NCBI GenBank assembly: GCA_019352035.1
Contig: JABBNZ010000016.1
Location: 33,556-69,469 of the forward strand
Length of the DNA stretch: 35,914 bases
Reading direction: 5' to 3'
Origin: Pseudomonadota bacterium
Lineage (GTDB): Bacteria > Pseudomonadota > Gammaproteobacteria > Steroidobacterales > Steroidobacteraceae
Shown here: in pieces, positions 1-35,914 of the stretch
Numbering within the stretch: the stretch's first letter is position 1
Layout: each line of letters starts with the position of its first letter
Position numbers and translations under genes: made by a program
Notes under the pieces: generated by a model
The model's input: the letters and a program-made list of their open reading frames with translations, nothing else
Database searches by the model: none
What the model was told of the DNA's origin: nothing

Positions 1-997
1 CCACCACATAGACGTCCGCGGCCCCCGCCGCGGGCGCCTGCCCGGCCTGCACGAGCAGCTCCACGACCCGCTCAACGCCCATCGCGAAACCGATTCCCGG
101 CGTCGGCTCGCCGCCGAGCTGCTCGATCAGCCCATCGTAGCGGCCGCCGGAGCATACGGCATCTTGGGCGCCGAGTGCGTCCGTGATCCACTCGAACACC
201 GTGCGGCTGTAGTAGTCCAGGCCGCGGACCAGCCGCGGGTTGATGCGGTAGGGGATGCCGATCGACTCCAGCGCCGCGCACAGCGCATCGAAGTGCGCGC
301 GGGACTGCGGGTCCAGATGATCGGTGAGGAGCGGCGCGCCCGCAATGATGGCGTGCATCTGCGGATTCTTGCTGTCGAGGATCCGCAGCGGATTGCCGCC
401 GAGGCGCCGCAGGCTGTCGGCATCGAGCGCGCCCTCGTGCTGGCGGAAGTATCCGACCAGCGCCTCGCGGTAGGCGCGCCGCGAGTCCGGCATGCCCAGG
501 GAATTGATCTCGAGCCGGACCCGCTCGATCCCGAGCCGGCGCCAGAGCCGCGCCGTCAGGGCGATCAGCTCCGCATCGACGTCGGGACCTGGGATGCCGA
601 CCGCCTCCACATCGATCTGGTTGAACTGACGGTAACGGCCCTTCTGCGGCCGCTCGTGGCGGAACATGGGGCCCACGCACCAGAGCTTGTGCCGCTGGCC
701 GCGCAGCATCCCGTTCGAGATGAGCGCGCGCATGATGCCGGCGGTCGCCTCCGGGCGCAGGGTCAGGCTCTCCCCGCCCTGATCGGAGAAGGTGTACATC
801 TCCTTCTCGACGACGTCGGTGTATTCGCCGATGGCGCGCTTGAAGAGCCCGGTGTGCTCGACGACCGGCACCCGGATCTCCTCGTAGCCGTAGGACCGGA
901 GCAGGTCGCGTGCGCACCCCTCCAGCCGCTGCCAGGCCGCGATCTCCGCGGGCAGGACATCGTTCATCCCACGGACCGGCTGGATTTCGACCGTCAA
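1..997 (-). CDS. hisS: Histidyl-tRNA synthetase, C-terminus beyond window
   Basis: Charges tRNA-His with histidine in the cytoplasm. About 332 N-terminal residues are visible; the C-terminal end, including most of the anticodon-binding domain, lies outside the window. The N-terminus reads [14 protein letters not shown]. Class II motif 2 ([15 protein letters not shown]) and the histidine-specific motif [15 protein letters not shown] are both intact. The TTG start at 997-995 is chosen because it lies two bases after the stop of the upstream rodZ-like gene and has a GGGAGG ribosome site at 1008-1003, inside the end of that gene. The next in-frame ATG (967) would remove conserved residues. It is the last visible gene of the ndk-rlmN-pilW-rodZ-hisS run and is probably translated by coupling. 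Identification is firm; the start is likely. Confidence 0.96.
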
Positions 998-998
998 C

Positions 999-1862
999 TC
1001 AACCTCCCTTCTTCGGCGGCGCGGGCAGCACCCGGCCGTCGGCGGCGATCAGGAATCGCGCAGTGTGATCGGAGCGCACGAAGCGCGCGATCGACGCCTC
1101 GTGACCGCCCACCTCGATCGTGACGCCATCGGCGTCCCCCAACATGACGCTGAGCGGCGGCACCCCTGCGAGCTGTCGCGTCGCAGGTCCGGTGGACATG
1201 CCATAGAGCAGGCGCCGGCCGGTGCCGTCGTAGACCTCCGTCCAGCTGTCGGCGGAGTACTTGAGCGTGGCGTCGATTTCCCCCCTCGCCGAGGCGCCGG
1301 GCTTCGCCACTTGACCTGCCGTCGATGACGGCCGGGGCACTATCGCTGTGGCGGGCGCGGCCGACGGGACGGGCCCGGATGCCGATGCCGGCGAGGCGAC
1401 CGTGCCGGTGCCCGGCTGAGGAGTGAGCGGCAGCTGCTGCGCGAGCGGGACCCCTCGCGTTGGGATCGCCACCGGTTGCGCCCCCGATTGCCGATCCCAG
1501 AGCGTGAGGCCCCACCAGATGCCGGCCGCCACCGCCAACAGGATCACCGCGGCCACAACCGGCACGATGAGCCTGCCCGCATCGGCCGGGGGCGCCTTGG
1601 CGATGCGAGTCAGGTCGGGGGCCGCAATGCGCGTGCTCCGAGAGTAGAGCTCGAACAGCGCCGCCGCGGGCTCCCCCACCAGTTCCGCGTAGTGCCGCAG
1701 GTGCCCTTTGGCATACACCGGCGCACCGAGCGCCTCGAAGTCATCGGCCTCGAGGGCCTCGAGAATCTCGGGGTCGACGTGCAGCTTCTCCGCCGCCTGC
1801 AGAATGGTGAGGCGGCTGCGCTCACGGGCGCTGCGCAGCCGCGCGCCAATGCTTTCGGACAT
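999..1862 (-). CDS. rodZ: RodZ-like helix-turn-helix membrane protein
   Basis: A 287-residue bitopic protein with the RodZ layout: an N-terminal cytoplasmic helix-turn-helix of the Xre/HTH_25 kind (about residues 3-75), one membrane segment (about 98-121), a Ser/Pro/Ala-rich periplasmic linker, and a C-terminal DUF4115-like beta domain (about 205-280). In known relatives RodZ links the MreB cytoskeleton to the cell-wall elongation machinery. The ATG at 1862 ([14 protein letters not shown]) is chosen because the domain begins there; extending upstream would run into the end of pilW. It lies 5 bp after pilW, and its 3' end carries the hisS ribosome site. Position in the ndk-pilW-hisS cluster supports the call. 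No mreB is in the window, so the cell-shape role is taken from the family. Confidence 0.88.
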
Positions 1863-1867
1863 GGCCG

Positions 1868-2650
1868 TCAGCCCGGGTTGCGGCCGAGATCGGCGAGCGC
1901 CCGCGCCTGCGCCGAGTTCGGGAAGTCGAGCTGCAGCCGCCGGGCGTAGAGCTCCGCATCGAGCGGGTCCTTCTGGGCCCGCGTCACCTTCACGGCCAGC
2001 AGCAGCAGATCCGGGGTGCCGTGATTGGAGGCGAGGAATGCATCGATCTCCTGCCGTGCCTGCGCGAGCTTGCCCTCGGAGTAATCGAGATCCGCGAGCT
2101 CCCACGCGGCCTGCCCGAAGTTGGGCCGTACCGCCAGAGCGTTTCTGAACATCTGCGCCGCCTCCACGTTCCGGTGGGCGGAGCGCAGGCAGATACCCGC
2201 ATTCTCGTACGCGAACTCCGGCGTCATGTAGAGCGGATTGTTGGCTGCCTCCGTGAAGATCTTCACGCCCTTGTCGATCCGGCCGACGCTGCAGAGGTAA
2301 ACCGCGTAGTTGTTCTGGTAATCGGGGTTCTTGGGCGCGAGCCGCAGCGCTTCGCGGAATTCCCGGTCGGCCTTCTTCGGCTCGCGCAGTCGGGCGAAAA
2401 GCAGGGCGCGAGCACTATGCACGTCCGGCGAGCCGGGGTTCTCCCGCAGTGCGCGATCGAGCGTCCTCTGCGCCACGGCGAGCTGGCCGCGGCGCATGAA
2501 AGCGATTCCGAGCTCCGTGTTGTAGATGGCGGCATTGTGGCGCTGCTGTATCGCCTGTTGATTCGCACAGCCTCCCAGGCCGCCCGCGAGCAGCGCGGCG
2601 CCCATCACGGCGGCAGCGACGCCAGATTTATTCCGCGTCGGCCGGGTCAC
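1868..2650 (-). CDS. pilW: Type IV pilus biogenesis lipoprotein PilW/PilF (TPR)
   Basis: A 260-residue outer-membrane lipoprotein of the PilW/PilF family, needed in relatives for assembly and stability of the PilQ secretin in type IV pili. The N-terminus has a short basic stretch, a hydrophobic core and a lipobox LGGC with the acylated cysteine at residue 28. The rest is a series of tetratricopeptide repeats from about residue 40 onward, for example the repeat containing [18 protein letters not shown]. The start codon overlaps the end of rlmN by 4 bp (ATGA), indicating coupled translation, and rodZ follows after 5 bp. The same order occurs in Pseudomonas-type genomes. No other pilus genes are here. 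Confidence 0.93.
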
Positions 2651-3771
2651 GCCCGCACCGCCACGCCGATCACCCGGCTGCCGAGCCGCACCGTCGTGCG
2701 ATCGATGACCCGCCCGGCGAGCTGCCCACAGGCCGCATCGATGTCATCGCCCCGGGTACGGCGCACCGTGGCCAGCACCCCGCGGCGGATCAGCTCATCC
2801 CGGAAGCGTTGCACCGCTTCCGGCGCGGAGCGGCCGTACCGGGTGCCCGGAAAGGGGTTGAACGGAATGAGGTTGACCTTCGCGGGATGCCCCGCGAGGA
2901 GACGGGCGAGAGCTCGCGCCTGCGCGGGCGAGTCGTTGACGCCGTCGAGCATGACGTACTCGAAGGTGACGCTGCGGCCGTTCTGCTCGTCGATGTAGTG
3001 CCAGCAGGCCTCGAGCAGCTCCGCGATCGGATGCCGGCGATTGATCGGGACCAGCTCGTTGCGCAGCTCGTCATCGGGCGCGTGCAAAGAGACGGCGAGC
3101 GCCACGTTGCTGTGCTCAGCGAGCTTGTAGATCTGGGGGACGAGCCCCGAGGTCGACAGTGTCACGCGCCGGCGCGACAGGTCGAAGCCGAAGTCATCGA
3201 GAAAGATCTCGAGCGCCGGCACCACGTTGCGGAAGTTGGCGAGCGGCTCGCCCATGCCCATCAGGACGACATTGGTCACGATGCGCTCGCGGGCGCAGTC
3301 ATGCGCGAAGGAGCCTTCGAGCTCGCGGTTGGCCAGCCACACCTGGCCCACGATCTCCGCCGTGGTGAGGTTGCGGTTGAACCCCTGTTGCGCCGTCGAG
3401 CAGAACGAGCAGTCGAGCGCACAGCCGACCTGCGAGGAGATGCAGAGGGTGCCGCGGTCCGCCTCCGGGATGAAGACCATCTCGAAAGCCTGGGACGAAT
3501 CGGCCCGCAGCAGCCATTTGCGCGTGCCGTCGGCGGACTGCTGCGAGGTGACGATCTCAGGCGTGGCGATGCAGGCGCGCTCGGCGAGCCGGGCGCGGAA
3601 GTCCTTGGCCAGGTCCGTCATGCGCTCGAACGAGGACTCGCCGCGCTTGTAGACCCAGTTCATGAGCTGCCGCGCGCGGAAGGGCTTGCTCCCGAGCTCC
3701 GCCACGAACGACTCGAGCGCCGGACGCGGCAGCCCGAGCAGATTCGTCGCGGTCGTCTCGGGGAGGCTCAT
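2647..3771 (-). CDS. rlmN: Dual-specificity 23S rRNA/tRNA adenine-C2 methyltransferase RlmN
   Basis: A radical-SAM enzyme that methylates C2 of adenosine in 23S rRNA (A2503 in E. coli) and in some tRNAs. The product is 374 residues, a usual length. The iron-sulfur motif CX3CX2C is present as C117, C121 and C124 (GCALDCSFC). A conserved C-terminal cysteine near residue 348 (DAACGQLAG) matches the methyl-carrying cysteine. Other family signatures are [12 protein letters not shown] and [11 protein letters not shown]. The ATG at 3771 (MSLPETT) is preferred over a longer upstream extension that would run towards ndk and has no family resemblance. It overlaps pilW by 4 bp and follows ndk by 16 bp, so it is in the same operon. 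Confidence 0.96.
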
Positions 3772-3787
3772 GGCGCAGTTGCGCGGC

Positions 3788-4216
3788 TCAGCCGCGCGAA
3801 TGCAGCTCCGTGCCGCTGAAGAAGTAGGCGATCTCCTGGGCCGCCGTGTCCGGTGCATCCGAGCCGTGGACGACGTTCTGCTCGATGCTGAGCGCGAGAT
3901 CGGCGCGGATGGTGCCCGGAGCGGCCTTCTTCGGATCGGTGGCGCCCATGATCTCGCGGTTGCGCGCGATGGCGTTCTCGCCCTCGAGCACCTGCACGAT
4001 CACCGGACCCGAGGTCATGTAGCGCACCAGGTCCTTGTAGAACGGGCGCTCGCGGTGAACGGCGTAGAAACCCTCGGCCTCGCGCTCGGAGAGACGCAGC
4101 ATGCGGGCGGCAATGATGGTGAGGCCCGCCTTCTCGAAGCGGCGATAGACTTCGCCGATGAGATTGCGGCCGACGCCGTCGGGCTTGACGATGGACAGGG
4201 TGCGCTCGAGCGCCAT
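3788..4216 (-). CDS. ndk: Nucleoside diphosphate kinase
   Basis: Transfers the gamma phosphate between nucleoside tri- and diphosphates through a phosphohistidine intermediate, balancing NTP and dNTP pools. At 142 residues it has the standard length. The active-site histidine is H117 in NVVHGSDAP; the N-terminus [12 protein letters not shown] is typical. A ribosome site AAAGGA lies about 8 bases before the ATG. It is the first gene of the ndk-rlmN-pilW-rodZ-hisS run. The 231 bp upstream, to the end of iscA, hold no gene and presumably contain the operon promoter, although I found no convincing -35/-10 pair there. Confidence 0.97.
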
Positions 4217-4413
4217 TCGGGGGTCCTTTCGGGGTAGATATTCGGAACGCAGCCGCGCAGTTTAGCGCTCACTCAGCTGCAGCGCCAATTCGCGCGGCTT
4301 TCAACAGCCAGCCATTGCGCGGGCAAAGGCCGCCCGTTGCCCGGAGCACCTCCCCTCGCATTGGCGGATCTCGGGGGCCCGCGGGGCCGGTCCCGTCAAT
4401 GGTTTGGGCCGCC

Positions 4414-4440
4414 CACAAAATCGCTCCTGGCGATTATGTG
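4414..4440. repeat. Short hairpin, copy 1 of an AAAATCG-type element
   Basis: An inverted repeat with an 11-position stem (one mismatch) and a 5-base loop TCCTG; the left arm is CACAAAATCGC and the right arm GCGATTATGTG. It starts 8 bp downstream of the iscA stop. It could act as a weak terminator for iscA, but the T-run is poor. Two related elements with the same arm sequence and 5-base loops lie at 6355-6375 and 6425-6445. Confidence 0.6.
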
Positions 4441-4447
4441 AGCCCAT

Positions 4448-4771
4448 TTACACGTTGAAACTCTCTCCGCAGCCGCACTCGCCCTTGACGTTGGGGTTGC
4501 GGAAGCGGAATGCCTCGTTGAGGCCCTGCTTGACGAAGTCCACCGTGGTGCCGTCGATCAGCGGCAGGCTCTCCAGATCGACGCAGACCTTCACCCCCCG
4601 GTCCTCGAACACCAGGTCGCCGGCGTGGATCTCCTCGGCATAATTGACCACGTACGCGAAGCCCGAGCAGCCGGTCTTGCGCACCCCGAGGCGCAGGCCG
4701 ACGCCGTGCCCGCGCGCGGCAAGGAACGTCTTGATGCGGTTGGCGGCGGATTCTGTTAGCGAGATGGCCAT
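4448..4771 (-). CDS. iscA: Iron-sulfur cluster assembly protein IscA
   Basis: A-type Fe-S carrier of 107 residues, the same length as E. coli IscA. The three metal-binding cysteines are present: C35 (TGCSGFAY) and C99/C101 (ECGCGESF). The stretches [13 protein letters not shown] and [13 protein letters not shown] are close to IscA rather than ErpA or SufA, and the position right after the cysteine desulfurase supports IscA. It lies 9 bp downstream of the desulfurase fusion gene, so the two are probably co-transcribed. The genes that normally follow in isc operons (hscB, hscA, fdx, iscX) are missing; the next gene is ndk. An ErpA-like role after loss of the rest of the pathway is possible. Confidence 0.93.
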
Positions 4772-4780
4772 GGAGGGATT

Positions 4781-6319
4781 TTACTCCGGCTCGGGCCAGT
4801 GCCGGGCACAGTCCGCGAGCGCATCTTCGACCGCCAGCAGGCGTCCGAGTTTCTCGACGGGGACGGCAAACGCATCGGCCCACTCGACCGGCGTCCCCGG
4901 CGCCAGCTCCGCGCGGCTCCGGCCACGCAGCCGCTCGGCCACCCAGGCGGTAACAGCCACAGTATGGGGACAGCCGTAGGCTTTGAACAGTGCGCTCTTC
5001 ACGGTGCCCTCCCGTACGGCAAGCCTGAACCGGACCCAGACCTCCTGTCCCGGGCCTCCGGCTTCCCCCAGGGCCTCGCCCAGGCTGGCTTTTGCGGGCT
5101 CTGACGCAGGCGATAGCGCCCGCAGACGCGTGACCTCCCGACGTATGGCATCCACAGCGAGATCGATGTGCTCCGGGAGGCTGAACCGCCCATAACTCAG
5201 GCGCAACGTGCTCTGGGCCAGCTGCGTGTCCCTGCCCAGAGCGCGCAGCACATACGAGGGCTCCCCCGACGCGGAATTGCACGCGGATCCCGTGGAGAGC
5301 GCCAGCTCGCGCAGCCCCATGACCAGGCTCTCGCCCTCGATACCCTCGAAAGACACGCTGAGGATGCCCGGGACGCAGGGGGCGCCCTCCCCGTTCGCGT
5401 GGGCCCCGCCTAGGGTTGAGAGGCCCCTCCACAGCCGCTCCCGCAAGCCGTCAAGCCGCGCCCGCTCGGCAGACAGGACCCGCAAGGCAAGATCGCAGGC
5501 CACGCCGAAGCCTACGATCTGGTGGGTCGGGAGAGTTCCGGGCCGCAGCCCCCTTTCCTGTCCGCCGCCGAAGACGATCGGCTGCAGGTGTGCACGAGCT
5601 TCGCTGCGTACGTAGAGCGCTCCGATGCCCTTCGGGCCGTAGAGCTTGTGCGCCGTGAGGGACATGAAATCGAGCGGCAGGGTCCGGACATCGATCGGGA
5701 TCTTGCCGGCCGCCTGCGCGGCGTCGGTGTGAAAGAGCACCCCGCGCGACCGGCACAGCGCGCCGATCGCGGCGGCATCCTGGATCACGCCAATCTCGTT
5801 GTTGACGAGCATGATCGACACCAGCACCGTATCCGGGCGCAGAGCGGCCGCGACCGCTTGCGCATCGATGCGCCCGCTGCGGTCCGGCGACAGCAGCGTG
5901 ATCGCGAAGCCTTCCTTCTCGAGCCGCTTCACGGGGTCGAGCACGGCCTTGTGCTCGATCCGCGAGCTCACGATGTGCCTTCCCCGATGCGCATTGGCGC
6001 GCGCCGCGCCGAGGACGGCCAGGTTGTTGGACTCCGTGGCGCCGGAGGTGAAGACGATGTCCCCGGCCGCGGCGCCGATGAGCGCCGCGACCTCGGCACG
6101 CGCGCGCTCGATCCGCTCGGCGGCGCGGCGGCCGAAAGGATGCGCGGCCGAAGAGGCATTGCCGAGTCCATCGGGACCGGTCAGGCACCGCCCCACCGCC
6201 TCGGCCACGGCAGGATCCACGGGCGTGGTGGCGGCATAGTCCAGATAGACCGGCTCGGGGACGTTGCGAGGCCCGGTCCCTGTGCCCTCTGAAACCCGCG
6301 ATCGCCAGTCGGAATTCAC
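4781..6319 (-). CDS. iscS: Cysteine desulfurase IscS fused to degenerate IscU-like domain
   Basis: Residues about 22-405 form an IscS-type PLP-dependent cysteine desulfurase that takes sulfur from cysteine for Fe-S cluster assembly and tRNA thiolation. The PLP lysine is K225 (LTAHKLYGPKG), H123 is conserved, and the persulfide cysteine is C347 (STGSACNSASGEPSYVLRALG region). Residues about 420-505 align with the scaffold IscU: the stretch SALFKAYGCPHTVAVTAWV matches the region around the second IscU cysteine, kept here as C450. The first IscU cysteine with its aspartate (ACGD) and the third (HC) are absent, so this domain should not hold a cluster as IscU does. The GTG start at 6319 has no clear ribosome site and is uncertain. 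Length is 512 residues against about 404 for normal IscS. Position matches an iscS-iscU-iscA order collapsed into one gene. Confidence 0.93.
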   Translation of the reverse strand: MNSDWRSRVSEGTGTGPRNVPEPVYLDYAATTPVDPAVAEAVGRCLTGPDGLGNASSAAHPFGRRAAERIERARAEVAALIGAAAGDIVFTSGATESNNLAVLGAARANAHRGRHIVSSRIEHKAVLDPVKRLEKEGFAITLLSPDRSGRIDAQAVAAALRPDTVLVSIMLVNNEIGVIQDAAAIGALCRSRGVLFHTDAAQAAGKIPIDVRTLPLDFMSLTAHKLYGPKGIGALYVRSEARAHLQPIVFGGGQERGLRPGTLPTHQIVGFGVACDLALRVLSAERARLDGLRERLWRGLSTLGGAHANGEGAPCVPGILSVSFEGIEGESLVMGLRELALSTGSACNSASGEPSYVLRALGRDTQLAQSTLRLSYGRFSLPEHIDLAVDAIRREVTRLRALSPASEPAKASLGEALGEAGGPGQEVWVRFRLAVREGTVKSALFKAYGCPHTVAVTAWVAERLRGRSRAELAPGTPVEWADAFAVPVEKLGRLLAVEDALADCARHWPEPE

Positions 6320-6354
6320 CGGGAAACCCCTGCGGGCCGGCTGCCGCCATCCAC

Positions 6355-6375
6355 AAAATCGCCGGGAGCAATTTT
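6355..6375. repeat. Short hairpin, copy 2 of the AAAATCG-type element
   Basis: Inverted repeat AAAATCGC / GCAATTTT around a 5-base loop CGGGA with one mismatched position. It lies 35 bp upstream of the iscS-fusion start, in the gap where iscR (and cysE) would sit in Pseudomonas-type gene order. It is related in sequence to the elements at 4414-4440 and 6425-6445. Confidence 0.5.
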
Positions 6376-6424
6376 GAACGCCGTAGGCGGGCCCGCAGAG
6401 CCGCGGCGCAGGGACGTGCGAGGT

Positions 6425-6445
6425 AAAATCGTTGCGGACGATTTT
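6425..6445 (-). terminator. Hairpin after trmJ, copy 3 of the AAAATCG-type element
   Basis: Perfect 8-bp inverted repeat AAAATCGT / ACGATTTT with a 5-base loop, starting one base after the trmJ stop codon. Read on the minus strand the right arm ends in TTTT, so it could serve as a Rho-independent terminator for trmJ. It separates trmJ from the iscS fusion. Confidence 0.6.
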
Positions 6446-6446
6446 C

Positions 6447-7193
6447 TCACGGCCGGTCCGGGAAGGAGCCTGCCCGCCGCCGGCGGCTCTGCACCGCAGT
6501 CAGGATGCCCCGCAGGATGTTGACTTCGTTGCGATCGAGCGCAGCGCGCTGAAACAGCCGGCGCAGCCGCCCCATGAGATGCGTTCCGCCCTGGGTGCGG
6601 TCACGGAAGTCGATCTCCTCCAACACCTGGGCCAGGTGCTCGTAAAGCCTGCCCATTTCCGCCGGATCGGCGAGGGGACCCGCGGAAGGCGCCGGATCGA
6701 TCGGGACGCCCCGAGCGAGGAAGAGCTCGTAGGTCACGATCTGCACCGCCATGGCGAGGTTGAGCGATGGATAGGACTCGCTCGCCGGAATCCGGATCAG
6801 GAGGTGCGCGGCCTCGAGCTGCTCGTTGCTGAGACCCGCGCGCTCCGAGCCGAAGAGCACCGCCGCCGGACCCCGCCGCGATTCATGCAGCACCCGCTGC
6901 GCCGCATCGCGTACGTCCGCCACGCGGAAATACTGGTCTCGCGTCCGTGAGGTCGTGGCCAGGATGAGGCCGCAGCCGGCGACCGCTTCCTCGACGGTTG
7001 CGACGACGCGAGCGTTCGCCAGCACATCGTCCGCCCCGGAAGCGCGGGCGATCGCCTCGCTGTGCGGGAACTGGCGCGGATTGACCAGCACCAGCCGCTC
7101 CAGCCCCATGTTCTTCATGGCGCGGGCGACCGCCCCGATGTTTCCGGGGTGCGAGGGCTCGACGAGAACGATGCGGATATCAGGTTGATCCAT
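6447..7193 (-). CDS. trmJ: tRNA (cytidine/uridine-2'-O-)-methyltransferase TrmJ
   Basis: SPOUT-family enzyme that 2'-O-methylates nucleotide 32 in the anticodon loop of tRNAs. It has 248 residues, a usual length. Typical motifs are IRIVLVEPSHPGNIGAVARA at the N-terminus, AAVLFGSERAGLSNEQL in the middle and SLNLAMAVQIVTYEL, which forms the knotted SAM-binding site. The C-terminal RDRTQGGTHLMGRLRRLF region is also typical. The ATG at 7193 has no ribosome site; only 23 bp separate it from the divergent suhB start. Neighbours suhB and the isc genes are those seen in Pseudomonas, although cysE is missing here. Confidence 0.95.
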   Translation of the reverse strand: MDQPDIRIVLVEPSHPGNIGAVARAMKNMGLERLVLVNPRQFPHSEAIARASGADDVLANARVVATVEEAVAGCGLILATTSRTRDQYFRVADVRDAAQRVLHESRRGPAAVLFGSERAGLSNEQLEAAHLLIRIPASESYPSLNLAMAVQIVTYELFLARGVPIDPAPSAGPLADPAEMGRLYEHLAQVLEEIDFRDRTQGGTHLMGRLRRLFQRAALDRNEVNILRGILTAVQSRRRRAGSFPDRP

Positions 7194-7216
7194 GGCGATC
7201 TGATACCCTACGCGCC

Positions 7217-8017
7217 GTGCACCCGCTTCTCAATATTGCAATACGCGCCGCGCGCCGCGCCGGCGAGGTCATCGTCCGCAGCCTCAATCGGCTGGAGTCC
7301 CTCACCGTCACCTCCAAGGGGCGCAACGACTTCGTCAGCGAGGTCGACCGCAATGCGGAGCAGGAAATCATCGGTATCATCCACCGTCACTATCCCGACC
7401 ATGCGATCCTGGCCGAGGAGAGCGGCCGCAGCGGCGAGAACGACACGGTGTGGATCATCGATCCGCTCGACGGTACGACCAACTTCCTGCACGGCTTCCC
7501 GACCTTCGCGGTGTCCATCGCGTGCCAGCAGAAAGGCCGGCTCGAGCACGCGGTGGTGTATGACCCGATGCTGCAGGAGCTCTTCACCGCGACGCGCGGC
7601 AGCGGCGCGCACCTCGACAACCACCGCATCCGCGTGAGCAAGCAGCGCACGCTCGAGGGCGCCCTCATCGCCACGGGCTTCCCCTTCCGCGCGAACACGC
7701 GCTACATGGACGCATATCTGGCAATGCTCAAGGCGGCGATGCAGAGCACCGCGGGCGTGCGCCGCCCCGGGGCCGCGGCGCTCGATCTGGCTTATGTCGC
7801 CGCGGGCAGGACCGACGGCTTCTGGGAAATCGGACTCTCGCCCTGGGACACGGCGGCCGGAACGCTCCTCATCCAGGAGGCGGGAGGCCGCATCGGCACG
7901 CTCACGGGGGCGGAGTACTGCCAGGGCGGTGACGTGGTCGCCGGAACACCCAAGGTGTATGCCGCGCTGCTGGAGCTCTTCGCGCCGCACGTGCCGGACG
8001 CTTTGCGCGATTCCTGA
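7217..8017 (+). CDS. suhB: Inositol-1-monophosphatase family protein SuhB
   Basis: Mg-dependent phosphatase of the inositol monophosphatase family, 266 residues. In E. coli SuhB also binds NusA/RNA polymerase and takes part in rRNA antitermination. Metal-binding motifs are in place: E67 in LAEESG, DPLDGTTNFLHGF at 82-94, and the C-terminal GLSPWDTAAG. The GTG start at 7217 is supported by the N-terminus HPLLNIAIRAARRAGE, typical of SuhB. No ribosome site is visible and the divergent trmJ start is only 23 bp away, so the mRNA may be leaderless or the promoters may lie inside the opposing genes. Confidence 0.95.
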   Translation: MHPLLNIAIRAARRAGEVIVRSLNRLESLTVTSKGRNDFVSEVDRNAEQEIIGIIHRHYPDHAILAEESGRSGENDTVWIIDPLDGTTNFLHGFPTFAVSIACQQKGRLEHAVVYDPMLQELFTATRGSGAHLDNHRIRVSKQRTLEGALIATGFPFRANTRYMDAYLAMLKAAMQSTAGVRRPGAAALDLAYVAAGRTDGFWEIGLSPWDTAAGTLLIQEAGGRIGTLTGAEYCQGGDVVAGTPKVYAALLELFAPHVPDALRDS

Positions 8018-8101
8018 TTTGCGCCGATCCGCGCCCGCGGCACGTCTGCCGCCGGGGCCCTTGCTGGCTTTGACGGAACCGCTTGTGTAGAGTCCCGACG
8101 C

Positions 8102-9586
8102 ATGCGAAGCCAACTTTTTGCCACCAAGTCGATCGCCCAAATCAAGCAAGCCGACGTAGCGGGCCAGCAGTTGCACCGCACGCTCTCGGCCACGGCGCTC
8201 ACGCTGCTCGGTATCGGCGGAATCATCGGTACCGGCATCTTCGTTCTGACCGGCACGGCCGCCGCGGAGCACGCCGGGCCTGCTCTGGCGCTCTCGTTCA
8301 TCATTGCGGGCATCGGCTGCGCATTCGCGGGGCTGTGCTACGCCGAGTTCGCCGCCATGATCCCCGTGTCGGGCAGCGCGTACTCCTACTCTTACGCGAC
8401 CCTCGGCGAAGGCATCGCCTGGTTCATCGGCTGGAATCTCATCCTCGAGTACATGTTCGCGGTCGCGACGGTCTCGGTGGGATGGTCCGGATACCTGCTC
8501 AACTTTCTCGATCTGTTCGGGATCCATCTGCCGTATGCGCTGTCGCATGCCCCGTTCGCGGAGGCCTCGGCCGGCAGCTACCGCGTGATACACACCGGCG
8601 CGATCCTCAACGTGCCGGCGGTCATCATCGTGGGCATGCTCGCCACCGTCTGCTACATCGGCATCAAGCAGTCCTCGGCGTTCAACTCCGTCATCGTGTC
8701 GATCAAGGTCGCGGTGGTGCTGTTGTTCATCGGCCTGGGCGTCGGCTTCATTCAGCCACACAACTGGCACCCGTTCATTCCGCCGAACGCCGGCCACATG
8801 GGCGTCTACGGCATCAGCGGCGTGTTCGCGGCCGCCGGCGTCATCTTCTTCGCCTACATCGGCTTCGATGCGATCTCCACCACCGCGCAGGAGGCGAAGA
8901 ATCCGCAGCGCGACATGCCGATCGGCATCCTCGCCAGTCTCGTCATCTGCACCGTCCTCTACGTGGTCGTCTCGGTGATCCTCACCGGCATGGTGAGCTA
9001 CAAGAAGCTCGATGTTGCCGCGCCGATCGCGCTCGCGCTCACGACCTACGAGCCGCACCGCTGGCTGAGCGCCGTGGTCGATATCGGCGCCATCGCCGGG
9101 ATGACCTCGGTGATGCTGGTGATGACGCTGGCGCAGGCGCGCATCTTCCTGGCGATGTCCCAGGATGGACTGCTGCCGAAGTTCTTCGGTCGGGTGCACC
9201 CGACCTTCCGCACGCCTTCCGTCGGCACCGTGATCACGGGAGTTGCCGCGGCCATCATCGGCGGACTGTTCCCGGTGGGCATCCTCGGCCAGCTGGTATC
9301 GATCGGCACGCTGGCCGCCTTCGTCACGGTGTGCCTCGGCGTGCTCGTCCTGCGCTACAAGCGCCCCGACCTGCCGCGGCCGTTCAAGGCGCCGTGGCCG
9401 TGGTTCACCTGCATTGCAGGCGCCCTCATCTGCCTCACGATGATGGTCTTCCTCGGCACGGCGACGTGGGTTCGTCTCGTCGTCTGGACGATCGTCGGCG
9501 CGCTGGTCTACATCTTCTACGGCTATCGCCACAGCAAGGTGCGGGCGCAGGCCGCCGAGACCGCGCCCGGCACCGCGACTCACTGA
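8102..9586 (+). CDS. APC-family amino acid permease
   Basis: A 494-residue inner-membrane transporter of the amino acid-polyamine-organocation superfamily, closest in appearance to the cationic amino acid transporter/YfnA branch. About 12 hydrophobic segments can be traced. The family signature GIGGIIGTGIFVLTGTAA is near residues 38-55, and FFAYIGFDAISTTAQEAKNP lies in the sixth-segment region. The charged N-terminus (about 30 residues) and a short cytosolic C-terminus fit the branch. The substrate cannot be told from sequence. It stands 84 bp downstream of suhB on the same strand and converges on secF across a hairpin-rich gap. Neither ordering with suhB nor a metabolic partner is suggested by neighbours. 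Confidence 0.9.
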   Translation: MRSQLFATKSIAQIKQADVAGQQLHRTLSATALTLLGIGGIIGTGIFVLTGTAAAEHAGPALALSFIIAGIGCAFAGLCYAEFAAMIPVSGSAYSYSYATLGEGIAWFIGWNLILEYMFAVATVSVGWSGYLLNFLDLFGIHLPYALSHAPFAEASAGSYRVIHTGAILNVPAVIIVGMLATVCYIGIKQSSAFNSVIVSIKVAVVLLFIGLGVGFIQPHNWHPFIPPNAGHMGVYGISGVFAAAGVIFFAYIGFDAISTTAQEAKNPQRDMPIGILASLVICTVLYVVVSVILTGMVSYKKLDVAAPIALALTTYEPHRWLSAVVDIGAIAGMTSVMLVMTLAQARIFLAMSQDGLLPKFFGRVHPTFRTPSVGTVITGVAAAIIGGLFPVGILGQLVSIGTLAAFVTVCLGVLVLRYKRPDLPRPFKAPWPWFTCIAGALICLTMMVFLGTATWVRLVVWTIVGALVYIFYGYRHSKVRAQAAETAPGTATH

Positions 9587-9607
9587 GCCGCCGTTCGAAA
9601 GCCACCG

Positions 9608-9642
9608 ATGAGGCGGCCCGGGACTGTTCCCGGACGCCTCGT
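9608..9642 (+). terminator. Strong hairpin after the permease gene
   Basis: Interrupted inverted repeat: ATGAGGCG pairs with CGCCTCGT on the outside (one G-T pair) and CCGGGA with TCCCGG on the inside, with a CTGT loop. It begins 21 bp after the permease stop. There is no T-run after it, so it may be an intrinsic terminator of low efficiency or a 3'-end stabilising structure. Confidence 0.5.
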
Positions 9643-9700
9643 CACGCTCGGTCAATGCGGGCGGCGAAGCAGCCAGGCTTGGCGTAGTGCGCGTGAATGT

Positions 9701-9793
9701 AGGCTCGAAGCCTAGGCGGCCTCCGGCCGCCGCGCTCGCCGCAATCGGACGCGACCGCTCTCTCAGCCCTCCACGCTCCCGCTGTCGGGAGCG
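9701..9793. repeat. Three further hairpins in the convergent gap
   Basis: Three inverted repeats in the gap before secF: AGGCT/AGCCT at 9701-9713, GGCGGCC/GGCCGCC with a 3-base loop at 9715-9731, and CGCTCCCG/CGGGAGCG with a CTGT loop at 9774-9793. The last one lies 15 bp beyond the secF stop and could terminate the sec operon on the minus strand. Confidence 0.5.
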
Positions 9794-9808
9794 CCTCGCG
9801 CGAATGGA

Positions 9809-10744
9809 CTACGGCTGGCTATCGAGCTCCGTCTTCTTGATCGTCGGGAAGATGTGCTCGGCGGTCAGGCCGCATTCCAGCGCCACCGCGCTCGAGATGT
9901 AGATGCTCGAGTACGTGCCCGCCAGAATGCCGATGAGCAGCGCCTCGGAGAATCCCTTGAGCACCGGCCCTCCGAGCACGAGCAGCGCCACCACCACGAT
10001 GGAAGTCACGAACTTCGTCATGATGGTTCGCGACAGCGTCTGGTTGATCGATTGGTCGAGCACGATGTTCGGCGCCAGCCGGCGGTTGCTCTCGAATCGC
10101 TCACGGATCCGGTCGAACACCACCACCGTGTCGTTCAGCGAGTAGCCAATGACGGCCAGCATGGCCGCGACCACCGTCAGATCGAAGGAGGTATGCGAGG
10201 CCGCGAACCAGCCGAGCACCAGGATCGGATCGTGCAGCACCGCGAGGATCGCCCCGAAGGACAGCCGCCAGGTGTGAAAGCGGAAGGCGATGTAGAGGAA
10301 GATCAGCAGCAGCGTGAATCCCAGCGCCCAGGCGGCGCTCGTCTCCAGCTGACTGCCGACTTCAGGCCCAACGACCTGCAGCTGCTGCACGACGGCGGCG
10401 GGATTGACCTTCTGCAAAGCCTCCTGCAGGCGGCCATGGATCTGCTGGGTGCTGAGCTTGGGCTCAGGAGGCAGCCGGACCGCGATGGTGCGCGAGGAGC
10501 CGACGTTCTGCACCTGCGGCGAGCGGAAGCCCGCCTCCGTCAGCTGCGTTCGCACCGCTCCCAGGTCCACGCTGGTCGGGAAGCTCGCCTGCGCGGTCAC
10601 GCCGCCCGTGAAGTCGATGGCGAGATTCAGGCCCCGGGTGAACAGCAGCGCGACGGAGGCGATCATCAGGATCGCCGACAGTCCATACCACACCCGGCGT
10701 GTGGCCATGAACGGATAACTGGTTTGATGGCTGAAAAATTCCAC
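9809..10744 (-). CDS. secF: Protein translocase subunit SecF
   Basis: Inner-membrane partner of SecD in the SecDF-YajC complex, which uses the proton gradient to help pull preproteins through SecYEG. It has 311 residues with the expected six membrane segments: one near residues 18-36 and five in the second half. The first periplasmic domain begins LAIDFTGGVTAQASFP, the typical DFTGG motif. The second half shows VIGYSLNDTVVVFDRIRE, a signature of the SecD/SecF RND-like fold. It follows secD by 42 bp and is the last gene of queA-tgt-yajC-secD-secF. Confidence 0.96.
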   Translation of the reverse strand: MEFFSHQTSYPFMATRRVWYGLSAILMIASVALLFTRGLNLAIDFTGGVTAQASFPTSVDLGAVRTQLTEAGFRSPQVQNVGSSRTIAVRLPPEPKLSTQQIHGRLQEALQKVNPAAVVQQLQVVGPEVGSQLETSAAWALGFTLLLIFLYIAFRFHTWRLSFGAILAVLHDPILVLGWFAASHTSFDLTVVAAMLAVIGYSLNDTVVVFDRIRERFESNRRLAPNIVLDQSINQTLSRTIMTKFVTSIVVVALLVLGGPVLKGFSEALLIGILAGTYSSIYISSAVALECGLTAEHIFPTIKKTELDSQP

Positions 10745-10786
10745 TAAAGAGTCCTGAAGAGGTGTCCGGGAGGGCCTGAGGTAGGG

Positions 10787-12667
10787 CTAGATCGGCAACC
10801 GGGCGACCTTGCGCTTGCGCCCGTACATGAGGGTGACGAGCGCCCGGCTGCCCATGAGGGAAGTGAACATCGATGTGGCGATGCCGAGGGTCAGCACCAC
10901 CGCGAAGCCGCGGATGGGGCCGGTGCCGAACACCCACAGCACCAGTCCCGCGATGAGCGTCGTGATGTTGGAGTCGGCGATGGCGGAAAACGCCTTCTCG
11001 AATCCGGCGCGGATCGCCGCCTGCGGCGTCACGCCCTTGCGGATTTCCTCGCGGATGCGCTCGTAGATCAGCACGTTCGCATCCACCGCGATGCCCACGG
11101 TGAGGATGATGCCCGCGATGCCCGGGAGCGAGAGCGAGGCATGAAACATCGAAAGCAGCGCCGTGAGCAGGATGACGTTGGCCACCAGCACGAGGTCCGC
11201 CACCAGCCCGAACACCTTGTAGTAGATGAACATGAAGGCCAGTACCCCGGCCATGCCGATGACGAGCGCATCAATGCCCATCTTGATGTTGGCGCGGCCG
11301 AGACTCGGGCCGATCACCTGCTCGTTGACCAGGAAGATCGGCGTCGGCAGCGATCCGGAGCGCAGCAGGATCGCAAGGTCCTGCGCCTCGCCCATGCCGA
11401 GGCCCGTGATCTCGAAGCGGTCGGCGAAGACGCCCTGGATCGTCGCGTCGTTGATGACCTTCTCGGTGGTCACTTCGCGTGTGACCTTCTTGCCATTGAC
11501 GGTGTCGGCTTCCTGGTGCTTCTCGATCAGCACCACCGCCATGGGCTTGCCGATGTTCTCCCGCGTGACGCGCAGCATGTTGTCGCCGGCCTTGCTGTTG
11601 AGCGTGACATTGACGGCCGGCCCTCCCTGCTGGCTCTGGCCGACGGTCGCGTTGGTGAGCTGATCGCCCGTCGCGATGACCTCACGCTTCAGCAGCATCG
11701 GCATGCCGGAATTGGTGTGCGTATAGAGCTTGTCGCCGAGCGGCACGTTGCCCGTCTGCGCCGCCTCGAGCGGATTGGCGGTCGTATCGTTCAGGCGGAA
11801 CTCGAGCGTCGCCACCTGGCCGAGGAGGTTCTTCACGTCCGCGGGATTCTGGATGCCGGGCAGCTGCACGTCGATCCGGTCCAATCCCTGCCGCTGCACC
11901 TTCGGCTCCGAGACCCCGAGCTGGTTGACGCGATTCCTCAGTGTCGTGACGCTCTGATCGATCGCGTAGTTCTCGCGCTGCCTGATCTGGGCGGGCGACA
12001 TCGCAGCCACCAGCACCGGGCCTTGCGAGCCGCTCTGCGTCGTGAGGGACAATCCCTGCAGAGGCGATGCCAGCACCTTCTGCGCTTTGGCCAGATCGGC
12101 GCCTGGCGCCAGCGCGATCCGCAGCGCGTTCTCGACCGAGCTACCGCCGGTCATGGTGAACGTGATGCCCCGGAGGGGAATCTTCGAGTCTGCGAGCGCG
12201 CGCGCGGAATCCTGCGAGTAATTCTGCAGCAGCTGGGATACGGCGCTCTTGACGTCCACCTGGTAGAGGAGCTCGAGGCCGCCGCGCAGGTCGAGGCCGA
12301 GCGGCATCGGCTTCAGCCCCAGCACCCGCAGGAACGCCGGCTCCTGGGACACGAGCGCGAGGGCGGAGATATAGGTGCCGTGGTACTTCGCACGCGCGAC
12401 ATCGCTCCCCTCGAGCTGGTCCGGGACGTCCGCGAACTGCACCATGAGGGCGCCGCTGCTATCGATGTAAGTGCGCTCGAACCGCACTCCGTGCTGCTTC
12501 AAGTACTGGGCGACCGACGCCTCCTCTTGAGCCGTGATCGGGGTGTGGTCCTTGTGGGCGAGCTGCAGGGCCGGCTTCGACCCGAATACGTTCGGCAGCG
12601 CGAGGATCAGCCCCGCGACCAGCACGACTGCGATGAGGACGTATTTCCAGCGGGCGTACTCGAGCAT
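10787..12667 (-). CDS. secD: Protein translocase subunit SecD
   Basis: Large subunit of SecDF-YajC, 626 residues, the usual proteobacterial length. There is one N-terminal membrane segment (about 9-27), a long periplasmic region starting near the motif GLDLRGGLELLYQV, and five C-terminal segments including GIAVDANVLIYERIREE, the conserved proton-pathway motif with its aspartate. It starts 3 bp after yajC ends, so translation is probably coupled. It powers the late stages of Sec export together with the downstream secF. Confidence 0.97.
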   Translation of the reverse strand: MLEYARWKYVLIAVVLVAGLILALPNVFGSKPALQLAHKDHTPITAQEEASVAQYLKQHGVRFERTYIDSSGALMVQFADVPDQLEGSDVARAKYHGTYISALALVSQEPAFLRVLGLKPMPLGLDLRGGLELLYQVDVKSAVSQLLQNYSQDSARALADSKIPLRGITFTMTGGSSVENALRIALAPGADLAKAQKVLASPLQGLSLTTQSGSQGPVLVAAMSPAQIRQRENYAIDQSVTTLRNRVNQLGVSEPKVQRQGLDRIDVQLPGIQNPADVKNLLGQVATLEFRLNDTTANPLEAAQTGNVPLGDKLYTHTNSGMPMLLKREVIATGDQLTNATVGQSQQGGPAVNVTLNSKAGDNMLRVTRENIGKPMAVVLIEKHQEADTVNGKKVTREVTTEKVINDATIQGVFADRFEITGLGMGEAQDLAILLRSGSLPTPIFLVNEQVIGPSLGRANIKMGIDALVIGMAGVLAFMFIYYKVFGLVADLVLVANVILLTALLSMFHASLSLPGIAGIILTVGIAVDANVLIYERIREEIRKGVTPQAAIRAGFEKAFSAIADSNITTLIAGLVLWVFGTGPIRGFAVVLTLGIATSMFTSLMGSRALVTLMYGRKRKVARLPI

Positions 12668-12670
12668 GGA

Positions 12671-13000
12671 TCAGGCGCTCTTCAGGGTGCCTTTCGGCAT
12701 GAGGGCGCCCACCTGGTATTTCTGTACCTTGATGCGCACGCCGTCAGCGACTTCCAGGGTGACGAAGGCGTCGCCGACGTCGGTGATCTTACCGAGGAGC
12801 CCCCCGGTCGTGACCACCTCATCGCCCACCGCGAGCTTCGAAAGGAGCGCCTGATGCTCCTTCTGCTTCTTCTGCTGCGGCCGGAACAGCACGAAGTAGA
12901 ACATCGCGAAGATCGCCACCATCAGCAGGATGAATGGGATCTGGCTGCCCGCGGTCGGCGCGGCGCCCTGCGCCCAAGCTGGAGGAATCAATGAATTCAT
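12671..13000 (-). CDS. yajC: Preprotein translocase accessory subunit YajC
   Basis: Small single-span membrane protein of 109 residues that joins SecDF. One hydrophobic segment is at about residues 20-40 (FILLMVAIFAMFYFVLF), followed directly by RPQQKKQKEHQ, the YajC hallmark, and a small cytosolic beta domain (VGDEVVTTGGLLGKI). The ATG at 13000 is the only plausible start. Upstream, 124 bp separate it from tgt without any recognisable gene; there may be an internal promoter. Confidence 0.96.
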   Translation of the reverse strand: MNSLIPPAWAQGAAPTAGSQIPFILLMVAIFAMFYFVLFRPQQKKQKEHQALLSKLAVGDEVVTTGGLLGKITDVGDAFVTLEVADGVRIKVQKYQVGALMPKGTLKSA

Positions 13001-13124
13001 GTATGCACCACGTGGGAAATTCTTCTACTCGTCAATACGGTCATTCGCGGTCCCTGGCAACCCCTCGGACCCGCATTCACAGGCCGGGAACGGACTGGGA
13101 ACGGCCACGACCGGAAATACGCCA

Positions 13125-15319
<2,195 letters not shown>

Positions 15320-15687
15320 GGTAATGGAGGCCGGGCCCGTCCGCCCTGCGGATCATCAGGACTCGGCGCGCGCCGTGGCGGGCGCCGCGCGCCTGGTCGT
15401 CGCGGCCGCGATCCTGCAGTGCAGGCCGCAGGACTTCCAGCATGATCTGCTCCCCCGAGGTCATACGAGGCGAGGATGCGGCTCTCGTGGGCCCTGGCGG
15501 TCGGCCACGCGGCCGCCGATCGCCAGGAGCAGTTCGCCAGTCGAGGGCCCCGTGGGGCGGCGTGCAAGCGGCACCGCGGCGAGTGAGGGGCGCGGTGTCA
15601 GGACAGTTGGCCGCTTGCGCTTCTGCGTCACCCTGGCGCGCAACCATACCCTTCCGCCCCCCCCTCCCCCTATACTTGCGCCCTCGG
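15320..15687. other. Intergenic stretch between queA and tRNA-Leu
   Basis: There are open frames on both strands, but none has a family signature, a ribosome site or plausible composition; they look like high-GC noise. A C-rich tract (eight C, one T, five C) lies at 15656-15670 just before the tRNA -10 element. The promoter for queA must lie here, reading leftward, but I could not place it. Confidence 0.4.
15671..15676 (+). promoter_or_regulatory. -10 element for tRNA-Leu
   Basis: TATACT, one base from consensus, 11 bp before the first base of the tRNA gene, which is suitable for a start just upstream of the mature 5' end. No good -35 hexamer lies 16-18 bp before it; a C-rich tract occupies the spacer. 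Confidence 0.5.
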
Positions 15688-15771
15688 GCCCGAGTGGCGG
15701 AATTGGTAGACGCAGCGGACTCAAAATCCGCCGCCCTTAAAAGCGTGTCGGTTCGACTCCGACCTCGGGCA
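15688..15771 (+). tRNA. tRNA-Leu, anticodon CAA
   Basis: Complete class II cloverleaf. The acceptor arms are GCCCGAG (15688-15694) and CTCGGGC (15764-15770) with discriminator A at 15771. The D-arm region contains TGGTAGACGC. The anticodon stem GCGGA/TCCGC encloses the loop CTCAAAA, giving anticodon CAA (15722-15724), which reads UUG. A long variable arm follows, then the T arm GTCGG-TTCGACT-CCGAC. The 3' CCA is not encoded (AGA follows). The last 20 bases are repeated at 17807-17826, where they are followed by CCA, suggesting that this gene is an integration site. Confidence 0.97.
15752..15771 (+). repeat. Putative attL: 3' end of tRNA-Leu
   Basis: The final 20 bases of the tRNA gene, from TTCGACT of the T loop to the discriminator base. 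The same 20 bases occur in the same orientation at 17807-17826. A tRNA 3' end duplicated about 2 kb away is the usual mark of site-specific integration by a tyrosine recombinase. Confidence 0.65.
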
Positions 15772-15787
15772 GACCCGCCTGTTCCTG

Positions 15788-15806
15788 CGCCGGCTTGGCG
15801 CCGGCG
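15788..15806 (+). terminator. Hairpin after tRNA-Leu
   Basis: Perfect 7-bp stem CGCCGGC/GCCGGCG with a 5-base loop, 16 bp after the tRNA, followed only by TT. Probably the tRNA transcript terminator or processing signal; it also lies just beyond the end of the broken methyltransferase gene on the other strand. Confidence 0.45.
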
Positions 15807-15818
15807 TTCGACGATCTC

Positions 15819-16213
15819 CTATTCAAGGCGTCCAATGGCCTCGCCATGTGCAGGTCCACTCGTGAACATCAGCGCGGCGCGTGGCGCGGCGTGCGCCCGA
15901 GCCGCCCGAGAGACAGCGTCCGCATGTCTGAGACAAGGACCTGCTGACCAGGAAGTCGCGCTCGAAACTTGGCAATCATTGCGGGCGATGAATCGACGCC
16001 GGTGACGGCGTAACCACACTCGCTGACATGCCTTGCTATCGGCTCACCGGCACCGCAACCCAAGTCGAGCACCGATCCGCTCGGCGGTACGAGCGCGCAA
16101 AAGCGATCCAGCCACTCGCGTTCGTAAAGGCTGCTTTCTCGCAACCGCGCTTCGACCCAGGCGTCAGCATGCCGCTCATAGATATCGATCATGCGTTCAG
16201 CGTCGGTGCTCAC
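15819..16213 (-). pseudogene. Broken class I SAM-dependent methyltransferase
   Basis: The first 105 or so codons from the ATG at 16213 read as a class I methyltransferase: motif I is VLDLGCGAGEPIARHV, followed by GYAVTGVDSSPAMIAKF and SDMRTLSLGR. The frame then ends prematurely. In a second frame, straight after that point, the typical continuation HAAPRAALMFTSGPAHGEAIG appears and stops at 15819. Between the two halves the stretch of about 25-30 residues that relatives carry (the strand 4 region) is missing, and the rest of the C-terminal half is absent. So an internal deletion changed the frame and the 3' end was lost. It lies next to the tRNA-Leu end, at the left edge of the putative island. 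The substrate is unknown. Confidence 0.8.
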
Positions 16214-16309
16214 GCAAAAATGCTACGACTTGCAGGGCGGTGCTGCAATGGCCGCCTCTGGACGGCAGCAGACCTCGACAGCCGACGGTCCCGGGCAAGT
16301 TGCGCTCCT

Positions 16310-17548
16310 TCAACTTTCCAGATCTTCGGGTAGCTGAGGGCAAACCGTTCGCAGAGCAGCGGTGTACGCTCCCTCCGCACGCAGCAGGGGGATGAGTTCC
16401 GGCACCAGTTGGTGTCGAGTTACAAGCCAAAGTCGCAGATATCGACTGCGAATCCGGTAGCGGCTGCCAAGCTTCTCGACGATCGGCTCACGGGTGTGGA
16501 TGCAGGGGCGCAGGGCGCTGACGACCGCGCCGTTATTGCGAACGCCCGCGGCCCGCAGAAACGCATCGGTTCCCGACCCGACGTGCTCGTAAAGCGCCGT
16601 TGCCATCAAGACCCTTTGCTGGCGCCGTGTGAGCTGCCCGAGCCAGGTGTCTGCTATCGGGGTGAGATCAGACAGGATCTTCGAGAGCGCACGCCCCAGT
16701 TCCCCACCCCCTATGCGGGACCCCACCGCAGCATTCCACGTCTCGTGCGCCAAATGCTGTACATCGTTCGGCGATTCACCGCCGATTGCGAGCAGCACAT
16801 TGGCGACTTCCGGGGGAAGCTCGAAACGCCCCCGCGCAAATTGTCTCACGAGAAACGCCCTGAGCTCCGGGGCAGGGATCGATGTCACCTCAAGGAGACG
16901 TGCAGACTCATAGAAGGGCGAGGCATCGCTCATAAAGAGGGCCCGGAAGGACTCCCGCGAACTGCCGGCGAAGAAGCACGGGATTCGTAATCGCTGCAAC
17001 TCAGAGCGCAGGAGACCCAGCACGGCATCACCCTCGCGCTCCGGCAGCCCGTCGCGAATGTCCTGCAGCTCGTCTATGAACAAAGCAAACTCGCGACGCT
17101 TCGCGATGTCGCTGACGAAACCAAGGAGTCTGGCCAAGTGATCCGTAGGTGTTCGCACGCGAAGCGCCGCTTCGGTTCCCTGATAGGAAAGCCGGATCGA
17201 ATCGATCCCGACGCCAATCTCACGCAACCACGGTGTAAGCTTGCGGGCGATTGGACTCAATCCGCGGACGAAGGCATCTAGCTGCTCCGCGGCACGGTGC
17301 ACGAGGTCTTCGGTGGAGTAGACACGATGGAAATCCCACCTCAGAAGTGGGCGCTTGTCGGCCGCCAGCGTCCGCTCGATGAGCGTGCTTTTGCCCAAGC
17401 GTCGGTCGCCGGAAAGTGCAAGACGTCCCTTGTCGCGCGCAACCTGTAGGATCGCCGTTTCGTACTGTGGGCGCGCACAAGCGGCGTCGGCAATACCGAG
17501 AACGCGGCCGTAGACGAACGGATTGGTCTGAAGATGGGGCTTGCGCAC
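16310..17548 (-). CDS. AAA-type ATPase (ATPase_2-like), function unknown
   Basis: A 412-residue P-loop ATPase. Walker A is GDRRLGKS at residues 47-54, of the GxRRxGK type seen in the ATPase_2 (archaeal-type, STAND-related) family. Walker B is FALFIDELQD (D159, E160). A sensor-like strand CFFAGSSRE (192-199) is followed by the PFYESARLLEV segment common in this family. The C-terminal 120 residues look like a winged-helix domain. The GTG start at 17548 is supported by the typical NPFVYGR opening. There is no ribosome site, but a TATATT -10 element places transcription start at the GTG, implying a leaderless message. It has no partner gene and lies inside the putative tRNA-Leu island. Proteins of this kind are often in mobile or defence regions; no role can be assigned. 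Confidence 0.85.
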   Translation of the reverse strand: MRKPHLQTNPFVYGRVLGIADAACARPQYETAILQVARDKGRLALSGDRRLGKSTLIERTLAADKRPLLRWDFHRVYSTEDLVHRAAEQLDAFVRGLSPIARKLTPWLREIGVGIDSIRLSYQGTEAALRVRTPTDHLARLLGFVSDIAKRREFALFIDELQDIRDGLPEREGDAVLGLLRSELQRLRIPCFFAGSSRESFRALFMSDASPFYESARLLEVTSIPAPELRAFLVRQFARGRFELPPEVANVLLAIGGESPNDVQHLAHETWNAAVGSRIGGGELGRALSKILSDLTPIADTWLGQLTRRQQRVLMATALYEHVGSGTDAFLRAAGVRNNGAVVSALRPCIHTREPIVEKLGSRYRIRSRYLRLWLVTRHQLVPELIPLLRAEGAYTAALRTVCPQLPEDLES

Positions 17549-17554
17549 GGGAGG

Positions 17555-17584
17555 AATATACCATAATCAGTATTAAATAATACT
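17555..17584 (-). promoter_or_regulatory. ATPase promoter with palindromic operator
   Basis: On the minus strand TATATT (17560-17555) is a good -10 element 7 bases before the GTG start. The perfect palindrome AGTATT-AAAT-AATACT (17569-17584) covers the place of the -35 element. A repressor bound there would block the promoter; autoregulation by the ATPase's own winged-helix domain is one possibility. The A/T-richness contrasts with the surrounding DNA. Confidence 0.5.
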
Positions 17585-17727
17585 TGTTTAGGTATTCTGC
17601 GGTGAGAAGCGGCCATTGCGATTCCGCGGCTTGGAATCGCCCGTGAGCGGACTCGAACTGCAGGGCCGAACGTCGTTCCCTGGCCGGGATTTCCCTCCCG
17701 CTCGGGCGAGGAACCGACAAGCGCAAT

Positions 17728-17753
17728 GTACCCCCAGGGCCAGCTGGGGGTAC
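17728..17753. repeat. Perfect 10-bp inverted repeat near the right att copy
   Basis: GTACCCCCAG and CTGGGGGTAC around a 6-base centre, followed by TTCTCTCT on the plus strand. It is 53 bp before the second tRNA-Leu 3'-end copy. It could be a terminator or a recombinase arm-type site; TACCCCC repeats are common beside tRNA-integrating islands, a comparison made from memory. Confidence 0.5.
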
Positions 17754-17806
17754 TTCTCTCTAGGTCGTTATCGAAGTGCAGTAATTCCCGGCGATTTTGC
17801 GTCTGT

Positions 17807-17826
17807 TTCGACTCCGACCTCGGGCA
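17807..17826 (+). repeat. Putative attR: displaced tRNA-Leu 3' end
   Basis: Exact 20-base copy of the tRNA-Leu 3' end (15752-15771). Here it is followed directly by CCA, which the intact gene lacks, so this copy may be the original chromosomal 3' end displaced by insertion. There is no upstream tRNA body, so it is not a functional tRNA. Confidence 0.65.
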
Positions 17827-18303
17827 CCATCAACCCTTCAAGCATTGCCGTGCATAGGACCGCGGCGGCCCGTGCTCCGTTGTCAGTGGTCCAGGGCCTC
17901 ACCCACGGCGCTGGTCGCCGGACTGGCCGTCAACAGGCCGCTTGAGGTACACGCCAATCCACCCGCCGACGCGGATAGCAGCAACGGGGAGCTGAGCCGC
18001 AGGCGAGTACCCGCCGCGTCAGGCGAGACGTCAACCTGCTGCAAGTGACGCAGCAGGGCTGACGCCTTCTTTATGTTGCTCATTTGAGGCGATACCCTTG
18101 ACTCCACACTCGCGGAAAGGCGTCCGCGGTCTCGCATAGTGTCGACTTCCGCTTCCGACCCTGAGCGGTCCGTGGCCCGTCCCCATTGCGGCCGTTGGAA
18201 GAGGTGTTGAGCGGACGGTGGAACGTCCGCTTTCGAGCTTGCTCCCCTTGGAGCAATTGAGTCGACACACCCTAGGGCCACATGGTATCCGTAACCATAT
18301 GGG
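17827..18303. other. Non-coding stretch before higBA
   Basis: No recognisable gene; the open frames here have no family features. Two hairpins are present: GCGGACG/CGTCCGC at 18211-18230 followed by TTT (terminator-like on the plus strand), and TGCTCC/GGAGCA at 18240-18255. The palindrome CCATATGG at 18295-18302 abuts the higB -35 element and could be an operator. The stretch may be decayed remains of earlier insertions. Confidence 0.4.
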
Positions 18304-18332
18304 TTGCGATGGGTCACCGAGTCGGTTACACT
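18304..18332 (+). promoter_or_regulatory. higBA promoter
   Basis: TTGCGA (18304-18309) and TACACT (18327-18332) are separated by 17 bp, close to the sigma-70 pattern. Transcription would begin about 18339-18340, at the GTG start of higB, giving a leaderless mRNA. CCATATGG immediately before the -35 is a likely HigA operator. Confidence 0.6.
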
Positions 18333-18339
18333 CCGCATT

Positions 18340-18609
18340 GTGATCAAGAGCTTCAGGCATAAGGGCCTCGCGGCGCTCTTTGAGACAGGGAATGCCCGCA
18401 AGGTGCAGCCGAAGCACGCCAAACGCCTGAACCTGATCCTCACCGCGCTGAATGCCGCGACGACGGCGACGCAGATGGCGATGCCCGGAATGCGGTTCCA
18501 CCCGCTGCATGGCGACCGCTATTCCGTTTGGGTGGACGAGAATTACCGCGTGACGTTCCGATTCGAGGGCGGCCACGCGTACGAGGTCGACTATGAAGAC
18601 TACCATTGA
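18340..18609 (+). CDS. higB: HigB/GraT-type mRNA interferase toxin
   Basis: RelE-superfamily toxin of 89 residues; relatives cleave mRNA on the ribosome. Family features: [17 protein letters not shown] at the N-terminus, [15 protein letters not shown] in the middle and the end [21 protein letters not shown]. The GTG at 18340 (IKSF opening) is preferred over an earlier in-frame ATG that would include the promoter. The toxin gene comes first and overlaps the antitoxin by 17 bp, the normal order for HigBA. The gene is intact and full length, so the module may be functional. Confidence 0.93.
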
Positions 18610-18898
18610 GAGTTCGGGCCGGATGCACAACCCGGCCCACCCGGGTGAGATCCTCAGGGAGATGTACATGACGCCGCTTGGAGTGACGGTCACACAGACC
18701 GCGGACGCCCTTGGAGTCAGTCGCAAGCACGTGTCGGCGATCGTGAACGGTCGCGTACCCGTGTCGCCGGATATGGCGGCACGTCTCGCTGGCGTCTTCG
18801 GCACTGAGCCAGATATTTGGATCAACCTTCAGGCGCAGTACGATCTTTGGCAGGTGCGGCAGCACGGGCTACCGAAGGTCAAGCGATTGGCAGCCTGA
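18593..18898 (+). CDS. higA: HigA-type antitoxin (Xre family)
   Basis: Antitoxin and autorepressor of 101 residues. The N-terminal motif [16 protein letters not shown] is diagnostic for HigA, followed by an Xre-type helix-turn-helix ([22 protein letters not shown], about residues 32-53 in two helices) and a C-terminal [10 protein letters not shown] segment. It starts inside the last codons of higB, indicating coupled translation. It would neutralise HigB and repress the upstream promoter. Confidence 0.94.
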
Positions 18899-18958
18899 GA
18901 GCGCTCGAACCGCCATCGCCAAAGACCAACGGCCGCAGCCCAATGCTTCGGAGGCGCG

Positions 18959-19192
18959 ATGAGATTTGACGTGTACGGGCGCTTCCAGATCGAAGTTCGT
19001 CGGGAGACGGATGAATGGGTCGCCTATCGTATCGACCTCGGCAAACGTACGAGGCTCAACCTCGCCATTCCAGAAGAACTCCAGACGTCTGCAGAACTCG
19101 CTAGGTACTTGGATGACTTATATCACGAGGCTGCTCGGCCCGGTCAGTCCGTCTCGGTAGTCGGTTCCGCCGGTCAATGTCCGGTTCCCTGA
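18959..19192 (+). CDS. Small conserved-looking protein of unknown function
   Basis: A 77-residue soluble protein. The body MRFDVYGRFQIEVRRE...WVAYRIDLGKR, then DDLYHEAARPGQSV, looks like a small family of unknown function that I have seen in proteobacteria (DUF7661-like, from memory and not verified). A good ribosome site GGAGG lies 4 bases before the ATG, supporting the start. The last dozen residues (VVGSAGQCPVP) do not look conserved and may be a replaced tail. It stands 60 bp after higA on the same strand and could be co-transcribed with it. Confidence 0.65.
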   Translation: MRFDVYGRFQIEVRRETDEWVAYRIDLGKRTRLNLAIPEELQTSAELARYLDDLYHEAARPGQSVSVVGSAGQCPVP

Positions 19193-19294
19193 CAGCGGGG
19201 TTTGTAGTTGGCGGACCGCTTTTGGCCGACAGCGCCGCTTCGTTCACGCGCTCCACGAATAACCGTTGCTTGACCGCCGCTTCCAGGATTTCCG

Positions 19295-19711
19295 CTACGT
19301 GAACGGGTTGAGCACTCGTACGCCTGTGGGTGCAAAGTGATCTACATTCCGGGAAACGACCACAAGATCGTGAATCAATGCCGTCGCCGCAATTTGTTTG
19401 TCCAGAGGGTTCTCTGCATTCGGCACACGAAGCCTACCCCAGACATGGGCGACCTCCTCATCCAGGGCTAAAATCTGATCCTCGTATACGGTGGTAAGCT
19501 GAAGAAGCCAGCGCTCCAGTCTCTGCGCCTGCGGCTTATCCCCACGATAGCGGATTCGTTCGACGCCATGGCGCAACTCGCCAATGGTGACAACCGATAA
19601 ATAGAGCGCCGTCGCCTCCACTCTCGCATGCTCAAAGAACGCACGGACGCCGGGGTTGCTCTTCTCCCCTTTGCGTGCCTCGCTGATCACGTCCGTATCC
19701 ACGAGGTACAT
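19295..19711 (-). CDS. vapC: VapC/FitB-like PIN-domain toxin
   Basis: PIN-domain ribonuclease of 138 residues. The acidic active-site residues are in place: D5 (YLVDTDVISEARKG), E45 (TIGELRHG), D104 (NPLDKQIAATA) and D124 (RNVDHF). The ending LNPF is typical of FitB-like members. The ATG at 19711 is one base beyond the antitoxin stop (TGA-T-ATG), so it is translationally coupled. Relatives cleave specific RNAs such as initiator tRNA. It appears complete. Confidence 0.93.
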   Translation of the reverse strand: MYLVDTDVISEARKGEKSNPGVRAFFEHARVEATALYLSVVTIGELRHGVERIRYRGDKPQAQRLERWLLQLTTVYEDQILALDEEVAHVWGRLRVPNAENPLDKQIAATALIHDLVVVSRNVDHFAPTGVRVLNPFT

Positions 19712-19712
19712 A

Positions 19713-19934
19713 TCAGCTTCTGCGATCGACCTGCTGGCGCGCGAAATCCTCATCCTCGCCGACGTTAGGCATACCGGCGAGAACCTCCGCCAGGACCTTG
19801 CGCCGGGGGCCCTGCAGTGCTGCCTTCAAGATCTCTCGATGTTCCTGCTCGGCGCTACGGTTGAGCCTTGCCGCGCGCTGTTTCAATGCAAGGACGAGTT
19901 CGTCCGGAAGGTTTCGTACCATCAATTGCGCCAT
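19713..19934 (-). CDS. Ribbon-helix-helix antitoxin (FitA/VapB-like)
   Basis: A 73-residue partner of the PIN toxin. The N-terminal MVRNLPDELVLALKQRA and RSAEQEHREIL form an Arc/FitA-like ribbon-helix-helix DNA-binding domain; the C-terminal tail (about 45-73) would wrap the toxin. A ribosome site GGAGG lies 6 bases before the ATG. The upstream TGCTAGCA repeats are the probable operator for self-repression. Confidence 0.9.
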   Translation of the reverse strand: MAQLMVRNLPDELVLALKQRAARLNRSAEQEHREILKAALQGPRRKVLAEVLAGMPNVGEDEDFARQQVDRRS

Positions 19935-19961
19935 GGCCTGCCTCCAATCTCGATGAAAGCA

Positions 19962-20003
19962 ATGCTAGCATCGCCAGCCCTCCTGATGCAAGCATTGCTA
20001 GCA
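19962..20003 (-). promoter_or_regulatory. vapBC promoter and paired operator
   Basis: Two copies of AGCA-W-TGCTAGCA with palindromic cores at 19963-19970 and 19996-20003, spaced 33 bp (about three helical turns). On the minus strand TTGCAT (19991-19986) and TAGCAT (19967-19962) make a -35/-10 pair with an 18-bp spacer; the first operator core overlaps the -10. This layout fits cooperative self-repression by a ribbon-helix-helix antitoxin. Confidence 0.55.
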
Positions 20004-20149
20004 CCGACAGCGGCTTGCGCTCGCGGCGTCGCCTGCAGAACGGCCGCTTCCGGGGAACGCCCACTGCCAGTTCGAGCCGCCGCTTCTGTTAAGCGTTGTC
20101 TGACGCCTGCCCCGTGGGCTGCGTCATCCGATTGACGCCACGGCGGACG

Positions 20150-20266
20150 GCAGACGATCACGGAGGCGTGTGCTGCGGGTAGAGCGTTGGTTTGAACGAT
20201 TACCGCCGGACGCGGCTTGCCATAGTCGCCCGATGCCGCGACGGTCACGACGTCACCGCGCTTCAT
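20150..20266 (-). pseudogene. Truncated MazF/PemK-type toxin
   Basis: The first 39 codons read as a MazF-family mRNA interferase (RGDVVTVAASGDYGKPRPA, then VIVQTNALP and SVIVC). After that the frame has no MazF features: the core strands and the C-terminal half are missing, and the sequence runs into the vapBC promoter region. The ATG overlaps the stop of the antitoxin by 4 bp (ATGA). Probably inactive. Confidence 0.75.
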
Positions 20267-20465
20267 TGAGCGTTAAATTCCGAGACTGCTTCGATCCATC
20301 GCATCGCTTCTTGCTCTGCGGCTCTATCCAAGCCGGCGACCTCAGCGGCGACCCGTCGTAAAACCGTCCGCGCATGGGGATCGGGTACGACCAGACGCAA
20401 TTCGCGCCCCCCTGTGCACGGCGCCGTTCGCGCATTGCCCGCATTCGCTCTGCAGCTTGTGCCAT
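20263..20465 (-). pseudogene. Frameshifted MazE-like antitoxin
   Basis: Two frames together give one typical short antitoxin: the first 20 codons from the ATG at 20465 (AQAAERMRAMRERRRAQGG) and then, in another frame, GRELRLVVPDPHARTVL and WIEAVSEFNAQ. The break lies in a run of six G on the minus strand (six C at 20407-20412). One extra G would restore a 67-residue protein ending at 20263. It could be a real mutation, a sequencing error in the homopolymer, or less likely programmed slippage. The truncated toxin next to it argues for decay. Confidence 0.75.
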
Positions 20466-20481
20466 TCCCGCACCAGCCTTG

Positions 20482-20622
20482 GCCGAAAACCAAACGGTAC
20501 CCGCCTCCGACACGAACATCCATCTCGCAGGAAAGCAGGGATATGCCCCTCGCCTTCGGCGCCCACCACCGCTTGAACAGATCGGGCTTGGTCCACGCCC
20601 GGACGGCCGCTACCGAGGACAT
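20482..20622 (-). pseudogene. Fragment of SRPBCC/AHSA1-type protein
   Basis: About 45 codons match the middle-N-terminal part of AHSA1/SRPBCC ligand-binding proteins: RAWTKPDLFKRWWAPK and LLSCEMDVRVGGGYRLVFG. The start of the domain and the remaining two thirds are missing on either side. The mazE-like gene begins 17 bp beyond the recognisable end, so the fragment was probably cut by its arrival. No function expected. Confidence 0.65.
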
Positions 20623-20900
20623 CGGGCGTTCCCTGCGGCAAGCAGGTCCTGACCGATTGCCGCCGACCCGGAGGCCGTGATGGTCGCAGTTCCTGGGGCA
20701 GGCAGCGGACTCCAGTTGTCTTTGCCGCCGTGCGGCACCTCTTCATGCCTCTTGAAACCGCGCGGTGCTCATGCTCCGAGTTGCTGAACCGGATGTTGAC
20801 CACGAGCGGCCGGCGGGTCCCCGGTTCATCACCCAGCGGTCGTGGAATTGCCCGGTTGCGGGGGCGTATACTCGCGACTCACTCGAAGCCGGAGAATCCC
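20623..20900. other. Stretch without recognised gene
   Basis: I see no gene with family features on either strand. Before the small basic protein there is a TATACT -10 element at 20867-20872; no matching -35 hexamer stands at the right distance. The remainder may be further decayed accessory DNA. Confidence 0.35.
20867..20872 (+). promoter_or_regulatory. -10 element for the small basic protein
   Basis: TATACT, 28 bp before the ATG of the 35-residue protein. A -35 at normal spacing is not evident. The fit in position to the small gene and its ribosome site is the main support. Confidence 0.4.
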
Positions 20901-21008
20901 ATGAGCAAAGGCATGGATCAAAAAAAGCAGACGAAGAAGAAGCCAACGAAAACCTTCGACGAGAAGCGCGCGGCAAAGCGCGAGAAGCGGCAGACCAAAG
21001 GACGCTGA
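20901..21008 (+). CDS. Very small lysine-rich protein
   Basis: A 35-residue, highly basic protein starting MSKGMDQKKQTKKKPTKT and ending RAAKREKRQTKGR. Nearly half of the residues are Lys or Arg and there is no hydrophobic segment. A ribosome site GGAG stands 6 bases before the ATG and a TATACT -10 element 28 bp upstream. The MSKGxDQKKxxKKKPxKT pattern resembles short uncharacterised proteins I recall from many proteobacteria; this is not verified. It probably binds nucleic acid or ribosomes, on charge alone. It marks the right edge of the accessory stretch. Confidence 0.7.
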   Translation: MSKGMDQKKQTKKKPTKTFDEKRAAKREKRQTKGR

Positions 21009-21239
21009 CGGGCGGTCAGACCGGCTCGCTGCGCCGGCTCACCTCCCTGCGCGGCGAACGAGGGGCGACAGGAGCCCCACTCCTCACTTGCCTGATGGGC
21101 AGGCCCGAAGTCATTCACGCATAACGGCGAACGCTCGCGCGCTCGCGGCGGATTGTCACGGGCTTGTCCGCCATGATCTGCGAGCGCGTGCGCAAGCCGC
21201 GCTTAGCGGTGGGCATCGATGATGCGGGGCAAATCCGCT

Positions 21240-21872
21240 TCACCGCCCCGCCGGCAGCCCGGACATCGTGGCCGCGATGTCGATTCTGCGGTGCTCGCGC
21301 ATGATGACCAGACGGATCTTCTGGCCGGGATCGTAGGAAGTGAGGATCCGGGCCGCCTGGGAGCTGCTCCGTGGAGTACGGCCGCCGATGGAGAGGATCA
21401 CGTCGCCGTCCTGAAGGCCCAGCGCTCCGTGCGCAGGCGCACGCACGACGAGCACGCCATGATCGGTACCGAAGTAATGGCCGAGCTGCGGGGTGAGCCT
21501 GGCGAGCTCCATCGTACCGATCGGCCCCCGCACGGGCTCCCGCAGGGGGACGCCGATCGGCAGCACCGGCTGCGGCAGGCCGGCCGAGCTCGCCCCCCGC
21601 CGGGCCGCAGCGAGCTGCGCCTGCTCCTGTGCCGCGACCTGCGCCTCGAACCTCGCCTGGTTGGCGTTGAGCTGGGCCTGCAGTCTCGCCTGGGACCCGG
21701 CGGCATTCGCCTGGGCTTGCGCCTGCTGGATCGCGAGCTGAGTCTGTACCGCATCCTGCGCGTTATCGGGGACCGCTATGGGCAAAGGCGGCGGCACGGC
21801 CCCTGCGCAAGGGAAAGCGCCCGCGGCCGCACACAGTGTCAGAAAAATGGGAAGCTTGCGGACCATGTGCAT
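21240..21872 (-). CDS. Secreted PDZ-domain protein
   Basis: A 210-residue exported protein. A signal peptide spans about residues 1-26 (KLPIFLTLCAAAGAF core, cleavage near AGA-VP). Residues about 40-95 are rich in Gln and Ala (QLAIQQAQAQANAAGSQ) and probably form a coiled coil. Residues about 120-205 form a PDZ domain with GHYFGTDHGVLVVRAPAHG and LQDGDVILSIGGR. There is no protease domain. Two start codons, 21872 and 21866 (ATG CAC ATG), are possible. It follows the HEAT-repeat gene by 26 bp, so they are probably co-transcribed. A periplasmic scaffolding role is inferred from the domains only. Confidence 0.8.
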   Translation of the reverse strand: MHMVRKLPIFLTLCAAAGAFPCAGAVPPPLPIAVPDNAQDAVQTQLAIQQAQAQANAAGSQARLQAQLNANQARFEAQVAAQEQAQLAAARRGASSAGLPQPVLPIGVPLREPVRGPIGTMELARLTPQLGHYFGTDHGVLVVRAPAHGALGLQDGDVILSIGGRTPRSSSQAARILTSYDPGQKIRLVIMREHRRIDIAATMSGLPAGR

Positions 21873-21898
21873 TGGACGCTCGAGCCGCGCAAAAGGTC

Positions 21899-22690
21899 TC
21901 AGCGCCGGCGGCGCTCTTCGCCAGCCGGCGCAGGCTCGCCCCGGGCATCCGCGCGGTGGATTCTCGCGATCGCATCGAACGCGGCTCGCCGAACCGCCGG
22001 ACTCGAGTCCTCGAGAGCGCCGCGCAGGTCCGGCAACGCGGCGCTCGCCGCGGATCCGAGATAGCCGAGGGCTCTGCCGGCGCTGCCGCGCGACTGCGCA
22101 TCCGGACGATGCAACATGGCGCGCAGGCGTGGAACGGCCGTTGCCGCGGCCGAACCCATGTTGCTGACGTCCTGCGCAGCCCATGCCCTGACGCTCGGAT
22201 CCGGATCCTCGAGCGCCGCCAGGAGCGCGGGCAACGCCGGACGGAGGTCGAGCTTCGGGCCGCCGTCGGGGAAGTGCCACCAACCGCCTCCGACGACGTC
22301 CAGCGCCACAGCGGCGTCACGCCGCATCCGCGGATCGGGGTCGCGAAGCGCGCGAGCCAATGCGGCCACGCTCGCCGGCCCAAGCGCATGGAGCGCCTCG
22401 TAGATGCGCTGGCGCCGCACCTCCAGAGCCGGCAGAGGACGCGAAGCAGCCTCGGCAGAGCCGATTCCGCGCGGAAACTGGCGCCGCGGCAGCGGCATAT
22501 CCCGCAGCTGTGCCACCAGGGCTTCGGCCGCTCGGGCGTGGGCCTGAGCCGCTCGCGGCGGCCGGGCGAACGCCGGCGTCACGATCGCCGCGAGGACGAT
22601 CAGTGCGATCGGCGCCCTGAGATGCCGCCGAGGCGGCCACGCGGCGCCGCGGTGTTGGAAATGGCGCGACTCTGACGCTCGTGCGCTCAC
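21899..22690 (-). CDS. Secreted HEAT-repeat protein
   Basis: A 263-residue protein with an N-terminal signal or anchor segment (PIALIVLAAIVTPAFA, about residues 27-42) and HEAT/PBS-lyase-type repeats from about residue 85: ALARALRDPDPRMRRDAAVAL, ALLAALEDPDPSVRAWAA and DLRGALEDSSPAVRRAAFDAI share the pattern L-x6-D/E-x2-P-x-VR-x2-A. Such repeats form protein-binding solenoids. The GTG start at 22690 is uncertain; a later start nearer the signal segment is possible. It lies between a diguanylate cyclase (27 bp upstream) and the PDZ gene, both on the same strand. Confidence 0.82.
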   Translation of the reverse strand: MSARASESRHFQHRGAAWPPRRHLRAPIALIVLAAIVTPAFARPPRAAQAHARAAEALVAQLRDMPLPRRQFPRGIGSAEAASRPLPALEVRRQRIYEALHALGPASVAALARALRDPDPRMRRDAAVALDVVGGGWWHFPDGGPKLDLRPALPALLAALEDPDPSVRAWAAQDVSNMGSAAATAVPRLRAMLHRPDAQSRGSAGRALGYLGSAASAALPDLRGALEDSSPAVRRAAFDAIARIHRADARGEPAPAGEERRRR

Positions 22691-22717
22691 CCGCTGATCA
22701 TAGCACCGGGTGAGCGG

Positions 22718-24052
22718 CTAGGCCCTCGATCCGGCCGGCTTGCGGGCCCGCGACTCGAACAACACGATGTCGCCCGGCGCATTGGATGCGGCGATGCAGT
22801 TGCGGCCCGTGGACTTCGCCCGGTAGAGCGCGGCGTCGGCGCCGGCGATGAGATCCTCCGTTCGCTCGCCATCCTGCGGATAGCAGGCGATCCCGAGGGA
22901 GGCGGTGATGCGCGGCAACGCGATGCCGCGTGAGAACACGTGCAGCTGCGCAATCGCTTCGCGAATCGCCTCTCCCTTGGAGTAGGCATCGTCGACGGCG
23001 CAGTCCGTCAGAACGACCAGAAATTCCTCGCCGCCATAGCGGCAGGCCACGTCCTCCGCGCGCGTATGGCGCTTCAGGACATGGGCGACGCCCCGCAGCA
23101 CCTCATCACCGGCATCGTGACCGTTGCTGTCGTTGAAGGCCTTGAAATGGTCGACATCGAGCATGATGAGGCTCAGGGGGAAGCCGTGCCGCTGTGCGCG
23201 GGCGAGCTCCCGCTGGAGCGAGATCTTCAGATGCCGGCGGTTGTACAGGTCGGTCAGCGGATCGCGCTCCGAGCCGCTGCGCAGCGTCTCCTGCAGCCGC
23301 AGATTTCCTACCGCGAGCGAGAGTTGCTCGGCAAGCGCCGAGGCCAGCCGCTGCACGTCCTCCGTGAGTCGCTCCGCCCGCGCCTGGCGCAGGTGCAGCA
23401 CCGCCAGGGTGTCCCCCTGCGAGACGAGGGGCACGCACAGGCAGGTGTCCCCGCACTCTCCGATGTGACGGCAGACCGCGGCGGCACTCGCCGGCTCGTA
23501 GAGGTGCGGCCGCCCCCGGCGCAATGCCCAGCAATCCTCCGGTGAGAAAGTCTGTGTTGCATCGAGAGCGCCCCAGCTGACTTGCAGCTCGAGCGCCGCA
23601 TCGTCGCGTCGTGAGACATACAGTGCGCCGCCGACGCCCGGCAGCAGCTTGGGCAGCGCGCCGTGAATCACCGTGTTCGCCTCGGCCTGCGAGTGACAGG
23701 TCTGCAGCAGCTCCACCATGGTGCTCACGGTGGAGATCTCCTGCAGCAGCCGCGTCTGGCGCCGGATGGTGCCCTGCAAAGCCGATTCGCGGCGGCGGCT
23801 GGCAATGGCCTGGAGGAGGATGAGCGCGGCGAGGACCACTGCGAGCCCGAAAAGCGCAGTCAGCGCGATCACCGTTCCATGGAGGGCTGCGCCGGAACCG
23901 CGGAGCGCGCCGCGGCCACGGCTCAGCGCGACAGCGGCCGCCGCCAGCAGGCCCAGCGCCGCGCAGGCTGCGATCGTGCCGATGAGCAGAGACTGCCGGA
24001 CGCGGTCCGCCGACCGCGCCGGAAGATCGCTCTTCTCGAGCCCGGACACCAT
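22718..24052 (-). CDS. GAF-GGDEF diguanylate cyclase, membrane bound
   Basis: Makes cyclic di-GMP from two GTP. It has 444 residues: two membrane segments (about 21-43 and 57-84), a cytosolic GAF-like sensor (about 105-255) and a GGDEF domain (about 260-425). The active-site motif is GGEEF at 340-344 and the inhibitory I-site RAED is at 331-334, five residues before it, so product feedback is expected. The GAF domain carries five cysteines in a small region (C174, C194, C200, C204, C206), which might bind a metal or sense redox state. It is first in a run with the HEAT and PDZ genes. Both catalytic and regulatory residues look intact. Confidence 0.93.
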   Translation of the reverse strand: MVSGLEKSDLPARSADRVRQSLLIGTIAACAALGLLAAAAVALSRGRGALRGSGAALHGTVIALTALFGLAVVLAALILLQAIASRRRESALQGTIRRQTRLLQEISTVSTMVELLQTCHSQAEANTVIHGALPKLLPGVGGALYVSRRDDAALELQVSWGALDATQTFSPEDCWALRRGRPHLYEPASAAAVCRHIGECGDTCLCVPLVSQGDTLAVLHLRQARAERLTEDVQRLASALAEQLSLAVGNLRLQETLRSGSERDPLTDLYNRRHLKISLQRELARAQRHGFPLSLIMLDVDHFKAFNDSNGHDAGDEVLRGVAHVLKRHTRAEDVACRYGGEEFLVVLTDCAVDDAYSKGEAIREAIAQLHVFSRGIALPRITASLGIACYPQDGERTEDLIAGADAALYRAKSTGRNCIAASNAPGDIVLFESRARKPAGSRA

Positions 24053-24214
24053 GAGAACTCAGCCCCCCTGAATCGCCATTCAGAGAGCTGATTCGGCCCG
24101 CACCGGGCACCCTTGAGAGCGGCCGGGTGAACTGTGACGCGCCTTCCCGGCGGCGGCGGCCGGGCGTGATCCATTCCCGGCGACGCCGGCCGGATGCGAG
24201 GCCGGTGTGCCCGC

Positions 24215-25726
24215 TCAGCCGCCGATGCTCCAGAGCAGCACGGCGTCGAAGAGCGCCTTGCCCTGGGGCGTCAGATCATCGAATGTCGGGTTGTCGAGCG
24301 GCAGCAGGGCCCGGCTTGCCGGCGCGATGAAGCCGCCGGCCATCAGGGCTCCCTTCGGATAGCCGAAAATCGCGCATTCCCGGGGCTCATTGGGCACCGT
24401 GGCGATCACGGTCGCATCGGGCAGCGGCCGCGCCCATTTGAGCACCCCGGGGTTGTTCTCGAACTTCACCAGGCCCGGCTTCAACCCCGCGGCCATCGGG
24501 CTCCACGCGCCCACGATGTTGAGATAGTCCTCCGGCGGGTCGTCGCTCTCGCGCAGCTCGCCATGCTCGCCGTAGTCGACATAGCGGTCGTAGCCCGTGA
24601 AGTGCAGCGTGTCCGACATCAGGCCCTCGAGGGAGATCACCGGCACGGGGACATTCGCGTACCTGTTGGCGAGTTTCCACTTCGAGCAGGTGCCGGAGAG
24701 GATCACCAGATCCTGCCCGCGCGCCCGGGTCTCGGGGGCGGACTGATCGGCGATGGTCACGGTGAAGCCGAGCCTGCGCAGATGCGCCACGATGTGCTCA
24801 TCCGACCTCCTGCCCTCGCCGGCATTCACGCGCTCGACGAAGAGCACCTTCTGGCCGTGCGAGATGCGGCGGATGGCCGATTCGAGCGCGGCCGGATCGT
24901 AGGCCGGCGGCGGCGGCGGCGGCGATGCGGCCCAGCGCAGCGCCGTATCGAAGAGCTTCACGCCGATGGCCCAGCGGCGCATGTTGGGATCCTTCGCCGC
25001 CGGCCCGTATGCGGCCGTGAGCAGATGGAAGTCATCGCTCCCGAGGTAGAAGCCGGCACGGCGCGCCGGTGCCGGGCGGCCATTCGCGAGGCTCGCGTCG
25101 CGCTCGTAAGTGAACACCGCGGCGTGGCTCTGCAGGCCCATGAAGTCGGCGATCACCGTACCGCCCGGACCCGGACGGCCCCAGCCGGCCGTCTCCGGCT
25201 CCAGATAAAGAGTGCCGAAGAGCTGCGGCCGCAGACCCACGGCCCGGCTGATCTGCGAGGTGAGGTTGGCGCCGTAGGCGTAGAGGACCGCGAAGCTGTC
25301 CGGATAGTGTTGGATCGGGTCGATCACCTCGAAGTCACGGTGCAGCACGGGGCCCGTGAGGCCGAGGTTCGGGTAATCGTAGGTATTCCAGGTGAAGAGG
25401 GGCACGGTCGAGTCCGCGTACTTCCGGCCGAGCGCGTGAGCATCCGCGGTCGAGGACAGCACGATCAGGCTCGCGCCGGCGGCGGCGGATTCCGGGGCGC
25501 TCGCATCCACCGTGCGCACGAGGAACCCGAGCTTCCTCAGGTGCCGGCGCACCAGCGCGTCATCGTTCGGCTGCGGGCTGTGGGCGCCGCCGGTGACGAA
25601 GAGCACGCTCTTGCCGCGAAGCGCCGTCCAGGGAGCGAGCGCCGCATGAGCCTGCGGCAACGCAAAGGCCGCGGCCAGGAGGAGGAGCGCGCCGAGCGCG
25701 CGCAGGCGTGTCACGAACCGGGTCAC
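24215..25726 (-). CDS. Secreted protein with two copies of a ThuA/amidotransferase-like domain
   Basis: A 503-residue exported protein with a signal peptide at 1-28 (cleavage near AHA-AL). The mature part is an internal duplication. The first copy has KSVLFVTGGAHSPQPNDDAL, HLRKLGFLVRTVDASAPES, LIVLSSTADAHALGRKYAD and LFDTALRWA. The second has QKVLFVERVNAGEGR, HLRRLGFTVTIADQSAPET, LVILSGTCSKWKLANRYAN and LFDAVLLWS. A proline run (six prolines from a GGC-type repeat near 24907-24922) links them. The order of strands suggests a Rossmann-like, class I amidotransferase/ThuA-like fold, but no nucleophile cysteine motif is seen, so enzyme activity is doubtful. It is the last gene of the TonB-receptor operon and overlaps the propeller gene by 4 bp. 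Confidence 0.8.
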   Translation of the reverse strand: MTRFVTRLRALGALLLLAAAFALPQAHAALAPWTALRGKSVLFVTGGAHSPQPNDDALVRRHLRKLGFLVRTVDASAPESAAAGASLIVLSSTADAHALGRKYADSTVPLFTWNTYDYPNLGLTGPVLHRDFEVIDPIQHYPDSFAVLYAYGANLTSQISRAVGLRPQLFGTLYLEPETAGWGRPGPGGTVIADFMGLQSHAAVFTYERDASLANGRPAPARRAGFYLGSDDFHLLTAAYGPAAKDPNMRRWAIGVKLFDTALRWAASPPPPPPAYDPAALESAIRRISHGQKVLFVERVNAGEGRRSDEHIVAHLRRLGFTVTIADQSAPETRARGQDLVILSGTCSKWKLANRYANVPVPVISLEGLMSDTLHFTGYDRYVDYGEHGELRESDDPPEDYLNIVGAWSPMAAGLKPGLVKFENNPGVLKWARPLPDATVIATVPNEPRECAIFGYPKGALMAGGFIAPASRALLPLDNPTFDDLTPQGKALFDAVLLWSIGG

Positions 25727-26799
25727 CGCGATCCCCCCGCGCCGTTAGCGCCGAGTATCAGGAGCTGGGCGCCGCCGGCCCGGACAGCCGCGCCGGCGGT
25801 AGACGTCCCGGCGGAGCGCGGCGCGGGTGCCAGCACGAGCCGCCGCGCAACCGGGCTCACCGCGAGCGCCGTGCACCTGCCGCCGAGCGGCAGACCGCCG
25901 CCACCGACATAACTGATGAATGCCGTCATCCGAATCGCATCGAGCGCGGGCCCGTCACCGGCCATGAAGACGCCGCCCTTCCAGCCGCCGGGCCCCAGGG
26001 GATGGAACGCAAATACCGTCCGCAGGCTGGCGGCCCGCTCGATGGGCAGCCGAACGAAAGTGAAGCCCATGTCCTCGTCGACCACCAGCGCCTGACCATT
26101 GCCGCAGGCCACGAACAGGCGCCGCCCGACCGTGTCCATGGCGAGCCCGGTGGGCGCTGTGCAGCCGGAGAGCGGGATCGCTCCGTCGGACCTCATTCCG
26201 GCGGTCTGTATCGCGTCCAACTCGTGGTCGGCCGCGTTGGCCACGTACAGCATCCCGCGACCGCTGGCCGCCATCTGCTCCAGATGTCCGTGCAGATGCG
26301 CAACGCCCAGCGTCTTGCCGCTCTTGGGCTCGAGCCGGGCGACGGAATGACCGATGCGGCTCTCGACATACAGTGCATGCCCCACGCGGTCGTAGAGAAG
26401 CGCCGAAGGCTCGCCGTTGCGCAGAGCGATCGAAGTTTTGATCCGCAACGGCCGCAGCGCCACTATCAGCAGGCGCGCCGGCGACCTCGTCGCGACATAC
26501 AGAACTCCTCCATCATGTGCGGCTGCGGCAAGTCCGACCCCGGCGCCGGGCAGCTTCAATACCTTGCCGGGCTCTGCCGAAGCCGTACCGTATCTGCGCA
26601 GCTGCGCGCCGGCAGTCGCAAACACGTGCTTGCCGCCGGGACCGAACGCCAGGGCCTGCACGGGCGCCGCGCTGGTCAGCGCGATCCGTTGCAGCACGCG
26701 ATAGGGAAACTCGCCCGCCGCCGCAGCGAAGCTCGTCCCGAGCGCGGTCGCCGCCAGCAGGATGGCCCCGGCACGCGGCGCTCTGCCAGGTCTCATCAT
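25723..26799 (-). CDS. Secreted YncE-like beta-propeller protein
   Basis: A 358-residue exported protein with a signal peptide at about 1-27 (AILLAATALGTSFAAAAG). It then has regularly spaced repeats of 40-45 residues typical of a seven-bladed propeller: VQALAFGPGGKHVFATAG, GVLYVATRS, HALYVESRIGHSVARLEPKSG, GMLYVANAADHELDAIQ and RRLFVACGNGQALVVDED. It resembles the YncE/YVTN family of periplasmic proteins. The ATG at 26799 overlaps the stop of the binding-protein gene (ATGA), and its own stop overlaps the next start the same way. A role in holding or handing over the ligand in the periplasm is inferred from operon position. Confidence 0.82.
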   Translation of the reverse strand: MMRPGRAPRAGAILLAATALGTSFAAAAGEFPYRVLQRIALTSAAPVQALAFGPGGKHVFATAGAQLRRYGTASAEPGKVLKLPGAGVGLAAAAHDGGVLYVATRSPARLLIVALRPLRIKTSIALRNGEPSALLYDRVGHALYVESRIGHSVARLEPKSGKTLGVAHLHGHLEQMAASGRGMLYVANAADHELDAIQTAGMRSDGAIPLSGCTAPTGLAMDTVGRRLFVACGNGQALVVDEDMGFTFVRLPIERAASLRTVFAFHPLGPGGWKGGVFMAGDGPALDAIRMTAFISYVGGGGLPLGGRCTALAVSPVARRLVLAPAPRSAGTSTAGAAVRAGGAQLLILGANGAGGSR

Positions 26800-27977
26800 C
26801 GATTGGCTCCACCCGGCGCCAGTCCCGCGATCCGGTCCGCCGCCCGGACCTGCAACTGCCGCAACGGCAGATAGATGCCCTCGCGGCGCACGTCCTGCTG
26901 CCCCTCGCGGCTCAGAATGAACCTGAAGAACTCCCGCACGAGCGGCGGCAGAGCCGCTCCGGGGCGGCGATTGACATTGCCGTAGACGAGCCGGCTCAGC
27001 GGATACCTCGCGAGCGCGACGTTGGTGTAAGTCGGAGAGATCGCATCGGCGCCGCGGCCCACCGCGATGACCTTCACGGCCGAGTCGATGAACGCGAGGC
27101 CGGTATAGCCGATGCCGTCGGGATCGGCGGCCACGCGCCGGGCGATCGGGAACACCGTCCTGTCGAAGTGGATTGCGCGGCGCCAATGACCGCGCCGGCC
27201 GCCGGCGTCGAGCACGCGCTGCCGCACGAATTCCTCGAAGCCGTTCCACGGCGCGATGGCATACACGTGGACCGGCCGCTGCGCCCATTTGCCGGTCGCG
27301 CCGAGCTGTCCCCACGTGACCGCCGGCCGGTCCCCCCGCAGATGCGAGCGCGAGAGCGCGGCATCGAGTTGCCGCACACTGAGCTGCTTCACCGGGTTGC
27401 GGGGATTGACGATGATGGCGACGGCATCGAGGAAGCCGAACTGCCGGTACGAGCCGCCGCTGACGGGCACGCTCGTGGGATCGTAGCCGTACTTCGCGTG
27501 GAACGAGGCGAGATCCACGGGCCTGAGCTCCCGGGAGACGAAAGCGATGTCCACGCGGCCGTTGCGCAACGCATTCGCCGCGTCATCGCCCTCGAAGGGC
27601 GGCCCCAACATGAAATGCGCCTTCGGGTAGATCGTCGAGAACGAAGCGATCCACGAGCGCACCAGCCCCGGCAGCACGTCGGAGCACATGAGCCGCAAAG
27701 TACCGCCGAGATCACGGCTGTAGCGCGGCTTGAAAGCCGCGAGCTTCGGGTCCAGCGTCGGCTGCAGCACCTCCGGCGCCGGCAGTGCCCGCCCGACGCG
27801 CATGCCCTCCAGGTCCTGCGCTTTGGTCTGCGCAGGGTGGGTCGGCACGACCGGGAGCTGCCATTCGACCGTCGCGGGGGCGAAGTCCCGCGCCCCCGCG
27901 GCAAGAGGCGCCAGAGCGAGTCCGCACGCGGCCGCGGCGTAGGCAAGCCGCAAGCACACGGTGCGCGCGGGCTTCAT
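26796..27977 (-). CDS. PstS-like periplasmic substrate-binding protein
   Basis: A 393-residue exported protein with a signal peptide at about 1-29. The body matches the PBP-like (PstS-type) domain: LGGTLRLMCSDVLPGLVRSW, FEGDDAANALRNGRVDIAFVSRE, and FGFLDAVAIIVNPRNPVKQL. Phosphate-binding PstS proteins use GSTTV/SGxG loops; here the first loop reads GGTLRLMCSD, so the ligand may not be phosphate. There is no lipobox and no ABC-transporter gene nearby. It overlaps the receptor gene by 4 bp (ATGA). It probably takes the imported ligand in the periplasm, or carries it to a transporter encoded elsewhere. Confidence 0.82.
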   Translation of the reverse strand: MKPARTVCLRLAYAAAACGLALAPLAAGARDFAPATVEWQLPVVPTHPAQTKAQDLEGMRVGRALPAPEVLQPTLDPKLAAFKPRYSRDLGGTLRLMCSDVLPGLVRSWIASFSTIYPKAHFMLGPPFEGDDAANALRNGRVDIAFVSRELRPVDLASFHAKYGYDPTSVPVSGGSYRQFGFLDAVAIIVNPRNPVKQLSVRQLDAALSRSHLRGDRPAVTWGQLGATGKWAQRPVHVYAIAPWNGFEEFVRQRVLDAGGRRGHWRRAIHFDRTVFPIARRVAADPDGIGYTGLAFIDSAVKVIAVGRGADAISPTYTNVALARYPLSRLVYGNVNRRPGAALPPLVREFFRFILSREGQQDVRREGIYLPLRQLQVRAADRIAGLAPGGANR

Positions 27978-30508
27978 TGAAAGTACGCCCGGGCGGACAA
28001 GGTGAACATGCGCGGATTGCCCGGCAGCAGATTGATATCGCCGTTGAAGCCGGAGCTGGCGTAGTACGTCTTGTCGAACACGTTCTGCACCTTGAACGTG
28101 AGCGTGTAATCACCCACGTCGTAATAGAGCGCCGTATCTACCCGCGTATAGGCCGGCAGGTGCAGCATCGGAACGGTGCTGCCCGTGGGCAGGAAGCCCT
28201 GACGCTCCCCCTCGTGGATGATGCCGAGACCCCATCCCAGACCGTGCAGCCCGCGCGTCGTGAACTGATACCGCGACCACAGGTGCTCGGCCATCAGCGG
28301 CACGTTGGGCTCGCGGGCGCCCACCTGCGCCGCGACGGTCGATGAGGTGACCTTGGCGTCGGTGTACGCCGCGCCGGCGGTCAGCTGCCAGTTGCGCAGC
28401 GGCCGGGCGTTGACCTCGAATTCCGCGCCCTTGGACTGGGCGGCGCCGACCTGCTGGTAACAGGTGCCGTAGTCCGCGCAGGCGAAATGACTGACCGTGT
28501 TCTTCTCGTCGATCCTGTAGAGCGCGAGCGTGGAGTTCAGGCGGCCGTGCAGGAAGGTGTCCTTCTCGCCCACCTCGATCTGGTTGGCCGAGATCGGCAC
28601 CAGGTCATTGACGCCGTTGATGTCGACGGCATTGGGCGGCGGGGGCACGTAGGAGGTGGCGTAGCTCGCGTAGAGACTCCAGTGCTTGTCGGGCTGGTAG
28701 ACGATTCCGCCCATCGGCAGCGGTTTCTCATTCACCTTCACGGCCTCGGGCGAGCCGGGCGTGCTCAGCACGCGGGTCCACTGCTTGTCGCGCGAGTAGC
28801 GAATGCCGACACTGCCCTTCCAGTGAGGGGAGAAGGTGATCATGTCGGCCATGTAGGCGCCGAACTCCTCCGTCACCGTGTAGCGGTCGCTGAGCAGCGA
28901 TGCCTTGCCCGGCGCGACCAGCGGCAGGCTGGAGAGCGGCGGCACGTTGCTGTAGTCCGGATTGTAGATACCGATGTTGAGCGAGTCCGGCCCGCTCGCC
29001 GGCGCGTTGAAGAACTGCAGCCGGTTCTCGTCCGCCATGGTGCGCCCGTCGGTGAGGCCGACCAGCATCTGCTGCTTGATGCCGAGCAGGTCGAGGGGCA
29101 TGAGAACGTGGGCGTCGATGTAGTGATTGCTCCTTCGGTTGAGCTGCCCCCGCGCCCGGCGAGTCACGTCCTGCAGGTTCTTCGCGATCGCGACCACGTC
29201 GAAGCCGTGCGCCTCGTCCGTGTGCCAGACGTCGCGCGTGGCGACGTGCAGGGAGAATCCGTTGGCGAAGGTGTGCACGAAGAACGAGCTGAGGACGCTG
29301 CCGCGCTCGGTCTCGTAGTCGCTCGGCTGCTGGTAGCGGGTGGTGATGGGCGCCACCAGGGAGATGTTGCTGTCGGGCGCCACGAGGTAGGTGTCATAGC
29401 TGAAGCGCACGTGCTGGTACTGGTAAGCCAGCGTGAATTGGGTGCGATCGGAGATCCGCCAGGTGAAGCTCGGCGCGATGAACACGTTGCGGCTGTAGCC
29501 GAAGGCTCTGAACGTATCCTCGTTGGTATCGTCGGCGATCATGCGGTAGAGAAAATGCCGGTTGCCGGCGATCGGGCCGGTGGCATCCGCCGCCAGGTCG
29601 AATCCCGGCCTGTCGCCGACGCCGATCCCGTGACCGTCGTAGGCCTGCCCCGTGGCGGCGAGCTCGTAGAGCGGTTGCGCCCGCGGCTTCTTGGTGACGA
29701 GATTGATGAAGCCGCCGGGCTCTTCCTGTCCGTTGATGACCGAGGCGGGGCCGCGCACCACATCGATGCGCTCTACGCCGATGGTGGGCGGTGAGCCGAA
29801 GCGCGTGGCGAGACCCGGCAGACCGTCCACCAGGATGGAATTGATGTCGTTGGCGCCGCTCGTGAAGCCGCGGAACACGATGTCATAGCCTGTATTGCCC
29901 GCTCTCTGGATGCCGGTCATGTACGGGTAGAGCGAGGCGACCTGCTGCGCCTCGACCGCGTGCACGAAGCTCTGGGAGTACGTCGAGATGGAGAACGGCG
30001 TGTCGCGGGCCGGCAGATTCATCTTCATGGCGCTCGAGCCCGCCGCCGAGATGAATCGCGCCGAGACCACGATCGCCTTCAGCGCGGCGTTCTGCGGGGG
30101 CAGCTGCAGAGTGCCGCTCGCGGGCGCAGCGGCCGCGCCGCCGTCATTGGCGTCAGCCGATGGCGGGGGATCTGCCGCTGCGACGGCCGCCGGCCTGATG
30201 GCGATCGTGCGCTCGTTGACCTGTTGAAAGGTGTAGCCCGAGCCCTTCAGCAGCTGGACGAGCGCATCCTTCGGGTCCATGCGGCCCTTGAGCGGCCGGG
30301 TCCGCAGCCGCGCGAGCGCCTTGTAATCGAACAGCAGCTGCAGATGCGCCTGCGCGGCGAAGGCCTTGAGGGCGCTCGGCATCGGCTGCGCGGCGATGTC
30401 GAAGGATGCGGTATCCGCCCTGGCGAGGGCGGTGGGAGAAACGGCCAGCCACAGCGCCCCCAGCAGGGAAAGCCCGATGCCCAGCCACCAACGATCGACT
30501 CTTGCCAC
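27974..30508 (-). CDS. TonB-dependent receptor with STN signalling domain
   Basis: Outer-membrane transducer of 844 residues, similar in layout to FecA, FpvA and other siderophore receptors. There is a signal peptide (about 1-30) and an STN signalling domain (about 35-107: FDIAAQPMPSALKAFAAQA, then YTFQQVNERTIAIRP). A TonB-box-like AIVVSA is near residue 145, a plug domain (about 160-275, with SILVDGLPG and IDVVRGPASVINGQEEPGG) follows, and a 22-strand barrel fills the rest. The C-terminus is AYFQ, where an aromatic residue would be normal. The GTG start at 30508 is likely. The STN domain and the upstream fecI/fecR-like genes imply surface signalling. The ligand is unknown; ferric siderophore or another metal complex is the default guess. 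Confidence 0.93.
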   Translation of the reverse strand: MARVDRWWLGIGLSLLGALWLAVSPTALARADTASFDIAAQPMPSALKAFAAQAHLQLLFDYKALARLRTRPLKGRMDPKDALVQLLKGSGYTFQQVNERTIAIRPAAVAAADPPPSADANDGGAAAAPASGTLQLPPQNAALKAIVVSARFISAAGSSAMKMNLPARDTPFSISTYSQSFVHAVEAQQVASLYPYMTGIQRAGNTGYDIVFRGFTSGANDINSILVDGLPGLATRFGSPPTIGVERIDVVRGPASVINGQEEPGGFINLVTKKPRAQPLYELAATGQAYDGHGIGVGDRPGFDLAADATGPIAGNRHFLYRMIADDTNEDTFRAFGYSRNVFIAPSFTWRISDRTQFTLAYQYQHVRFSYDTYLVAPDSNISLVAPITTRYQQPSDYETERGSVLSSFFVHTFANGFSLHVATRDVWHTDEAHGFDVVAIAKNLQDVTRRARGQLNRRSNHYIDAHVLMPLDLLGIKQQMLVGLTDGRTMADENRLQFFNAPASGPDSLNIGIYNPDYSNVPPLSSLPLVAPGKASLLSDRYTVTEEFGAYMADMITFSPHWKGSVGIRYSRDKQWTRVLSTPGSPEAVKVNEKPLPMGGIVYQPDKHWSLYASYATSYVPPPPNAVDINGVNDLVPISANQIEVGEKDTFLHGRLNSTLALYRIDEKNTVSHFACADYGTCYQQVGAAQSKGAEFEVNARPLRNWQLTAGAAYTDAKVTSSTVAAQVGAREPNVPLMAEHLWSRYQFTTRGLHGLGWGLGIIHEGERQGFLPTGSTVPMLHLPAYTRVDTALYYDVGDYTLTFKVQNVFDKTYYASSGFNGDINLLPGNPRMFTLSARAYFQ

Positions 30509-30530
30509 CTCTCGCCCCCTCGTTCTGATT

Positions 30531-30548
30531 ACGGCCCGTTGCGGCCGT
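30531..30548 (-). promoter_or_regulatory. Hairpin between fecR-like and receptor genes
   Basis: Perfect inverted repeat ACGGCC/GGCCGT with a 6-base centre, directly at the fecR-like stop codon. In Fec-type systems the regulatory genes and the receptor form separate transcripts, so this may reduce read-through or mark an RNA processing point. No clear ECF-type promoter could be placed in the 39-bp gap. Confidence 0.4.
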
Positions 30549-31642
30549 CAGGGGTGAAGACGGGCGGGCGTCGCATCTCCTACACGAAAGAGGTGGATCG
30601 TCCCGTGCGCGCTCACGCGGGACGATATGCCGAAGGCGCGGTCGAGCGCGGCGACGAAGCTGCCGGCATCGAGCGCGCGGAAGGTGCCGCCGACCTCGAT
30701 CGAGGCGATCGAGGGATCGTCGATGACGATCTTGTGGTTCGTGTAGCGGTCGAACTCGGCCACCGCGTGGCTCAATGTCTGGCCGTCGAACGACAGCTCG
30801 CGGCGCTCCCACTTCAAGCGCTGGAAGATCGCGGCCGCATCGAGACGTTGCACGCTCACGCGCTGCATCGTGAGCAGGGCGTCCTGGCCCGCCGAGATCG
30901 TCTGCAGCGGGGGCTCGCCGATCCCAGGCTGCACCGGGCGGTCTTCGAGCAATGCGACGCGTCCCTCCGTCACCGTCACCTCCACATCCTGGCCCGCCTC
31001 GAGCCGGACATCGAAAGCGGTCCCCACCGCGACGACGATGCGATTTCCCGCGTGAACCTCGAACGGACGGTGCGTATCGTGCGTCACGGAAAAGTGCGCT
31101 TCGCCGCTGAGGAGGGTGACGTTGCGCCGGGCGGCGGTGAAATGCACCCGCAGCTCCGTGTTGGCATTCATGGTGACCACCGAGCCGTCGGCCAGGAAGA
31201 CACGCGACAGTCCGTCGGCGCCGGTACGGTAGCTCTGGGTGGACGTTGCGGGCAGTACGCTCCAGAGGACGAGAAACAGGGCCGCGGCGATTCCCCCCGC
31301 CAGCGCGGGCCAGCGCACGGGCCGCGGCGGCGAGGCTCTCTGCGTTCGAGCGCGCGTGCCGGCGGCGGCATTCACCGCTGCGGCGCGGTGCCGCAGCCGC
31401 GTCCACAGGGTCCGCGGACGGGACGGCGCGAGAAGGTCCGGGTCGATCGCGCCGGCGGCGGACCGAAGACGGGCCAGGCGCTGGGTTCGCTCCCAGGCAT
31501 GCGCCAGGCGCACGTAGGCGGCCCGGTGGCGCGGATCGGCGATGAGCCACGCCGCCAGCTCCGGGTCCTGATCGCCGCCGCGCGCGTCGTTTCGCGCGAT
31601 CCAGGCAGCCGCCTGCGCCTCTACGTTGGCCGCCTCAGTCAT
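30548..31642 (-). CDS. FecR-like anti-sigma factor/signal transducer
   Basis: Inner-membrane regulator of 364 residues. It has an N-terminal cytosolic DUF4880-type domain (about 8-52, with DPELAAWLIADPRHRAAY), one membrane segment (about 111-131), a periplasmic FecR domain (about 140-255, with VFLADGSVVTMNANTELRV and LLSGEAHFSVTHD) and a C-terminal STN-like/DUF4974 part (about 270-355). It would receive the signal from the receptor STN domain and control the sigma factor. It overlaps the sigma gene by 8 bp, so the pair is co-translated. Complete and typical of the family. Confidence 0.93.
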   Translation of the reverse strand: MTEAANVEAQAAAWIARNDARGGDQDPELAAWLIADPRHRAAYVRLAHAWERTQRLARLRSAAGAIDPDLLAPSRPRTLWTRLRHRAAAVNAAAGTRARTQRASPPRPVRWPALAGGIAAALFLVLWSVLPATSTQSYRTGADGLSRVFLADGSVVTMNANTELRVHFTAARRNVTLLSGEAHFSVTHDTHRPFEVHAGNRIVVAVGTAFDVRLEAGQDVEVTVTEGRVALLEDRPVQPGIGEPPLQTISAGQDALLTMQRVSVQRLDAAAIFQRLKWERRELSFDGQTLSHAVAEFDRYTNHKIVIDDPSIASIEVGGTFRALDAGSFVAALDRAFGISSRVSAHGTIHLFRVGDATPARLHP

Positions 31643-32213
31643 GGCGCCTCAGCCGCCGGGCGATGCGCTGGCCCAGCGAGAACGGGCGATCGCCCGCCAC
31701 TTCGCGCGCGAAGAGAGCATCGGCGCAGCGCCGGATGGCCCGGGCGAGCAGCTGCTCGACGGTTCCCTCCTCGATCTTCAGCCGCTCGGCGATCTCCCGC
31801 TGCGACAGCCCGTACACGCGGCGCAGGGTAAAAGCCTGGCGGCAACGCTCCGGCAACTCAGAGACGCATTCGGCCAGCAAGGCGAGCTCCTGGTGCGCAT
31901 TGACGATCTCCTCGATCTGCGCACTCTCGTCTAAGACGTCCAACGCGGCAAGATCCGATATCAGCTCCATCGGAACGACGTCACGGTGGCGCAGCCAGTC
32001 GAGGGCCGCATTGCGGGCGATGGTCAGCGCCAGTGCCCGCACCGACCGCACCCTCACTCCTTCGGCCCGGGTCGCGGCGAGCAGGCGCGCGTACGTTTCC
32101 TGCAGGAGCTCGTCCACATCCGCACCGTTGCGCGCATAGCGGAACAGGAAAGCCCTCAGCAGCCCCTCGGACTCGAGGGCCTCGAGGAGATAGCGGTCAC
32201 AGGCGGCGGCCAT
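31635..32213 (-). CDS. FecI-like ECF sigma factor
   Basis: A 192-residue extracytoplasmic-function sigma factor. Region 2 is at about 18-80 (ADVDELLQETYARLLAA, IARNAALDWLRHRD) and region 4 at about 118-165 (LPERCRQAFTLRRVYGLSQ, REIAERLKIEEGTVEQLLARA). It is the first gene of the operon and, by analogy with FecI, would drive expression of the receptor operon when released by the FecR-like protein. The ATG at 32213 has only a weak ribosome site. The upstream 262 bp separate it from the divergent TPR-GGDEF gene. Confidence 0.93.
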   Translation of the reverse strand: MAAACDRYLLEALESEGLLRAFLFRYARNGADVDELLQETYARLLAATRAEGVRVRSVRALALTIARNAALDWLRHRDVVPMELISDLAALDVLDESAQIEEIVNAHQELALLAECVSELPERCRQAFTLRRVYGLSQREIAERLKIEEGTVEQLLARAIRRCADALFAREVAGDRPFSLGQRIARRLRRHD

Positions 32214-32377
32214 CGTCGGGGAGTTCCCGTTACAGGCGCGGCGCGGGGCCGGCGGCCGGCCTGCGGATGCGGGCGACCGCGGCCGACAGGACGACGAGCG
32301 TGCTCTCGATCAAATTCCCCCTCCGGCGCCGCAACGCTCAAGCATAGCCTCCCTTCCTATATGGAAACTAAACCGAG

Positions 32378-32425
32378 CCTGAACGATTCTTCAGGGACGC
32401 ACATCGGAATGTGACTCACGTCACG
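32378..32425 (+). promoter_or_regulatory. CRP-like site and inverted repeat in divergent gap
   Basis: TGTGA-N6-TCACG at 32410-32425 matches the CRP/Vfr/Clp consensus TGTGA-N6-TCACA in nine of ten defined positions. Just upstream lies the perfect repeat CCTGAA/TTCAGG (32378-32395). The site is 50 bp before the possible ATG of the TPR-GGDEF gene and 197 bp before the sigma gene. No confident -35/-10 pair was found. Confidence 0.5.
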
Positions 32426-32475
32426 TACCGCACCCTGCCGCCGGCGCTCGCGCGCCTGCGGAAGCGTGAAGTCCG

Positions 32476-34497
32476 ATGACGCCCACCCCAGCCCGAGCAC
32501 GTAATGTTGTGGGCTCCATGCACAAGGCCTTGTCAAGCCCAGGAAGTACCTTTGGACGGGCAGCCGTGCTCGTCCTGGCGCTTTGGGGTCTGGGACCGAT
32601 CGCGGCCCGCGCCGATTGCTTTCCCATCTCCGACCCGGCGTATGTGACTCTCGACCCCCTCGTCGATAGCGACCCCGCCCAGGCTCTGCGCGCGGTGGCG
32701 GCACGGATCGACACGATCGACCAGGCCGGGGCGGCGCGAGATCCACGGCAGCTCGCGGCCCTCTACGCTGTGCAGGCGGATGCTTACGACATCCTGGAGC
32801 TCGATCGTGAGGCGCGGGCGACCGCCGAGAAAGGACTGGCGCTCGTCAACGGCCGTACGGACCCCTTGCGCCTCGAGCTGCTCTCGACGGCTGCCCTCAA
32901 CATCTACACGCAGGAGGGCATCCACGAAGCGATCGGCGCCATCGAGAAGGCGCGGGCCCGCCAGCCCCCGCACTCCCTGTCGAATCTGTGCCTGGAGATC
33001 GCGCTCGGCACCCTGCAGCGCCGCTCGGGCAAGAGCGCGCTCGCCACCCGGACCATGACCCAGGCGTACCACGACAGTGAGATGCCGGCACGAGCCGAGG
33101 CGCACGCCGAGGCGGCCATCGAGCTGTCCTCGGCGCTGCGCGGCGTAGGCGATTTTCAGCAGTCGCTCACCCTCGCCCAGGAGAAGATCGCCTGGGACGC
33201 TGCGCACGGCGATGCGCAAGCCGTGTCGGTCTCGACCTATCTCGAGGGGGAGGACCTCAATGCGATGCGCGAATTCCGTGCCGCGATCGCCGCCTTCGAG
33301 CGGGCGCGCGGCATCAGCGTGTCGCTCGGGGATCATCAGGGGGTCGCCTTCTCGGACATACGGATCTGCCAGTCCCTGATCGAGCTCCATCAGTACGGTC
33401 CGGCGCGTCCGCGCTGCGAGAATGCCGCACGCATATTCGCCGCCAGCAGATCGACGGACATGTTGAAGGAGACGCAGGAGCACCTGGCCGAGATCGCTCT
33501 GCACGACGGCCGTGCCCAGCAGGCACTCGGCATCCTCGATCACGTGCTCGACCACGACGGCGCGGACATGGCGCCGCTGCGAGTGAACATAGCGTACCGA
33601 ACCCGCGCGCGGGCCTACGCCGCGGCACACAACTACCATCCGGCATATCTCGACCTCGAGGAATACCTCCGTCGCTACCGCGCGGAGAATCTTGCGCGGC
33701 GCATGCGGCTGCAGCAGACGGTCAAGGAGCGTGCGCTGGCCCAGGAGGAAATCGCCCGCAATGCGGTCCTGGAGCATCAGCTCACGCTGACCCGCCAGCG
33801 CGAGACGCGCCAGACCGAGACGCTGCGCTGGGCGGCGGCTGCGGGTACGGCGGGCGTGCTGGTGATCGCCCTGCTCTCCTACATCCTGATCACCAACCTG
33901 CGCCATCGGCGCGATCTGCTGCGCCTCGCCACGGAAGACCATCTGACCGGAATGCCTAACCGAGGGCGCACGCTCGAGCTGGCGGCGGCGGCGCTGCAAG
34001 CCGCGGCCGAGCAACGCCGGCCGCTCACGGTCGCCGTCATGGATCTCGATCATTTCAAGGCCATCAACGATCGCTGCGGGCATGCGACCGGGGATCACGT
34101 GCTCAGGGAGTTCGCTCGCGTCAGCCGCGGCTCGCTGCGCGCCACGGACATCCTCGGCCGCCTGGGGGGCGAGGAGTTCCTGCTCGTCCTGCCCGACACG
34201 ACCCTCGATGCCGCGCTGGCCAGCGTCGAGCGTCTGCGGGTGCTCGCCCTGGCGATCCAGGTGCCCTGTGCCGACGAGGAAATGCGGATGCGCGTGACGT
34301 TCAGCGCCGGGCTCGCCACGACCGCCCACGGGGCCCGCTCGCTCGATGAGATCATCGCCCGCGCCGATGCCGCGCTGTACGAAGCGAAGAACGAAGGGCG
34401 CGATCTGGTGCGCATCGACCGCGAGAGCTTTCAGACCGCCTCGACCGGCGTGCGCCGGGCGCTCACGCAGCTCTCGAGCGCTGCGCACAGGTCCTAG
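32476..34497 (+). CDS. TPR-sensor GGDEF diguanylate cyclase
   Basis: A 673-residue membrane protein. It has a signal peptide (hydrophobic core AAVLVLALWGLGPIAARA, ending before residue 46), a periplasmic array of tetratricopeptide-like repeats (about 50-400), a coiled-coil stretch (about 410-450), one membrane segment (about 453-475) and a cytosolic GGDEF domain. The active-site motif is GGEEF at 564-568 and the I-site RATD at 555-558. The periplasmic TPR-TM-GGDEF layout is known for sensors of unknown signal. A second ATG at 32518 (MHKAL) gives a more normal signal peptide and may be the true start. It is divergent from the sigma-factor gene, behind a CRP-like site. Confidence 0.93.
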   Translation: MTPTPARARNVVGSMHKALSSPGSTFGRAAVLVLALWGLGPIAARADCFPISDPAYVTLDPLVDSDPAQALRAVAARIDTIDQAGAARDPRQLAALYAVQADAYDILELDREARATAEKGLALVNGRTDPLRLELLSTAALNIYTQEGIHEAIGAIEKARARQPPHSLSNLCLEIALGTLQRRSGKSALATRTMTQAYHDSEMPARAEAHAEAAIELSSALRGVGDFQQSLTLAQEKIAWDAAHGDAQAVSVSTYLEGEDLNAMREFRAAIAAFERARGISVSLGDHQGVAFSDIRICQSLIELHQYGPARPRCENAARIFAASRSTDMLKETQEHLAEIALHDGRAQQALGILDHVLDHDGADMAPLRVNIAYRTRARAYAAAHNYHPAYLDLEEYLRRYRAENLARRMRLQQTVKERALAQEEIARNAVLEHQLTLTRQRETRQTETLRWAAAAGTAGVLVIALLSYILITNLRHRRDLLRLATEDHLTGMPNRGRTLELAAAALQAAAEQRRPLTVAVMDLDHFKAINDRCGHATGDHVLREFARVSRGSLRATDILGRLGGEEFLLVLPDTTLDAALASVERLRVLALAIQVPCADEEMRMRVTFSAGLATTAHGARSLDEIIARADAALYEAKNEGRDLVRIDRESFQTASTGVRRALTQLSSAAHRS

Positions 34498-34673
34498 CAC
34501 GAAACGCTGGATCCGGGCTCCTGCCCGGCCCAGCGCTGCGCCACCGGCGGCGGCGGGGCACGTCCCTGTGCCTGCTACTCGTTCGTGCCCGGCTTCATGA
34601 TTCGGGGTGGACGTGCATCCTGGGGCAGCGAGTATCGACAACCCCTGGCGGCGTCCGTATGCTGGCCTGACCC

Positions 34674-35216
34674 ATGAATTTCTGCACGCAGTGCGGCGCC
34701 CGGCTGGAATTTCGAGTACCGCCCGGCGATCACCTCGCCCGTCACGTCTGTGACGCATGCGGGACGATCCATTATCAGAACCCTCGTCTCGTGGTGGGCT
34801 GTGTCCCCGAGCACGCCGGGAGCATTCTCCTTTGCCGGCGCGCCATCGAGCCGCGGCGCGGCTACTGGACGGTGCCGGCCGGCTTCATGGAGAACGGTGA
34901 GACCCTGCAGCAGGCTGCCGCGCGGGAGACGCGCGAGGAGGCGCTCGCCGAGGTCGAGGTCGGCTCGCTTCTGTCGATCGTGCACGTCCTGCATGCCCAC
35001 CAGGTGCACGTGTTCTTCCGCGCGACCCTGAGCCTGGCGCAATTCGGTTCCGGGCCCGAGAGCCTGGAAGTGGAGCTCGTCCGTCCGCAGGACATCCCCT
35101 GGCCGGAGCTCGCCTTTGCGAGCACGGAATTCGCCCTGCGGCGTTACCTCGAGGACCGGGCCGAGGGAGTCGAGCCGCACCACTTCACCGCACTCGACCG
35201 GCGGCTCAAGCCATAG
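34674..35216 (+). CDS. Nudix hydrolase with N-terminal zinc ribbon
   Basis: A 180-residue hydrolase of nucleoside-diphosphate-linked compounds. The N-terminal zinc ribbon has C4, C7, C26 and C29 (CTQC, CDAC). The Nudix box runs from G70: [20 protein letters not shown], matching GX5EX7REX2EE, but the conserved glycine two positions on is leucine (L91). The zinc-ribbon subfamily includes enzymes acting on NADH, FAD or ADP-ribose; the actual substrate is unknown. It lies 176 bp after the GGDEF gene and 71 bp before the ferredoxin gene on the same strand. Confidence 0.92.
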
Positions 35217-35287
35217 AGCCGGTCGGCTTTGCGGCGACCTTCATCAGCGTGGCAAAATGGGCGGTCACGCGAGACCCGGGATTTCTC

Positions 35288-35611
35288 ATGACCTTCGTCG
35301 TCACCGAAAACTGCATCAAGTGCAAGTACATGGACTGCGTGGAAGTGTGTCCGGTCGACTGCTTTCACGAAGGCCCCAATTTCCTCGCCATCGATCCGGA
35401 CGAGTGCATCGACTGCACGCTGTGCGAGCCGGAATGTCCGGCCGAGGCCATCTTCTCGGAGGAGGAGCTGCCCCCGGGTCAGGAGCAGTTCAAGAAGCTC
35501 AACGCGGAGCTCGCCAAGCAATGGCCCGTGATCGCCGAGAAGAAGGACGCGCCGGCCGACGCCAAGGAGTGGGATGGCAAGCCGGAGAAGCTCAAACTGC
35601 TGGAGCGGTAA
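35288..35611 (+). CDS. fdxA: Seven-iron ferredoxin FdxA
   Basis: A 107-residue electron carrier with one [3Fe-4S] and one [4Fe-4S] cluster. The cysteines are C9, C12, C17, C21 and C25 in the first part ([18 protein letters not shown]) and C40, C43, C46 and C50 in the second ([12 protein letters not shown]). The C-terminal tail of about 50 residues is typical of the proteobacterial FdxA family. The ATG at 35288 is the usual start (MTFVVTENC). This is not the isc-operon [2Fe-2S] ferredoxin. It converges on xerD across two hairpins. Confidence 0.95.
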
Positions 35612-35763
35612 GAGAGAGGGCCGTGGCACCAGCCTTCCAGGGCGGGCGGGCCGACCCAGGAGGCGGACGAGCGGCCCAGGACGGCCGGGCGGGGTGCGCT
35701 GCCGCCGGGGAGGGTCACTGGCATTGCCTGCACCGAATCCACCGCGCCCGGGCGTGCGCGCGG

Positions 35764-35791
35764 ATCGACGACACGTTTGAGTGTCGTCGAT
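35764..35791 (+). terminator. Strong hairpin between fdxA and xerD
   Basis: Perfect 11-bp stem ATCGACGACAC/GTGTCGTCGAT with a 6-base loop, 152 bp after the ferredoxin stop. It is followed by AAAGGC on the plus strand rather than T-rich sequence, so it could end transcription from either side only weakly. Confidence 0.55.
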
Positions 35792-35807
35792 AAAGGCACC
35801 GCCTTTA
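35791..35807 (-). terminator. Hairpin overlapping the xerD stop codon
   Basis: Perfect 7-bp stem TAAAGGC/GCCTTTA with a 3-base loop; the right arm contains the xerD stop codon. Together with the adjacent hairpin at 35764-35791 it makes a double stem-loop between convergent genes. Confidence 0.5.
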
Positions 35808-35914
35808 GCCGCGGGGGTGGTGCTGCGAGTGCAGCTCTTTCATCCGCTCGCGCGCGACGTGCGTGTAGATCTGCGTCGTCGTGACCGACGCATGGCCCAG
35901 CAGCTCCTGGACCA
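35805..35914 (-). CDS. xerD: Tyrosine recombinase XerD, C-terminal end only
   Basis: The last 36 residues are visible; the gene begins beyond the right edge of the window. The sequence [19 protein letters not shown] and the ending [11 protein letters not shown] are close to E. coli XerD, with the catalytic tyrosine in QIYTHV. XerD works with XerC at the dif site to resolve chromosome dimers. The QHHPRx ending favours XerD over XerC or an island integrase. Confidence 0.9.

Follow-up and report, generated by a model that had tools for sequence, protein, structure and literature searches.

An IscS desulfurase continuous with an IscU-like domain

On the minus strand of the window (the whole 35,914-nucleotide stretch of Steroidobacteraceae DNA analyzed here), a single 512-residue frame (6319-4781) encodes a complete IscS cysteine desulfurase followed by a C-terminal domain of IscU fold (Table 1). 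The original prediction, made from the DNA letters, had described IscS joined to an IscU-like domain that lost two of its three cluster cysteines, and this was confirmed: both parts lie in one frame, and the domain lacks the first IscU cysteine with its aspartate as well as the His-Cys pair, leaving only C450. The GCPHT motif around this residue is new relative to IscU.

The desulfurase part is IscS by domain and residues, though it falls under the equivalog cut-offs. PF00266 scored above its cut-off and the PLP lysine, His104, and Cys328 loop of the class V fold are intact; the best models, NF010611 and TIGR02006, both scored under their own cut-offs. Catalytic residues were intact wherever IscS parts could be aligned, and the position of Cys347 was cysteine in 85/85 fused rows counted (some genomes are repeated among these rows). 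As called, the IscS part begins with GTG, and its true start is uncertain. The IscS C-terminal tail beyond ...LSP, which contacts IscU, is absent, and the linker stands in its place. Of 25 genomes sampled in the genus, the window's genome included, 22 carry the junction within a single frame (the copy in G017 is on a partial contig), which rules out a sequencing or frame artifact. The exceptions were G009, where the locus is split across two contig ends, and G008 and G013, which gave no full locus.

Table 1. Features of the fusion locus and of the rest of the window
Feature	Position	Strand	Basis or remark
rlmN, downstream neighbor	2647..3858	-	named by sequence, without profile; overlaps ndk as called, start probably later
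ndk, downstream neighbor	3788..4216	-	named by sequence, without profile
iscA, next gene, 10 bases downstream of fusion	4448..4771	-	TIGR02011 E 1.5e-44 (150.5 bits vs cut-off 150.6)
Degenerate IscU-like domain, residues 415-512	4784..5077	-	order beta-beta-beta-alpha-alpha-alpha
PVEKLGR, residues 487-493	4841..4861	-	occupies site of IscU PPVKIHC; Lys103 kept, His105/Cys106 replaced by Gly/Arg
Cys450 (= E. coli IscU Cys63), sole IscU cysteine left, in GCPHT motif	4970..4972	-	alignments
Linker, about residues 405-414	5078..5107	-	IscS LWEM-type C-terminal tail and IscU N-terminal helix both missing
IscS cysteine desulfurase part, residues 1-404	5108..6319	-	NF010611 E 5.7e-151; Aminotran_5 E 1.2e-76; Foldseek to E. 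coli IscS 3lvm E 3.3e-44
Catalytic Cys347 (= E. coli IscS Cys328) in STGSACNSAS	5279..5281	-	invariant in alignment
trmJ-like SpoU methylase, upstream of iscS	6447..7193	-	PF00588 E 1.5e-31
tgt and queA	13125-15319	-	ordinary-looking
GAF-GGDEF diguanylate cyclase	22718-24052	-	ordinary-looking
PBP-like protein beside TonB-dependent receptor	26796-30508	-	ordinary-looking

In a scan of public genomes, 97 relatives came up, and the best 80 loci were kept. These comprised 63 fused and 16 separate forms and 1 locus cut by a contig end, all from metagenome-assembled genome records labeled Gammaproteobacteria, Steroidobacteraceae, Proteobacteria, or Pseudomonadota, with one Rhodospirillales. Among these best 80 loci, iscA came next after the fused or degenerate iscU wherever there was room to see it (73/73), ndk followed iscA in 61/62 loci with room, and trmJ lay directly before iscS in 63/72; the E. 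coli order is trmJ-iscR-iscS. The proposal that iscU was absorbed by iscS is borne out by this shared gene slot, by the occurrence of both separate and fused states, and by fusions that still carry the IscU N terminus.

Assignment of the C-terminal domain

Profile matches, the predicted fold, and a graded series of relatives show that the C-terminal 98 residues descend from IscU. A search of the C-terminal residues against IscU profiles, one of the checks proposed at the outset, returned a NifU_N/IscU match (E 0.006 for the window's domain), and several separate degenerate copies match NifU_N over most of its length at far lower values (G039, 1.6e-21; G033, 1.4e-19; G027, 5.5e-19). Foldseek matches of the fusion domain include 4eb5, which we take to be an archaeal IscS-IscU complex. 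Chance similarity to IscU was ruled out by the profile and fold comparisons. By sequence profile and by fold, the domain thus belongs to the NifU_N/IscU family, but of the IscU ligand set Cys37, Asp39, Cys63, His105, and Cys106, Cys63 alone is kept, and VPVEK stands in place of the LPPVK chaperone motif.

By sequence, the fused domain is no SufE; nor is it SufU, and it is no longer an IscU scaffold, the defining ligands being missing. Both parts of the fusion derive from the pair IscU (TIGR01999) and IscS (TIGR02006), with the order iscS-iscU-iscA and the IscU fold retained; unlike that pair, the fusion is one chain, its IscU part has no Cys37, Asp39, His105, Cys106, or LPPVK, and searches of 40 relatives turned up neither HscB nor frataxin. 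The likeness to SufE and CsdE, the one-cysteine acceptors of group II desulfurases, is an inferred one of working, in that each is a small protein beside a desulfurase with a single acceptor cysteine; the fusion's partner, however, is IscS, a group I enzyme, and the cysteine kept is IscU Cys63. SufE has an IscU-like fold, and its Cys51 presumably corresponds to the IscU Cys37 site. Searched against Pfam and NCBIfam up to E 1, the C-terminal piece matched no SufE model, and SufE was not among the 50 matches listed by Foldseek or by VIA, though it could still lie beyond those listed. SufU (TIGR01994), which serves SUF as a zinc-dependent sulfur transfer protein, carries an insert and retains its cysteines, whereas the fused domain lacks two of three cysteines and keeps one; it scored 11.9 bits on TIGR01994 against a cut-off of 92.5. 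In NCBIfam, five separate copies from the order and one from the class matched scaffold models only, all below cut-offs, and no model for the degenerate form was seen. No title or abstract opening in the open-access literature searched described such a fusion, or an IscU with a single cysteine encoded next to iscS.

Ligand loss, fusion, and trimming

The original prediction implied that the cysteines were lost through fusion, and this part did not hold. Read from the aligned genes, the cluster ligands and chaperone motif were lost while iscU was still a separate gene beside iscS, and fusion came later: stand-alone degenerate copies show the same losses, and ligand loss therefore predates fusion. 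In 14 of 15 genomes from other families of the order, the gene immediately following iscS is a separate degenerate iscU. Thirteen of these 14 copies have cysteine at position 63 and one (G037) has asparagine; the 15th genome, G035, has a fusion without the cysteine.

Fusions also differ in how much of IscU they retain. The IscU N-terminal helix still lies between the two parts in L100, L103, L110, and L116, which branch close to the root of the fused clade that includes the window's protein, and in L112, which is off the tree, as well as in the fusions L118, L121, and L138. In the window's genus, L119, and L130, the helix has been trimmed to leave a short linker only. The fork that orders the basal helix-bearing fusions is not well supported. 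Parsimony on a tree built from 114 IscS parts requires 7 changes between the fused and separate states, and repeated fusion of degenerate iscU to iscS is likely from these sequences; a single fused clade was not rejected (AU p 0.169, on a quick tree with long branches). For intact versus degenerate IscU the same tree needs 2 changes, of which L195, a broken intact copy, accounts for one. Four loci, L193 (G059), L166 (G228), L025 (G039), and L028 (G031), are intermediates that lack Cys37 and have Cys63 plus a cysteine or His-Cys near positions 105-106. All stages can be found in living genomes: intact IscU, partial ligand loss, a one-cysteine IscU as a gene of its own, and fusions that either keep or lack the docking helix.

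From the class, 274 genomes were drawn, and the loci of 61 (besides the window's genome and G030), chosen by score and not at random, were inspected. Degenerate IscU was found in 29 of these, intact or three-cysteine IscU in 27, and only NifU, SufU, or a broken copy in 5. Most degenerate copies adjoin an iscS, but this linkage is not absolute. In G298 (L214, G298:C100, 4408-4779), the degenerate IscU carries proline as residue 63, and the surrounding 9.5 kb (about 4.4 kb each side) gave no match to iscS, iscA, or ndk. The expectation that the extension would match IscU profiles, and would not be found on desulfurases that never lay beside iscU, held for the fused forms; the G298 degenerate copy, away from iscS, is the exception. 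In G090, the degenerate copy starts right at the edge of a contig; downstream of it lie ndk and rlmN, but there is no iscA match. Two genomes (G107, L167; G237, L172) carry a distinct three-cysteine IscU with GCGW and APPEKLHC beside iscA; no HscB was found in either genome, and no iscS match in the fetched stretch.

Loss of ISC partners in genomes that encode SUF

The original prediction also called for a search for a separate iscU or suf genes, and no separate working iscU was found in the window's genome, which does encode SufU and SufB/D elsewhere. It has sufS, two SufB/D matches, and, beside sufS, a SufU with its three cysteines, of which a 116-residue piece scores 128.4 bits on TIGR01994, above the cut-off. 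A second working iscU was ruled out, the only other NifU_N match at E 0.1 being this SufU in the suf locus. SufBD was present in 40/40 relatives. Profile searches found HscB and frataxin in 0/40 relatives each, with E. coli controls positive for both. ISC and SUF are described as mutually exclusive, especially in Gammaproteobacteria (PMC10631705).

Within the class, HscB was present in 1/29 genomes with degenerate IscU compared to 19/27 with intact IscU (Fisher 9.6e-8, a value that is too small, as related genomes were treated as independent). The one HscB-positive genome with degenerate IscU, the distant G289, holds a fusion (L138/L176, G289:C2) whose one-cysteine IscU is full length and retains its N terminus. 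Near its hscB, the same genome has a second, intact iscS-iscU-iscA set (L213, G289:C11:8500-14500). Among the 8 genomes with intact IscU and no HscB are several small ones, as well as G107 and G237 with their unusual IscU. The IscS C-terminal tail was present beside 23/26 intact IscU copies (the other 3 were NifU-type) compared to 6/52 degenerate copies, with related genomes counted as independent.

Routes for sulfur delivery to tRNA were also surveyed. MnmA was found at 3.6e-66 or better in 35/40 relatives, including the window's genome (1.0e-70). TusA scored above cut-off in 5/40 relatives and was not found in the window's genome. A ThiI model scored above cut-off in 28/40, though never higher than 31.6 bits, and of the 31 rows, 29 lie on the MnmA gene, including that of the window's genome; by these profile matches, ThiI is taken as not found outside MnmA in the window's genome.

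Conservation of the remodeled cluster site

Conservation was counted after removal of repeats of the same genome, which left 145 of 187 loci; L131 (cut), L195, and L124 (repeat) were left out of the separate set. C450 was present in 65/67 distinct fused loci, the exceptions being L042 and L203, both outside the window's clade and both with IscS intact. In fusions with the cysteine, Lys103 was found in 64/65, Arg106 in 63/65, and H452 in 63/65, and Cys37, Asp39, His105, and Cys106 in 0/65 each. At least 95% identity was seen at 23 domain positions in these 65 distinct fusions, including C63, P64, H65, T66, P100, E102, K103, L104, G105, and R106. Across the alignments, then, the former cluster site is remodeled, yet it is among the domain's most conserved parts. 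Columns that contact IscS were not better kept than others in separate (0.46 versus 0.35, p 0.38) or fused (0.33 versus 0.28, p 0.66) copies.

Position 63 is more variable in separate degenerate copies, where it is cysteine in 33/51 and N (6), S (4), G (3), D (2), P (2), or T (1) in the remaining 18/51. Its neighbors are steadier, with Gly62 in 50/51 separate and 61/65 fused copies and Pro64 in 44/51 and 65/65. In the gammaproteobacterial loci L141/L179, L147, L165, L168, L169, L173, L174, L175, L185, L189-L191, L196, L198-L201, and L205, mostly iscS-iscU-iscA rows, the residue found where IscU has Cys63 is D, N, S, T, G, or P. In separate copies with versus without Cys63, a basic residue at 106 was found in 20/33 versus 0/18, Lys103 in 28/33 versus 4/18, and E102 in 20/33 versus 1/18; these counts rest on related sequences, and Fisher values for them are therefore too small. 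Supported branches offered only 3 independent pairs, so p 0.05 was unreachable, and the mean contrasts with and against the cysteine were 2.1/0.0 for K103, 1.4/0.0 for basic 106, 0.7/0.5 for E102, and 1.5/1.0 for H/Y65.

Estimates of selection were similar for the two parts of the protein. Median dN/dS was 0.281 for the domain and 0.272 for IscS in the 888 usable of 2080 pairs of distinct fusions (moderate divergence; the pairs are not independent), and 0.279 and 0.268 with repeats kept (1484 pairs), with values for the short domain scattering up to 0.91. By these codon comparisons, the domain is under purifying selection of about the same strength as IscS, and is therefore no dying remnant.

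A candidate cis sulfur relay and its rivals

Of special interest is what a one-cysteine IscU domain would do for the desulfurase to which it is bound. We tentatively favor, at a probability of roughly 45%, a reading in which the fused domain would be a cis-tethered one-cysteine sulfur acceptor, SufE-like in its working and built on an IscU fold. Cys347 of IscS would form a persulfide, the tethered domain would lie near Cys347 much as IscU docks on IscS, and Cys450 would take the sulfur in cis. R493, in place of the second cluster cysteine, could hold the persulfide anion from about 4 Å away if E. coli IscU is a guide, in which C63 and C106 are about 4 Å apart (PMC2854127). The sulfur would then pass to a client, with direct delivery for tRNA thiolation the first candidate because MnmA is present, TusA was not found, and no ThiI match lies outside MnmA. 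In E. coli IscU, K103E or removal of residues 1-12 abolishes IscS binding (PMC2854127). With both the IscS tail and this N-terminal segment gone, canonical docking is therefore doubtful without a tether, and the covalent link would replace the docking helix and IscS tail. Counting against a relay, 18/51 separate copies and 2/67 fusions were kept without the Cys63 thiol, the cysteine-less G298 copy is not beside iscS, the IscS tail that helps to hold IscU is missing, the IscS-contact columns show no extra conservation, and for E102 and H/Y65 some independent pairs run the opposite way.

The main rival, a serious one to which we give somewhat less credence, is that degenerate IscU acts without chemistry as a stabilizer or regulator of IscS, capping the docking surface, tuning the Cys loop, or supporting the dimer, with the cysteine retained and not essential. 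This would explain why the gene persists, usually next to an intact iscS, in lineages where Cys63 became N, S, G, D, P, or T, why two fusions lack the cysteine, and why the features common to most of the family are the fold, Gly62, and Pro64. A mere cap, however, needs no thiol, and the thiol is kept in 65/67 fusions; within the fused clade, Cys450 and its surroundings (CPHT, PxEKLGR) are among the most conserved residues of the domain. The suggestion in the original prediction that the remnant regulates or stabilizes the desulfurase may be right, but retention of the cysteine across the whole fused clade is at least as good an argument for chemistry. Residual metal chemistry, in which Cys450, His452, the mobile IscS Cys347, and neighboring IscA would hold iron or a transient cluster, is improbable. 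In the archaeal IscS-IscU complex, the desulfurase cysteine serves as an extra cluster ligand, and both the adjoining iscA (73/73 loci with room) and the retention of H452 (63/65 fusions) would suit such a role; against it stand the complete absence of Cys37, Asp39, His105, and Cys106 (0/65 each), the absence of HscB and frataxin from 40/40 relatives, and the presence of SUF with SufU.

Two further explanations are very unlikely. That the domain is a decaying iscU leftover, carried along by an accident of fusion, would fit the loss of ligands, chaperone motif, and N terminus and the further erosion seen in some lineages (L042, L203), but a median dN/dS of 0.281, like that of IscS, 23 positions at least 95% conserved in 65 fusions, and stand-alone copies kept in 14/15 other families sampled all run counter to it, and decay of the domain was rejected by the selection estimate. 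An equally slight chance is given to the domain being an adaptor only, which would bring IscS to another complex such as SufBCD or MnmA and not touch sulfur; MnmA is present in the window's genome, where TusA was not found and ThiI was not found outside MnmA, but the interaction itself is putative only.

An extension of the favored sulfur relay, speculative and rather unlikely in its full form, is that in a branch of Gammaproteobacteria IscU became a one-thiol carrier of IscS once SUF took over cluster assembly, was tied to IscS covalently, perhaps several times, and in this form may pass sulfur straight to MnmA for tRNA thiolation. The genomes concerned are mostly without TusA, and no separate ThiI was seen in them. 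No description of a relay from IscS through a fused or degenerate IscU to MnmA was found in the literature searched.

Implications for ISC annotation and evolution

Mycobacterium tuberculosis offers a parallel, with an eroded ISC operon, a complete SUF system, and IscS kept (PMC10848736). There, however, the operon is cut to iscS alone, and the abstract of that study describes no IscU-derived domain. Persistence of the fused domain under selection in the uncultured lineage studied here suggests a scaffold turned into a built-in partner of the desulfurase, a textbook protein caught changing its job. For annotation, a row of iscS-iscU-iscA is no proof of a working ISC system, as degenerate IscU occurs in at least 29 of 274 class genomes (loci of 61 inspected), and rows without Cys63 could be annotated as ISC systems despite the missing scaffold ligands. 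For structural studies, the fusion would also supply an IscS-IscU pair that is naturally fixed in one chain, and it would allow a direct check on whether IscU's middle cysteine can accept sulfur by itself.
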